From NCBI GenBank assembly GCA_032622095.1, contig CP136067.1, forward strand, positions 77,154,705 to 77,218,704: 64,000 bases of DNA, read 5' to 3'. Shown one piece after another: positions 1-64,000 of the stretch. The stretch's first letter is position 1. Each line of letters starts with the position of its first letter. Source of the DNA: Siphonodentalium dalli. Its lineage: Eukaryota > Mollusca > Scaphopoda > Gadilida > Siphonodentaliidae. The notes under the pieces are model-generated. The model searched no databases and was not told the origin of the DNA. It was given only the letters and a program-made list of their open reading frames with translations. Position numbers and translations under genes: made by a program.

Positions 1-1125
1 TGCCAAAAGTCTTGGTCTTATAAAGACCGGCCATGCTTCCGTCGCCAAAAAGCGGTAGATACAAAGCCGTTCATAATAATGAGATTTTGTGATCGTGTTC
101 GACTTGCTAACTGTTCTTATAGATATATGGCTGCTGTTTTGTGTCATACAAATGATGGTGATTGCAAGTATTGTTTTCTCTTGCTTGGTAAACTGGACAT
201 TCATTTACAAAGAAAATTTTAACTAACTTGGTGTCAAATCGGATGGTGGATCTTTGATGTATAGTCTTATACTTCCCTTGGATTGCTAAATTAAACCTGA
301 CCACTTAATATAACAATTATGACTGGCGATCATTCGTGCATATTATAACTTGTTTGAAGAATGTTTGTGATCCATAACCGTCTTTTTAACAGATCGTCTA
401 TGATAAATATGGTTTATAATTTTCGTTCCAATTAAAGAGAGCGGGTATATTATGTTAAGTATGTTATAATTGCAAAACAACCCAATGCTGCTGCAATGCC
501 AGTTATATAGTGATCAATAATTTCACATGTGCAACTGTATCCACTGTCCGAAGTCAAGTATAACTAGAGTTATAGCTCCTGGTTTACATTCGGCTGTGTT
601 GTTTACTGAGTTGTTCACGCGTGCAGCCAATGGTTACATGACACCAATTATTCTCCATAGGCGACAGTGTTATAGGTCGGGGCTATGCTCGATTCCTTGT
701 GAATTCAGGAACTTTCTAACGTAGTCAATTTTGAAGAATGGCTCTTCGGACCCAATTTGACCCAAAAAAAATAATAGATACGTGTGGGTTTTCCACCTTT
801 AAATTTACCGCTTTTGATACTGCTCTAATTTCGCAGAAAAATTCATCACCAAATTTTCAAACATACCCCCATTAAATGCCAGGTTAATTATTTCACCCAC
901 TCTGTATCAATATTCATCTAGGTATAATATTTCCATGGTGGCTTTGATTTTTTCTTGTTTTTGCATTAATTTTATTCCAATCATAATCAACCATTCAGCT
1001 GCCAGATGTGAGTTTATGCTGACTTGAGTGTGGGTGACAGCACACCAAGGGGGATAATTTTTTATAATTGGTGTACTATAACCCAATGAAAGCTAATGCA
1101 GCAGGTCTAATATAAGTATAGATCG
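1..1125. other. Gene-free stretch, nothing recognised
   Basis: Only short open frames of chance length occur here, the longest about 65 codons, with no splice-flanked exon and no recognisable protein motif. No tandem repeat or hairpin stands out before the palindrome at 1126. I read it as unannotated intergenic or intronic sequence. Confidence 0.6.
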
Positions 1126-1181
1126 TGCCAAGAATCTCTACTCTGGCTAACGGGAGTTAGCCAGAGTAGAGATTCATGGCA
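1126..1181. repeat. 56-bp near-perfect palindrome (hairpin)
   Basis: Two 26-bp arms with a single mismatch flank a 4-nt loop (ggga, 1152-1155). The arm core is TCTACTCTGGCTAAC. Partial complementarity continues a few bases outside the arms. It is one of several near-perfect hairpins in the window. It could be a small MITE, a recent fold-back duplication or an RNA hairpin. No flanking duplication is obvious. Confidence 0.8.
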
Positions 1182-1478
1182 TCATCTAATATCAGTACAA
1201 TTATGGGGTGTCCAGGCAATGATCAAGACCAAAGGCTCAGTCCAGACCTAACTTACTGGATGAGTTTTGTAAATTTCGCTATAAACTGGAGACGAGTTGT
1301 GGATCCTATATTTGTTGTTAAGTGAATGTTATGACAATTTTTCGACTTTGAGGTTTGGGTTTTCTTGGTTTTCAGATGATTACTTCATACCGAATGGAAT
1401 GAATTTTGGTATCCAAGTTTGAAACCATAAATTGCAGGTCAAGTTCGATCTTCGGTTCTGTCCGCTCATTTTTACCAG
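1182..1478. other. Gene-free; degenerate dispersed-repeat sequence
   Basis: The stretch from about 1290 reads like a decayed copy of the dispersed family seen at 36332-36925. It has the same order of landmarks: a 'caagttcgatcttcgg'-type segment, a 'gtccg..catttttac' segment, then a 'gttatg..ttcgacttt' segment. It leads directly into the 2-kb tandem unit. No coding sequence was seen. Confidence 0.45.
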
Positions 1479-3490
1479 AGTGATGGACCTGTTTCGATAT
1501 TCGGGTTTTCTTATAGTTTCGTGTTGATATCTGCAGTTATACTTGGTTGATTACCCACCAAACGTTGTATCATTGCTGAATTGGCTCAAATACAAGCTAT
1601 TCTTGAAACGGGTATTTGTCAAATGATTCTCAGCAGACTTATTAGTAGCCTGTCATTTGTAATATGGGCCTTTCTAAAATATTTTATTGGTTTTCGGCTG
1701 ATAATTCCAAATTACGGAATCAGTCTGAATGCAATTTGAATCAAACCAATGGGCGTTTTATGCCACCGTGGTGGTGCTTTTGTTAGTAAATCAATCTGAC
1801 ATTGATACCCACGGGTACCCACGTACTATGCCAAAACCTGGAAACTTTTTGTGAAGTTTATAACATTGAAAAAAAAAACATGACAAGACAGCAACAGCCA
1901 ACCGATATCACACGACGTATAGGTGACTTTGTTGAGCCGATTTTGATTTGCATCGCTAACAATGATGGAATTTCTCCCTGGAAATAATTCAATGTTTATT
2001 GCGATCTCGATTAACAAATGTCACAAAAATCATGAAATCTCCAGCTGAGACCAAAATTATATAGGAACAAGTATTAAAAAATAAATAAATTACATGCGTT
2101 GTTTGTTCAACGTTATAAAGTTCCCCGTCAGAACAGGTCAGAACATCAAAAGGTTCCCAAGTTTTGAACTGGTAGAATATGATATATATACGGGCGTTGA
2201 TGTTTTGAACTGGTATAATATGATATCTATACGGGCGTTGATGTTTTGAACTGGTAGAATATGATATCTATACGGGCGTTGCAAGCGTAGATATTCATGA
2301 CACGATCTATCAATTTGGATGTAAAATTAGTGAAAATAACTACAATATTTTCTGTCCCCATTCAATCACCTGAGCGGGATGTACTGTATGACTTTAATTT
2401 AGTTATTCGTTGACTATATATTGTAAAGAGACTTGAATGTTTGAAGCCCATATTGCATTTTTTTTAGATATCGGCTCTATTTTGGTGATATAAATAGGTC
2501 GATAAATACGCCATGCAGTCGATGACTAAACACATTCTTATCAAATATTGAGTACCCCCATCTCTGAGCCAAACGGCACCAATTTTGTGTCTTTATGGCT
2601 AACGAATAGATTCCTCGTACATGTAGCTTGGATAAACATCAATTTGGTGGAAATCGGTGCTAAAAAATATATATTTGGCCTCGCCCCAACCCTGACTCAA
2701 TTGGCGCCACCTTTTGGCATCTTTAAGCCACATCATATAAACTAATGGAGATGATTATGTATAAGTTTGGTGGAAATCAGCGACAAGAACTCATTGTGTT
2801 GCCCTCCCCCTTTTTACCCTGACACCAACAGCGCCACTTTAGACCATTGAAACCCGTATATCTGTTAGACCCCTTTGGACCCACCTGGATGATGCCCCGT
2901 TAATTTCTATTGAATAAAGGCAGACAGGCAATATAGGCATATATATTGCCATACTACCAAATAACACTCTGGAAATTTAATACTTATACATAAAGGTGAT
3001 GAAGGGCCACGATGTCGAACAATTGTTCGCTAATAAGCGAGATCACTGAGTCGCTGCCGTATTGGATCAATCCAGCTCCGCTCCGTGATCAGGGACGTGG
3101 CTAGAGGGTTTCCGTTCGGGGGGTGTCCGCCTTGGGAAATTCCAACTGCACCCCCCCCCTGATTCAGAATCAGACCGAACACAAGTTTTGCATAATTCCA
3201 TTTGCACCTCAGTGCTTAGGCCTAATAGGCCTAATATCCTATATTTTCATAAACCATGGTTCTATATTCCCGGTATGAGAAGATTCAGATATTTTAACCT
3301 GAAACATTGCATAGATCCTAACATCTAGTGGTCTAACTCCATACAAATGCACACAGCTACGGGCAAGAAAGTGTCCACGACACACCGGGCTGACCATGGT
3401 TGTTCTGCCCGGTGTGAGAAAATTTTGAAATTTGAACAAGAAAATCGCAAATCCTAGCATCTAGACTGGCCTCAACTGAAGCTTTCCTAT
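1479..3490. repeat. 2-kb tandem unit, copy 1
   Basis: This unit starts AGTGATGGACCTGTTTCGAT and ends in CTTTCCTAT. It is followed immediately by a second copy at 3491, so the repeat period is 2012 bp. The copies differ only by scattered substitutions and small indels, which suggests a fairly recent duplication. Inside are a three-unit 41-bp minisatellite and, near 2550-2880, degenerate 100-130-bp subrepeats carrying 'ggcgccac' or 'ggcacc'. No convincing ORF is present. The unit resembles a non-autonomous mobile or satellite-forming element, but I found no terminal inverted repeats. Confidence 0.85.
2161..2281. repeat. 41-bp minisatellite, 3 units (copy 1)
   Basis: Units begin gttttgaactggta at 2161, 2202 and 2243 and end in acgggcgttg. 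The exact 41-bp spacing is visible directly. The same three-unit block sits at the equivalent place in the second 2-kb copy. Confidence 0.9.
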
Positions 3491-5513
3491 AGTGATGGAC
3501 CTGTTTCGATATTCGGGTTTTCTTATAGTTTCGTGTTGATATCTGCAGTTATACTTGGTTGATTACCCACCAAACGTTGTATCATTGCTGAATTGGCTCA
3601 AATACAAGCTATTCTTGAAACGGGTATTTGTCAAATGATTCTCAGCAGACTTATTAGTAGCCTGTCATTTGTAATATGGGCCTTTCTAAAATATTTTATT
3701 GGTTTTCGGCTGATAATTCCAAATTATGGAATCCGTCTGAATGCAATTTGAATCAAACCAATGGGCGTTTTATGCCACGTGGTGGTGCTTTTGTTAGTAA
3801 ATCAATCTGACATTGATACCCACGAGTACCCACGTACTATGCCAAAACCTGGAAACTTTTTGTGAAGTTTATAACATTGAAAAAAAAACATGACAAGACA
3901 GCAACAGCCAACCGATATCACACGACGTATAGGTGACTTTGTTGAGCCGATTTTGATTTGCATCGCTAACAATGATGGAATTTCTCCCGGGAAATAATTC
4001 AATGTTTATTGCGATCTCGATTAACAAATGTCACAAAAATCATGAAATCTCCAGCTGAGACCAAAATTATATAGGAACAAGTATTAAAAAATAAATAAAT
4101 TACATGCGTTGTTTGTTCAACGTTATAAAGTTCCCCGTCAGAACAGGTCAGAACATCAAAAGGTTCCCAAGTTTTGAACTGGTAGAATATGATATCTATA
4201 CGGGCGTTGATGTTTTGAACTGGTATAATATTATATCTATACGGGCGTTGATGTTTTGAACTGGTAGAATATGATATCTATACGGGCTTTGGAAGCGTAG
4301 ATATTCATGACACGATCTATCAATTTGGATGTAAAATTAGTGAAAATAACTACAATATTTTCTGTCCCCATTCAATCACCTGAGCGGGATGTACTGTATG
4401 ACTTTAATTTAGTTATTCGTTGACTATATATTGTAAAGAGACTTGACTGTTTGAAGCCCATATTGCATTTTTGTTTAGATATCGGCTCTATTTTGGTGAT
4501 CAAAATAGGTCGATAAATACGCCATGCAGTACGACGACTAAACACATTCTTATCAAATATTGAGTACCCCCCCATCTCTGAGCCAAACGGCACCAATTTT
4601 GTGTCTTTATGGCTAACGAATAGATTCCTCGTACATGTAGCTTGGATAAACATCAATTTGGTGGAAATCGGTGCTAAAATATTTTTGGCCTCTCCCCAAC
4701 CCTGACTCAAATGGCGCCACCTTTTGGCACATTTAAGCCACATCATATAAACTAATGGAGATGATTATGTATAAGTTTGGGGAAACCAGCGACAAGAACT
4801 CATTGTGTTGCCCTCCCCTTTTTTACCCTGACACCAACAGTGCCACTTTAGACCATTGAAACCCGTATCTCTGTTAGACCCATTTGGATCCACCTGGATG
4901 GTGCCCCGTTAATTTCTATTGAATAAAGGCAGACAGGCAATATAGGCATATATATTGCCATACTACCAAATAACACTCTGGGAATTTAATACTTATATAT
5001 ACATAAAGGTGATGAAGGGCCACGATGTCGAACAATTGTTCGCTAATAAGCGAGATTACTGAGTCGCGGCCGTGTTGGATTAATCCAGCTCCGCTCCGTG
5101 ATCAGGGACATGGCTAGAGGGTTTCCGTTCGGGGGTGTCCACCTTGGGAAATTTCAACTGCACCCCCCTTGATTCAGAATCAGACCGAACACAAGTTTTG
5201 CATAATTCCATTTGCACCCCCTTGCACCTCAGTGCTTAGGCCTAATAGACCTAATATCCTATATTTTCATAAACCATGGTTCTATATTCCCGGTATGAGA
5301 ACATTCAGATATTTTAACCTGAAACATTGCATAGATCCTAACATCTAGTGGTCTAACTCCATACAAATGCACACAGCTACGGGCAAGAAAGAGACCACGA
5401 CACACCGGGCTGACCATGGTTGTTCGGCCCGGTGTGAGAAAATTTTGAAATTTGAACAAGAAAATCGCAAATCCTAGCATCTAGACTGGCCTCAACTGAA
5501 GCTTTCCTATAGT
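3491..5513. repeat. 2-kb tandem unit, copy 2
   Basis: This copy is nearly identical to 1479-3490. Differences are small, for example 'gatataaatagg' in copy 1 against 'gatcaaaatagg' in copy 2 near the middle, and an extra 'tata' near 5000. A 124-codon minus-strand open frame at 4372-4746 exists only because of such indels. Its counterpart in copy 1 is interrupted, so I treat it as chance. After 5513 the sequence continues into a nested smaller duplication instead of a third full unit. Confidence 0.85.
4171..4291. repeat. 41-bp minisatellite, 3 units (copy 2)
   Basis: This is the counterpart of the 2161-2281 block inside the second 2-kb unit, again with three units at 41-bp spacing and a few substitutions. 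Confidence 0.9.
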
Positions 5514-5830
5514 GTTGGAAATTTCAGACCTCATACTCCCCCTCAGGTTGGAAAATTCTCCAACTGATGACCATTTCAGTCCACAAGTTTGACCAAATGT
5601 AGTAAAATATTTTTAAACTTATTAGCATTTTTGTATTGGCCACGGGGGAGAGACAATGACACACTGGGCCGACCATGGTTCGGGCCGGTGTGCGATTTTT
5701 TTTAATCTGAACAAGAAAATCGCAACATCCTCGCATCTAGACTAGCCTCAAGCATTCCTAGAGTTGGAAATTTCAAACATGGCACCCCACTTAGGTTGGA
5801 AAATTTACAACTGATGATTTTCAACCTATT
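5385..5830. repeat. Nested ~250-bp direct duplication at the end of the tandem array
   Basis: The last part of the 2-kb unit and the sequence just after it (about 5385-5575) reappear in diverged form at about 5637-5825. Shared landmarks in order are 'gacacac.gggc.gaccatggtt', 'gaacaagaaaatcgcaa', 'gcatctagact.gcctcaa' and 'gttggaaatttca'. The offset is about 250 bp and divergence is clearly higher than between the 2-kb copies, so this duplication is older or evolves faster. Confidence 0.7.
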
Positions 5831-5905
5831 GTTGGTGTGAAATTTCCAACTAATGTTTTGGCAGGTATGAAATTTCCAACTGTTGAAAATTTTGACCAAA
5901 TTTGC

Positions 5906-5921
5906 GGGGGGGGGGGGGGGG
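5906..5921 (+). repeat. Poly-G tract (16 G)
   Basis: An uninterrupted run of 16 G is followed by tgggggtgag. Other long G runs lie at 9154-9170 (17 G), 32982-32994 and 51544-51556. All four lie on the plus strand. Shorter C runs occur near 44022, 52739 and 59081. Homopolymer length may be affected by sequencing error. Confidence 0.85.
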
Positions 5922-6049
5922 TGGGGGTGAGATACCCGGTGAGATACCCCCAAACCCCATGTCGCCACGTCTCTGTCCGTGATGTGAGAGATTCAACCGT
6001 TTTAATATTTTAATATTTTTTTTATATTCATGACTTCCATATATCTAGC

Positions 6050-6673
6050 GATGGATCAGAACTGGCTAATAACATATATCTTATTGTAAAGCAATTACAC
6101 GCCAACGATCCAAAGTTAACACGCAAGTCAAAATAGCTTAACTTTGTGACAAACACCCTGAATGAACTTGATCTATGTTCTGTATGGGAGTCACAGTCTG
6201 CTTTATCTAAACAGGACATTCGCAATATTAAGACCTTTCTTATAGAGCAGCATTGGGCTAAACTTTTTATCGATTTAGAATTATCTGATTCATCAAGAGC
6301 AACTTTTTACAGAAATATTAAAACCAGCCCCTGTATTAGCCGGTATTTGCTTCAGTTGCCAGATCATCTGATCCCTTATATATATGGTGAAATTTAGAAC
6401 AGCCAACCACCGACTCCCCGTTGAAAAACGGCGGTGGCGAAACAGTATATACCTTGTAATATATGTGAACAGTGCGGTAACGGGATAGGGGACGAGTATC
6501 ATCTCCTACTGATATGCGACGAATTTAGAGATATCCGTGAACAGTTCATTCCAAAATACTATTGGCTATCTCCAACGCGAGAAAAGTTTTATGGTTTGAT
6601 ATCTATAGCTAATATATCGCTCCTGAAGAGGGTGAGTATATTTCTAAAATTAGCCTTCAGAAAATTGAAATAA
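6050..6673 (+). pseudogene. Broken C-terminal end of a non-LTR retrotransposon reverse transcriptase ORF
   Basis: Three frames carry consecutive pieces of one protein. The first runs to about 6397, with an in-frame stop at 6134-6136. The middle piece, in another frame at about 6390-6433, encodes FRTANHRLPVEKRRWR, a motif typical of the region after the RT domain in invertebrate LINEs. The third returns to the first frame and encodes a cysteine-rich tail, CNICEQCG followed by DEYHLLLIC, the usual C-terminal CCHC-type zinc motif. At least two frameshifts and one stop make it non-functional. Only the tail is present, as expected for a 5'-truncated insertion. The family assignment is firm; the clade is not determined. 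Confidence 0.85.
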
Positions 6674-7090
6674 TAACTTACAACCATAGTGATGATCTGG
6701 CATTAACAGCATTTACATCTATATGTAATTACTCATATAAGTAATTACATCTATATGTAATTACTCATATATATATATACATATGTATATATATGTATGT
6801 ATATGTATGTATATATATATATATATATGTATATATATGTATATATATGTATATATAGTTATATATATGTATATGGCTATATAAATGTATGTATATGTAT
6901 ATCACTATTTGTGTGAGTCGATCGACAGATAGACTCGTGATTTTAATAATGAATTTATTACTTATATAATCCATATGTAGTATGATGCCAAAATGCTTAT
7001 TGAAATATCTTATGTATATAGTGTATATATGTTCGTGTGTGTTCCACCTTAAATGGTGGCTTTATGCATTAAACAATTGAATTCAAAAAT
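6674..7090 (+). repeat. LINE 3' tail with TA/TATG microsatellite
   Basis: After the last codons of the broken RT tail comes a duplicated 'ctatatgtaattactcatat' segment, then a long impure (TA)n/(TATG)n tract at about 6765-6905. The stretch ends in 'attaaacaattgaattcaaa', which resembles the short A-rich or simple-repeat tails of LINE 3' ends. I infer that the inserted element ends near 7085. The minus-strand 'YIYIYI' open frame here is a microsatellite artefact. Confidence 0.55.
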
Positions 7091-10000
7091 GCTACTCCAG
7101 AACTGTGACCTGTAAACTAAAACCACGGAACCGAGCCTGGTGGATCCAATATAGCCACGAATTAGTGACAGGGCGTATTACCACGGAACTATGCGTTAAC
7201 GCCACTTGTAGTATTCACGTTTCAATATATACTAATTTCTCACTTTGTTCATGTTTATTTAGTGATTGAAGTATAGGTCAAGAAATACTAATATGCAGAC
7301 TTTACATACTGGTACTCTGAAAATAGTTGTCGAATTAAGTATAAAAGAAACGTCTTGTCTGTTGCCAACAGTTTGCGCATAAGTGATAAAAACGCTCTTC
7401 ATTTCACCCTACCGGGGGCTGATTAGTACTGAACGCTCTTTAATTATCCATGCCGAAGAAAGGAAAGGATCTTCGCGTTTGTATTTCCGAAGCGATGAAT
7501 TATACGACTCAATGAAGCACGAAGAACGCGTATTTATGTAATTTTCTACATCAGATCACCGAAGTAAAATAGAGTTGTGCACCATCTATTGGTATCAAGA
7601 AAATTTTTGTACGCTGACTATCAGCATGTTAATGTGATCCACTGGCATCTTCGCAACTGCTGCTATCCATGATGTCCACAACATTTCTACCAAGAGACGA
7701 AAAATGGCAGCCCAAAGCAAAATAGATTTAATACCGCATGCGGTAAATATGCACGATATGTTAAATTAAAGCGTCGAGCGCTCTGAAACGAAGATTCGAT
7801 TAAATAGAGTTGCTTCTCTTGCTACATTTCTGAGACCTACCGATTTGACAAAACGAACTGAATTAAATATAACTGTGCCTCTCGATGGTGACATGGAGCT
7901 AATTGATCGGAGTTCATAGTAGCTAATTGCCTATATCGAGACAGTATCTATTAAACAATACATTAATTCAACAAGGAACAATAAAGCGACACTTGTTATT
8001 CTGTTTATGACATGTTAACATTGCAGAGCGTTTCTCTCATTTCTGCTCGCAATGTTGGAAACAAAATTTTAATGATAACTGTTTATGATTTCGGTATGTC
8101 TATTTCATGCAGAGTATATTATGAGTTACAATGGCATTGCATGTATTTATTGGCTCGTTCCAATACCGAGAATTCGAGAAAAGAATTGCTTTATCGGATC
8201 AAAACAGCCAGCAATAATGGGCATTGTGTTTTGTGTTATTACGACATGTTCCGATATTTTCCGACACGAGTTCAGTCAAGGTATTTACAACAGCCACTAG
8301 ACCGACACAGCGTAACACTCCTTGTGTAATTCCATATTACTAACAGTAAACACTCTTTAATGCTTGGTCATATATTATGTTTAAAATGAGACATACGCAT
8401 ATGTTTAAGCAACACATTAAACTTAGCAGAAAGATTCTGCGGATACCCGATTCTGCTTCTGTATATAGCAACTGTACTGAATGTATATAGGAAGTCAATA
8501 AAAGCCTAATTGTACGTGTGTAATCGTGGTAACTGTGTGCCATGGAGATGAGGCTACACGAGAAGTTCATTATGTTACTTGCATGGCTGTAAATACATGT
8601 ATTGAAGACCAAACATACATTTCAATAAAAAATAAAGTGAAATGCTTTCCTTATAACAATCCATATAATTTGTATGCTAAATTAGTGACCTATTGACACA
8701 AAACCGTTGTGTGTGTCCCCACGAGTAAGAAAACATGGACACATAGGAACTGTGTAGGATACTATATAACAGTCCAAAAACTATTACGACTATAACGAGT
8801 TAGTGAGCCGATATGTTCATCATCTAGGGTAAATCCATAGCACTTTTGATTAATAACAGCAAAATCTAGAAGGTTAACGAGTAGTTAAGTTTGTTTCTTA
8901 ATCCTTTCTATATTAAATGATTTAGTACAAACAGGGTTAAATTAGAGGATTAACCGATTGTTCATCTGAGTTCATTAATATGACCTCATCAGTTGCCATC
9001 GCCAGCATTATATGAAAGACTGCATATTCCAATAGTAAATCAGTTTTATTAACATCGCGTTTCTTCTCATATAGGATGTATCTAGTCTTTTTGAACTGTT
9101 ACTGATATATTTTGTTTATTTTAAGTTGCACTCATATCAGTTTTTGTTTGTTAGGGGGGGGGGGGGGGGGTGGCAAAAATACTCCGTATGGACATGGAAG
9201 CAGAGGTTGTTGCCTTGCAGTTCCATGTGCAACTTGGTTGGGATGAGTGACAACTCCACTAAATGTCTCTATCTGATGCTCATAACATAAATAGGACGTT
9301 GTTGCAGTCAAGATATATTTTAAACTTTTGCAGGAATAATATCCCGGCTTTTAATGACTTCAGTAAACATTACACGGTGGTGTAAAATGTTTTCTTTTTG
9401 TTGTTGCCATTTTTACCACCCACCCCAACATAACATTCTGCATTTTTCTACAATGCCGCCACCCTGAACACCCCCATATAATTTTAGATATTTTCAAATG
9501 TTCATCTCTCAAAACAGCGACAGTAACTTGTAATTTTCAAGCTGTAAAATAGGTTAAGTTTTTCCAATCAATATTTATAGAGAAAAGTATGTGGATTATC
9601 AGCAAAGATGGAACTTGCTGTCAGGGATGCATGGGGTCTATCACGCCCCCATTCTTAGTAAGCATTCAACGATTTGGGAATTTCATGCTCGAAACAAGAG
9701 TTGTTGGATATTACTGGCATAGATGCTGACATTCTTCCGATACCTGTATTCTCCCCACAAGTATTTAGTGTAGCCTATTTTAATTCAAATTGTCAAATGT
9801 TGTTCATAGACTCTGATTTTAAAATTTCCAATATTTATTAACTTCTTTATTAATTAATTTTTATTAACTTGGAATTTTGACACAAATGGGTTGGGTACAG
9901 ATTTGATTCCATAGAGTTGGAAATTCTGTCCTGCAAAAAGAGCGGTATGCAGTTAGACATTCAAAGATCGCTAAGCCATTTACTGGGACGAAGTTCCTTT

Positions 10001-10332
10001 AACCATGATGATGATCACAAGCCATACATGTGTTTGGAACATACAGTTGGGGATTGGTTGGTGGAACATTAGTTTAGCCAGAGTTAAGAAGATGTTCGCT
10101 TCAAAGAGGAGATGATTTGTTTGGATATTCACTCAAAACGAAGGGTATAATGCACGCTCCTGTTGGATTACCGTCGAATACACAAAGTAAAACATAGTTT
10201 CTTTCTTTTTTAAAAAGGTCCACACTGACTTATGGGAATGTTTCATCAACAATTCATTCGTGCAGAATCACCTAAACATGTAACTCTGTAGTTTAATTAA
10301 ATTACACCCATTGTCGACAATTGCACGTTGTG
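7091..10332. other. Gene-free stretch
   Basis: No exon or mobile-element protein was recognised. The 105-codon frame at 8012-8329 has no motif and overlaps a second frame of similar quality, so I leave it uncalled. Two copies of the 'CGCTCTT' word (7393 and 7434) belong to a motif that recurs elsewhere in the window. A 17-G run lies at 9154-9170. Confidence 0.5.
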
Positions 10333-10515
10333 GCTATCTCACAAGGCGGTCGATTTTCGACACCGACCGTGTATTGTTTCTTTACAATCCCTTCATTCCA
10401 ATCGGATTGGTTGATCACCACCAAACTTGGTATGTGGCTGAATTGACTCATCAAAACACAAGCTGTGCTTGAGTCGGGGATTTATCCAATGATTCTCCCC
10501 GAGAACTTATTGAGC
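10333..10515 (+). repeat. Diverged fragment of the dispersed family related to the 2-kb unit
   Basis: The run 'ttggttgatcaccaccaaac...gctgaattgactca...caagct.tgcttga.tcgg...tttatccaatgattctc' parallels 1548-1640 in the first 2-kb unit, with the same order and spacing but many substitutions. It shows that the start of that unit belongs to a family dispersed beyond the tandem array. Confidence 0.65.
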
Positions 10516-13129
10516 TCTTTTTGACTTAAAAAAAAACATTTACCTGTGCTTGCAAATCCTAATACTAGTATAATAATTTACAAACACTGAGTTCTCAAAT
10601 CTATTCCAATTTGTTTGGTACCGTTCGCCATAACATGGACCATAATATCAGTTTTGAGGGAATAATTAAATGGGGAAATATTTAGCAACACAATGTGTTA
10701 TCACACTATATGAACCTTAAATTGTATCATATATATTCTGTTAATATTATAATGATACAAGTTCTCGTGAGATAACTATATAGCTATGTTCCACTAAATA
10801 ACGATCCAATTAATGTAGATGGATGTATGTGAGTGTTCAATGACACAATCATGTCATTAGTGATCCAAAGACAGGTATAACTAAGAAGTGTCATGTAGCA
10901 GAATAGATCAGGGTAGAATATCTGTCTAAATATGCACCCATTGGCTATCAAAAGAGGGGTGGTCAAAATACATGCAGATGTACAAAAAATATATATACTG
11001 TTTCACTTTAAAATTGTATAACACAACACGAGATAGAACAATCACATTTGCAGTCACCATGGATTTTATGCAAATAATTATCGCTCGGAATCATCACAGG
11101 TTATCCATTCAAGTGAGTCAGACCTTTGATTCAAAATTTTAGTTGCAAATATTGGTCCGATAAGACAGGTATACGCTGACAAATATGATTTCCGCTACAC
11201 GGTTAACAGATAAATAACATCTGCATCAAATAATCTATCGCTGAGATCTTTCTATACATTAATCAGCACTGAGGGTGATGCATAGCAAACCAAGTTGTCA
11301 TCATACAAGTTGGGAGTTATTTTATTTTCAAAAGCAGCTATAAGTGTAAGATTCATGGAAAAAGAGGGTGGGTACCCAATTTGTTTGAGAAAACAATGTG
11401 TTTGTTGCACACAAAATAGTGATCTAGATGCTGAATACCCTGACAAAACTTGACAGACATCGACATTTCCAGCTGTTTCCATTTTGTTGCACAAAAGTGT
11501 GACAATCACTCTTCAAGTTAAAATATCAGTAGTATAATAACAGGGAGGTTCTTTAGTTTTACAATATCAGGAATAGAATAACAAGATAACTTTATTGGCC
11601 CAACAATTGGGGTTCGTGTACTCGAAAATATGTCTTGCCGGGGAATATACCGTCGGTATAAAAGTGATCCTGGTATTTACAGACTTATTTCCATCCCCGA
11701 AACCGCCCGGAATCTTAAATATTGTGTGGTCTTGGAATTTCAACCTTTCCTACCAACAGACAGTCCACATCAGCGTTAATGAAATGCATACAATGCATGG
11801 ACATGGGCCATAAGAAATGCTAGCACCAAATTTGCACAAATGACTTTGTATTAAGGTGTATATATACGCCTGTATATATCTCGTATGGTTTAGAACAATT
11901 ATTCAATGGGACAAATCCGCTGCTATGTAATGGCAGTTTTTTTTTATCCACTTAATTTTCAAGCCTCGTGATAAATAGCAATTTGTCGGATTCCTGAAAA
12001 TCTGGCTATATATAAAACAATAGGTCAAGCAATACTTGCGATGTATACTATACTAATACGTGATTTCCATGTACCATGCACAGACTTGGAAATTATAAAT
12101 TATAATTTAGCTTTTAAAAAATCTTCCCCACACACCATGTACGAGAAGACAAAGGCTCTTTGTCGTAACCATATACGGGAATAAATATCCAAAAACGCCT
12201 GCTATTGTTTCATGCCCAAAGCTAAGGATTCTATACATTAAGCGAGTGGAATATAAGCCAAAAGTGAGCGGTTTTGTGTCCCTTCGTGAGCACTTAAAGC
12301 CACTGAAGGTTTGTATCTGGGAGGCATATATATTTGTTATCCCATTGTTTTGACACTGTTAACGAATAAACCTGTATGATACCTGGGTAATAATCGGATG
12401 CTCGAATATGATATGGGTCGCGAAAGTACTTCTATAGTTCTAAACGGCGATGTCGTAACTGGAAGTCTAAAACCTCCGAACACATCTGTACAGAGCCATG
12501 TTGCGAATGAAGCTAACCGTCGATTTCATCGAGCTGGGAGAGAACGAGACATCGATTTGTCAGGTCGGCCATTCTAAAACGACAGCCTCCTATTCCCATA
12601 TCCTATATAATTTCATCTGTTATGAATTTAACGTATAGGATTACAGCATTTTCCTTCATTGGTTCAATCCAATCGCAGTTTTATGAAATATGAAACAAAT
12701 ACACAGATTTATAGATGAAATAAAAAGAAAACAAATCGGCGAATGAAAAGCTATAGCAACATAAACCGACTGTAGGATAATTGACTCACATCAAGCGGTT
12801 TGTAAATTTACGGTCTTTACATAAAATCGTCATCAAGCGTTCATTTTAGTACGGTGTTGTCATTTCAGCACGAAGAATCGGCCCCCACGAGTCTGCGGCT
12901 TCGTGCGGTTATGTGCATTTAATCTCCTTTTTATAAATCCTTCCCAAATAATGCGCAATACTGAAACTATTGGAGAGCCTGGTTGATATCTTTGTGGTGG
13001 CATTTGATAATTGAGTTACGAGGTTGATAAAGTTCCCGGTAAAATCATAAAAATTGGCATAAAACAATCGTTGGTGGTCGTTAGCGCGGTATGAGGCATG
13101 AGTTGCCTTACTATCCTTTTCCCTTTCAG
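10516..13129. other. Gene-free stretch
   Basis: I see no motif-bearing ORF, tandem repeat or long inverted repeat. The 72-codon and 85-codon frames near 11.25-11.8 kb lack supporting splice signals. The last bases before 13130 form a clear polypyrimidine tract belonging to the candidate exon that follows. Confidence 0.5.
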
Positions 13130-13278
13130 GCTGTGAGGGAGTCAGTTTCTATCCGTATTTGTGTGTGTTGTTCGGCATACGTGGAAAAGCGCCACCTGGT
13201 GGGATATTGTTACGACATGGTGAATAACCATGTGGACGAATTATTCGTGTGGATGTCACCTCGTCCACCAGAGTCCAG
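13130..13278 (+). CDS. Candidate internal exon, unknown protein
   Basis: A strong acceptor (ctatccttttccctttcag) precedes 13130 and a good donor (CCAG|gttagt) follows 13278. Between them lie 149 nt that stay open in one frame and encode about 49 residues. They include the cysteine cluster ICVCC, then YVEKRHLVGYCYDMVNN, and end VDELFVWMSPRPPES. The frame is phase 0 at the start and leaves two bases at the end. The composition is more protein-like than other short frames nearby. I do not recognise the family and cannot find the neighbouring exons. A chance ORF between chance splice signals is the alternative. Confidence 0.45.
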
Positions 13279-13345
13279 GTTAGTTTATTTGCGTATCACA
13301 TTTCCTGTATATGACATTGCGTTATATGCATGCACGGACTAGCGT

Positions 13346-13402
13346 CACCACCACCACCACCACCACCCACCACCACCAACAACAACAGCAACACAACCAG
13401 CA
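13346..13402 (+). repeat. (CAC)n/(CAA)n microsatellite
   Basis: A run of CAC triplets passes into CAA-rich triplets (aacaacaacagcaacac). It lies about 70 bp downstream of the candidate exon, in what would be its intron. Confidence 0.9.
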
Positions 13403-13487
13403 TCACTGTAAAAGTATTGGGTTAGGAGGTTTAAGGTTATATATCATAAACGACATGATATGATTTAATACCTTTTATATATGATGA

Positions 13488-13703
13488 ATGAAGAAGAAAT
13501 GTAATTCACATGTGGACGGCAAGAGAGTTCGGTTTTCTGTTATTGCGTCGTCACCTCGTCATTGTCCGGATATCATCGGGCATAGTTGGGTAACTTCCGG
13601 CTCTTCCGTACATTCGCTTGGACAGCACGATATCCGTGATATATACCGTACCCTTGATCGACTCTTCCCCACTTTGACAAAAAGATCGAACAACCTACTC
13701 TAA
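13488..13703 (+). CDS. Weak coding candidate, 71 codons, ending in a stop
   Basis: The frame contains HVDGKRVRFSV and later HDIRDIYRTLDRLFP, compositionally protein-like, and stops at 13701-13703. It lies about 210 bp after the candidate exon. The phase does not fit a direct splice from that exon, and the upstream sequence lacks a good pyrimidine tract. I list it because of its proximity and composition. It may well be chance. Confidence 0.2.
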   Translation: MKKKCNSHVDGKRVRFSVIASSPRHCPDIIGHSWVTSGSSVHSLGQHDIRDIYRTLDRLFPTLTKRSNNLL

Positions 13704-14648
13704 ACGTGAGGGGCTGTGTTTACCAATACCTCTTGACCCAAAAATGAGGCAGCACAGTTCTCAGAGACATGGGTAACACCTCTCTGATACCGCTCAGTGA
13801 ACACCGCTCTGATGGGTTCCAAAAGCCCATATATTCGAAACACAAAAGCCAAAAAGATGCTTATGTTAAGTTGTTAACCATGCACTTAACAAATTCTATC
13901 TAATGAATTTTGAACTACATCATTTTACATCGTAGGATTAGGTTATTACCATCAGCTGATCGTAATATGAGGTATCAGCGATTGTGACTAGATGGTTTTT
14001 AATATACTAAAATTCTTGTATGATCTGTCAGCTTTTCATGCGACCAGATTTCTCTTATGTAGTGTTTTGCGTCAAAAGGCCAGCTGTCCTCTAGATTATG
14101 AACTTTTCAAGCCACTAAAACTTTAACATATATTAAAACGAATGCAATTGCTTCAGTTAGGATTTAACACATGTCGTTGGACTCATTCTTTTCTTGTCTA
14201 ATTCTATGATTATGTAGTCTGGATCCGTATCGTATCAGAAGTTAAAACGCACTACTTTCTTTCAAACTATATAAATATAGCTTCAGTCCGAAAAAACTTC
14301 AACATTTGAGCGATTCTTGGAAAGGTTAATACCATTGATGATAATTAGCACACACAAACTCTTCCCTCTACTTCCTCTGAGCGAATAAATACATCGAGAT
14401 GGTTTGACATTGATGGAGTTTTAGAGTTATCATTCTTTTGTTAAATGTTATTGTTTACTATTCTTGAGTGCTCACAAATGGATGAAACTGCGGTATGAAA
14501 TTATTGTATGAATGAGTATCCTAGAATAGGTGTCGAAAACAGACATGCCCAAAAAGTGTACGGTTATCAGAAAGTTGGAATACGACAATTTGTGGATCGG
14601 CGGTTGCATAACTGCCACTAAAAGAATGCAGTCTTCACAACAAAACGA
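13704..14648. other. Gene-free stretch before the Foldback-like element
   Basis: AT-rich sequence with no recognised repeat or protein motif. It ends at the 8-bp sequence ctccatac, which is repeated on the far side of the element. Confidence 0.5.
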
Positions 14649-14656
14649 CTCCATAC

Positions 14657-16126
14657 GGCGTCAGACCGATTTTCCGAAGACCTATTACTACGAAGGCCCA
14701 CAACTCCGAAGGGCCGATTCTCCGACGGCCCATAACTCCGAAGATCCGATTCTCCGACGGCCCATAACTCCGAAGATCCGATTCTCCGAAAGCCCATAAC
14801 TCCGAAGGGCCGATTCTCCGAAAGCCCATAACTCCGAAGGGCCGATTTTCCGAAGACCTATAACTCCGAAGGTCTATAACTCCGAAGGTCCGATTCTCCG
14901 AAGGTCCATAACTCCGAAGGTCCATAACTCCGAAGGTCTATAGCTCCGAAGATCCGATTCTCCGAAGGTCTATAACTCCGAAGGTCCGATTCTCCGAAGG
15001 TCTATAACTCCGAAGGTCCGATTCTCCGAAGGTCCGATTCTCCGAAGGTCCGATTCTCCGAAGATTTTGTTTTATCGGGGTATTATCGTTTACTAAATAG
15101 TGTACAGTCCAGTGGCGAAGCCAAGTGGTCAAAAAATTCCTACTGCCCCTATTAAACCTCTACTGCTATTTCAGACAATATGGGCCCCTACCAAAACATG
15201 TCCAATGTCATGTAAACGCCCGGAAATCGTTCATGGGGCATCAAAATATTCAAACTTTTCCTACTGCCCCCACCTAAATGGGAATCCTGGCCCGCCACTG
15301 ACTATACACCAGATACTATAACGTTACGTTGGCCCATGATATGCCAGAGTAAAATGTACAGGGGTGAACGGGGAAGAACTTGTCGCCCCTGTGCATGTTA
15401 GGCTACTCTGACATTCTTGCAGCGTTTCGTTATAATATACCCGGTGCACACCAGTGGCGGAGCCAGGGTTCCCATTTAGGGGTGCACATTAATTAGCATA
15501 TGTGGGGGATATGTGGGGGATATATCATGCATATGATATGCCGAAAGCATATCACGAAGGCCTGATTTGGCGCATGCATGGGAGGGGTCGCCCCCAATTG
15601 TTGGTCCGGGGGCTCCCCTGTGCAGGAACACTGAATATTTGAATGCCTAGGAGGGATTTCCGGACGTTTACATGACACTTGACATGTTTTTTGGGGGCGG
15701 TCTTCCCTAGGGCCCCATTGACCCCGCCACTGGACTGTACACTATTTAATAAGCGATAAAACATGATCTTCGGATAATCGGTCCTTCGGAGAATCGGACC
15801 TTCGGAGAATCGGACCTTCGGAGTTATAGACCTTCGGAGAATCGGACCTTCGGAGTTATAGACCTTCGGAGTTATGGCCCTTCGGAGTTATAGACCTTCG
15901 GAGTTATGGGCGTTCGGAGTTATAGACCTTCGGAGTTATGGGCGTTCGGAGTTATAGGCCTTCGGAGAATCGGACCTTCGGAGAATCGGACCTTCGGAGT
16001 TATAGACCTTCGGAGAATCGGACCTTCGGAGTTATAGACCTTCGGAAAATCGGGCCTTCGGAGTTATGGATCTTCGGAGAATCGGACCTTCGGAGTTATG
16101 GGTCTTCGGAAAAACGCTACGTAACC
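14657..16126. mobile_element. Foldback-like element with long inverted arms made of short subrepeats
   Basis: The left part (about 14672-15064) is an array of 16-20-bp units built on CTCCGAAGGTC, alternating 'tataactccgaaggtc' and 'cgattctccgaaggtc' forms. The right part (about 15762-16110) is the same array in reverse complement (ccttcggagttatag, ccttcggagaatcgga). Inside both arrays the inverted repeat continues through 'ttttatcg...aatagtgtacagtcc' on the left (to 15110) and its complement on the right (from 15732). It is weaker beyond: both sides also encode a matching 'catgtaaacg.ccgga' segment. The flanking octamer ctccatac occurs at 14649-14656 and 16127-16134 and may be the target-site duplication. 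Outermost termini are only weakly inverted. No transposase is present, so any movement would need a partner. Open frames such as 'RRIGPSEL' repeats are artefacts of the array. Confidence 0.7.
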
Positions 16127-16139
16127 CTCCATACCGAGC

Positions 16140-17600
16140 AGGGACCAATGGGCGATTGTATTGCTGCATGTGTTAGGACCTATACTGCCCGGTGATTATG
16201 TTATGTTCAGCACGGGTGCCGACTCCCGTGCACTTATAATGATACACGCATGTACACATATATGTGTATTATTTAAGTGAAATAATGTAATGTATCCACT
16301 ATACATGACCCAAGACGTCTATAGAAAGAACATATTTAACAGGAGACTCATTTGCGGAAGAATCGAACATCAGCCAGTTAGGAATCCCTCTCACTACGGG
16401 TTTGTTGCTGTAAACGTAAACGCTCTTTATCATATTATATATATATATATATTCCACTGAACAGAGAAGAGAGGTTGTCATAACATATACTGTAGTATTT
16501 CATACTGCAAAAGTAGTGTTATTTCCCGATGTTCTTTATATGGTCCGTTCCAATTATTGTATATACATTATTTTCATATGCAATACTTCTGGTCTTGCAA
16601 TGTGCATCTCTGCTGCAAAGCATGTGCACTTTTAACAATTGCTTTAATATTCTCTTCTGACCAGCTGACCAAAAAGTCACAAAAGATGCTTGTGAGATTG
16701 TGTCTTTATATTATCCACACTGCATTGTGTTATAGATGCAGCAACCTGCAGCCCAGCTGGGATTATGTCGCGTGTTCATGGATATCCTAAAACGTCAAAT
16801 CTTGCTTGACGGAGTGAACTAATGTGCTTTGACATTCATATCTGTCACAGATTATACTTGATTAAAAAATTGCTCATTATAGTGATTGTAATAGTTTGAG
16901 TCCTTGGTGCAACTGATATTAACACCATGCAGACGGTTATCGCGATACCCCTGTAATTATCTACCTGTATATAACCCAAAAACCAGATGGCTTTGGTGAT
17001 TCAAACATTTGTATATATGATACAATCTTAAGTACCAGCAATGCCAACAAACAGGGCAGATAATTATCACAAACTTTTACATCACACTTTCCACCCCCGT
17101 TTTAAATAGAAAATAAACAGTATTTTCCTCTGAAGTCATATATATATATGGTGGTATAGAAGTGACCGTTTGAGATTTTGTGCAACCGTGCGCATTTCTT
17201 TAGAGAGAATTGTGTGTATTACTTGCAAAACACCATCACATTTTGATGTTATTAAGTCCATTTTGTCATTTGAACGGCGTATGCATCTTGTTTGCGATGA
17301 AATTGGATATGGAGAGCGCGAGCAGTGATCGGAGTTCGCACTTGAATTTGATCTGTTCGATTGCAATTTCAGCGGAAATCGTCCATGATAAGATTCACCA
17401 TTACATCTCCAGTTATTATTACATTGAGGTGGTGATTTTGTATTTAGCTCCAAAATGTATAGCGCTGGTGTGCGTTAGGGTGTTTTCGTCGTTTTCTGAA
17501 TGTAAAGAACCACGTGGCAAATAGAACATATTTTGTTTTGTGATGTAGTCATCGTCATAAATTACCTTTCGATTATATTGGTAGAATTGAACATGTTCTT
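16140..17600. other. Gene-free stretch
   Basis: Overlapping frames of about 105 codons on opposite strands at 17136-17524 cannot both be real and neither carries a recognised motif. The minus-strand one lies just downstream of the gag-like remnant and could be part of the same decayed element. A short (TA)n run is at about 16434-16452. Confidence 0.4.
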
Positions 17601-17613
17601 CTGGTTTAAAATT

Positions 17614-18570
17614 TTAAAATTGACAAGGTTCTTGTTTCGCTTGTCGAAATTCTTGTTTCGCTTGTCGAAACTTTATTTGTGCTACTTTGGGCAGATCGTT
17701 ATCACCGAACCGATTTTCCATTTCAATAAGAATTTTACTGAACGTCATATTCGGACTATTTGTTATACGAGCAACGTGTAATATTCGATGGCGGAACATT
17801 CAAGGCAAGATAGAAGGGCAACTTTACATTTAATTCTATTCCAACGTTGATATTCATCAAATGAGAGAACTCCAGGTTCCTTTACTGTCGTATATGAAAA
17901 GGGTATTTGCGACGAAGAGAGTTCACTTCATTTATAGGCACATCTTGGCACATCTGCGTCAGCAGACCCGAGCATATTTTGGTTTAATATTAATTTTCTC
18001 GCCCGCGGTTGTTACTGTAATTGACCGATTGTTGGTTCCTGCAATAGGCTTTGATCAGACCGATGCATATGATAAGGATTGGATACCAGCTGATTCCAAT
18101 ATGACGGTGGTACACGTCTCTTGTTTGATAAAAGATTGTTGAACATGTTTTGTCGGAGCTGGTGTCAAATTTGTGTCATATTGTGGAATTGTTCCCTTAG
18201 TTACTGGAATTGTTGAAATCAGCGGATTTCCCATCCCATTTCCCGATAAGTAAGGAATGGACATATTTGGCATAAATTGGTCCCCTAACTCGGAATTCGC
18301 ATCATGCATGGGTTACGTTAGAATGGTATGTTTGAGGTGAGACCGACACATTGTGAGTTCTTACATAGTCATGTGTTTCCATATATTTTACATATCCATT
18401 CTATTCATATTATTCCCAAACAGCGGTCGGGTTACACGATGTATGTTGGGGTTGAGTATAGTGGTTGAATTCGAACCAATGGCTATATTCGGAGGATGAA
18501 CATTGTTAGCTCGACTCGCATTAAATTCTGCTGAGGTTAATGACGGCGAAGTGAATTGTCATTTGTTGCC
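17614..18570 (-). pseudogene. Decayed gag-like polyprotein remnant of a retroelement
   Basis: Read on the minus strand, several consecutive frames give gag-like sequence. First comes an Asn/Pro/Thr-rich, low-complexity N-terminal part (about 18570-18390 and 18309-18055). Then comes a segment with SFDEYQRWNRIK (about 17860-17820). Finally comes PNMTFSKILIEMENRFGDND followed by QIKFRQAKQ (17775-17640). The pattern 'S...LI..M..RFG......Q.KF...KQ' is characteristic of Gag-type proteins of invertebrate LTR elements. Stops and frameshifts separate the pieces, so nothing functional is encoded. A 21-bp tandem duplication (about 17634-17671) repeats the RQAKQE segment. I found neither pol nor LTRs. 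The plus-strand frame at 17861-18142 is its antisense shadow. Confidence 0.5.
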
Positions 18571-20485
18571 CAACCAACATTACTCACTTGCGAGTGTTTG
18601 GTTTAGTTGAGTGTTACTCCACATAACGTGCATGTAAGTTTGATTTGTGGGTAAGCGGACAGCATTCCGACTGAATTTTGTGGCCTGGTTTGGTTAGAAC
18701 ATTCGAGAGTAAATGAATGAATGCTTTATTGCATATGCTACCATTTAAGGTGAACACCGAAGAACATATATACCAAAAATTGCAATGAGTGTGGATGGTC
18801 ACAACACAACAACAAGAAAAGTGACAAGTTCTTTGTAGTACAAACATATTTTGTAACTATCGGTGACTTCACTGTATACCGAAACATGCTGAAATCAATT
18901 CAACTAATGTGAGGTTGTACAACTTGGTTTGCATTCTTTTTGGCACTCATGTTTTCAAGACCAAAAAATCGACTTGCATCTAACGGTAATATCAACTTTG
19001 TATATAAAGTAGCGGCTTTTTATTTACAAGATTACAAAACGTCTCGATCAAGGCGCATTATAGCCGCCCACTTTGTTAGGTATTTCGGTCTTGAACTCCG
19101 GTGTCCTTTCTTCAATTTTGGGGTGACTCAATACACAAAGTTTGAGCTACTTTTAACGCGCCGTTTTATGTTTCCTTCCCAATGGCCGGTTGCAATTTTA
19201 TGGCCAACATTTTTAAGCTCGGCGTGTGTTCGTTTGGGGTGGTTGTGCCTGAACACCACACCATGTCCTCTGGTGACTTTGCTCTCTGACATCAAAAGAA
19301 GCCGCATCGTTTACCCGGGTAAGGCCGGGTGTAATAAACTTGAGGATATTGTGATTCAGGGTAATTAACTAATTGACGTCGAAGTTCTCCCCTGGTCGTG
19401 ATATTACGACTCGCATAAGTCCACAGGCTTATTTAACGAAACTACGCTCTCATTATGCTCTTTCAGTCTTATACTTTGAGTGTTCGTGCAATATTTTCGA
19501 GTCAGACGAATTGATGAATGATTTACTGGCCCATGTTAAATATATTCGTTTGCGCGCGAAACATTAGAAATAAAGGACAACATCGAAATTGTTGCAAAAG
19601 CAGAATAAGAGAAAATGGAGCGAGCAACCGTTATATAAGAGTATAGGGGAGTCGTAATTTGTCCGGGGCATACGTCCGTGAGAAATGGATAATAGTTCAA
19701 CCTGCGCGTGGTAACTAAATAACCAATGTCTTCGGTTAGTCGATGGTGGTTAAACAGATGTCGACAGAATGCAATTCGATATATCTACAGTTGTACCGAA
19801 CACTTTAAACCTGATAATATTGATAATGTATATTAACTATGTTCCGTAGATATATATCAATGAAATACCGGGATAATTGCAAATGCGTTTTATTGTTTCA
19901 AAATACCATCAGAGGCAAAGTGAAAATGAAGCACCGCACAATAACAGCACTCATATTTAGTTATCAAAAGTAAAAATATTTTAAATTCGTGAAGTTTTTA
20001 TTAAAGTTTATTGCTTCTTAACCCAGACACCTACTCATCCCGGAAATTTAGGTGTTATGTTTTTGGGGGTGGGAACTATTTTCATAACGTCGGAATGGTT
20101 GTGTATACATGTACATTTGTCAGAAAGCAACGTGTTGGGAAAGCTTTGACCAAACATATCTGTTTTGGAATTTGTATACGAATCCGACATTAAGATCATC
20201 GTAAGGAAATTCGTAGTGTTTAGTCAAGGATATAGGCATTGTTCTAAATCGAGTTTGGATTTAAAAAACCAAAATTAATTCCATACCGTTTTAAATAATA
20301 TTAATGCTCATTTTCCACTTTGTAATTGCAACATTTGCATGCCATTCAATGTTTGACCAATGTTCAATGTTTAATGGACATAATGGCGAGAATATCAAGT
20401 CACACACGCATCACAAATTTCCACGGATTCGTCGTTATATCCGAATTCTTATTTGCTGCTGGCGAATGATAAACTGCCAATTTTT
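18571..20485. other. Gene-free stretch
   Basis: A 142-codon plus-strand frame at 18940-19368 is the longest here. It has no recognised motif, and a frame of that length is not surprising by chance in a window this size. The position just upstream of the gag-like remnant (in minus orientation) means it could hold decayed leader or LTR sequence, but no repeat pair supports that. Confidence 0.4.
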
Positions 20486-20508
20486 TGTAAAACCCGAAGG
20501 GTTTTACA
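20486..20508. repeat. Small perfect hairpin
   Basis: Arms TGTAAAACCC and GGGTTTTACA are separated by gaa. Ten-base arms with a three-base loop are visible directly. The significance is unknown. Confidence 0.7.
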
Positions 20509-22080
20509 TACAAGTTATGACCACCCACCTCGCGGTTACATCTCCATAAAAACAGTCCACATGACAGTATATCCTTATATTTATATACATTTAGCGAAAA
20601 AGCCACTTTTGTAAATGTATTTAAATCGAAAAGTGTATCGTGACAAAACCAGCCCAAAATACCCCATAGCACCCTTGGCAAAAGTTAACAGGAACAATTT
20701 CTCTTTATATTGAAACCCCATGATTTATTAAGTCAATCCTGCGCGAGTCCAAATGCGCCCAAAACATTACGCGTTCGTCTTTCCCAAATCTATGACGCGT
20801 CGATGTAATTATGAGGCTGCAGTTATGAGCTGTTGTGCGTTCACCGAGAAATAATTGCAACTAGCCACGTGGGCGCCGACCAATCAGAATGCTGGATTTA
20901 GTGATAATCACACTTAGTATATAGCGACGGGTCTAATCCACGCTTGGTCGACACATACCAAGAAAGGGTTATGTGTAATTTAAATCAATTTCCGTACAAT
21001 CGGAAACCTTCAATCCTCGCACAGATTGGCGACAGCAACCTGTGTGCACTAAACAGATAAATGCACCGATGAATGTACTTTGAAAGTATTTGTTCAAGAA
21101 ATCGTCGATGGGGACCAGAGTTCTGATATCTCAGGGAGGTCGCAGAACACCTAAATCAAAACACCAAAGGGAACCAGGTGGCACACAAGGCAGAATGAGT
21201 TCTCTGGGAAACATAACTTTACATAACGTTGACGGGTTTATATAAGCCAACACGCGTAAAAGTGCTAATTGGAAGTTGTTGCAAATAGTGTGTATATAGG
21301 GAATAGCTATCAGCTTTCCGTGTGGGATGAACGGGAGGTTGATCATGGGTACCAACAGCACAGACTATATATACCTGGACATAGGTATATAGGTAACTTT
21401 CGCGAAACATGTTCAAAAGCTAAAATTTACCCCGTGTTCTTGCATTTTTACTCAAAACACGGTATATGGTATATGTGGTGCGTGGAAGGACTGAGTTCGA
21501 AGTTTCACGTTAATTATCGACTAGCATATCGTATATCGTTGTAAAACTCTTGGTTCCCGGGAATTGAGCAAACGAAAATAAAACTAAAGAAAGAGACAGA
21601 GAGGGAGAGATAGAGAGTGACGGGATGGAGAATGGAGGAGGAAGGGAGACTGACAGATAATGTGTGTGTTGGGAGTGGGTTGCTGATTAAAAATGGAAAA
21701 AACAAAACTTTGTTTGGCTGAATTTCCTTTCTCGTGCCCTGAATGTAAACCAGATTACCGTGTACTCGGCTGGCATCGGACCGATCTGCATCTGATTATC
21801 ACAGGATGCTGAGTTTGAGTCTGTGAACAATTTGTCGTGGACGAAAATAACCGCTGCACAGCTGCAGATGTATGAGCTTCCCGATGTTTCATTTCCACGT
21901 GGATCATAAAACCGCGTTTCAGCAGACGTTTACGGTTATCCCCCCTTGACACGAACGGGAGATAAAACGCAACACAGCCACTTCATTAAGATAGGAAGTT
22001 CCAACTAGAATTCAGACCAGAACAGAAATTGCGCTCAGCTGTGTTTGAAATATTAACCAGGTTCGAGTTATCAACGGCGT
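20509..22080. other. Gene-free stretch with dispersed-repeat fragment and purine-rich tract
   Basis: At 20876-20915 the sequence 'gaccaatcagaatgctggatttagtgataa' matches fragments at 33641 and 58847. At about 21568-21655 the plus strand is strongly purine-rich (aaagaaagagacagagagg and onward). No coding sequence was recognised. Confidence 0.5.
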
Positions 22081-22098
22081 TATATCATATATATATAT

Positions 22099-22899
22099 AT
22101 GACACTCCCAGATGCACGAATACGAATTGTACCGAGAATATTAATATCATTCCAGTTGATCGGAAACAATAGCTTGTTCACAGACTGTTTACCAAATATT
22201 GTGGATTTTCTCTCCCTATACGACCCACCGCCTAACACAGAAATCTACTCCACGAACACAACTCACTTTAAATCAAGTTTCCTCCCAACTATGATTGCTG
22301 AATGGAATGTATCGTGCAAAATAACAACTGATGCAAAAAAACTCACAGACCCCACATCAGAACCAACTAAGGACGAAATACTTGCTAATATGTATAATAA
22401 TTTACGCATAGAAGAGACATCAATAAGACCCCCTTCTTACTACAATGTCGGGCTGAGAACATCAAATATTTTGCAATGTAGGCTCCGAAACAACTGCAGC
22501 GATCTCAACTTCGATAAATTTAAAAATTACATATCCTCAAGCCCGTGTTGCTCCTGCGGTAACCAATGTGAAGACGCAAGCCATTTTTTCTTCGAATGTC
22601 CTTTCTACACAGAAGCAAGGAACCGTATGTGGACACGACTAGATGAGCATAAAGTGGTCATCACCAGTATATTAAAGATATTCTTTTTGGCATACCCGAA
22701 ATTAGCGACACCTGAACAGGCGATTATTCGAGACAGTACAATCATTCATCATTTTCACAGACCGATTTCAGTAATCATTATTCCATTGACTCCGCCCACT
22801 GCCACAGCCACAACTACAACCTACATGTGTTTGATTGGGAGCCGGTTCCCCTATGTATACATAGCCGATCACATGGGACACCGTCTCCCACACAAATAA
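22099..22899 (+). CDS. 5'-truncated non-LTR retrotransposon ORF, C-terminal part
   Basis: A single open frame of 266 codons directly follows a short (TA)n run. The protein lacks the reverse transcriptase core. It shows the post-RT region: SSFLPTMIAEWN at about residues 59-70, then a cysteine-rich zinc motif at about 150-167 (C150, C151, C153, H162, C167) within CCSCGNQCEDASHFFFEC. This arrangement is known from LINE ORF2 C-termini. The stretch after about residue 200 is low in motif and may be partly read-through of the 3' region. The frame is intact, unlike the copy at 6 kb, and the zinc tails differ, so two LINE lineages are present. The Met start is probably not a real start; the element is 5'-truncated. 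Confidence 0.8.
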   Translation: MTLPDARIRIVPRILISFQLIGNNSLFTDCLPNIVDFLSLYDPPPNTEIYSTNTTHFKSSFLPTMIAEWNVSCKITTDAKKLTDPTSEPTKDEILANMYNNLRIEETSIRPPSYYNVGLRTSNILQCRLRNNCSDLNFDKFKNYISSSPCCSCGNQCEDASHFFFECPFYTEARNRMWTRLDEHKVVITSILKIFFLAYPKLATPEQAIIRDSTIIHHFHRPISVIIIPLTPPTATATTTTYMCLIGSRFPYVYIADHMGHRLPHK

Positions 22900-23190
22900 C
22901 AACAAAACTTTCATTCCAGCAAAACCAAAACCATCGACTTGAATTCACCAGCAGCTGAACGCCAGGGGAGAGGAGCTTCACTAAGTTTCGTAACTTGTGC
23001 TCCGATCCCCTGTGCACCCACAACATCATCCATATATTCTGTTTGTAAATTATTCCATGTATTTGTGGGTCACAATAAATATGTTCAAACAAACAGAAAT
23101 CGGCAGTTAAATTTAGGAAAAAACGCACACACACCATATGACACCAAATACCACCCCCCTAAAATACCAACCGTCGTAATTATTTAGTTG
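22900..23190 (+). other. Probable 3' region of the truncated LINE
   Basis: C- and A-rich sequence follows the stop at 22897-22899. An 82-codon frame at 22939-23187 shows no motif. I cannot place the exact 3' end of the element. Confidence 0.35.
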
Positions 23191-23662
23191 TTCTTAACCG
23201 CTTATATCTTCTAGAATTTGCGAACATGTTACGATATTCGGCGGCAATTGGAGCCAAGGAGATCCGCTGAATTGGATCGGAGAAGCAGTTTCAGATAGAA
23301 GATGGTTTTTTTTATCTCGAGCTTAAATAGTCCCCTTTAATAATAAGACAAAATCTCCCCAGCTTTAAGATGCTATCTAGTTCCTGTCCTTTATTTGATT
23401 GCATTGACGTTTTTTCGAGATATCATGGTGTGTAGGGTTTTTCTTGAATTTCAGGGAATATCGCCCGGTGTTGAACTTTCAGTTGCAATAAAATCGATAG
23501 GATTAATGGTTTTAATTACTCGAATCGAAACAAAATTCGAATTGAAACGACAGGCCGTCCAGAATTGGCGTCCCAAAAACCATAAAACTGAGCAATAAAC
23601 GCACGCGCGCCTTCGATTCCAATTTCTTTTTTGGACTAGTTTCAATTTTCAATTCTCTTCAC

Positions 23663-23827
23663 CGAAAAGCCTCTCTGTTGGTAACTCCTTGGCGCTTTGA
23701 GCCCATTATATCTGATGTTGATTTATGTAGTGCAGGCTTTTTATCGATGGCGTGGGGTAATGAGCTGTTTCTACATGTCACACTCGAGCTGATATCACTT
23801 CCGCTTCTTCTGGTCGCTCGAGGACGC
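23663..23827 (-). CDS. Candidate internal exon of 165 nt, unknown disordered protein segment
   Basis: On the minus strand, ttcaattacag precedes the exon and TTTTCG|gtgaag follows it. The 165-nt length is a multiple of three (phase 2 on both sides), as for a symmetric cassette exon. The encoded 54 residues are basic and Ser-rich, running from RPRATRRSGSDISSSV through KPALHKSTSDIMGSKRQG, as in disordered regulatory regions of cytoplasmic proteins. The pyrimidine tract is weak. A stop codon directly after the donor agrees with the exon ending there. I do not recognise the protein, and no adjoining exon is visible. Confidence 0.45.
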
Positions 23828-23871
23828 CTGTAATTGAATAGTTTGTCGTCTGCCACACGCAACAGTTTCAA

Positions 23872-26800
23872 ACCTAATTGCCTCCCTTTGTCAGAAACAG
23901 CATCTTAACTAGCGAGTTTTACCTTTGAACATACATAATCCAGTATTTACTTGACACTTTCTTTTGAAATAGTAGTAAATGTCTTTTGTTTGGTGACATA
24001 AAACTAAATTTTTTTTATTTCCATGCAAGTGTAATATATGCGCATATTTTTGAAGAGACAAAAAATAGGTTCACTGGTGCTGTCGGTTTCACTGGTGCTG
24101 TCGGCTCCTACAACAGTCAAAAACGCCGACTAGAGTTCTGGCTTAGTGTCGAGATTCAATGACATAAATGATTTCTCATGAAAATGTGACATATATGCTC
24201 AGCTAGCATGTGTAACAGGACCCGTAAGTGAAAAATTAAATGTTATTACAGAATATCGATATCACCTATGTCAGACTTCTGAATAATTTCTCATAATTGT
24301 TAGATATCTGTAATTTCTGGAAAACTTGAACTATTTACTCAGACTTGAGAGAAGATTTATCGGAATTTCAGAGTGACTATATCATTATTAAGTTCTCTAG
24401 GAATCATGGGAACTTTATAAAAATGGTGAAATATTTTCTTGAAAAACATAATCTTTTAAATCTGACAGAATTTTTCAAGACTTTAACCGGTTGGCTGCTA
24501 TTCGACCGTACTGGTTACGGACCTACTTCAACACACCACCAGTAGGCCTTTATGAATAACGGGAACTCAGTGTGTGTTGCATCGCAACCATTCTATTTCG
24601 AAGTTTTAAACAGTGTATGATTTTCACGGTGTTTGAATGATTATATATAGCATTTCAACGGAGTCAGTCTTAGGGTGGTTTTCGCGATAAACCCATGATT
24701 ATTTTCCACTGGAAAATGGTCATAACGCCAACGGCCCAGCACACAACGTCATGGCGTCAGTGAGCAGTGGATAAGTTTCAAGACACTTCGTTACAACTCA
24801 CTATAAAAAGTGTAAAAGTATAAAAATTGAAATATAAACTTTATTATACATTTTTCTGGAAGTTTTTGATATATGTTCGGAACTCGAACTGTATTTTGTG
24901 CGACAAACACGGAATTATGTCGGGTCACTGCGCTCTCAAAGCCAATGGTTGCCTATTGTGCTATGGACCTTACCCACTCATACACCGGCCCGGCCATCTT
25001 CCCGAGATAGTCTGTTTTAACGCCAGTTTCAGTCGCAATGCCGTATTCAACGGCTATATTATAGTGTCAGATTTATGTGTGGATGAAATAATTCTATAAC
25101 ATGTAGAGACCACCGACCCCGAAAATAAACTGATTGTTGACTGAACCTAGCGTGAGCACATGAAGACAGTGAAATCCAAATATTGAAAGAGGATCTGGAT
25201 CATGTATCCGCGGCACAGAAAATGTTGCCCATGGGAGTCATGAATGTGGCAAATTCCATGACAGCAGACTATCAGTTATGGTGATATACCAACACAATAC
25301 CGTTAAAATAAACTACCCGATTGGTAATAAATATACCCCGTATGAGAATCATGTAATTTTGATGAACTTTCGGACATTATCACCATCGGTGTGCCTTTTA
25401 TTGGACTCTCGTCACCGTACCTGTCCAAACACCACATTTATAATTCAGCGTATTAATTCTCCGGAACAATAACGATAACTCCGATGATGACAGACACCGG
25501 TAGTTAATTATAGTGCGCGACGGACATGCGCACTCATTTCAGGGCGGCTCACAAATATCATAAATTTTTAATTCAGTTTCTATCGATTCAGATTTCGACG
25601 CGACGCACTCGGTTTTATTGCAGATGCAGAATGAGACTGGAGTCCATTAGCAGAGAATTGCTGGTCTGGGCGTTATGACTGACGCATGCGCGGGGTCAAA
25701 TGTCAACCATTCGTGACTTGAACTAATGAGGCTTTTTATGAGGATTAATAAACCCGCTGTATCAACTATAAGTCCAATTTTCAATAAGTACGCACTTTTG
25801 GAAGGATTGCCAAGTTTCGAAAGTGCGGTTATATGAAAGTGTTTGAAACTAGCTTATGCATATGATAAATTCACCCCGCCCCTGTGTTTACTCATCTAAG
25901 AATGAATATTAACTTCGTTAATATATATTTGCACCCCATTGAGTCGATTTTAAATCCCATTTGATTAAATGCCAGAACGTTATGACCGAATTGAATTTGC
26001 TGCTTTGTGATATAAGGTAAAATAATGTTGAAACATTTCGAATATATCAGAATATGCGAAAAACTGTAAATCACTTGCACATTGTTTCATTTTTTGAAAT
26101 GGTCCTTTGGAATTACACCGTGACGTCGGTTGTTTGGCAAATGGGACTGGAAATTGGCTTGGTTGGGGTAAAAATTATAAGTTGTGATAGCAGGTGACAG
26201 CGGAACATATATATATATATATATATTACACAATTTGCCTAATATCTCAGCTTGAATATTTCAGTGTCGATTCGCCAAAAAGAGAATAGAAAAATTGAGG
26301 TGTTTATGTTATTCAAAGCATTCTTCCATACTATTAGAAACATAAAAGCTAGAATCAAAATCTAAAGTTTTCTGTGCTTGGCCGAAACGGAATATTGTGC
26401 GCGAAGTGTTGGGAAGATTTTACGACCTGCTACTTCTACGCTTCGTCTTTAATTACGTCGGTGTGAGGCCGACAACCTAACGAAACACGACCCCTTTCAG
26501 GAGTAAAATTCGCTGTCCCTAAATCAAGTTTATAGGTCGAAAGCAAGCAAGTTTATGTGGAAACTCCATTTTATGGAGCGTCTTCGTTAAATTACTAATT
26601 TTTTATGTCCCAATCCGATTTGATTACTGCGAACGTAACAATAACATTCTGTGTGGCATTGTTGACCTCGTAACGACCTTTCGTAACCACACTGATTACT
26701 TTTATTACTGTATCATCCTAAATTTACGTCATAAAAAGTTAATTGAGTGATACTTTTAGTTTTATTTCGGATGGAAATCTCTCCCTTCATTACACATCGA

Positions 26801-27580
26801 AGATACAAGCATCATGTCCCTCGAAAGTAAACAACACAGACGATTTATATTAGTGACACTCTTTTGTTAAAATTTGAATAGGACAATTTTGTTTCATTCA
26901 AGTGCAAAGAACGAAGTTTGTAGTAATCTTTCGATATAAAGCAATCACAATCAACGCAGAGTAAATCTCTGCGCATGGTGTCATGCAGAACATTTAAGAC
27001 AATTATCATTATTTGTTCCTTAATTTAAATTTTATGGAATGCGAACAGTCCCGTCCAGCAAATCGTTCGGGTACGATTTTACACATTCAACGAAGCACGT
27101 TCACAATGAAACATATCAATATACTCCAATATTACCATTGTCTTAGTTTAATAAAACTAGGTATTATTTACCAGATATGAGTTACAGCAAATGTATTCTC
27201 CCATTAAATATACACTATTGTCATCAACATTTTCCGTATAGACCAAGAGCACAAAGGGTTTCAATTACAATATCGCGTATATGAAAGGTATCATGCCCGC
27301 CATTTGGTATCACCCTTTAACCATCGCAGAAAACCCATTTTTTAAGTTACGCAGTCTTAAGTTCAGGGACAAGAGTCGCTAAAAAAGTCCACCAAAATAG
27401 CTTTGAATTACAATGTCGCGTTCATCCACAATTGTTGGGTCAGATACCCACCAATGTTTGCTGATCATAAAAATATAGCGCAAGAAACGAATATTCTTGG
27501 CGTTTATGGATAAGTGGCGTGTTTGGTACCCACCCTCCTGTACTATGTTTTAATTTTAATTATAGTCCATGCGATATTGA
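23872..27580. other. Gene-free stretch
   Basis: Contains an 18-bp direct duplication (ttcactggtgctgtcggt) at 24071-24106 and a (TA)n run at about 26208-26226. No frame is supported by motifs or splice sites. Confidence 0.5.
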
Positions 27581-27584
27581 CGAA

Positions 27585-27898
27585 GGGGCATCGGTGGCAT
27601 AGTCGGCAAGGGGCTCTGCTCCAGACCGGCTCGCTCTCCAGCGCTGGCGATATGGGTTCAATTCCCGGTGGAATCATCGCTAAATTTGTATCCCATATCG
27701 CTATCTGGGTGAGTTACCAGTTACTTGCCGATGGTTGGTGGTTTCTCCGCGCACAATGGGTCATTCTTCCAGCCAATGAGATCACTGCTAGATTTACTTT
27801 AGTGCACCGTCTGTCCATCCACCAATAAAAATGACAATGTCGTGATATGTCCTTGGCTGCTGAAAACGACGTTATACACGAATACATAAATAAATATA
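27585..27898 (+). mobile_element. tRNA-derived SINE
   Basis: The head carries a good RNA polymerase III A box (TGGCATAGTCGG, 27595-27606) and B box (GGTTCAATTCC, 27655-27665) at tRNA-like spacing. A body of about 200 bp follows. The 3' part contains 'ggctgctgaaaacgacgttatac' (about 27854-27876) and ends in an ATAAATAAATA tail. The same 3' motif closes the second SINE at 34265-34505. The 104-codon frame running through it is incidental. A real tRNA gene is excluded because the acceptor stem does not close. Confidence 0.8.
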
Positions 27899-27899
27899 T

Positions 27900-29612
27900 G
27901 ACGAAACCTCGCACCAAATGACACCAAATTTCACCGAACCAGTTATCGTCCTTGTTCTGTCTCCTAACTTTCTTCGGATACCAACAAGCACACCAGACAA
28001 GATGGTGTCCAATATGACGGCCGTGTCTGGTCAGTTGTATCTGCATGTGTTTGATGGGTCATTCCTGTTCTCATGTATAAGACAATAAGGCATTGTGTTG
28101 TCCATTAAAAGACAACTTGGAATTCCTAATCCAAGATGGCAGCCAAAATGGGAAACTTTCCTGATATTTCTGACAAATTACTCCCCGTTGGGTAGAACTG
28201 GCAACCGATTGTGATATGACTTTTTGTTTCTCATCAAGAAGTATTAATCTTACTATGAAATGGGCAAACAGTTGGGTCACAGGCATGTTAATACTACAAA
28301 CATTTTGAAAACAATACCACAGAGGTATACATGTTTTCCAAATTGTATAAAAATATTGCAATGGAAGGGTTGAAACAAACAGTACTTTCATTGTTTCCAT
28401 GAGGTTAGAAAATGTCTACAAAATTCAAAATGGCTATCAAATGGTGGCCGGGATAGCAAAATTGTGAAAATGTAAATATATTGCTTTAAATTCACCACCC
28501 ACCAACACAGACACAGTACAATAATACCACATGTCCAACATGGCTGTCATAAATTAGTGGTGGTGAAAAGGTAGGTGTCGTATAATTGTGCTAAATTAAA
28601 GTGATATTTGTTGGGTAAAATCGGATTTAATTCTCGGTAAATATTGTTTACTTTGCAGTGAGACACCGTTGAGAGAATTAGAAGGGCAAATATAAGTTAC
28701 AAATGTAAGACAATCAGTTCACCCTAGATATAGAGATTTGTCAAAATCGTTCCTATGACGACGTAACCCTATTTTCAGCGAATATTAGAAATCGTCGGGC
28801 ACTAAAAACAGAAATAATTGTTCATGTGGTAATGTTATATAATTGTGGCCAATAAGGTTGGGCAGTCTGAGCCAAATTCAAAATGATTGTCAAAATAGCG
28901 ACCAACAGTACAACGGTCAGTAGATTATGTCATATCTTGGCCACAGTCTTTGGAAACAACACAAACTACTGGCCATGTTGATAAATTACCATCAATTGTA
29001 CAAGCGTTTCTATTATCACAAAATAAACAGTTCCCTTACAGCATATTGGCATGCAACTGCAATCATATTCTGATGCGAACAATCATGACAATTTACTAGA
29101 AGAGTGTACACAAGTTCATCCATCCATTTCTATCTTCATTGATACACTGGTCGTGACATGAAGTGGGTTATGGCAACACACAAGATAACAATTTATTATT
29201 ACCGTATGCACCAACTTCCTGATTTTAAAGGCAGAAATTCCCCTGAATAGATTAAATCTGCTGTCTTATCTAATAAGACCACGACTGTTCAGATACTATT
29301 GCAGCCATGTCATTCTCTCAACATGTCAGTTTCTTGCTTTATATTACTATACTTGAGTTTTGAGGTATTCGAGAAATGCATGGATTGGCGAGATATTGTC
29401 CCCTGACCCAGTTAACAGAGTAAACTATGTTACATGTGTATGCATGTGCGTTTCGTAGATGTTTAAGCTTAGTTTAAAGCTTAGCGAAGCTCCACAATAC
29501 TAAAACCCAGCATTATCCAACAACACAGAACGGAAGTATGATCCATCGGGGGACTCTCACACGATGTGTCCAACGGTGAAGGATGTTTTCGTACAATATA
29601 AACAAAACTCAC
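27900..29612. other. Gene-free stretch with scattered degenerate repeat words
   Basis: Variants of 'caaaatggc(t)g(t)ca' recur near 28131, 28431, 28540 and 28881, in the style of the degenerate arrays at 45.8-46.4 kb, but too diverged to set unit borders. No coding sequence was recognised. Confidence 0.4.
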
Positions 29613-29712
29613 CAAGCAGTACCCATCTCAGTGGAATAATCTTAGCTGGAAATATCAGTCCCGATGCTCTTTCCTGTCTAAGATTAGCAGGATGTTGCGG
29701 ATCTCGTCTGGG
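29613..29712 (-). CDS. Weak candidate exon, unknown
   Basis: On the minus strand, gacattctatag precedes 100 nt of open frame (encoding PRRDPQHPANLRQERASG and onward), followed by the donor CTTG|gtgagt. The pyrimidine tract is poor and only one frame is open. I list it for its strong donor only. Confidence 0.2.
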
Positions 29713-29870
29713 CTATAGAATGTCATAGTGCATGCACGTTATACCTCAGGCATGGTCCAACTGTATTTCGTCCAACTTCCCAAATGAGCGACTGATGCAT
29801 CTGAACATCATTCGAGGTTTGGTGTGATAAAATGGGTAGGGTTAGAAAGCGGCAATCAAAACATATCAGG

Positions 29871-29995
29871 CGATAGTCCTGTCTACGTGGTTACCTCAAA
29901 ACATATTGCATACGATAGTCCTGTCTACGTGGTTACCTCAGACGTACTGCAGGCGATAGTCCTGTCTACGTGGTTACCTCAAAATAATATGCTAA
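29871..29995 (+). repeat. Three-unit ~42-bp tandem repeat
   Basis: The block CGATAGTCCTGTCTACGTGG plus 'ttacctca' starts at 29871, 29913 and 29954, with 12-13-bp variable linkers. The conserved 28-bp core is identical in all three units. Confidence 0.9.
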
Positions 29996-29999
29996 CCTC

Positions 30000-32900
30000 T
30001 CAAATGTATTAAAATCCATTGTTTGTCATCGCTTAATAATGGTTCAGATTCTATACACAATGAAGATGATGATATGTGAAATTCAAGAATGTTCGCCGGA
30101 TAGATCTAGAGCAATTCTTTGTTGAAAAACTCTTGCCATTTTTTTCTGATTTTTTGCTGGATTTATGCAAAACGTGCGTCTCCCCTTAACCAAAGCGAAG
30201 GTGTGAAGGGAAGAATAAGCTTCGTAGCATGATAATACTGTCGCGTAATGAACGCACAACAGCTCAACCACACGCATAAGAGTATACATAGCGTGCTATA
30301 CAAAACTATTATCAAAATCATTTCATAGATACACATTGCCATCAAATAAGACTCGCATATGCCTTATTTCTTGGAATGATTATGATTAATTACACTCCTT
30401 ACACAAGGGTGCGTCCAAAGAGTAGAGCCTAATCGTAATTTGGTGTATCAATTCGGTCAACCGTAACATCGGGGTTTCTGAGAAATCCAAGATTCATAAT
30501 GTAAACAAACTACGGGGTCCTGGTCCGTCCACTATACCTCACAGTTTAAAAACCCAATACAACATAAGAAACTGTTCGTTTGGTACAAATTATTATAGAA
30601 TATAAACTATACTACCAACATCAATGTATTACACGGGTGAAGATATAGTTTTATGTTTTCTAGAGGGCGCGGGGTGTATTTTACTGAAATTAAGCTAATT
30701 ATATTTCTTGGCGCCGCTTAAGATACTAAACGGAGAAGTTTGTCCATTTCCATCCATAAAATGTCACAATAAACAATCATGTCGATTTAAACGAAAATCG
30801 ACGAGTAACGTCGTTATATTGCGTTCCCTATTGACCGAATTTGCGTGAACCTGAATATGTCTTTTGCTTAGTTCATACATATTTGTCCCTTTTCGATTTA
30901 AGAAAATAGTAGGATATATATGGATTATCAGATGAATGTATGTACTATGTATTCTTATGATAACAATTCATTCCTGAATTAAAATGCTTTATTTCGTTTC
31001 GCACGGTACTTTTGGCCTAATTGATGTGCATTAGTTGGAAAATAAAGCTTTGATTTACATGTAGATCTTGTTGTAGATGCGAGGCATCTCGCACCAGCGC
31101 GAAAATGAATGTAAGTCTGAATTAATTCTGTGTTTATAGGGCTTTAATAGAAATATCCGTCAATTTGTTTTATTTTATTTCCAACACCCATATATTTGGG
31201 AGCATAACCAGTTTGTCATGTAAATAAAAACGTTATATAACCATAAACAGGAGAACATTCGGGAGATCGGCGGGGATATGATGGTTGTTGTTAATGGTCG
31301 GGAAGGGTTGTACGTCGACCGAGTTGGGTTGGCCTCTTCCGATTACCAGTACTGTACTAATGGAATTCTGACATATTCAGAGGTGCAGGGTAGACGCCGT
31401 CATTGGCCACGACAGTCCACACAATACTGAATATTATCAGGTACATATATTGTGAAATATAACATCCTGTCCTACCAGAAATGTTCTACTGAGTGACACT
31501 TCAGGTCATCAATAAGGTGAACTCCACAGTTTCCACAAGCTGGGACCCATATATTAGGAGGAGGCTTGGATTAATTGAAGTATAACTAAAATATGAGCAC
31601 AAATAATATATACAGTATATGCACGATGTGAGTACGTGAGTTTCAGAACATGACACATGTTTTCCATATTATTCTGGGTACTAAGAGTTATGGCTCTTGA
31701 TTTTGTGACTGCAAATGAGAACTTTATGCAAACAATTACCAAAATATTGCATTTTCAGACCCAAGGGGCATAAAAGTCAGATGTGTTCGAGTATGATCGA
31801 ATATGATATGTTGGTTCAAAGGTCTCTGGCTTCCAACGTCAATATGACAAAAAATTTTAGAAAATATTTTTTAAATGCAAAAATACAAATTTTTGGGTTC
31901 TAAAATTGGTCCCAGTATATTGAGCCACTGAAAATGCTACTGCTCACCACGGGTGAGGTACTGCTACTGCTCACTACTGGGATCAAGGTAACTTGCACCT
32001 AATTTGTTAAAAGTCTCGGCTGCAGGTATATGGTGTCAGTAACCACTTGGCACCTGGCATTTTGTATTTTTAGATTTAACCCTACTATACTGAGCAAAAA
32101 TATAATTTTGTTTATTTCTCGGCTAAGAAACGAGAATGAGTAGAAACGCTAGAAGTATGACAAACTTCCCACTAGAGGTAAAATAGTTGTCTCACTTTAC
32201 ACTTAACCGGCAAGTACTCAACAGGATGAATAGTAGACGCCAAAATTCGTGTTAGAAAAGGAACACTCCTGCGAACGAACATATACCTGTCGCCTAATCG
32301 CCAAGACGATCGATTTTGCGAGACACTCACGTTAATTGTCTCCATCCAATGTCCTTTTTCGATTGGCTGAAATTTTAGTTTTATATACGTCGACGCAAAA
32401 CGCAGCCGATAGTCATCTCAGGTTTTCAAACCACCAATCAACATGAATTTTTATGGTCGGAGGCGAAGTAGATCGCTTTACCGCCGGATAATAACGACTG
32501 ATGGAAACGCAAACCTTATCTACTCCGTCAGAAGGTCGTAAAAGCTGGCAACAAAGACCGAGATAATGGTACGTCCGGGCACCTTGTCGAACTCGGGAAC
32601 AGCACAATGCTCACAGTTCCCGGTTGCATGAACAAAATCTCGAGGCGAAGTTATTAAATTCGCTTGGCTGCGCAAAGTCAAGTCGAAAACAGAGTGCAGT
32701 TGTACATGATATAATACTCGTGGTATAGTTGTTGGATATTTAGCACATATATGTTTCCCACAGTCCTCTCTGATTCGTATATAGTACACAAAGGAGCATG
32801 ATCTGGACTCAAGTTGTCGTTTAGGTATGCCCCGTGCAACGTAAGTCGTTCTTCATGCTGGCATTGATAGACAAACACATATTCATCAGACTCTTGGCTC

Positions 32901-33087
32901 CCTATTTCAATAATATACAGCTTTCTTACAGAAAACTAATGGTCAAACTCTGTATACATAACTGAATTCGAGTCTATGGGCGGGGGGGGGGGGGATGGAC
33001 ACGAACGAGATAGACAGCTCTAAAGACTAATCCGGAAATAATTGACAATGTCATACTAGTAACAAGGGCTGCTGTATGAACCAATTA
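30000..33087. other. Gene-free stretch
   Basis: Two overlapping minus-strand frames at 32413-32789 have fairly GC-rich codons, but they compete with each other and lack splice support. A 13-G run lies at 32982-32994. Around 32295-32360 the sequence resembles 10333-10400, suggesting another dispersed family member. Confidence 0.4.
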
Positions 33088-33233
33088 GGAGATAAACGTA
33101 CCCTGTTTCGTTGTACATTCTGGGATTCGAGCATGAAAACAGTTTGTGAACGAGCCGGCTTGCCGGCTCGTTCACAAACTGTTTTCATGCTCGAATCCCA
33201 GAATGTACAATGAAACAGGGTACGTTTATCTCC
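33088..33233. repeat. 146-bp almost perfect palindrome with 2-nt loop
   Basis: Two 72-bp arms are separated by tt (33160-33161) and differ at one position (g on the left arm against the base expected from the right arm, near 33110). The left arm begins GGAGATAAACGTACCC and ends GAACGAGCCGGC. The sequence would extrude as a cruciform or fold as a 72-bp RNA hairpin. There is no clear target duplication outside the arms and no protein. Such perfection implies recent origin or ongoing arm homogenisation. Confidence 0.95.
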
Positions 33234-33344
33234 ATTGTAATTCAATCTAGCAAGGAATTTGCAAAAAAAACTCAATAAAAAGTATCATTTAGTCATTTTC
33301 ATGACACGAATCGAGACTTTCATTTTGCCGTTGTCACCGTGCAC

Positions 33345-33700
33345 AAATCGTTGGGTTTGTTCATTGCGTTACTCGGAACACTGCTCCGTAACAATTTCCT
33401 GTGGGGCGGGTTGGCCCGTTTCGCTACTCCGTTCTGCCCCGATGAAATTTTACCGTGCTACATTCAGATTTGATGCACACTGAAGCGGCCGATGAACGGT
33501 ATATATAGACAACAACGCGCGTGCTCGTTACGCTACTCCGTTCTGCGGCGATGAAATTTTACCGTGCTACATTCAGATTTGATGCAAGCCGAAGCGACCG
33601 ATGTCGGTTAAACGAAAATTAAAGTTAGCCAATCTCGGCCAATCAGAATGCTTGTTTTAGTGACAAATACTCAATTGAATTACAATTTGTGATAGACGAC
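33345..33700. repeat. Dispersed repeat with internal 109-bp tandem duplication
   Basis: The block beginning cgctactccgttctgc at 33422 recurs at 33531 and runs to about 33610 in the second copy. The broader segment (33360-33700) parallels 58640-58900 in order: 'cgttactcggaac...aacaatttcctgt', then 'ggccaatcagaatgcttgttttagtga' against 'gaccaatcaaaatgcgcgtttagtga'. A third fragment is at 20876. I see no terminal repeats, so the type of element is unknown. Confidence 0.65.
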
Positions 33701-34264
33701 TGGCATTTTAGGTGTGAGGGAATTTGTCTGAGAACAAACTGCAAGTTGATCGATCGTATTTCTACTTTACGATTTACTCGCAGAGAAGCGATTGGCTTGG
33801 ACAGATTGTATGTAAGTTTTTACAAGAATATTAAAGTACAAAATATGTAATTGCTAAGGTCGCACTCAGTTAGCAAGCAACATATTCTTGCAATATATCT
33901 CAAATAGTTTAATGCCAACTTCAGATAAACAACATTTTAAGCACGGAAACGCAAGACAATATTTAAGCAGGGAATGGCAGTTTTCTTTTCGGAGAATAGT
34001 GGATGTGTCATGCAGTCAAAATTTAAAATAACGTAAGTGTATGTTATTCGACCACTATGTGTCCATATGTGATATAGTGGCTGAATAATGAACACATAAA
34101 CCGAAATGTAAGAAGCATGTTATTTCTGTATTTGCTACTTCCAACTCTACTTGTAACTTGGTAAGATTTGCGGAATATCTTTGCATAGTTTGCGTAGTCA
34201 GTCAGTTGTAATTCGGTGCTCACTCATATAATGCCACCGAGGGGTCCCTGATGACCCAGTTATT

Positions 34265-34505
34265 AAAGGTACGTGGCGCAATAGGTCAACATAAGCCGTC
34301 GATCGCATGCGAATCTGGTTCCAACCCCAATATGCGCGAATTCCTGATCCAAGCTTGGGGGTAGTAGCCCAATTCGTATATCAGGGCACAGTGGGATGAT
34401 TTCCTGGTGAAATTAGCCCTATACGCGGTCTTTCCTCCACTCGTAAAACTGACAACACCGTGATAGGCCTAGCGGCTGAAAAGACGATAAACCTAACATA
34501 AACCA
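34265..34505 (+). mobile_element. Diverged tRNA-derived SINE
   Basis: An exact A-box match (TGGCGCAATAGG, 34275-34286) is followed 42 bp on by a B-box-like GGTTCCAACCC (34317-34327). The 3' end reads 'cggctgaaaagacgataaacc', matching the 3' motif of the SINE at 27.6 kb. The bodies are diverged, so this is an older or different subfamily with a shared tail. Confidence 0.65.
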
Positions 34506-35732
34506 AACTATATAAAGCCATCGAAACAACGCGAGCCACACGAATGTCATTTTGAAAGGTGATTCATGTCACAATCGCAACACACGTATATATGTTTATC
34601 GTTTATATAACAGTCAGTTTTAATCTGAATCTCAGTTTTTTCATTAAGGCGAGTTTTGAAGGCATAATGATCACTATTTATAATTGTGCCAAACTCACGC
34701 CGACGGACTGTGTCGCTATGACCGTATCAATACCTGAAATGTTTTGGTCCGAACATAATCGTGGCAACCTCTATAATTTCAGCTTTTTATCTCAGAAAAT
34801 AAATTGAGGTACATTTACAGAATGACACAAATGCTCATGTAGATGCCCGCAAAACCCGTATATGGCCCAAGTACATGTATTTCCCTCAGCTCAGTCCAAA
34901 TACAAAATGTGATGTGAGCTTCATAGATGTTATGTCCAAGTGACGCCTTTCACATATACTATTAATCCATACCATACTTATACATAATATAGTCGCCCAC
35001 GCACATGTACATGCATATATGGTGATGAATATTTTAAGATCTTGGGGGCTGCTAAATTTTCTCAGATAATATATCTGTTTGTTATTCAAATTAAACTTGC
35101 GGTCAGATTGTGTGACTCAGACATACCTGGGACAAGGGAGTGTAGAATCGTATATATCGATAGAAGGGAATACGAAGCCTATATGTATTAAAGTGACAAA
35201 TATTAGTTTACTGGTGGGCAATATCGTGGTTGTCCTATTTTGCATACAGGTCTATACTCTGGGGTTGGTTGGTTAAAATATGACCTAATTTCTCTTACAA
35301 GCCTGCACGTGGAAAGCTATAAAACCTTTAATAATTTTTCGAAAACATGTGTAGTTTTTCAGATAAGTATCAATATTCCGCATAAAAGCTTTTCTCGATC
35401 AGTGATTGGCTGTCATTAATCCGCTCTCCCGTCTCCATGAGGTTCTATTTACCAAACTTCCCCGTGGTTATAACTGTTGCCCATTGACGCGAGATCTCGC
35501 ACATAGTTTTATGTGGATTTTACTATCCCCAGACTTCTGATTGCCCGTGTAGTGCGACTTCGAGAGGTTGAACAGAGTTTGTGTTGAGAATATTCCTTGA
35601 GCGATTTTGCTTTGAAACATGTTTTATTACCACAAGCAATTTCCTTTAATGTATTCAAATCATTGGCGAGATCTTGTGGAACGTCGATCGTTTAAGGACT
35701 TAACCTTCAAGCGCCACCGACACCTCTTCGAT
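34506..35732. other. Gene-free stretch
   Basis: No exon, repeat or hairpin recognised. Frames of up to 82 codons are AT-rich and lack motifs. Confidence 0.5.
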
Positions 35733-36102
<370 letters not shown>

Positions 36103-36331
36103 GAGAGCGGAAAAGAGATAGAGCGAGACGACACAGAATATTTTTCCCATGTCCAAAAGTTGATTTGCACTTCAAAATAACTCAACGATATTTAACTGCT
36201 AATGATGTCCGTAACACAAAACTTCTATTGTCGTGTACACATCGGGTCGCTAGTCAAGACAATATTGGGCCGGATTGGTCTGATTAGCATATTTGTCCCC
36301 CGAAAAAATAGGGGCGCTATACAAATGAAAC

Positions 36332-36925
36332 CGACCATTTCTGATGGAGTTATGCCACTTTTTTCACTTAGAATTTGCTGATTATTTTTTTGTCCGGTAT
36401 TAACTTGAATATTATTAGACAGAGTGTTATGAAACTTGGTATATGGCCTTCATATGAGAAAGTCCTGATCGAGTTCGAATTTAGGACAGGTCCGACCATT
36501 TCTGACGGAGTGATGTCCCTTTTCGACTTATAATTTGGTGTTTATTCTGTTGTGCGACGGATAATAACTTGAATAGTACTTGATAGAATATCATGAAACT
36601 TGGTTTATATGGTCTTGATGTGAGAAAGGTCCTGTCATGATCGAACTTGGGTTCTGTTCTACCATTTTTGACGAAGTTATGCCTCTTTGTGACTTAAAAA
36701 TTGTGTTATTGTTTCGTTGTCCGGATGAGACCTTGGACAATAAATGGCATACTATATATTATGAAACATTGTGTGTGATCTTCACAATCTTTTCAAATAA
36801 GAAAGTGCAAATTAAGTTCGAATTTGGGTCCGATCCGACAATTTATGGCGGAGTTATGCCCCTTCTCGACTTGGAATTTGCTAATTATTTAATTGTCCAG
36901 GGTATCTAAATCTTGTGCAACATTT
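36332..36925 (+). repeat. Degenerate ~160-180-bp tandem array, four units
   Basis: Units begin with variants of CGACCATTTCTGA.GGAGTTATG at 36332, 36493, 36659 and 36836. Each continues through 'ttcgactta.aatttg', 'atgaaacttggt' and 'gttcgaatttgggtc'. The last unit is incomplete. Related fragments occur at about 1290-1500 and 10.4 kb. The 90-codon frame at 36637-36909 is a translation of the repeat, not a gene. Confidence 0.8.
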
Positions 36926-37370
36926 CCGAACTTAATAATATGAAAAGTAACATCTACCCACTATATGATGCCCATTTAACAGTCAGAGAACACGTTGTCG
37001 TATACCCGCACACGTGACTTAGAAAGAAACATCACTGGTTGATTTGTTGATTGGGGTTAAACGTAGTTTCAGTCTTTAGGCCATACCCCGACTACAAGAA
37101 CTGAACCAGGAAGTCAAAACTATTGTAGCGAAACAACCGTGTGTGTATATAAGGCTTCACATCGGTATAGTTTATAATGTCTGATTTTGCAATGACAATA
37201 TAAAGGATTTTATTAACATGGAGTGAGCCTTGATCAATGCATCAAACTGACAGTCGGTGGCTTACAACGAAGGTCGTCTTCCACCCAACCAGAAGCTTCA
37301 ACCTATAAATACTGTTTTGCGTCTTTCAAACATAAAATGTTTTTCTTCCAGCGTATTGAACTGTTTCAAC
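36926..37370. other. Gene-free stretch
   Basis: No repeat or exon recognised. The 86-codon plus frame at 37223-37483 overlaps the better minus-strand frame. Confidence 0.4.
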
Positions 37371-37922
37371 TCAAAGACAAATCACTGTTTCTGAGAGTAA
37401 TTTTGACGATTGTTTTGGAACAACTAGCTCAACTTGAAGATATATTTTCTGGATACAGTTTCTGGAACCGAATGAAGAGCTGACTCTTTTACTTGAGTTG
37501 AGTCTGAGTGCTGACAACAACAAATTTCCTTGTGAACACAACCGCAGAAAATGTACTATGTATAGCTGACAGCAATTTTCTGAGCATCTGAGTGTGAAAG
37601 TTTTTTTATCAGCCTCAATTATATGTGATTTGAATGCATAGTCCCAAATGGGCAATGCAAAATCCATTGCTGCGTGTGCACCGAGTTTGAACACGTCTTT
37701 TTGGTTGTGTGCAGTTCGCTTGTTCAAGAAAACACCGTGTCCGTATAATGTGTGTGCTCTTGTAATTATCTTGGCCATACTTTTGACACCTGAAATATCA
37801 CAAAGGGATTGGAAAAATTTAGTCAGTGGTTTCGTGTATCCAACTTTCAACTTGCTGAGACGGTGAAATGACAGAACATATCTGTTGATTATTAATTTTT
37901 TACCATCTACTGATTCTGACAT
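37371..37922 (-). CDS. 183-codon ORF, unknown protein
   Basis: This uninterrupted minus-strand frame is longer than chance frames usually are in DNA this AT-rich. It starts MSESVDGKKLIIN, with a lysine-rich N-terminal half and a central DFALPIWDYAFKSH; the cysteine-containing segment LRCSENCC follows. No transmembrane helix or known domain is apparent. An in-frame stop lies seven codons upstream of the Met, so the start is fixed if the frame is intronless. It could be a small gene, an exon with read-through into an intron, or a fossil of a mobile-element protein. See the adjoining coding-like sequence to 38270. Confidence 0.35.
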   Translation of the reverse strand: MSESVDGKKLIINRYVLSFHRLSKLKVGYTKPLTKFFQSLCDISGVKSMAKIITRAHTLYGHGVFLNKRTAHNQKDVFKLGAHAAMDFALPIWDYAFKSHIIEADKKTFTLRCSENCCQLYIVHFLRLCSQGNLLLSALRLNSSKRVSSSFGSRNCIQKIYLQVELVVPKQSSKLLSETVICL

Positions 37923-38270
37923 TCTATGAACATTTGTGACTCACTGTCCCAATTATCCAGCATTGTTTTGTCAATAACAAACATAGGGTTTTGGACACTG
38001 GGCTCAAGGTAAGAACCAAATATCACAGCGTCATTGGAACTTTTCGAATAATACTCATACGTTCAATATGTTGTTGGTTTATTTTGAGTTGCTATATATG
38101 AAAAGCAAATATTCTACAACTAGTGCACCAGTCGTCTCGGACAACCCTTAGAATTGTGTTCGGGACAAAGATTGACACACAACTGAAGCGGTGACCCGTA
38201 TAGGAATCACTAAACTAATTTCCCATAGACGACAGTGTTAACGTTTCGGCCAAATTCACTGAACTGAAGC
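37923..38270 (-). other. Coding-like minus-strand sequence upstream of the 183-codon ORF
   Basis: In other minus-strand frames this stretch gives protein-like pieces. One contains DAVIFGSYLEPSVQNP and then DKTMLDNWDSESQMF (about 38040-37910). Farther upstream is RVVRDDWCTSCRIFAF (about 38150-38105). The breaks are stops or frame changes. A donor-like GACA|gtgagt lies at about 37945. It may be a multi-exon or decayed extension of the same gene. The identity is unknown. Confidence 0.25.
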
Positions 38271-40013
38271 ATGCAGACCACTCGAGTGATGTTTACCCAG
38301 CTAGATTGTCACCAGTTGATAACAAAAATGCAAGAAAAATCATAGGTCATGTACTTTTTAAAATAAATCCCCATGTGTACGACAGGGGTATCATACAGCC
38401 AAATGTTATCTGGAAAAACCCAGAGCTATACAGAAGCTAGTTAAATACATTTTCCACTCAAAAAAATCCATTCCCCCATTAATTCACCAGTTTAAATTAT
38501 TTAGATACGATGTACAAATAAAACAAAGAAGATTGCATCCATTAATAATGTGTCACATGTATCAGGTGAATGCCATTCTTCAGTTACCGTCACCTCTAGC
38601 ATTCAACGGTGCACTCGCACACCTACTCTGGAACACATTTAGCTCCCTGATTCCTTTAGCCACTGCACACAACAGCCTTCTGGCACCTCTCCGCGGCGAA
38701 ACAGAATCGAACAGTACTTGGTTCAAACATGCAACAATCATTAGACGAAATTCAAGGAAATAGGAAACGACAGAAACAACATACTTGAATATAGAGAAAA
38801 GATCAGGAAATAATACAATAGATGACATAAATTTAATCTAAAACATTGTGAAGAGGCGTGACTATCCGATTGAGTGAGACGGATCAACTCCATGACAGTC
38901 TTGAAACAATGTACATGTAGGACCAATGTGGGCTATTTCGTACCGGAAGGTAGTTGCCTCTTGTGATACGATCATCCTAGTACAACTATGACGCCTACAC
39001 GACCAATCGCGTGTTGCAGCACACGATTAACAGGGTGACACAATAGGGAGCTCTTACCCATCACTGAGGGGCGGTGGACCCATTCTGCCCCGGGATTGTA
39101 GTGGTTAGATTGTAGACAGCACTGGCATGTGAATATGAAAGTTTGTTTCTGTGTGTATGGCAACCCTCAGTTATATAGTCCTGAAATAATATCCACATTA
39201 AGGGATTTATAAAAACTATCTATAAATTGAGCACAAAACACTCTAAATAAGGCATGCGTTGGGTAGGGTCCAATACGTGTTTACATACACATAATCTAGG
39301 GATGGAGTGCGGTCCATGATCCTCGAAACAAGTTTGTTACTCAAGCTGCACAATATTTTACTCAAAACTACCATTATATAATATGTTATAAAATTTATAC
39401 AAGAAGTGATAATAAACCTTATGTATATAAAATACGGGATCATGAAGTAGTTTGATTGCGCCTACTCGCGATTACCAACTACGCAACAACATTTAACCAA
39501 TGACTTCTTAACACAAGAACTTGAAATATTCCCCGCTAGCCATCCCGGATCCGTACATACACATAATAATACATAAGACTAGAAGATGCATAACATATAT
39601 AGAATGCTAAGTTTGACATCGATTTAAGTTGCATATGGATATAATCACGTTTGGTGATGCCTATATAAAACATAGAAACATTGTGTTACTGGATGATTCA
39701 AAGTAATATGAACAGTGGTATATATATTAGATGGCACTCCAGGATAAATATTTTTGTTTTATATCACCCTAAACTTGAAACAAGTTAATTTGGCATTTTC
39801 TGATAACAAACTTTGGGCTATTAATGGGATGTGTATGTGATGTGCAGATATGAGATTAGAAAAGTAGGTGGGCACCAGAAAATTTTGAATGAAAATTTCA
39901 ATTAAAACAGGGGATGGATTCTGAAATATGTAGTACGGTAACTAACTTGTATAACAAATAAGGGTCCCAAAACGTCACCAGTAGACGGTAAATTGCCAAA
40001 CGTATCTAGAACT
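38271..40013. other. Gene-free stretch
   Basis: A plus-strand frame at 38533-38763, with open sequence upstream to about 38450, has protein-like composition but no motif. The rest shows nothing recognisable. Confidence 0.4.
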
Positions 40014-40019
40014 GTTATG

Positions 40020-41205
40020 TACGTGGCTGGTTTAGGACATGGAATTATTTTTTTATTTCGTGACCACGAAATAACTGATTGACCTATGCATATATCCAGA
40101 TAGCTTTACGACGACTGGTTACACTTACACCGGGTGCAATGCGTACGATCGCAGAGAAGCTACTATAAACCCCTTATGGCGTGGTACCCGGGCTCTATGG
40201 GGATATGAACGTCCGATATAAACTAGCCCAGAGAGAACGGGGAAACACGGGTTAGGTGGCTCCAAGACAAACTGAATATTCATTAGTTTTTACCACAAGG
40301 GGTCGAATGGGAATGACATTTCTCTCGACCTATTGACCGATTTAAGTCAAATAAGGGGTTTTGTAGGGTGGCCCCAAAACAAACTTATAAATATTCACCC
40401 CTTTCAACCATACCCGATCCAAAATGGTCGCCGCTCAGAAGGGGTCAAATAGGGTACACATTATTTCTTGGCCACTTGACCGATATAGATCAGATAAAGG
40501 GTGTTGTACGGTGGCTGGCAAAGCAGGCTAAATTTTCACACCTTCAGCCCACCTCGAACGAAAATGATAACTGATCAGAGGGGTCCATATATGGTACCCA
40601 TGCAATTCCCCCTCCATTTTAGGTCGAATAAAGTGTGTTGTAGGGTGACCCATGAGACAAACTAAATATTCACCCGCTTTCACCCTCCGCGATCCAAAAT
40701 GGCCGCCCCAGATGGGTTCAAATGTGGCACCTATACAATTTCTCGGCCCCTTAACCGTTTGATGTGGTATAATGGGTGTTGTAGGATGGCCCCCAAGATA
40801 TACTGAATATCATGGGTGTCCTATGTGACCCCCCACCCCCCCTGGACGGCGGCAACTTTGGATCGGGTTGGTGAAAGGAGTGATTACTTCATTTGTTTTA
40901 CGGGCCACCCTACAACACCCTTTATATCATATCGCCGTGGCTCATGCCAAGATGGTGGACAACAACAACAACCAGATCACCTCTATCCGCTTCCATTACA
41001 ACAGTGAGTGACGATCGTATATCACGATTAGTTATTTCGTGGCCACGAATTAGTTATTTCGTTACTAATTCGGGGCCACGAATTAGTTATTTCGTACGAA
41101 TGACTAATTCGTGGTCCACTAATTAGTTATTTCGTGGCCACGAATTAGTATTTCGTGGCCACGAAATAAAAAAAAAAATTCCCATGTCCTAAACCAGCCA
41201 CCGTA
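40020..41205. mobile_element. Non-autonomous DNA-transposon-like element with ~50-bp terminal inverted repeats
   Basis: The left end reads TACGTGGCTGGTTTAGGACA, then a T-rich run and 'tttcgtgaccacgaaata'. The right end is the complement with one extra base (TACGGTGGCTGGTTTAGGAC inverted) and the same T-rich and 'ttcgtggccacgaa' segments. The hexamer gttatg flanks both sides (40014-40019 and 41206-41211) and is a candidate target duplication. The interior holds a degenerate ~135-bp tandem array (about 40225-40830, landmark 'gttgtagggtggcc'). A cluster of the 14-bp perfect palindrome TTCGTGGCCACGAA follows (41036, 41131 and 41152, with degenerate ones between). No transposase was found. Confidence 0.75.
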
Positions 41206-41253
41206 GTTATGATCCCGGGAAGAGATATAAAAATAAAAATAAACTAAATCATA

Positions 41254-42030
41254 GTGAAGTGGGTAGTTAACATCGCTAGTTGGTCTCTCCAGTCTAGCGG
41301 GGGCTACTTGACACTTTGCTTGGAGTTCCGGACCAAAAATGCTGGTAACCAGAGATCTAAAGACCGGGACGTCAACGCCAAAGCCACCCGCTGCACCATG
41401 CAGAAGATGAAGACCGGGCCTACGAAGAAAAAGACTCCTTCTAGGCGCAGAAGGGACGCTGCTAGACGGGCGAAGTGGAAGAAGAAGATGGGGGCGACCG
41501 TTGATCGACCGGTCACCCCTCCCCGCGTGGTTCAGCCGTCCAGTGTCGCAGCCGGCAGGCCGGAGTTGTCTAAGAGACGCCCAGACGACCCGACCTGCAT
41601 GGAGACTGACGACATAGTACCAGCTAGCAGGGACTCCGTGGATCTGCCGGAGATCCCTGCTGTCGTCGTCGAGGCTTGCGGAGACAGGGACGTGGATACC
41701 ACCCCAGATGTTCCTGCCGCCAGCTTCGACGTGGAACTGGACAGCTTTACACCTCGGACACCGGATTACCAACACATCCCGGTGTCCCCCAGCTCCACCA
41801 GCACCAACACCAGTACAGCCACCACCCTCTCTCAAGAAGAGTATATGACCATTGCCCGTTCTGTGGAAAAGACTGTCGCTGATTCAGAAAGATTTATGGC
41901 AAAACACCGATTAGAGCAGACAGAACGGGAAGAAAAACAGGCAGCCTTGATGCTACAAATTCAACAACAACAACAACAGCAAACAGAAACTCAACAGCGG
42001 AAAAAAAAGAAAGCCAAGAAAAAGAAATAA
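41254..42030 (+). CDS. 258-codon basic ORF, retroelement ORF1/gag-like, probably 5'-truncated
   Basis: The frame is GC-richer than its surroundings and long enough to be real coding sequence. Residues 57-80 form a highly basic block (KTPSRRRRDAARRAKWKKK), of the kind seen in many uncharacterised repeat-encoded invertebrate proteins. Residues 85-190 are Pro/Ser/Thr/Asp-rich and probably disordered. Residues 193-258 form a Glu/Gln-rich likely coiled coil with a poly-Gln run and a lysine-rich end. The first ATG is at 41398; upstream codons remain open to a stop at 41245-41247. The frame begins about 50 bp after the right end of the 40.02-41.21 kb element, whose insertion may have cut off the 5' part. 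The minus-strand 238-codon frame is its shadow. Function is not known. Confidence 0.6.
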   Translation: MKWVVNIASWSLQSSGGYLTLCLEFRTKNAGNQRSKDRDVNAKATRCTMQKMKTGPTKKKTPSRRRRDAARRAKWKKKMGATVDRPVTPPRVVQPSSVAAGRPELSKRRPDDPTCMETDDIVPASRDSVDLPEIPAVVVEACGDRDVDTTPDVPAASFDVELDSFTPRTPDYQHIPVSPSSTSTNTSTATTLSQEEYMTIARSVEKTVADSERFMAKHRLEQTEREEKQAALMLQIQQQQQQQTETQQRKKKKAKKKK

Positions 42031-43521
42031 TTCTATGTCAAGATCATTTTCATTTCACCCTCACCAATCTCATGTTAATGTAACACCATTACATGTATCA
42101 TCATTAAATTCAACAGTGGGTTGTAGGAGAGGGGTTCCGTCCCTTTCAAATCTTCCCGGGAAAGTTTCCCAAACCCCCCATAGTAGTAGTAGTATCATAG
42201 TGAAGTCATATACTGGAATGACGGACTGGAAACGTTTTGTAGCGGTAAATTTGACTGTTGAGCATTTTAAGGGTACGTCGGCCCGTTAGACTATCGAACA
42301 TTCAGCATACACCGGAGATCACTTCTTTCAGAGTGATAACTTTACTCATGATATATACCGCGGCCTTTTAATAGATATGTACAAAGTAGCACTTGTGAGA
42401 ACATTTGAAACATATACCGGGCTAAACAAAATATACCTTGCTTCCACAAAGCGCTTATCGAGTTACATATATGGTATATATCATGATTCGGTCATGCGAT
42501 GTCCACTAAATTTACCGATGGAAATAAATGGGGAGAGAAATATATCTTAAACATTTATGGACAAACACGGGGCATATATATTTACTGTGAAATTGCAAGC
42601 TCAGGTGATAATGACTGCGAAAAACCGGACCAAATGGACAATAAATTTATTAATTGGCCATAACTTAATTATGTAAAGAGAACATGTTTACCTAACTCAC
42701 TTAGCTCCGTAGTTAGGATCTAGCTGGAATATTTAACTAGGTTTGCACGGTATAAAGGCCATTCGTTCCCAATTCCAATCGTTGTGGGATAATGTTCCTC
42801 GAATGTTAGTTGCTATAACGTTGGGAATGGGAGTGGGAGTTGATCTGCAGTTGATATGCGTTTTATCGCGGACTCTCTCAGTTCGGTCGATGCGAAATCA
42901 GGTCATAGCTTCGTTTCAGCGGAATATGCATTCCTTAATTTCCTTTGATCTCAGGTAATGTTCGCATCCGCCATTTTTTGACAGTCGATGCTAGTAGTTA
43001 CGGCTTGCACATTTCATATGACTCTATGTTCGAGGCTTACTTTTATTTCCGATAAAAGATCTCGGGTTTAGTTTATTGCTTCTCCGGTGTATTTCTTTTT
43101 ACCTTTCGGTGGTTATTTCATTGCATGTTACTTCAGGTTCATATAGGATTTATGTGGCCATAAGTTTGTCACCGGGCGTGACGACTTGAGCTGCATCGAC
43201 AAACGCTATCTATCAAATCTGGCTGCGTGAAAATAGTCCTGTTCAACGAGGTATGAACGGGAATTCAACTGGGCGTTAGCTGATCTCAGGACACATGTAA
43301 TCTGATTTCAAACGAGAGCCATTTTATCGTCTGTATATTCTTATTTCTCCATCGGATACCCAGTCATGTCTTCGTATTCTCTGTCATGTTGCCTCTTTGT
43401 GTTCGTCTTTATGTTGTTTCATTTTTTCTGGTTGGCTTGCTGTGATGGCCGGCTATTATGGAGGCAATTCGATCTCTTCGTTCGTTGTTATGCCGGATTA
43501 TTTGAATGAGGTAATCTGGTA
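42031..43521. other. Gene-free stretch with one weak exon-like signal
   Basis: A frame at 42743-42958 ends at a donor-like CTCAG|gtaatg (after 42955), and a possible acceptor 'gactctctcag' lies just before 42881. Both are too weak to call. Nothing else was recognised. Confidence 0.35.
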
Positions 43522-43527
43522 GCTTAC

Positions 43528-43624
43528 CCTGTAAATCGGAGAAGTTTTTATACTTGCGGCTTCTCGTTTCACAGGGTGAATTATCTGGTCTACCGTAATC
43601 GCCGAACACGTGAGGAAATGCCAT
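43528..43624 (-). CDS. Weak candidate first coding exon
   Basis: On the minus strand an ATG with G at +4 opens MAFPHVFGDYGRPDNSP and the frame remains open to a strong donor (CAGG|gtaagc). The open frame extends on both sides, so neither the start nor the splice site is proven. No family recognised. Confidence 0.22.
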
Positions 43625-43669
43625 GCGAAGTGGACTTAGTACTAATATGCACGAGAGGATACTCATTCA

Positions 43670-44835
43670 GCTTTAGTTGTCTTTTTTGACTTTGTCGCGT
43701 GACGTGCTCACCGGGGTGGGGTGGGGGTGTCACATTGTGACAAACTGGCTCACCAGTTCAGAATGCACTTCACTCTTTGTTGCTATTTCTCGGCTGCTGT
43801 CACGTGCATTTGAGTAACTTAGCGTCAATCCATGTTAATATAAATGTTGGATTTATCCTTTATTGTCTGTCAGTATTTATATGTTTGAAGTGGCATAAAA
43901 TGCTCAATTATTACGTGCTTTTGTGGCGTTCCTGTGATAATAGTAGGTCGACAATTTATTATAGTCAAGTATGTACTTTATATGCTGTTAAAATAATTTC
44001 CGATGTTATATAAATGGTCGCCCCCCCCCTCGAGAATGGGTTTCTTTTCCTGCAGCCAGTAACCATGGGGGCTATATTAAATGTCGAAAATGAGACGGTA
44101 TTGGTTGAGTTTAGAATTTCCTTAATATTCATGATCGATTGTTATGTGATGGTAATTGGAGGTCATGAACAAATTAATTTGGAATAAAATATAAAGTTAC
44201 GCTCCTAAACTACTTCAAATCTTGCATTCGTATACACAGCAAAGAAATGTAAACGCAAGAAGCCATGCAAATGATTCCCGAACATCCCAAAAAGGAAAGC
44301 CAATAGTTCCAGAGTGGTTTTTCCACAAAAATTATTCTTCGGCAATTACTAAAGCGTGGATGGTTGCAGATGTTCCATGTGAGCTAATATAATACCTCAG
44401 GGGATTGTAGCACGTTCTGCTGCCCCATCCTCACTGCCATTATGCGCCTGATATGCGTCATGGTAATATACAAGAGACACAGATAATGATAGCATTTCCC
44501 CGATTTTTACCATCGATCGGAATGGTATCGATGTCAACACGGATGGATCGGTGACGAATTCCTCCTTCAAATAATACCATCAACGCCCATTAATTTCATG
44601 TCTATATCGATATCAGTTGATTTATTTTTGAACATCAAATATTGTCTTTGAATGCGGTCATTTCTCAGGATTGAAGCGTCTCAGAATTAATGGCGGCCTA
44701 AAACAGCGAATTTCACCCCTCTTGAGTCTTTTCAAATAAAAAATCGATAAAACTATATAAACTTATCTAGGGTTCAATGCCGATTTATCGGCTGATAAGT
44801 TATATACATATACTAGCTGGGGTACTGGGCCCCCT
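43670..44835. other. Gene-free stretch
   Basis: Low-complexity C runs occur near 44022. There is no supported coding sequence or repeat unit. Confidence 0.45.
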
Positions 44836-45690
44836 CAAGTCATTTGAATGAATTATCATTCACCTGAGTTTAGCAGCACCTATTGTATGATACTCTCTTT
44901 CTTTTAAGCTGATAATAAACGCTATTAATTGCTAATTGAGAGCGCCTCGGTAAGTCATCTGAGGTCAACGGCACCTATCCCATGCATGAAACTCTCCGTG
45001 CCACCTTACATCTGTTTTTTTCTTCATTTTCAAGTTACCTCTGTGTACCAATTTCCCCACATATACTCTGAGCTGGTAAGAAACGCTCTTTATTTATCAA
45101 CTATGTTAATATAATGTATTTGCCCCCCACCCCATTTAAGTCATCTTGGGCCAATAGCGCCTATCCCATGACATATTCTCCCGGTTAGATGACTCAGCTG
45201 TATTTTCCTGCATATATTATAATATGATACTGAACGCTCTTTATTGTTGATGATAATATAATATATTCCGCTTTAGGGTCAACGGCACCTATCCAAAGGT
45301 ACTCCCGGGCCAATTTACCCGTGCATACCAATTTCCAGCGAACCGGGTCCAACTATATTGGGTATATGATTAATTATTTAATTAAACTTGTTTATGATTG
45401 CCCATTTAAGTCGTCTAATGTCAACGGCACCTAGCTCATGGTACTCATCGGGTCATTTACCCATGTGACTCAAGTTTCAAAGACCAGATTCCATTATTTA
45501 GTTAAATTAATTATTTGTGCCACTTTAAGACATCTGACGGCACATATCACATGACACTCCCCAGGTCAAATTATCCCCGCGTACAAATGTTCACCACATG
45601 AGCTTCAACCGTTTAGTCACCCATAGCCGGATAGACAAATAAAGATAATTAAATTAATTATTAGTGCCATTTTAAGACATGCGGTGTCCA
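44836..45690 (+). repeat. Degenerate tandem array, units about 110-200 bp
   Basis: Variants of 'catttaagtcatctgaggtc' followed by 'aacggcacctatcccatg', 'tactc.cggg' and 'accaatttcc' recur roughly six times. Each is separated by AT-rich linkers, some with 'aacgctctttatt'. The 'ggcacc/ggcgcc' landmark resembles subrepeats inside the 2-kb unit at 1.5-5.5 kb. The units are old and diverged. Confidence 0.65.
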
Positions 45691-45829
45691 GATACACGAA
45701 TTGTGTTACCTTCCGTTATCTGAGCATGGATCACAAATCATCGCTTATCGAGATTCAAACCCGCTTCATCATCACTGGATGACTTATGTTTGGCCTAATG
45801 GAACCACTAGCTTTATAATGTGCGATAAC

Positions 45830-46745
45830 AACGTCACCGATTTCATTCATATTTGGTATGTAGGTCTGTTGCAACAATATCTCGATTGAGTTCGAAAACC
45901 AGGTTTGTCCAATCTTTTATACGAGACCAATGGGACTTAGTTTGTCTATTTTTTTGCGATTTTGATAACTTAAACAAATTTGACTGATTTCAACGATATT
46001 CGGTATGTTCGTCTAGGATCACCTCTAGATGGGACATATAGAATTTTAACGAATTTCGATGAAAAACATGGCCACCGACAGCCATTTTGGATATTACTCT
46101 TTGCATCACTAAATCCTTTAGCATACCCTGCAGAACACATCCCTTATCTGATCATCACCAAACTTCATAATTTATGGATCCTCGGGGTAACCTCTAGATG
46201 GCTGCTTACCATTTTTCCGAATTATGTTAAAAAACATAGCTGCTAGCGGCCATCTTAGATTTTACTCTTTGTCTGACTAAATCTTTTAGCACACCTTACA
46301 GGTAACATTTCTCATCCAATCGTCACCAAAATTCACATAGATCTGCGAGGTGACCTTTAGATGGGAGACTCCCTTTTTTCCCCGAAATTCGTTAAAAAAA
46401 ACATGGCCGCCAGGAGCCATCTTGGATTTAATATGTGAATCCATCAGCACACACTGTAACCACATTTAGTGGAGAATTGTTTTGAAACTTTACAGGCGTG
46501 TTTAGGATCACATCTATGTGGGAGCTATCGAACTTTGATCCCGGGAACAATATGGGTGGGTCCAATTTCACGTCCGACCGTGTCCTTGACCTCGACCTCG
46601 CCCATATACGCCCATACAGGCATGTTTCTGGACCTCGACCGATCCGACTCAAATTTGGTATGTAGGCCTACTTTGATCTCGGGAACAATATGGGCGCGTC
46701 CAATTTCACGTGCGACCGTGTCCTTGACGTTGACTTTGACCTCGG
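45830..46745 (+). repeat. Second degenerate tandem array
   Basis: From about 45835 to 46470 there are units of about 160-170 bp. Landmarks are 'tc.ccaaa.tt..tat', 'cctctagatggg', 'aaaacatggccgccag' and 'agccatcttggatttta'. From 46533 a different pair of ~139-bp units follows (TTTGATCCCGGGAACAATAT at 46533 and a variant at 46672), each with 'ccaatttcacgt.cgaccgt'. Frames in this region, including 46428-46652 and 46469-46750, are repeat translations. Confidence 0.7.
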
Positions 46746-47443
46746 TTTGATCGGCTCAAGTACAATCACAGTTTATTTCAGCCAGTTTTGTTTTCCCAAT
46801 TAACCCATGCAATCCTGTTACAACCAATTAGTTGTCGTTTTCAGTGCAGAGAAAGGTTACGCTAAAATTGGATCTTTGACATCGTATTTGATGATGAAAA
46901 TTAACACGGTACACCTGCAGTAGCGTCATAAGAAAACAACTCTTCAATAGTCGAACAACAAATTCTCTGTCAATGGAATTCGTTTTGTTTATCATAAAGA
47001 GGTCATATCTAATACACGTGTATCGTATATCTAATTGTGTTGGAGGATAATCTCCATTTAACCGATTGTACAGTTATTCATGCGCATTGTAATACTAACC
47101 GTTTCAAACATTTTCCAAGTGTGTTCCTCAATATTGTTTAGACTCGAGCTGTATGGCCGGTATATGTTTTTGTGTGAATTCGGATTGTTGCAGTTTTCAA
47201 AACGGCCATCAATATTGAGATGTATAGAGTGTGAAATTCAAATTTCCGATTGTATTATTCATTAAATTTCATATTGTTTGGTTCAAAGCACAGGGGAAAG
47301 TGCATCATTTCAAAATGGTGGTTATTTGCCTGATATTAGAACAACTTCCATTTTAGTGACCTGGTATAAGCTCATACCAAATGAGTAATTCTGGTCGCCG
47401 ATTGGTTGATTTGAATTTGAGACATGGTAAATATATATTGAAA
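46746..47443. other. Gene-free stretch
   Basis: No exon, repeat or hairpin recognised. Confidence 0.5.
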
Positions 47444-47590
47444 AGTAACCCTTGTTTCGATTAAGGTTATGCAGTTATAACCGAACAGTTTGAAGATAAA
47501 TAGTATAACGCGCGTAGTGCAGTTATAGAAAATTTATCTTCAAACTTTTCGGTTATAACTCATAACCATAATCGAAACAAGAGTTATTTC
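47444..47590. repeat. Imperfect inverted repeat, arms ~57 bp, loop ~30 bp
   Basis: The left arm (about 47444-47501) and right arm (about 47532-47590) are complementary with a handful of mismatches. Landmarks are 'cttgtttcgatta.ggttatg', 'gttataaccgaa' and 'gtttgaagataaat'. The size and structure resemble a MITE or a hairpin-RNA locus. No flanking duplication was confirmed. Confidence 0.8.
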
Positions 47591-48338
47591 TTATAATGTA
47601 ATTCGTCATTTCACAAGAGTACCACCGAAAGTAGAAGTTGGAAGTTTAACGAGTGTACAACATTGAGACTATTTCCGACCAAAAACGACACATGAAGTTG
47701 AAAGAGACACCTGTCACTCAAAACTTGTGCTCATCGTTGATCACGTCGCGTCGGAAATTCAGCGTTTTTGATTGGCTTGTCACAACTGATCACGCACTGA
47801 TCTCGTGGCACTGGACAGCTGCAGTTGCACGTGGGATTGATATTCGACCACGGTGACACAAACCCGTGTTAGTTTTAATTTCGGTGTTTCATTTCTTTGC
47901 ACATGTTCCATCTTGTTGATTTGTCTGGTTACTTGTGCACTGAATATTAGCATCTAGTACGGTTATTGTCAATAAAGTAATATCCGAAGGAATAGCGTGT
48001 GCTTAATTGGCATCGCGCCAACAAAATTTATGTTGTTGTTTTGCGGATTAATACTGTTTCGAACAGCCGCGCATGATACCAACACAAGACAATGCAAAAT
48101 AATTGCTTTGTTTATCAAAGTTAAATTATTGTCAAACTTCTTTGCACTAACAAAACAAAGAGGTAAATTGGGGGACTATATTTTCCGTCGCCGGTCAGTG
48201 CGTGCAATACTGTGGTACACGGTTGTGGGGCGTCCCAGCCAACGCTGTAAACGTATGTATTTTGCAACTTCTTTTAAGGATTTTGATTTGTTAAAAAGAC
48301 ATAAATCTCTATAGTTGTTTTCATGTGATATACAGGAT
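47591..48338. other. Gene-free stretch
   Basis: A frame within 47997-48314 contains an ATG followed by a hydrophobic MLLFCGLILFRTAA stretch, resembling a signal peptide. Nothing downstream supports a secreted product, so it is not called. Confidence 0.35.
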
Positions 48339-48476
48339 CTTCAACTCGTTATGTTGGGATATAAGATTTTATGAAACTAGTTTGATAAATTTGATTCACA
48401 ACTCTTCTACGACTCGTGAATCAGATTTATCAAACTCGTTTCATAAATTCTTATATCCCAACATAACTCGTTGGAG
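48339..48476. repeat. Inverted repeat, arms ~60 bp, loop 16 bp
   Basis: The left arm starts at 48339 and ends 'ttgattcac' at 48399. The right arm starts gtgaatcag at 48416 and ends at 48476. Shared core words are ACTCGTTATGTTGGGATATA and 'tttgataaat.tgattcac'. Only a few mismatches are present. It is unrelated in sequence to the hairpin 750 bp upstream but of very similar architecture. Confidence 0.85.
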
Positions 48477-49938
48477 AACATCTATATCTTGCACACAGGT
48501 TATTTTAAAATGTGCGAGCACCAACCACAGCATGCATGGCTTATATGACTTCGTTTTTTTTACTTTTAAACGCGGCGACCCAATGCACTCTTTGCACTGA
48601 CAGCAGTCAGTCTGATATGGCTATATCCAAACTGACCACAATTTAAAAAGTATTGTGCTGAATGATAATGAACATTTTTGAGACAAACCAAGCCAATCTG
48701 AAAGCATTTAGAAGTCACGTCCTTTGTCCTGTGTGGTGCATGCGTTGGCCTGGTAGCGACGACCTATAGCAGCAATCAGTCTGTTTAGTAGTCGGGTACA
48801 CAGAAAGTAACACGCAGTAACGTTATGAACCACTACTTTATTTCTTTATTTATGTAGGTACTAAATCTACAGTTTATATGAAACATTCTCAGATCAACCA
48901 TAAAACGAAATTATTCAGCATATGAACATCAATTTAGCATATACTTCTGATGTTCAAGATGGCTCTTCCCGTATGTCATCTACGTGGATTTACATACTAA
49001 ATAATGGGCTCAGTCTGTCGAAGCAAGTCCGTTATGTTTGGGATGTTAAGGGATATATAGTGAGTGGAATTTCTCATGATATGTCTGGAAAAATCTTTTG
49101 TAATTTGGTACGTGCGATCATCGTGCCACACACATTGTGACCTAAACACACTTTTTATACTTCTAAAGTACCAACAACTTCCACAACATTGTACTGTTTC
49201 ACAAGTGCAGCATACTTGCCAATGCTATTGTATCTCAAGGTTAGGGTAGAGCTTGGATGTGAGTTTACATGTCATGCCTGTTGATATATGTTTGATCTGC
49301 TGAGTTGTAGATCAAATTGCTACCAACAGAATCTCTGCTTACTCTACTCTGACCGCCGAAGTTGATTACTCTAAAGTGGATGCACATTTATTTATTTTTT
49401 CATTGTGCGGATCTATTTATAACTGCTTTATACTTGATTGTAATATTTGTCAGCATTTTATGCATTTTAAGCTCTCCTGTATAGGTCCAATACAATACGC
49501 TATATAGAGGTTTGCTTGTTTTGTGAAATTATGAATTAGTATTCTACCGCAGTCGTGGTGCAGTAAGCTTACAAAGTAAAACATTTAATTCTCTCTAATG
49601 TATTTTATACTGTTTGTGCTCTTATCGGATACTGTGATGAAGATCATAAAATATGAAATTAAACATACTTCGAATACGTCGAAAGCAATTGTTGGGTGAA
49701 TTGGTTTTGCCTGGAAATATACAAAACGTGAGTCTGGGCAGATAAACTGACTAGAAACTAAATTTGAGAAGAAGTCAGACGTGCAGTTCACAACGAGTTT
49801 AGTGTATTTTATACGTGTCGCCACACCCAGGGATACTGAACATTTAGCAATACATAGCTTATAAACACAATGCTACGAACATAGACATATTAATAATAAT
49901 AATGATTTATGAGAGCGCATATGAGAGAGAGAGAGAGG

Positions 49939-49973
<35 letters not shown>

Positions 49974-49998
49974 TTGATAAATTGCATATCATTCAACA
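48477..49998. other. Gene-free stretch with (GA)n tract
   Basis: A (GA)n microsatellite lies at about 49923-49972. No coding sequence was recognised. Confidence 0.5.
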
Positions 49999-50002
49999 TT
50001 AA

Positions 50003-50459
50003 CCCTTTACCCAACAAAACGACCAAAAACGCCCAAATAAAGCTTCAACAGCCTAAAATATCTTCGGTCTGTCTCAATAACACCATATAAATATGGATAT
50101 CATTGGAACCGGTTCATTGACCACACTGTGATGGTTACAGTTATGCCCTGTGCCAATGCATTCTCTTATATATGCGAGTCGACCATAGGTCGCCTCGCAT
50201 ATATAAGAGAATGCATTGGCCTAAACAAATTCTTTTTGAACACTTTTTACCATTTTTTCTTACCATTCTTTAACAATTTTATAATTTTTTCTTACATTTT
50301 TAAACATTTTTTATAATATTTTTCTACATTCTTTGACAATTTTATCATTTTTAATATGTGTTAAGCCAATGCATTCTCTTATATATGCGAGGCGACCTAC
50401 GGTCGACTCGCATATATAAGAGAATGCATTGGCACAGGGCCGTTATGTTGGGTAAAGGG
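50003..50459. mobile_element. TTAA-flanked (piggyBac-like) MITE containing a compound palindromic core
   Basis: The termini are CCCTTTACCCAACAAAACG on the left and the complement of CCCTTTACCCAACATAACG on the right. TTAA lies immediately outside each (49999-50002 and 50460-50463), the hallmark of piggyBac-type insertion. Inside, 50145-50440 is the palindromic core described separately. There is no transposase, so it would be non-autonomous. The right terminus plus flank is duplicated at once (50450-50480 repeated at 50481-50511). Confidence 0.75.
50145..50440. repeat. Compound palindromic core, copy A
   Basis: Two 69-bp palindromes (50152-50220 and 50365-50433) face each other as inverted copies, each next to a CCCTGT/ACAGGG end. 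Each palindrome has 33-bp arms with one mismatch and a 3-nt loop. The arm starts GCCAATGCATTCTCTTATAT and the centre reads cgacc-ata-ggtcg. The spacer is T-rich on the plus strand, with repeated 'tttttcttac' words. A flanking 'gttat' occurs on both sides (50140-50144 and 50442-50446). The same core is at 61.85-62.22 kb. Confidence 0.9.
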
Positions 50460-50511
50460 TTAACTGGCCTATGTGATGATGGGTAAAGGGTTAACTGGCC
50501 TATGTGATGAT
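50450..50511 (+). repeat. 31-bp tandem duplication spanning the right MITE end and its flank
   Basis: GGGTAAAGGGTTAACTGGCC plus 'tatgtgatgat' occurs at 50450 and again at 50481. Each copy carries the terminal GGGTAAAGGG followed by TTAA, so two potential right ends exist. Confidence 0.9.
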
Positions 50512-52200
50512 GGCACGCGCTCTTCACGTACACGGTTCGTACAAATAAAAATACCGTTTCATGATAACTAAGCTCACACTGAGTTTATGCGCTGCTAACA
50601 AACTTAAATATGGACTTAAGCCTACCAAATGTATACGATACAACATAAAATGTATATCAAACTGCGGTAAGCATATATATTCATATTGATGCTGTACTCT
50701 TGGTTCCGCATCGTGAGAGAGATTAGTCGTAAACCATCAGCTACGGCTCACAGGGTACAAAGGCCATTATTACGTGTGGTCCAACCCGACCGTGAACATT
50801 GTGTCGAATTTTATTGTCGACAATCGTCAGACCATAGTATGGGAGGCCATTGTTTGGAAATACACCGAATGAGGGTAGACTCAGACTGTATAGTTATCCC
50901 AAACATCATATTACATGTATACGACCACAAACCGGAAGGGTCGCAGTGTGACCACGTAGTCTCATTAGTCTTACTAGTATGAAGATTAATTCGCTATAGA
51001 CATGGCGTTCAGTATCTGGAAAGTTTGCCATGGCGAATGCCATTTGCCAGCCCGTGCTCGTGAAAATAAGCACATAGCAGGTTTATTTTAAAGGAACACA
51101 ATCCGATTCGATGTTACCCATATCACCAGATTCCAAAAACAACAACAACAACAACATTTCTTCAAAAGACGCTCGATTAATTACCAACAATTAACGCTAA
51201 CCACCGTCAACTCTAGTATGACATTTACCAAAATTTGTTAATTATCAACATTTTGTTCAACGCAATTTGGTGTCGAGAGCATGTCGGTCGGCTCGTCGAA
51301 CATTTGCTTGGCCGCCAAATATCCAGGTAGTGCAGCTGGGTGTTGAAAAATAACCGATTTCAAATATAACTCTGAGCTTTGTTGGGTGGGTTCCTCGACT
51401 CAAATCAATTATTTCTTCCCCACCCAAGCCAAAGAAATAGTAATTTAGGGGTGATCAATTGGATTATGTATCTTTAATGAGCGAAATAAGCTCATGTTGG
51501 CAATAAATAACTTCGGTGTACGCTTTATATGGACATAAAACCAGGGGGGGGGGGGGTCGGAAAAAGTGACATGACAGTAGGCTGAAAAACTTTTTCCCGG
51601 CTCTTGGGTACCCACCACCCCCGGGCCTATTTGAAGGACAAAATATTTTTTCCAATGTCATGCGGGGTGGGGTACCCACGCCCTTTTTACCTCAAAATCT
51701 GTAGTCTCACACCATTTAAGCTTGATGGTCAGTATTACAGTTACCCTATTTCCGTTTCATTCCAACTTTTGTAATAACACGAAACAGGAAGTGATCTAAA
51801 AAAAAACCTGGAAAAACCCAAAATAACACACATAATACATGTGCTGATTAGTAAATAATTGATTGTTTCGTCCACAAATATTGTCTGAGGTAGCTCATTA
51901 TACATGTAAACAAGTATAAAAGCATTATTGTACCTTCTTTTCGTCACAGCAAGTGTAACTTTAGATGTGTCTCATAGTATCACATGAATTTATGTCAATT
52001 ATGATTTTTGAAAAAATATCAGGGCAACACCACCTGGCAATTAACTCTCCAACAATACAGGTATTCAGCTGAAATCCACCATGTATCACAAAACTAATTT
52101 TCATTTCCATGAGCTGAGTTCTTGGTTAGGTACTGTGCTAAGGCCAGACCCAGGTCAAGCGTCCAGACACATACATATACGAAACTTGAAAATATGCAGA
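50512..52200. other. Gene-free stretch
   Basis: A 98-codon frame at 50686-50982 has no motif. An (AAC)n run is at about 51138-51155 and a 13-G run at 51544-51556. Confidence 0.4.
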
Positions 52201-52460
52201 ATAAGCTCCAAGGAGGGTGAGTTTAGTGATGCTACCCAGTATAGTGGGCTATAGCATTACCAAATTCACCATATGTGACCCTCATTATGTAGCTAGTTCT
52301 CCATGGTTGGTCAAGACCAAAATAGAATGAGGTCGTCAGAGGTTGAATTTGTTGATGCAATGCCGGGTAGTATCGCCAAATCCGCCCTCTGCAGACCTCG
52401 ATCATTTGCTGATGACCACACTGACATAACTGTCCATTTTCATCTGGAACCAGTAGCATT
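52201..52460. repeat. Probable two-unit degenerate repeat
   Basis: 'gtttagtgatgctacccagtatag' with '.attaccaaattc' near 52220-52265 is echoed by 'tttgttgatgcaatgccgggtag' with '.atcgccaaatcc' near 52348-52384. The spacing is about 120 bp. Open frames on both strands here (125 and 75 codons) are better explained by this than by a gene. Confidence 0.4.
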
Positions 52461-54392
52461 GGTACATGGCAATGTGATCGGACGTAAAAGGCGAATTCCT
52501 GAGAGTTGGTTCATATTCTGTATTTCTGAGAAGCATCATGCCTATATCCACACTAACTATCCACTAAGCACTTCCCTAAGTGGCATACTCACCTTAACAA
52601 TGGTGCTGAACACTTTGAGGCAATTATATTGCAGAAATGTTGTAAGAGGAAAAAATTGTGACCAGTTGGAAAAAAAGTAACTTTTTTCGAGGCTGAATCC
52701 ACACACCCACCCCGTCCTACTGTATGGAACAAAGTGACCCCCCCCCCCTCTGATAAAACCCGGTTTTTAATTGGCTTTATTTAATCTATCCTTTTTCATC
52801 GACACGACTTATCAGATTCACACTCTTTATAATCTGGTTTTACTGTGGCCCGCGCCATTCATCGGAATAACGGGTGAGCTCAATGTGGGCTTTTTTTCAG
52901 AATCTGATAATTCCAATATGAACCTATGTGAATAAGTAGGTCCAATATGGAAATATTTGCACGAGGATATGTAGTGATCGGCAAAGCAATCATTGAATAG
53001 TGCGAGCTTTTTTAGGATACACACATTTTTAGAAACATATTACTATATACACTATATAACTCATATATACCTCCCATTGGGCATTTGCTCCATGGGCTAT
53101 TCGCACCCGTTCAACTTATAGGCGAAATTTGCAGGGGTGAAAACCAAACCCGTATCCTGTCTCTCCCGTTTTACCAGAGATACTAGTATCTCTGGTTTTA
53201 ATCTACATGTATACCGTTCGGCGTGATGTGTCGTTCGCGGCACCGCACACAATCGAATGTATACCCACAATATTGGCACACATATCCTCATGGCTGAGAG
53301 TTTCATAACTAATGATATATGTTTAATTTGCTCATTCCATTATCATTGTGATACAGAGAAGAATATTTACACAAGTATAGATGCTGATAGTATGCATGGA
53401 ATATGTACATGTCTTATCGCAATATGATGTTTAACTACACTTGTTCTGCATGTTTACGTATGTGATAAATGTATAGGTCTTTCGTGGTAGGGTGTTTCCA
53501 GTGTACGAATTGACGTATACTTTAGTCACGTCACTTTATTTCGGCATTCACAAACGATTACGAACCGGCTATCAAATTATATGATTTCGAACCACGCTGT
53601 TGTTGATAGACACTCGCGCTAAAAAGGAAGTAAAACGGAAATCATATTTAGCGTCTTTATAGCTTTGATCTTTAGGTTGTTTTTGTGCCAGAAAGCAAAG
53701 AAACAGGTCGATTGTCTCCATTGAGAACGCTTACTGCTTCTCTTCTGCAACAACCCCGTTTGATGAAGCTAATACGAGCTTATATGTGTTAGTAGCTTTC
53801 GATTGTCGAAGCACTTATTGACATATCGACTTATTCAGATGGCCTTCTCTCCTTGAGCAACAGCAGAGCGACATCTGCACACGCGAGCTATAAAACCGGA
53901 GCGTTTGTTGCTCAAGAAATGGAACATGGGTTTTGTCTGCGATGAACAAATAGACAACTGTTAGTCGGAGGGACATAAAATAAGGAACCTGGGGCCGACA
54001 ATGAGCGCGGTGTGTTGTAGAGTATTTCATCGCATCGCCCCATTTGTACTCGATCGTAAAATTAAGTGGCTTTTCCGAAGGAGATATACAACCAGGACAT
54101 AAACAAGAAGATACACCAATGGACTTGAGTTGTGTATATACGAGATCCCAGCGAATTGGAAAGTAATCAGCTATTTTCAGTACAATGCAGCATGCGCTAC
54201 GCAGTTGCTCTGCCTCAGGTGCGAACCATACATGCAGATAGGTACGTGGACGCGTTATATGGCGTGTGGGCGACAGGTATCCTCATATTTTAGCCACGTT
54301 TGTCGACCTACAACATTTATCTATCGTTTGCCTTATAATGGTTGTCTATTTCGAGTATGATACGCCGAAGCAATTGCACGCGCATAACGAAA
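52461..54392. other. Gene-free stretch
   Basis: The only structural feature is a 24-bp perfect palindrome, accagagatac/tagtatctctggt, at 53173-53196. A C run lies near 52739. No exon was recognised. Confidence 0.45.
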
Positions 54393-54632
54393 CATGGTCC
54401 AATCATACATGCAGGGTGATTCATGGTCCAACCATACATGCAGAGTGATTCATGGTCCAATTATACATCCAGAGTGATTCATGGTCCAATCATACATCCA
54501 GAGTGATTCATGGTCCAATCATACATCCAGAGTGATTCATGTTCTAATCCGTTATGTGATGACGATAAACATGGTCCAATCATACATCCAGAGTGATTCA
54601 TGTTCTAATCCGTTATGTGATGACGGTAAACG
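54393..54632 (+). repeat. 29-bp minisatellite with 61-bp higher-order unit
   Basis: Units beginning CATGGTCCAATCATACAT start at 54393, 54422, 54451, 54480 and 54509, exactly 29 bp apart. A 61-bp unit (29-bp repeat plus 'catgttctaatccgttatg' and a linker) then occurs twice, at 54509 and 54570. This shows recent higher-order amplification. Confidence 0.95.
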
Positions 54633-55787
54633 GACAACAGTTCTGAAAATGTTTTAGCAGATCCACTGGTCGTGGCAGATACATTCAACGACTTCTCTCT
54701 GTGGTGTCAAATATCGAACGAAATCTGCATTCATAAAATGTATCCTTCTGTCAGAACGGTAGGGAAATATGGTCACCACGGTCTTGTTGATATATAGACT
54801 GATAGGGGATTTACAGGATATGACCACTGCATTGGATAACAAAGCGCTACTGAGTTAGATGGAGTTTTCCATGTACCAAAACCATTACTGGCCCATTCAC
54901 TGCATGACCATATCATAAAACATATATTTATCCTCTGTACAGGTCAAATCGCGGAATAAAACAATGGAACATATCATCAAAACACAGTTCATCCCCATGC
55001 ATAATATATATGAAAGGTATATGTGTGTCAAGACTACTCTGCTCCTCATCTTTGGGAGATGTGAAGTCAGCCATCGATCACAATGAACACTACGCGCTGA
55101 TAGTCATACGCCCTCACTAAGACTTTTGACTGTTTTCCCCATGCACTTACAATGTATTATATAAAGAACATACCGTATAAGGTATGGTGTACTACATGCT
55201 AATGATAGTTGCATGCTCTAGAATGGAGTTCTCGAAGGCTACTGATCGGTCCATTAGTATCTTAACATTTTCTTAAGTAATGGGCCTTTCCACAGCTGTC
55301 AATCAAATAATTATTAGCGGATATTTTAGACCAATCAGCGACTGAGCCGGCCAATGGCTGCATTGAAAAGTCTGCTGCCATCTTTCTTCACCCTAATTTT
55401 GATATCCATGCATTCATACAGTGTTAAATTGGCTATATTCAAACAACTTTTTTGTTGTCAAATCATAATATACTGAGATTTATATTTGCGGCATGATGTT
55501 TCTAAATTTATTCGTGATTATAACAATGTTTTTCATTTAACATGACACTTGTCATAATTTTCACATTTTATGGCAAAACGAATGTGCGTTCTCTGCTTTA
55601 GATATATCAAAGAGTCTGTCTGTTCTGGTCTATTTGCAATTTTCCTTCCAGAGCCCTTGACCGATTTCAACCAAATTTGGTGTGGTGCCTCGGTGTACTC
55701 AACAGAATGATGTTATAGCGGCCTTATTTTTTAAATGAAATTTTTTAAACAATTTTTTTTTTTATTTGATTTTCAAAATTTCTATTT
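54633..55787. other. Gene-free stretch
   Basis: No exon or mobile element recognised. Near 55650-55700 'ccgatttcaaccaaatttggtgtgg' resembles the degenerate dispersed families. Confidence 0.45.
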
Positions 55788-55791
55788 TTAA

Positions 55792-56272
55792 AGGTACGGT
55801 TGGCCTTGGCGGTGGGTATCCTGTGAAAATATTTCCACCCGTCAAAAACCGTCACAAACAAAAGAACAACAAAATGTAGACAGACTTTGTCCGTATACAA
55901 ATAAGAAATATCGCATAAACAGTATGTTATTGTCATATTTTTGACCATTGTTATGTAAACACAAGCATAAAAAGTAACTTTTCTGGTGTTTGTTTATATT
56001 ATGATGGTAAACATAAAGAGCGTTCTTTGTGGGTGAATTCCTGATATGGAACGAATAAAGAGCGTTTATGCCATTTGTGTGTGATTAGCCAGCAGCATTG
56101 TGTTGTCTTCTGTAACACAATCAGGCTCTTGCTTAGGTAAAATATAGTAAATCTTTATGATAACATGCTGTCATGGTATATATGAACGAAACTGTATGCG
56201 TTTTAATGTTTTTCTGTTTACGGTGAATGGAACAAATATGAATATTTTCGACAACTAAGGCCTCACGTGCCT
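55792..56272. mobile_element. TTAA-flanked (piggyBac-like) MITE, 481 bp
   Basis: The left terminus AGGTACGGTTGGCCTTGG and the right terminus (complement AGGCACGTGAGGCCTTAG) are imperfect inverted repeats, with further complementarity inward ('gaaaatatt'). TTAA lies immediately outside both ends (55788-55791 and 56273-56276). The interior contains two 'aataaagagcgtt'-type words (56016 and 56053) and no ORF. The terminal sequence is unlike that of the 50-kb element, so it is a separate family with the same target preference. Confidence 0.75.
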
Positions 56273-56276
56273 TTAA

Positions 56277-56520
56277 CAAAAAGTTTCATTCTAAAAATCT
56301 AAAAATTAAATAAAAAAATTAAATAAAAAAAATTCTTTAATTAAATTAAAACAAAATTTGAATGTTTCAATTTAAAAATCTAAAATGAAAATTTAAAAAT
56401 TAAATTAACAAAATATATACTATTTTTTTGTTCAACAGCAGATCAGAGTTCAAATAAAAAAATTGAATTTAAACAATTTTTGTTTAAATCAAACAGTTTA
56501 AAATATAAAAATTTGCAGAA
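56277..56520. repeat. A/T-rich low-complexity tract
   Basis: Nearly pure A/T sequence with repeated 'aaaatctaaaaattaaat' words, next to the right end of the MITE. No genes. Confidence 0.85.
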
Positions 56521-57421
56521 TCATATACATGAGTCTCTTTCAGACAGTTAACATAAGGGCAAGTGCTGATGTGTTCACTTCGGAAGTCGATCTCGGGTAA
56601 CAGACAATATTTATGTGGCTAAAGTCTTTTACCAGTGGGCTGTGGGTGTGGCCTCTGTGGAAAGCTCCATACCTCCCTTTTTATAAAGGAAAATACGGGT
56701 TTTTATTATGCTGATGGCAACACACTGATAAACAACAATCCTGATCATGAATATGTTACAATATGTGTCCTCAATGAAATGTTCTGAAACGTATAACAAA
56801 ACACATTGAGAGTCAAGGGTCGTTCAACTATTTGTTTCAATCGTTCATGATTCATACATTAATTGCTGCATGTTGGTTTATCGTGGCTATTGGACAAAAT
56901 TCAGGGACAGCCTATTCGATTTATGTACAACTGGAGCACACATGAAGATCGTCTGAGACATACTCAGATTGAGTATATAGCTCATTATATAACTTTCATA
57001 ATTTTGCACAAAGTTAGTAAATATAGGTTTAATGTCACTTTCAACAGCTATGTTCATATCGCGACATAAGAGGAAACAGATTAAGGCTATGGTGTTCATA
57101 TAATACTCCTGCCACATGTTAAACTTCTACTTCAGGCAGTGACTGCCGTGGTCCTGTTATTTACACCTTGAAATATGTCCGACGTCTAAGATTGTACACA
57201 TGTACCAACAAGGGTGTTGAAGAAACTTACACCACCTATGTTACAAACCCGGGACTCATCCAAAATATATAAAAAAAATAACAACATACACTTTTAGATA
57301 TAAGCAAATTCATACATTGCAAATATCCGCACTGTGAACCTTCTGCTTTCATAGCTTCGGGAACTCGTCTGTTGCACTCTGAACTCGGCTGGCCGAAGAT
57401 ATGAAAACGATCAGCACTCAT
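56521..57421. other. Gene-free stretch
   Basis: Short AT-rich frames only; nothing recognised. Confidence 0.5.
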
Positions 57422-57423
57422 AG

Positions 57424-57985
57424 ACCGGATTCGTTATCTCCAGGTTAAACATATATGTATAGTTCCAACTATACATGTACTATATTTCTAACTTTTCAAA
57501 GACACTGGATCCAGATTCGTCATATCCGGTTTAAACATCCGAATTTAAACCGGGTTTAAATATATATTGTCGGCCCCGCCGAACCGGGTCTAGGGGGCGT
57601 TTATGGCCGTTCAATGGCTAGCTGATTCAAACTACCTTATACCAGGCAGACCACGAAATTAACGCAAAGAAGCTCATGAACGCTCGTGGAGATGAATAAA
57701 TTTTTACATGATACTACCAAGCCTCCACTCTCACCTCGTTTACACGCCGTCAATCGATATTATGAACAGCTCAACCCATGTAAACCACTGGCCAGAAAGA
57801 CGGATTCGTCACCTCAAGTATAGCCTCCCTATAGACCGAGTTTAGCTGGACCATCGAATTGTATGGTTTAGTTGCCGGTTTAGACATCTGGTCGGTTTTA
57901 AACATGGATTTATCTGTAAAACTGCAGTTTAAACCAAGATGTGTACGTAGACCAGGTTTAAACCGAAAATGACGAACCCGGCCAA
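57424..57985. repeat. Possible degenerate element with GGTTTAAAC-rich inverted ends
   Basis: 'accggattcgttatctccag' followed by 'gttaaac' at 57425 is mirrored at 57953-57985 by sequence whose complement reads 'ggccgggttcgtcattttcg' and 'gtttaaac'. Internal copies of 'attcgtcat.tccggtttaaac' lie at about 57511 and 57791. A small hairpin (atgtatagtt-cc-aactatacat) is at 57455-57476. Too diverged for firm borders. Confidence 0.4.
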
Positions 57986-58280
57986 AAAATTTCAACGCAC
58001 ACATTCAGTATCGGTCTGAACAGCTTTGTAAGTGCAATTTTTACTGATAGGTGATAACTAGTGTTGTCGTAAAAATATTGTTTTAAACTGAACTCATTCG
58101 GCTGACACAGATATCCAGTCACATTTAACTTTTGTGTTTCCTGTGTCACTCTCAGAGTATAATGTATTTTAAAATGTAGTTTAAATGTTGTGTAAGTATG
58201 TTTCATCTGTCACTAGAAATAACGCTCTAAATCTCACTCAATTGCCCCAGTTAGTCTGAATCTCCCTTGTATTATTATAG
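57986..58280. other. Gene-free stretch upstream of a candidate exon
   Basis: Nothing recognised; it ends in the pyrimidine-rich acceptor 'tctcccttgtattattatag'. Confidence 0.45.
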
Positions 58281-58422
58281 TTATATGTATGCAGTCGTCA
58301 AAACTATGGATGCAACAAGAACCCGTGGACAATTACTATCGGACAAACTAATCATTGTAACCGATCATCCCGAGATGTTGCAGTCAATTTTCACGAAAAA
58401 AAAGAAGATTTCTTCATATTAT
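58281..58422 (+). CDS. Candidate internal exon, unknown protein
   Basis: The acceptor tctcccttgtattattatag directly precedes 58281. The consensus-quality donor TATTAT|gtaagt follows 58422. The 142-nt segment is open in one frame and encodes about 47 residues, including MDATRTRGQLLSDKLIIVTD, then HPEMLQSIF and a short KKKK run. The phase is 2 at entry and 0 at exit. Composition and both splice sites make this one of the better exon candidates in the window. I do not recognise the protein and cannot link it to the plus-strand candidate at 13.1 kb. Confidence 0.45.
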
Positions 58423-58639
58423 GTAAGTTATCTTTTTACTGAAATACCCAATGAATATGCTCTGTTGAATTTGATATTCGTGTATTATAGCATGAAAACC
58501 AGTATGTAAAGAGTCCGCGTGTACATAATGTGTGTTCATGCTCGAATTAAAAGAAACTGCACGAAAAACGCTTTGTATAGGCATTAACTGCTATGCTATG
58601 ACGTGAGATCTTCTTTTTTCAGTGCATCAAATATCTTGG

Positions 58640-58930
58640 TACGTTTCATGCATTTACTCGGAACAGCGCCAAACAATGTCCTGTTTATCGGTGACGACTG
58701 TAGATATATTAAACAACTGGCGACTTACTCGACTCCTTGCTATGTGATGACGCATTTCACGCGCGTTATCAATCTCTACGACGTCATGCTATATTCTAAA
58801 TGTGTTCACCGGTGTCTACAAAAAATTCAAGTTAGCAGTTCTCGACCAATCAAAATGCGCGTTTAGTGATACATATTCAACCTGAATTATCCAGGCTGGA
58901 TAACAATGGTGTATATTGACCCGCCTCAAA
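58640..58930. repeat. Second copy of the dispersed repeat at 33.3-33.7 kb
   Basis: 'tttactcggaac.gcgccaaacaatgtcctgt' and 'gaccaatcaaaatgcgcgtttagtga' match 33365-33402 and 33640-33666 in the same order and orientation. The 87-codon frame 58603-58866 is therefore repeat-derived. Confidence 0.6.
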
Positions 58931-59194
58931 CTTTCAATCTTCATGCACCGAAGATGCTTATAATAAGTAGTTAGTTATTAGTTGACACACACACACACAC
59001 CCTCACACACATATATATATGGTTAATGGACGTGTAACTCCTTTACTGCTGACGGTAGGTTTCAATGTTGTATATACCCCCCCCCCCGACATGCAAATGA
59101 GCATCACGCCTCTACCGACAGGTAATTGAATTACGTGCAGTTCAAGCCCTGTGCATATATTTAGTCTTATGTGTGGGTCTAGTAGATTAATATT

Positions 59195-59300
59195 ATCCAT
59201 CATGACATGGGGTGTGGGATGGAAAAATCTCACCCGATTGGCCAAATATCTGGCCCCGAGGGTGAGATTTTTCCATCCCACACCCCAGGTCATGATGGAT
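59195..59300. repeat. 106-bp palindrome, 41-bp arms, 24-nt loop
   Basis: Arms 59195-59235 and 59260-59300 differ at one position. The arm begins ATCCATCATGACATGGGGTG and ends 'aaatctcaccc'. The loop itself contains ggcca/tggcc. A diverged relative with 'gtgtgagatag' and 'aaatctcaccc' words lies at about 60090-60150. Confidence 0.9.
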
Positions 59301-60898
59301 CATTTTTCTCCCAACCCAAGAGCCTCATTCCGATTTTTTGTTTTATACCAATCTTTGGCACATTCCAGTAGCTTCGTAACGGTATATCTGGGGAGAAATC
59401 TGATACGATATTCGTGATTAACTGGGATGATTTCGGTATATATACTGTAAAAACAAAGCGCGTTACCCGTGTGTGCAGGGTTAATACGTTAGAGTGAAAT
59501 CGACACGGTCTTGTGAAAACGACACGGATACGTCACATCGTTGCACCTGCATAACTTCCGAGAAACGCGCGTATTGATATGAAGTATATACAACTGGACT
59601 AATCGTGTTTGTCATCGGAAATGACCATATCGATACCATTAGAAAAGGAAACATGTGAATATATGACAGACAAATGTTAGTTAGACGCGTTCGACGACGA
59701 CAACTGTTCGAATGTGGAATTATTTCGTTCGTCATTTGTGAAGCGGCTATTGTTTACCTGTTAAGAAATGTGCCAATGGTGCCAGTTTCGCTTGGGGTCT
59801 TCCGTTTTATGGAATATGTTCGCAAATTAGTCGTTTATATTTCATGTTATATATGCAACTCTGTGTCTGCAAGTGAGGTTATGTTGAAGGTTTTTCGTGA
59901 TTAACAGTTGAGGCTTATCTCCATTTGTATTAGCGTCCACGACTTCGTCCGTATTTATTTACTGGAAACGTGAAGCGTAACTGGTTGGTCGCCATTGTTT
60001 TGATCTGTTTTAGTTCACACAAAACATGGTGACGGATTGTTAAATTAGTTCCGGCTCTTAATTAAATAGGCAAAGCAGTCACGTGGGTGGTGTGAGATAG
60101 ATGGTCACGTGTTATGTGAGACAGGGAAATCTCACCCAGCTATCTCACACTGGCTGCCTGTGCTAAAGTGTGTAGGGGGTGGGAGAAAACTATTTCTTGG
60201 TTAGAGGTCTCCACGGGGAGCTCATTGTGCATACATTTGGGAACATGCACGTTCTAGATTACGAATGTCCGACTTGTGGTATAAAACATGGCATAAAGTC
60301 CCATTCGGAGAAATATAAGGTCCAGGTAGAACAAATGAGCTGGGTTTTAAATATAATTAGAGGAGTGGTCTTTATTAAGCAAGCCATGTTCTGAGGGGAT
60401 CTACCACCAAAATACAGCGGGTGTGAATAAATGGTCATTATCAGGAAGTACAAACAAATTATGGATCTAGTGGCATATTACACCATGGATAGTTTGTATA
60501 CCATTCAGAAAATGATGTGACTTTATAGGCTAGTTCATAGTATATAAAGTCTTCATATCTATGTTTCTTCTACAGGTAGGCCTCCATCCTTCCAAATTAT
60601 GTAGACATGTATTCATGTTGTTCAAATGACCAATGTCCGAATAAAATATGGTTGAATTAAAACTATTTACAGGACACACGCCGCCCATACTACTTTTTCT
60701 ATAGTATTCTCTTATTAGTCTGTAAAGGGTAATGTATTCAAATTGATTACAGGAGTTCTGTCATGGCAGCATGCGATGTCGTGGCAACTTTACTAAAAAA
60801 CAATTAATAACGATATTTCCAAACAACGTAAATTTTCAAATTTATATTTGTCACTGATATGTGATAAAAAGCAACACTTTTCATTTTGTGATATAGCT
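59301..60898. other. Gene-free stretch
   Basis: A hydrophobic 76-codon frame at 59674-59904 has no support. A weak inverted repeat (gtgtgagatag / ctatctcacac) spans about 60090-60151. Confidence 0.4.
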
Positions 60899-61042
60899 CA
60901 CATGTCCCCTGGTATGATAACACCACTATACGAGTATATATTAGTGGTATCGCACCAGGGGACCTGTGATATAGCTTCACATCATAAAGACGTTTGTACC
61001 GACCACAAACTTATATTCGTGATTTATATGTTTGTGATCGGT
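60899..61042. repeat. Two adjacent small inverted repeats
   Basis: At about 60900-60965 'acatgtcccctggt...accacta' pairs with 'tagtggt...accaggggacctgt', and 'tgtgatatagct' occurs directly repeated on the two sides. At 60998-61010 ACCGACCACAAAC pairs with 61030-61042 GTTTGTGATCGGT, with one mismatch. Confidence 0.7.
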
Positions 61043-61093
61043 TCAAATATATTTATACAGTGACATTACATTAGGGAATAACGTTATTACTGG

Positions 61094-61366
61094 GGGACTG
61101 TACACTAAATCCGGTTATTGATGGGGTTATCTCCTTTTATACTCAACAGAATATATGCAACAAATAAATGATTTTGAGCCATGGATTAGGGCAAAATACA
61201 CTCGTGTGCTCTATGAAACAGCAAACAACTTGGTAATTCTAATGAAAATGAATTTATGACTGGAGTGTATTTTGCACTGATCCATGGCTCAATTCAGTTG
61301 TTGCATATATTATGTTGAGTATAAAAGGAGATGGTTCCTTAAATGGCCGGATTTAGTGTACAGTAC
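61094..61366. mobile_element. MITE-like inverted repeat, arms ~105 bp
   Basis: Left arm landmarks GGACTGTACACTAAATCCGG, 'ctccttttatactcaaca', 'atatatgcaaca' and 'gagccatgga', ending near 'aaaatacactc', recur complemented on the right with a few mismatches. The unpaired centre is about 60 bp. The terminal word ggactgtacacta is also found at the inner ends of the Foldback-like element arms (complement at 15098-15110; 15732-15744). No convincing target duplication and no ORF. Confidence 0.75.
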
Positions 61367-61469
61367 CCATTGAAGTATTTAGTAGATTAATCGACGAATT
61401 CAATGTAAGCTTGTGATATCTTGTTGTATGAGCCAGAGCTTTGAGAAAAAAAAAGTAATGAATAGTCAA

Positions 61470-61610
61470 ATGTTTGTCCACATAATGACTAACTTGAGTT
61501 AATCATAATGAGAAGTCAGAAAGCTATAGTAATAGTGACTAATATCAGCGTAGTTAAATGACTAAGCTACGACTGCATCATAATGACTAACTTATATTAG
61601 TCACTGGGAA
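61470..61610. repeat. Short repeats around 'cataatgactaactt'
   Basis: 'cataatgactaactt' occurs directly repeated near 61481 and 61579. AGTGACTAATAT (61534-61545) pairs with ATATTAGTCACT (61593-61604). Probably a small degenerate hairpin element. Confidence 0.6.
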
Positions 61611-61788
61611 CATATAATTTGGTGGAAATGTTGTACAGATAATTCCAATATTCCACCAGAAGATATAATTATCCAGAATCAGAGACCGAGTTGGAAGCAG
61701 GCAAATATTTCAATCACTTCTCCAAAAACAGATTCCATTACAGGTATATGTTAACCCTGGCATGACTGGAGCTTCATGCAATTTGTAA

Positions 61789-62315
61789 CAATGCATTATC
61801 TTATATATGTGACCCGCCATATCAAATCCAGTCGGAAGTCGGGATTGTTTTTACCCTGTGCCAATGCATTCTCTTATATATGCGAGTCGACCATAGGTCG
61901 CCTCGCATATATAAGAGAATGCATTGGCCTAACAATTTTTTACAATTTTAATAATTTTTTCTTGTATTCTTTAACAATTTTATAATATCACCCATACAGA
62001 GCCCCAGTCAAACATGAGCAGACGACACTCTTCTATATGCTTCTATATATGTGTGGGGCTCCCTGCAGGGTAATGGATGTTTTTTTTATTTTATGTCCTA
62101 AAAATTGTCAGAAAAAATTATTTTAAAAAAATGATAAAAAATTGTTAGGCCAATGCATTCTCTTATATATGCGAGGCGACCTATGGTCGACTCGCATATA
62201 TAAGAGAATGCATTGGCACAGGGTAAAAAAATCACGACTTCCGACTGGATTTGATATGGCGGGTCACATATACGAGTCTCCCATATAATAGAATTGGCCT
62301 AACAATATTTACATT
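61789..62315. mobile_element. Compound palindromic element, copy B, inside a second inverted repeat
   Basis: The outer arms (about 61806-61853 and 62224-62273) pair over the words GTGACCCGCCATATCAAATC and 'cagtcggaagtcg' with few differences; weaker pairing extends outward. Between them, 61854-62223 is the palindromic core. Palindromes at 61860-61928 and 62149-62217 are exact reverse complements of each other, and the first is identical to 50152-50220 of copy A. The AT-rich spacer resembles that of copy A but contains an extra hairpin-like insert (about 61987-62080, with gagcccc/ggggctc). Confidence 0.85.
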
Positions 62316-62329
62316 GACCTTGTAAGCCA

Positions 62330-64000
62330 GTGGCATGTGTGAGCCCGGGGTAGAATATGTATACCGCCCATTAGGGGTAAGAATCCCCCAATGTGGCACC
62401 CTGTTTACCGTGGGGTGCATCCCGTGAGTTGTGGTGTAGGAGTCCTGGAGGTACTAGGACGGCCGTGTCATGTGAGGCATCAACCAGCGGATACGGCTTA
62501 TCTCATGGTCCTCTTTGGTCCTACATATCTTAAAGAAGGATGGTTTAGTTGACTCGGCTCAATCAATCGGCTGATCAGTGTTTCAGATTACATTTCTGCC
62601 ATCTATTATTATGCTTCTGATGTCTAGTTGTGTCTTCTGTTTTTCATGTATATTGTTTCTTTCGTGTCTTGCTGTTTACATGTCGTGTTCACGACTGTTA
62701 AATGTTTCAATCTTGTATTGTTCACGCACGTCTCATTGTGGCGAGGTACCGGCAGGCTGCTATATTCAGTGGCTAAACGGGTCAGCGCTTCAGCTATGTA
62801 CCAGTCTTTGGCCCGATCATAATTTGAAGAGTAGTCCGAGGCGGCTCATGGGCTAGCTGTCGATTATTTGCTTTTCATATGGCAACTCATAAACAAAAAC
62901 TCGACAAGTTACACTGATGCTGATGTCTACCCCAGTACTTGGTACTTGGTTTTGATCCAAATGTCAAGAGACCTTCTGGATTTGTGATTGACAAAACGAT
63001 ACAAAGCATAGCCTGACAATTAATAGTTGTCAAACCGATCAGGACTGGACCACTAAGTGGCTCTCTTCTGATCGAATGTTCAAGAAAACTTCAAGCTGAT
63101 GCTTTTGTGCAATTAACATCTATATTGCACAAACAGCAGTGTTGATTACCAAAACAATTGATGGACAAAAAAATGAGATAGATATCTTCTGACCTTCAAT
63201 CGGTGCGAGCATCTACCGACATTGAAGGTTGGGTATATGGATATGGATTTAAGCACATATGTTCCAAACCCAAAATGTCATGGGTATGGCCATGGCCAGG
63301 AACGTTGTAAAAGTACAGAAACCATATGTGCACGATGGTTTATTTCTGGTCATGACCATAAGGATTGTACGAATCTTAAGAAATTTTCTAGTTTCACATG
63401 CTGAAATGGATCGTTCATGTCCAATTTGGGACTATGAATTCAAGATACAACGATGAAAAGCTGAGAAGCATCTGTCATATATAGATGCTAAGAAAATATT
63501 GGTCCTCGATCATCCATTCCACAGGTCACATACTCAAAAATCGTGTCTACCAAAAAGTGTGTTGATGCCAGCACTCAGACACAGAGGTAAAACAAACTCG
63601 TCAGTATATTACTACATGTAGCAACACAAGTTGAGGAGACTGATACTATTCCTGTCCCAGAACCTTTAGCGCAGGTAATGGATACAGCTTCTGTCGTTGA
63701 GACATTTCCTCCGAAACAATCTATGCAAGTTGATCCTATTATTTTTTTTTTAAATCGCCAGTTGCTTCGAAACAAAGATCGCCAACGTCACTCAAACGAC
63801 TCTCAGAAAGAGAGGAACATCTTTGAGTGTTCAATATTTTACCACATGATTGACGAGGAACTCTTAACGTTCAAAGACAACATACAATATTTGTGGATCT
63901 AGGCTGTCGGTTGGGCGAAGGATGAATTCCTGCCTCACCCACCGACCGTCAGCTTGACGCATTGATAAAGGTTCATGCGCGATTCATCAAATATTATAAA
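62330..64000 (+). mobile_element. Non-LTR retrotransposon, 5' part, running off the right edge
   Basis: The start (about 62330-62580) reads like the 5' UTR of an invertebrate LINE: 'gtataccgcccattaggggt', 'accctgtttaccgtggggtg', 'tcccgtgagttgtggt', then 'ggcttatctcatggtcctct' and 'gactcggctcaatcaa'. A decayed ORF1 follows (62930-63890). The RT-encoding part would lie beyond 64000 if present. It lies directly downstream of the compound palindromic element. Confidence 0.6.
62930..63890 (+). pseudogene. Decayed LINE ORF1 with CCHC zinc knuckles
   Basis: Frames with interspersed stops and shifts encode, in order: an RNA-binding-like part (DPNVKRPSGFVIDKTIQSIA near 62955-63014, then GSLLIECSRKLQAD near 63059-63100); the linker LKVGYMDMDLSTYVPNPKCH (63219-63280); zinc-knuckle sequence GHGQERCKS and ETICARWFISGHDHKDCTN; and CPIWDYEFKIQ after 63420. 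This order matches ORF1 nucleic-acid-binding proteins of CR1/Jockey-type elements (PRE_C2HC-like plus CCHC knuckles). At least one expected cysteine is missing in the first knuckle (KCHGYGHG instead of a C-x2-C spacing). A Glu/Pro/Thr-rich C-terminal region follows (VATQVEETDTIPVPEPLAQV near 63610-63670). Nothing functional can be encoded. Confidence 0.75.

What the first reader, a model, noticed from the sequence alone, without database searches (positions are those of the whole stretch)
50145..50440. Two-palindrome cassette, copy A, with 69-bp cruciform-forming ends
A 69-bp near-perfect palindrome (33-bp arms, 3-nt loop) occurs twice in opposite orientation around a T-rich spacer. Each end of the element is therefore itself a hairpin, a nested inverted-repeat-of-inverted-repeat layout. 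It is not the usual MITE design, where only one long-range inverted repeat exists. The ends may be recognised as hairpins or may generate hairpin RNAs.
Basis: partly seen in the sequence, partly recalled or inferred. Interest (0 to 1): 0.7.

Follow-up and report, generated by a model that had tools for sequence, protein, structure and literature searches.

The report
Shared two-palindrome core of miniature transposons
A pair of DNA palindromes in an unnamed eukaryote is not an element of its own but the shared inner core of several high-copy, non-coding jumping elements that otherwise have different ends, which suggests that a structured piece of DNA can be passed from one family of mobile elements to another.

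Summary
Window 50146-50439 holds two 69-bp near-perfect palindromes (33-bp arms, 3-nt loop) in opposite orientation around a T-rich spacer, and 61854-62223 holds a second such pair. The reading as a hairpin-ended element is not: the palindromes are not the ends. Copies in the window's own 2.23-Gb genome show that copy A is the inside of a 465-bp TTAA element (49999-50463; TTAA at both ends in 24 of 30 loci). Copy B is the inside of a different 459-bp element (61809-62267) with unrelated 44-45-bp ends and a 4-bp duplication, ATAT on both sides in 24 of 28 distinct loci. An older TTAA family of about 263 bp (C) has the same layout with a short spacer, and window copy B sits inside a decayed C copy. 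A fourth TTAA family (D, four copies seen) carries half a core. So one palindromic core is shared by four miniature element families, one with a different target site. Coral CMITEs (TTAA elements with different ends and a shared interior) are the nearest precedent. Unusual here are the nested palindromes and the crossing of target-site type. How the core passes between families, and what it does, was not shown.

The parts
49999..50463 (.). Family A mobile unit: TTAA miniature element, TIR TTAACCCTTTACCCAACA
   Evidence: consensus of 30 loci, 464 bp; TTAA at both ends in 24 of 30 loci
49999..50024 (+). left terminal inverted repeat of A, TTAA included
   Evidence: inverted repeat I4 with 50438-50463
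50438..50463 (-). right terminal inverted repeat of A, TTAA included; overlaps the last 2 bp of the core
50146..50439 (.). two-palindrome core, copy A (CCCTGT...ACAGGG)
   Evidence: identity of A and B stops here on both sides
50152..50220 (+). left 69-bp palindrome of core A
50221..50364 (.). T-rich spacer with a roughly 32-bp internal repeat
50365..50433 (-). right 69-bp palindrome of core A
50138..50145 (+). CAGTTATG, possible left copy of an 8-bp duplication around core A (7 of 8 with the window's right copy, only 6 of 8 with the family consensus CCGTTCTG)
   Evidence: read by eye
50440..50447 (+). CCGTTATG, possible right copy of that duplication; part of the right TIR
   Evidence: read by eye
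61809..62267 (.). Family B mobile unit: 459-bp element, TIR GTGACCCGCCATATCAAATCCAGTCGGAAGTCG...
   Evidence: 30 loci, flanks differ outside these bounds
61805..61808 (+). ATAT target duplication, left
62268..62271 (+). ATAT target duplication, right
61809..61853 (+). left terminal inverted repeat of B
62224..62267 (-). right terminal inverted repeat of B
61854..62223 (.). two-palindrome core, copy B
61860..61928 (+). left palindrome of core B
62149..62217 (-). right palindrome of core B
61751..61808 (-). decayed, truncated copy of the older family C, first part (B is inserted in its palindrome)
   Evidence: joined flanks align to the family C consensus across the junction
62268..62336 (-). 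same decayed family C copy, second part

Best explanation
The cassette is the internal core of non-autonomous miniature DNA transposons (MITEs), not a transposon by itself. Copy A moves as a TTAA-target, piggyBac-type MITE and copy B as a MITE with other ends and a 4-bp ATAT target; their transposases, supplied in trans, act on the outer TIRs. The core is oldest, by divergence, in a TTAA family (C) in which two palindromes lie symmetrically just inside the TIRs, as subterminal palindromes do in piggyBac. A later version with a T-rich spacer was passed to families A, B and, as a half, D. I think the transfer happened by copying from an existing core during repair of transposon breaks (template switching), which long palindromes favour, and that the palindromes are kept because they help the element move or replicate. 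Shown: unit boundaries, target duplications, sharing between four families, different divergence, an empty-site alignment for B. Inferred: piggyBac as the mover of A, C and D, the order and mechanism of transfer, and the role of the palindromes.
For: A: 40 of 40 scored hits full length; the 39 besides the window copy are 97-98% identical; TTAA at both ends in 24 of 30 fetched loci. B: the 39 scored hits besides the window copy are 96-98% identical and end at query 486-493; 35 begin at 18-22 and four at 7-16, close to the GTGACCC ends and their ATAT; flanks ATAT/ATAT in 24, AAAT/AAAT in 1 and one base off in 3 of 28 distinct loci. 3 of 28 B insertions lie inside C copies and their joined flanks align across the junction. 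C: 40 of 40 scored hits span at least about 250 of 281 query bases; the 39 besides the query are 87-90% identical; 18 of 20 fetched loci show both ends, 14 of those 18 with exact TTAA on both sides. D: half-cores in L028, L065, L069, L072 and a pair of D-type ends without core in L061:180-310. piggyBac DDE domains: 128 match rows among 116 scored candidates, many in open frames of 500-720 aa. Weak support: upstream of the piggyBac domain L083 has TTAACCCTTT and L082 TTAACACGTTGAGTGCC, like D, but neither was shown to be an element end.
Against: No autonomous element with the A, B, C or D ends was found: 5 piggyBac copies were read with about 1 kb on each side; no TTAA-ended inverted pair was found in any, and none of the four TIRs in place. 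Nothing shows which transposase moves B. The same CCCTGT/ACAGGG boundary in A, B and (one side) D is more than random template switching predicts and would fit insertion of the core as a unit. D is known from four incidental copies only. No function of the palindromes was tested.
Confidence: 0.8

Rival explanations
1. The core is a transposon of its own with ends CCCTGT...ACAGGG that jumped into A-type and B-type MITEs and now rides in them.
For: Identity between A and B stops exactly at CCCTGT/ACAGGG on both sides. In A the flanks match 7 of 8 in the window (6 of 8 against the family consensus) as an 8-bp duplication would (by eye). The core also joins D sequence at ACAGGG. L012:2749-3087 has a core with other flanking sequence on its left.
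Against: B shows no duplication at that boundary, and its flanks there are inverted repeats of each other. Joined B arms without core: 40 of 40 scored hits match one arm only, none spans the join, so no core-less B was seen among them. D took only half a core, with the break inside the spacer. Of the 22 incidental pairs printed with 50-bp flanks, by eye 7 show A ends, 2 B, 9 C, 1 (L048) a C end on the right only, 1 (L065) is two elements side by side, 1 (L018) is disrupted, and 1 (L012) has other flanks.
Confidence: 0.15
2. Viral-type rolling-hairpin replication: the two ends are hairpin telomeres of a parvovirus-like replicon or its relic.
For: Inverted palindromic repeats at two sides of a short unit.
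Against: Palindromes are internal. Such replication would flip the palindromes; the T.C mismatch at pair 28 keeps one orientation in 52 of 53 (A), 54 of 54 (B) and 22 of 27 (C) palindromes of exactly 69 bp, and the flipped form appears in 0 of 134. The gaps between paired palindromes are 13 to 282 bp in the incidental pairs, too short for genes.
Confidence: 0.02
3. The core is kept because it is transcribed into a double-stranded hairpin RNA that feeds small-RNA pathways or escapes them.
For: The RNA fold is very stable, -150.7 kcal/mol, z -21.6, one long hairpin; palindromes diverge less than the spacer in family A, about 0.7% against 1.7% per base (loci chosen by a core query).
Against: No Rfam match in the window; no transcription data. 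Any palindromic element would fold so.
Confidence: 0.08

Closest known systems
CMITE elements of Acropora corals (PMC2872659; abstract and passages read)
   Same: TTAA miniature elements with different TIRs that share an internal region more conserved than the ends; piggyBac-type ends (CC[C/T]T); one new element created by insertion
   Different: CMITEs are about 100 bp with a 75-base interior; the word stem 'palindrom' does not occur in the text; their target is TTAA, whereas here the core also sits in an ATAT-target family
piggyBac and piggyBat ends (PMC11707139; passages read)
   Same: TTAA target; subterminal palindromic motifs; [quoted passage not shown]
   Different: palindromes here are 69 bp, in non-coding elements, and in A they lie at unequal distances (153 and 30 bp) from the ends
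Foldback-type elements such as Galileo and Tm1 (search listings only; the rest recalled)
   Same: long inverted repeats that fold back
   Different: in A the ends are short TIRs unlike the palindromes; the palindromes are internal
Double-hairpin elements of mitochondrial DNA (search listing only; the rest recalled)
   Same: two hairpins per unit
   Different: those are organellar and a few dozen bases long, by recollection; these are in contigs of 190-301 Mb (seven contig lengths seen)

Membership tests
piggyBac-type TTAA MITE (families A and C) | TTAA target duplication | tested here: met
   A: exact at both ends in 24 of 30 loci; C: in 14 of the 18 loci, of 20, with both ends found
piggyBac-type TTAA MITE (families A and C) | TIR beginning CC[C/T]T after TTAA | tested here: met
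   CCCTTTACCC and CCCTTTCATGAC in the consensus; rule taken from PMC2872659
piggyBac-type TTAA MITE (families A and C) | an autonomous piggyBac with the same ends in the genome | tested here: inconclusive
   piggyBac domains abundant; 5 copies read, none with A or C ends found
piggyBac-type TTAA MITE (family B) | TTAA target duplication | tested here: not met
   4-bp ATAT (once AAAT) duplication and GTGACCC ends
CMITE-like group | different TIRs with a shared interior more conserved than the ends | tested here: met
   left palindromes of window copies A and B are identical, right ones differ at one base; ends unrelated
CMITE-like group | TTAA target in all members | tested here: not met
   family B
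hairpin-telomere replicon | terminal palindromes found in both orientations | tested here: not met
   0 of 134 flipped; palindromes internal
foldback element | long terminal inverted repeats reaching the ends of the element | tested here: inconclusive
   not so in A, whose ends are short TIRs unlike the palindromes; in B the 44-45-bp TIR plus palindrome form one longer inverted repeat that does reach the ends

The most novel reading that the evidence does not exclude
The two-palindrome core is a transferable selfish module: a piece of structured DNA that raises the success of any miniature transposon that takes it up and has therefore spread through element families served by different transposases (TTAA and ATAT targets), a parasite of parasites with no ends or enzyme of its own.
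Probability: 0.3. Interest if true: 0.75.

Novelty: new variant of a known kind. Interest (0 to 1): 0.48.

Why it matters
MITE families are defined by their ends; interiors are thought to be free to vary. Here the interior is the conserved part and the ends change, even between target-site types. That gives a natural experiment on what internal DNA structure does for transposition, and on how new MITE families arise. The genome holds a more diverged (C) and two less diverged (A, B) stages, and a half-core stage (D) with a seemingly core-less counterpart, so the order of events can be worked out.

Tried and rejected
Rejected: B as an insertion of the core into the centre of a palindromic TA-target MITE. 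The B unit ends at GTGACCC with a 4-bp duplication (AAAT/AAAT in L032 speaks against a plain TA), and joined B arms found no core-less copy among 40 scored hits. Rejected: my first view of CAGTTATG/CCGTTATG as a clean 8-bp duplication in A; the family consensus on the right is CCGTTCTG, so the match is 6 of 8. Led nowhere: exact arm in viral contigs and genome contigs, 0 hits each, with the caveat that records of the window's own genome may be left out there; Rfam and tRNA, none; Pfam on 9 window ORFs of the 50 listed, one weak zf-RVT match below its cut-off; literature search for the TIR letters, one unrelated hit; a literature search on 4-bp duplications, two papers, not read. Never answered: the pattern search for the core in other contexts and the search with one palindrome alone. 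A search for core-less A copies was planned but not sent. The numbers of first-look candidates (2313 for A, 2025 for B, 6588 for C, 886 for joined B arms) are unscored and are not copy numbers.

Full report
What is there. The window holds, at 50146-50439, two 69-bp palindromes with 33-bp arms, a 3-nt loop and one mismatch each, in opposite orientation around a T-rich spacer; the same occurs at 61854-62223. Three first-order Markov random sequences made from the window gave no palindrome at the threshold used; the window gave 10, of which these are 4. A single palindrome folds as DNA at -36.1 kcal/mol (z -13.3); the whole core folds as RNA into one long hairpin in which the two palindromes pair with each other.

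The unit of copy A. The window lies in a 2.23-Gb genome of 9 contigs, so I take it for a eukaryote; its name is not given. A search with 296 bases of copy A returned 40 scored hits, all across both palindromes; the 39 besides the window copy are 97-98% identical. The 30 fetched loci nearly all share sequence beyond the cassette; L012 and L020 differ on the left. The consensus unit is 464 bp, TTAACCCTTTACCCAACA...TGTTGGGTAAAGGGTTAA. With three substitutions allowed within 180 bp of the cassette, TTAA stands at both ends in 24 of 30; of the other six, five lack a recognisable left end (two of these also have a changed right TTAA) and one has a changed right TTAA only. In the window this unit is 49999-50463. 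The cassette is internal: the left palindrome starts 153 bp in, the right one stops 30 bp from the end.

The unit of copy B. A search with 61784-62310 returned 40 scored hits; the 39 besides the window copy are 96-98% identical and end at query 486-493, while 35 begin at query 18-22 and four at 7-16. The unit is 459 bp in the window, 61809-62267, with ends GTGACCCGCCATATCAAATCC. Of 30 loci, two repeat another locus; in the 28 left the flanking four bases are ATAT/ATAT in 24, AAAT/AAAT in 1 and one base off in 3. Three of the 28 insertions (the window, L044, L053) lie inside copies of an older family, and the joined flanks align to it across the junction; in the window that older copy runs 61751-61808 and 62268-62336. 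So the same core sits in two elements with unrelated ends and different target duplications. A search with the two B arms joined, without core, gave 40 scored hits of 40 on one arm only: no core-less B was seen, within the limits of the best 40.

The older family C. Flanks of the first 60 loci held further relatives. A query from L021 gave 40 scored hits, each beginning within its first 12 bases and ending within its last 14; besides the query itself they are 87-90% identical. Of 20 fetched, 18 show both ends by a pattern allowing five errors, 14 of them with exact TTAA on both sides. The consensus is about 263 bp: TTAACCCTTTCATGACGGGAGCT, palindrome, about 27 bp, palindrome, AGCTCCAGTCATGGAAGGGTTAA. 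C is thus the more diverged form, with the palindromes symmetrically inside the TIRs. L048:2590-3055 combines a C-type end on its right side with the T-rich spacer, a possible link to A and B.

The half-core family D. In L028, L065, L069 and L072 a right palindrome with T-rich sequence before it abuts TATATGGGTTGATACAAAAATCGGACCTGGCACTCAAAGGGTTAA or a close variant, a third TTAA end; L061:180-310 holds a pair of such ends facing each other without core. D-type left ends also occur in L066 and L080 and were not followed. By eye, the join of core and D end falls at ACAGGG with a short match (GG).

Pairing. In the flanks of 80 loci (240 kb), places not chosen for pairing: 22 paired, 17 single, 8 within 450 bp of a locus edge, 2 repeats of a locus. 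Checked by hand: the single in L016 is an artefact (its partner was dropped as a duplicate), that in L053 has its partner in the masked zone, and in L065 the pair was drawn wrongly (a D half-core next to a C pair). That gives 23 paired and 15 single of 38. Several of the 15 are visibly truncated or disrupted. These flanks lie beside elements of the same kind and are no random sample of the genome.

Symmetry. In palindromes of exactly 69 bp from distinct loci (other lengths dropped), base pair 28 is a T.C mismatch with T outside in 52 of 53 (A), 54 of 54 (B) and 22 of 27 (C); the flipped form was seen in none of 134. This speaks against rolling-hairpin replication. Pairs 30 and 31 differ between C and A/B with both arms changed together, and pair 5 varies in C as G-C (13) or A-T (10) of 27. 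Arms therefore change together while the neighbouring mismatch stays; whether by selection or by short conversion tracts is open, and these are few events. Against strong upkeep in C, pairs 8 and 24 are intact in only 15 and 16 of 27. In family A the palindromes differ from consensus at about 0.7% of bases, the spacer at 1.7%; these loci were chosen by a core query.

Mechanism. Shown: unit boundaries, duplications, sharing of the core, different divergence. From papers: TTAA duplications and CC[C/T]T ends are those of piggyBac-type elements (PMC2872659, passages), and piggyBac carries identical 19-bp palindromes in both ends, bound by two C-terminal domains (PMC11707139, passages). The genome holds many piggyBac transposase domains (128 match rows, 116 scored candidates). 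Five copies were read with about 1 kb on each side: no TTAA-ended inverted pair was found, and none of the four TIRs in place; L083 has TTAACCCTTT and L082 TTAACACGTTGAGTGCC, like D, upstream of the domain, but neither is shown to be an end. Inferred: such transposases move A, C and D; another, unknown, moves B; the core was passed between families during break repair; and it is kept for a cis role. The rival, a core that jumps by itself, keeps some weight because the boundary is the same in A, B and on one side D, because of the 6-of-8 match at the A boundary and because of L012, whose core has other flanks on the left.

Known or new. The coral CMITEs are the nearest match: TTAA miniature elements with different TIRs and a shared interior (abstract and passages). 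Here the interior is a pair of long palindromes and also occurs in a family with another target. My searches for the TIR letters and for palindromic or core-sharing MITEs brought up no paper whose listing describes this family; two papers were opened in part, the others seen as listings. The library lacks most subscription papers and Repbase was not searchable.

Noticed in passing
33088-33233: A 146-bp near-perfect palindrome (72-nt arms, 2-nt loop, 1 mismatch), single, different in sequence and longer than the reported ones.
   Followed up: partly
48348-48467: Another palindrome of 120 bp (54-nt arms, 4 mismatches); it starts GTTATGTTGGGATATAAG.
   Followed up: no
14666-15063 and 15765-16116: Two minisatellite arrays of a 16-bp unit (ACTCCGAAGGTCCATA) in inverted orientation about 700 bp apart, arms up to 363 nt at 87%.
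   Followed up: no
1471-5519: A duplication of about 2 kb in tandem, 96.6% identical, containing 41-bp repeats.
   Followed up: no
50442-50503: The right end of element A with its TTAA is followed by a second, 94% identical 31-bp copy of the same stretch.
   Followed up: no
22099-22899: 266-aa ORF with a weak zf-RVT match (E 0.00028, below the Pfam cut-off), perhaps a retroelement remnant.
   Followed up: partly
61990-62070: The spacer of core B holds a stretch (ATACAGAGCCCC...GGGGCTCCCTGCAGGG) not seen in A; by eye part of it resembles a family C palindrome arm.
   Followed up: partly
L018:380-760 and L060:606-720: A different palindromic element (TACAGTAATGCCCTAAGTAATCGAC...) lies inside family C copies.
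   Followed up: no
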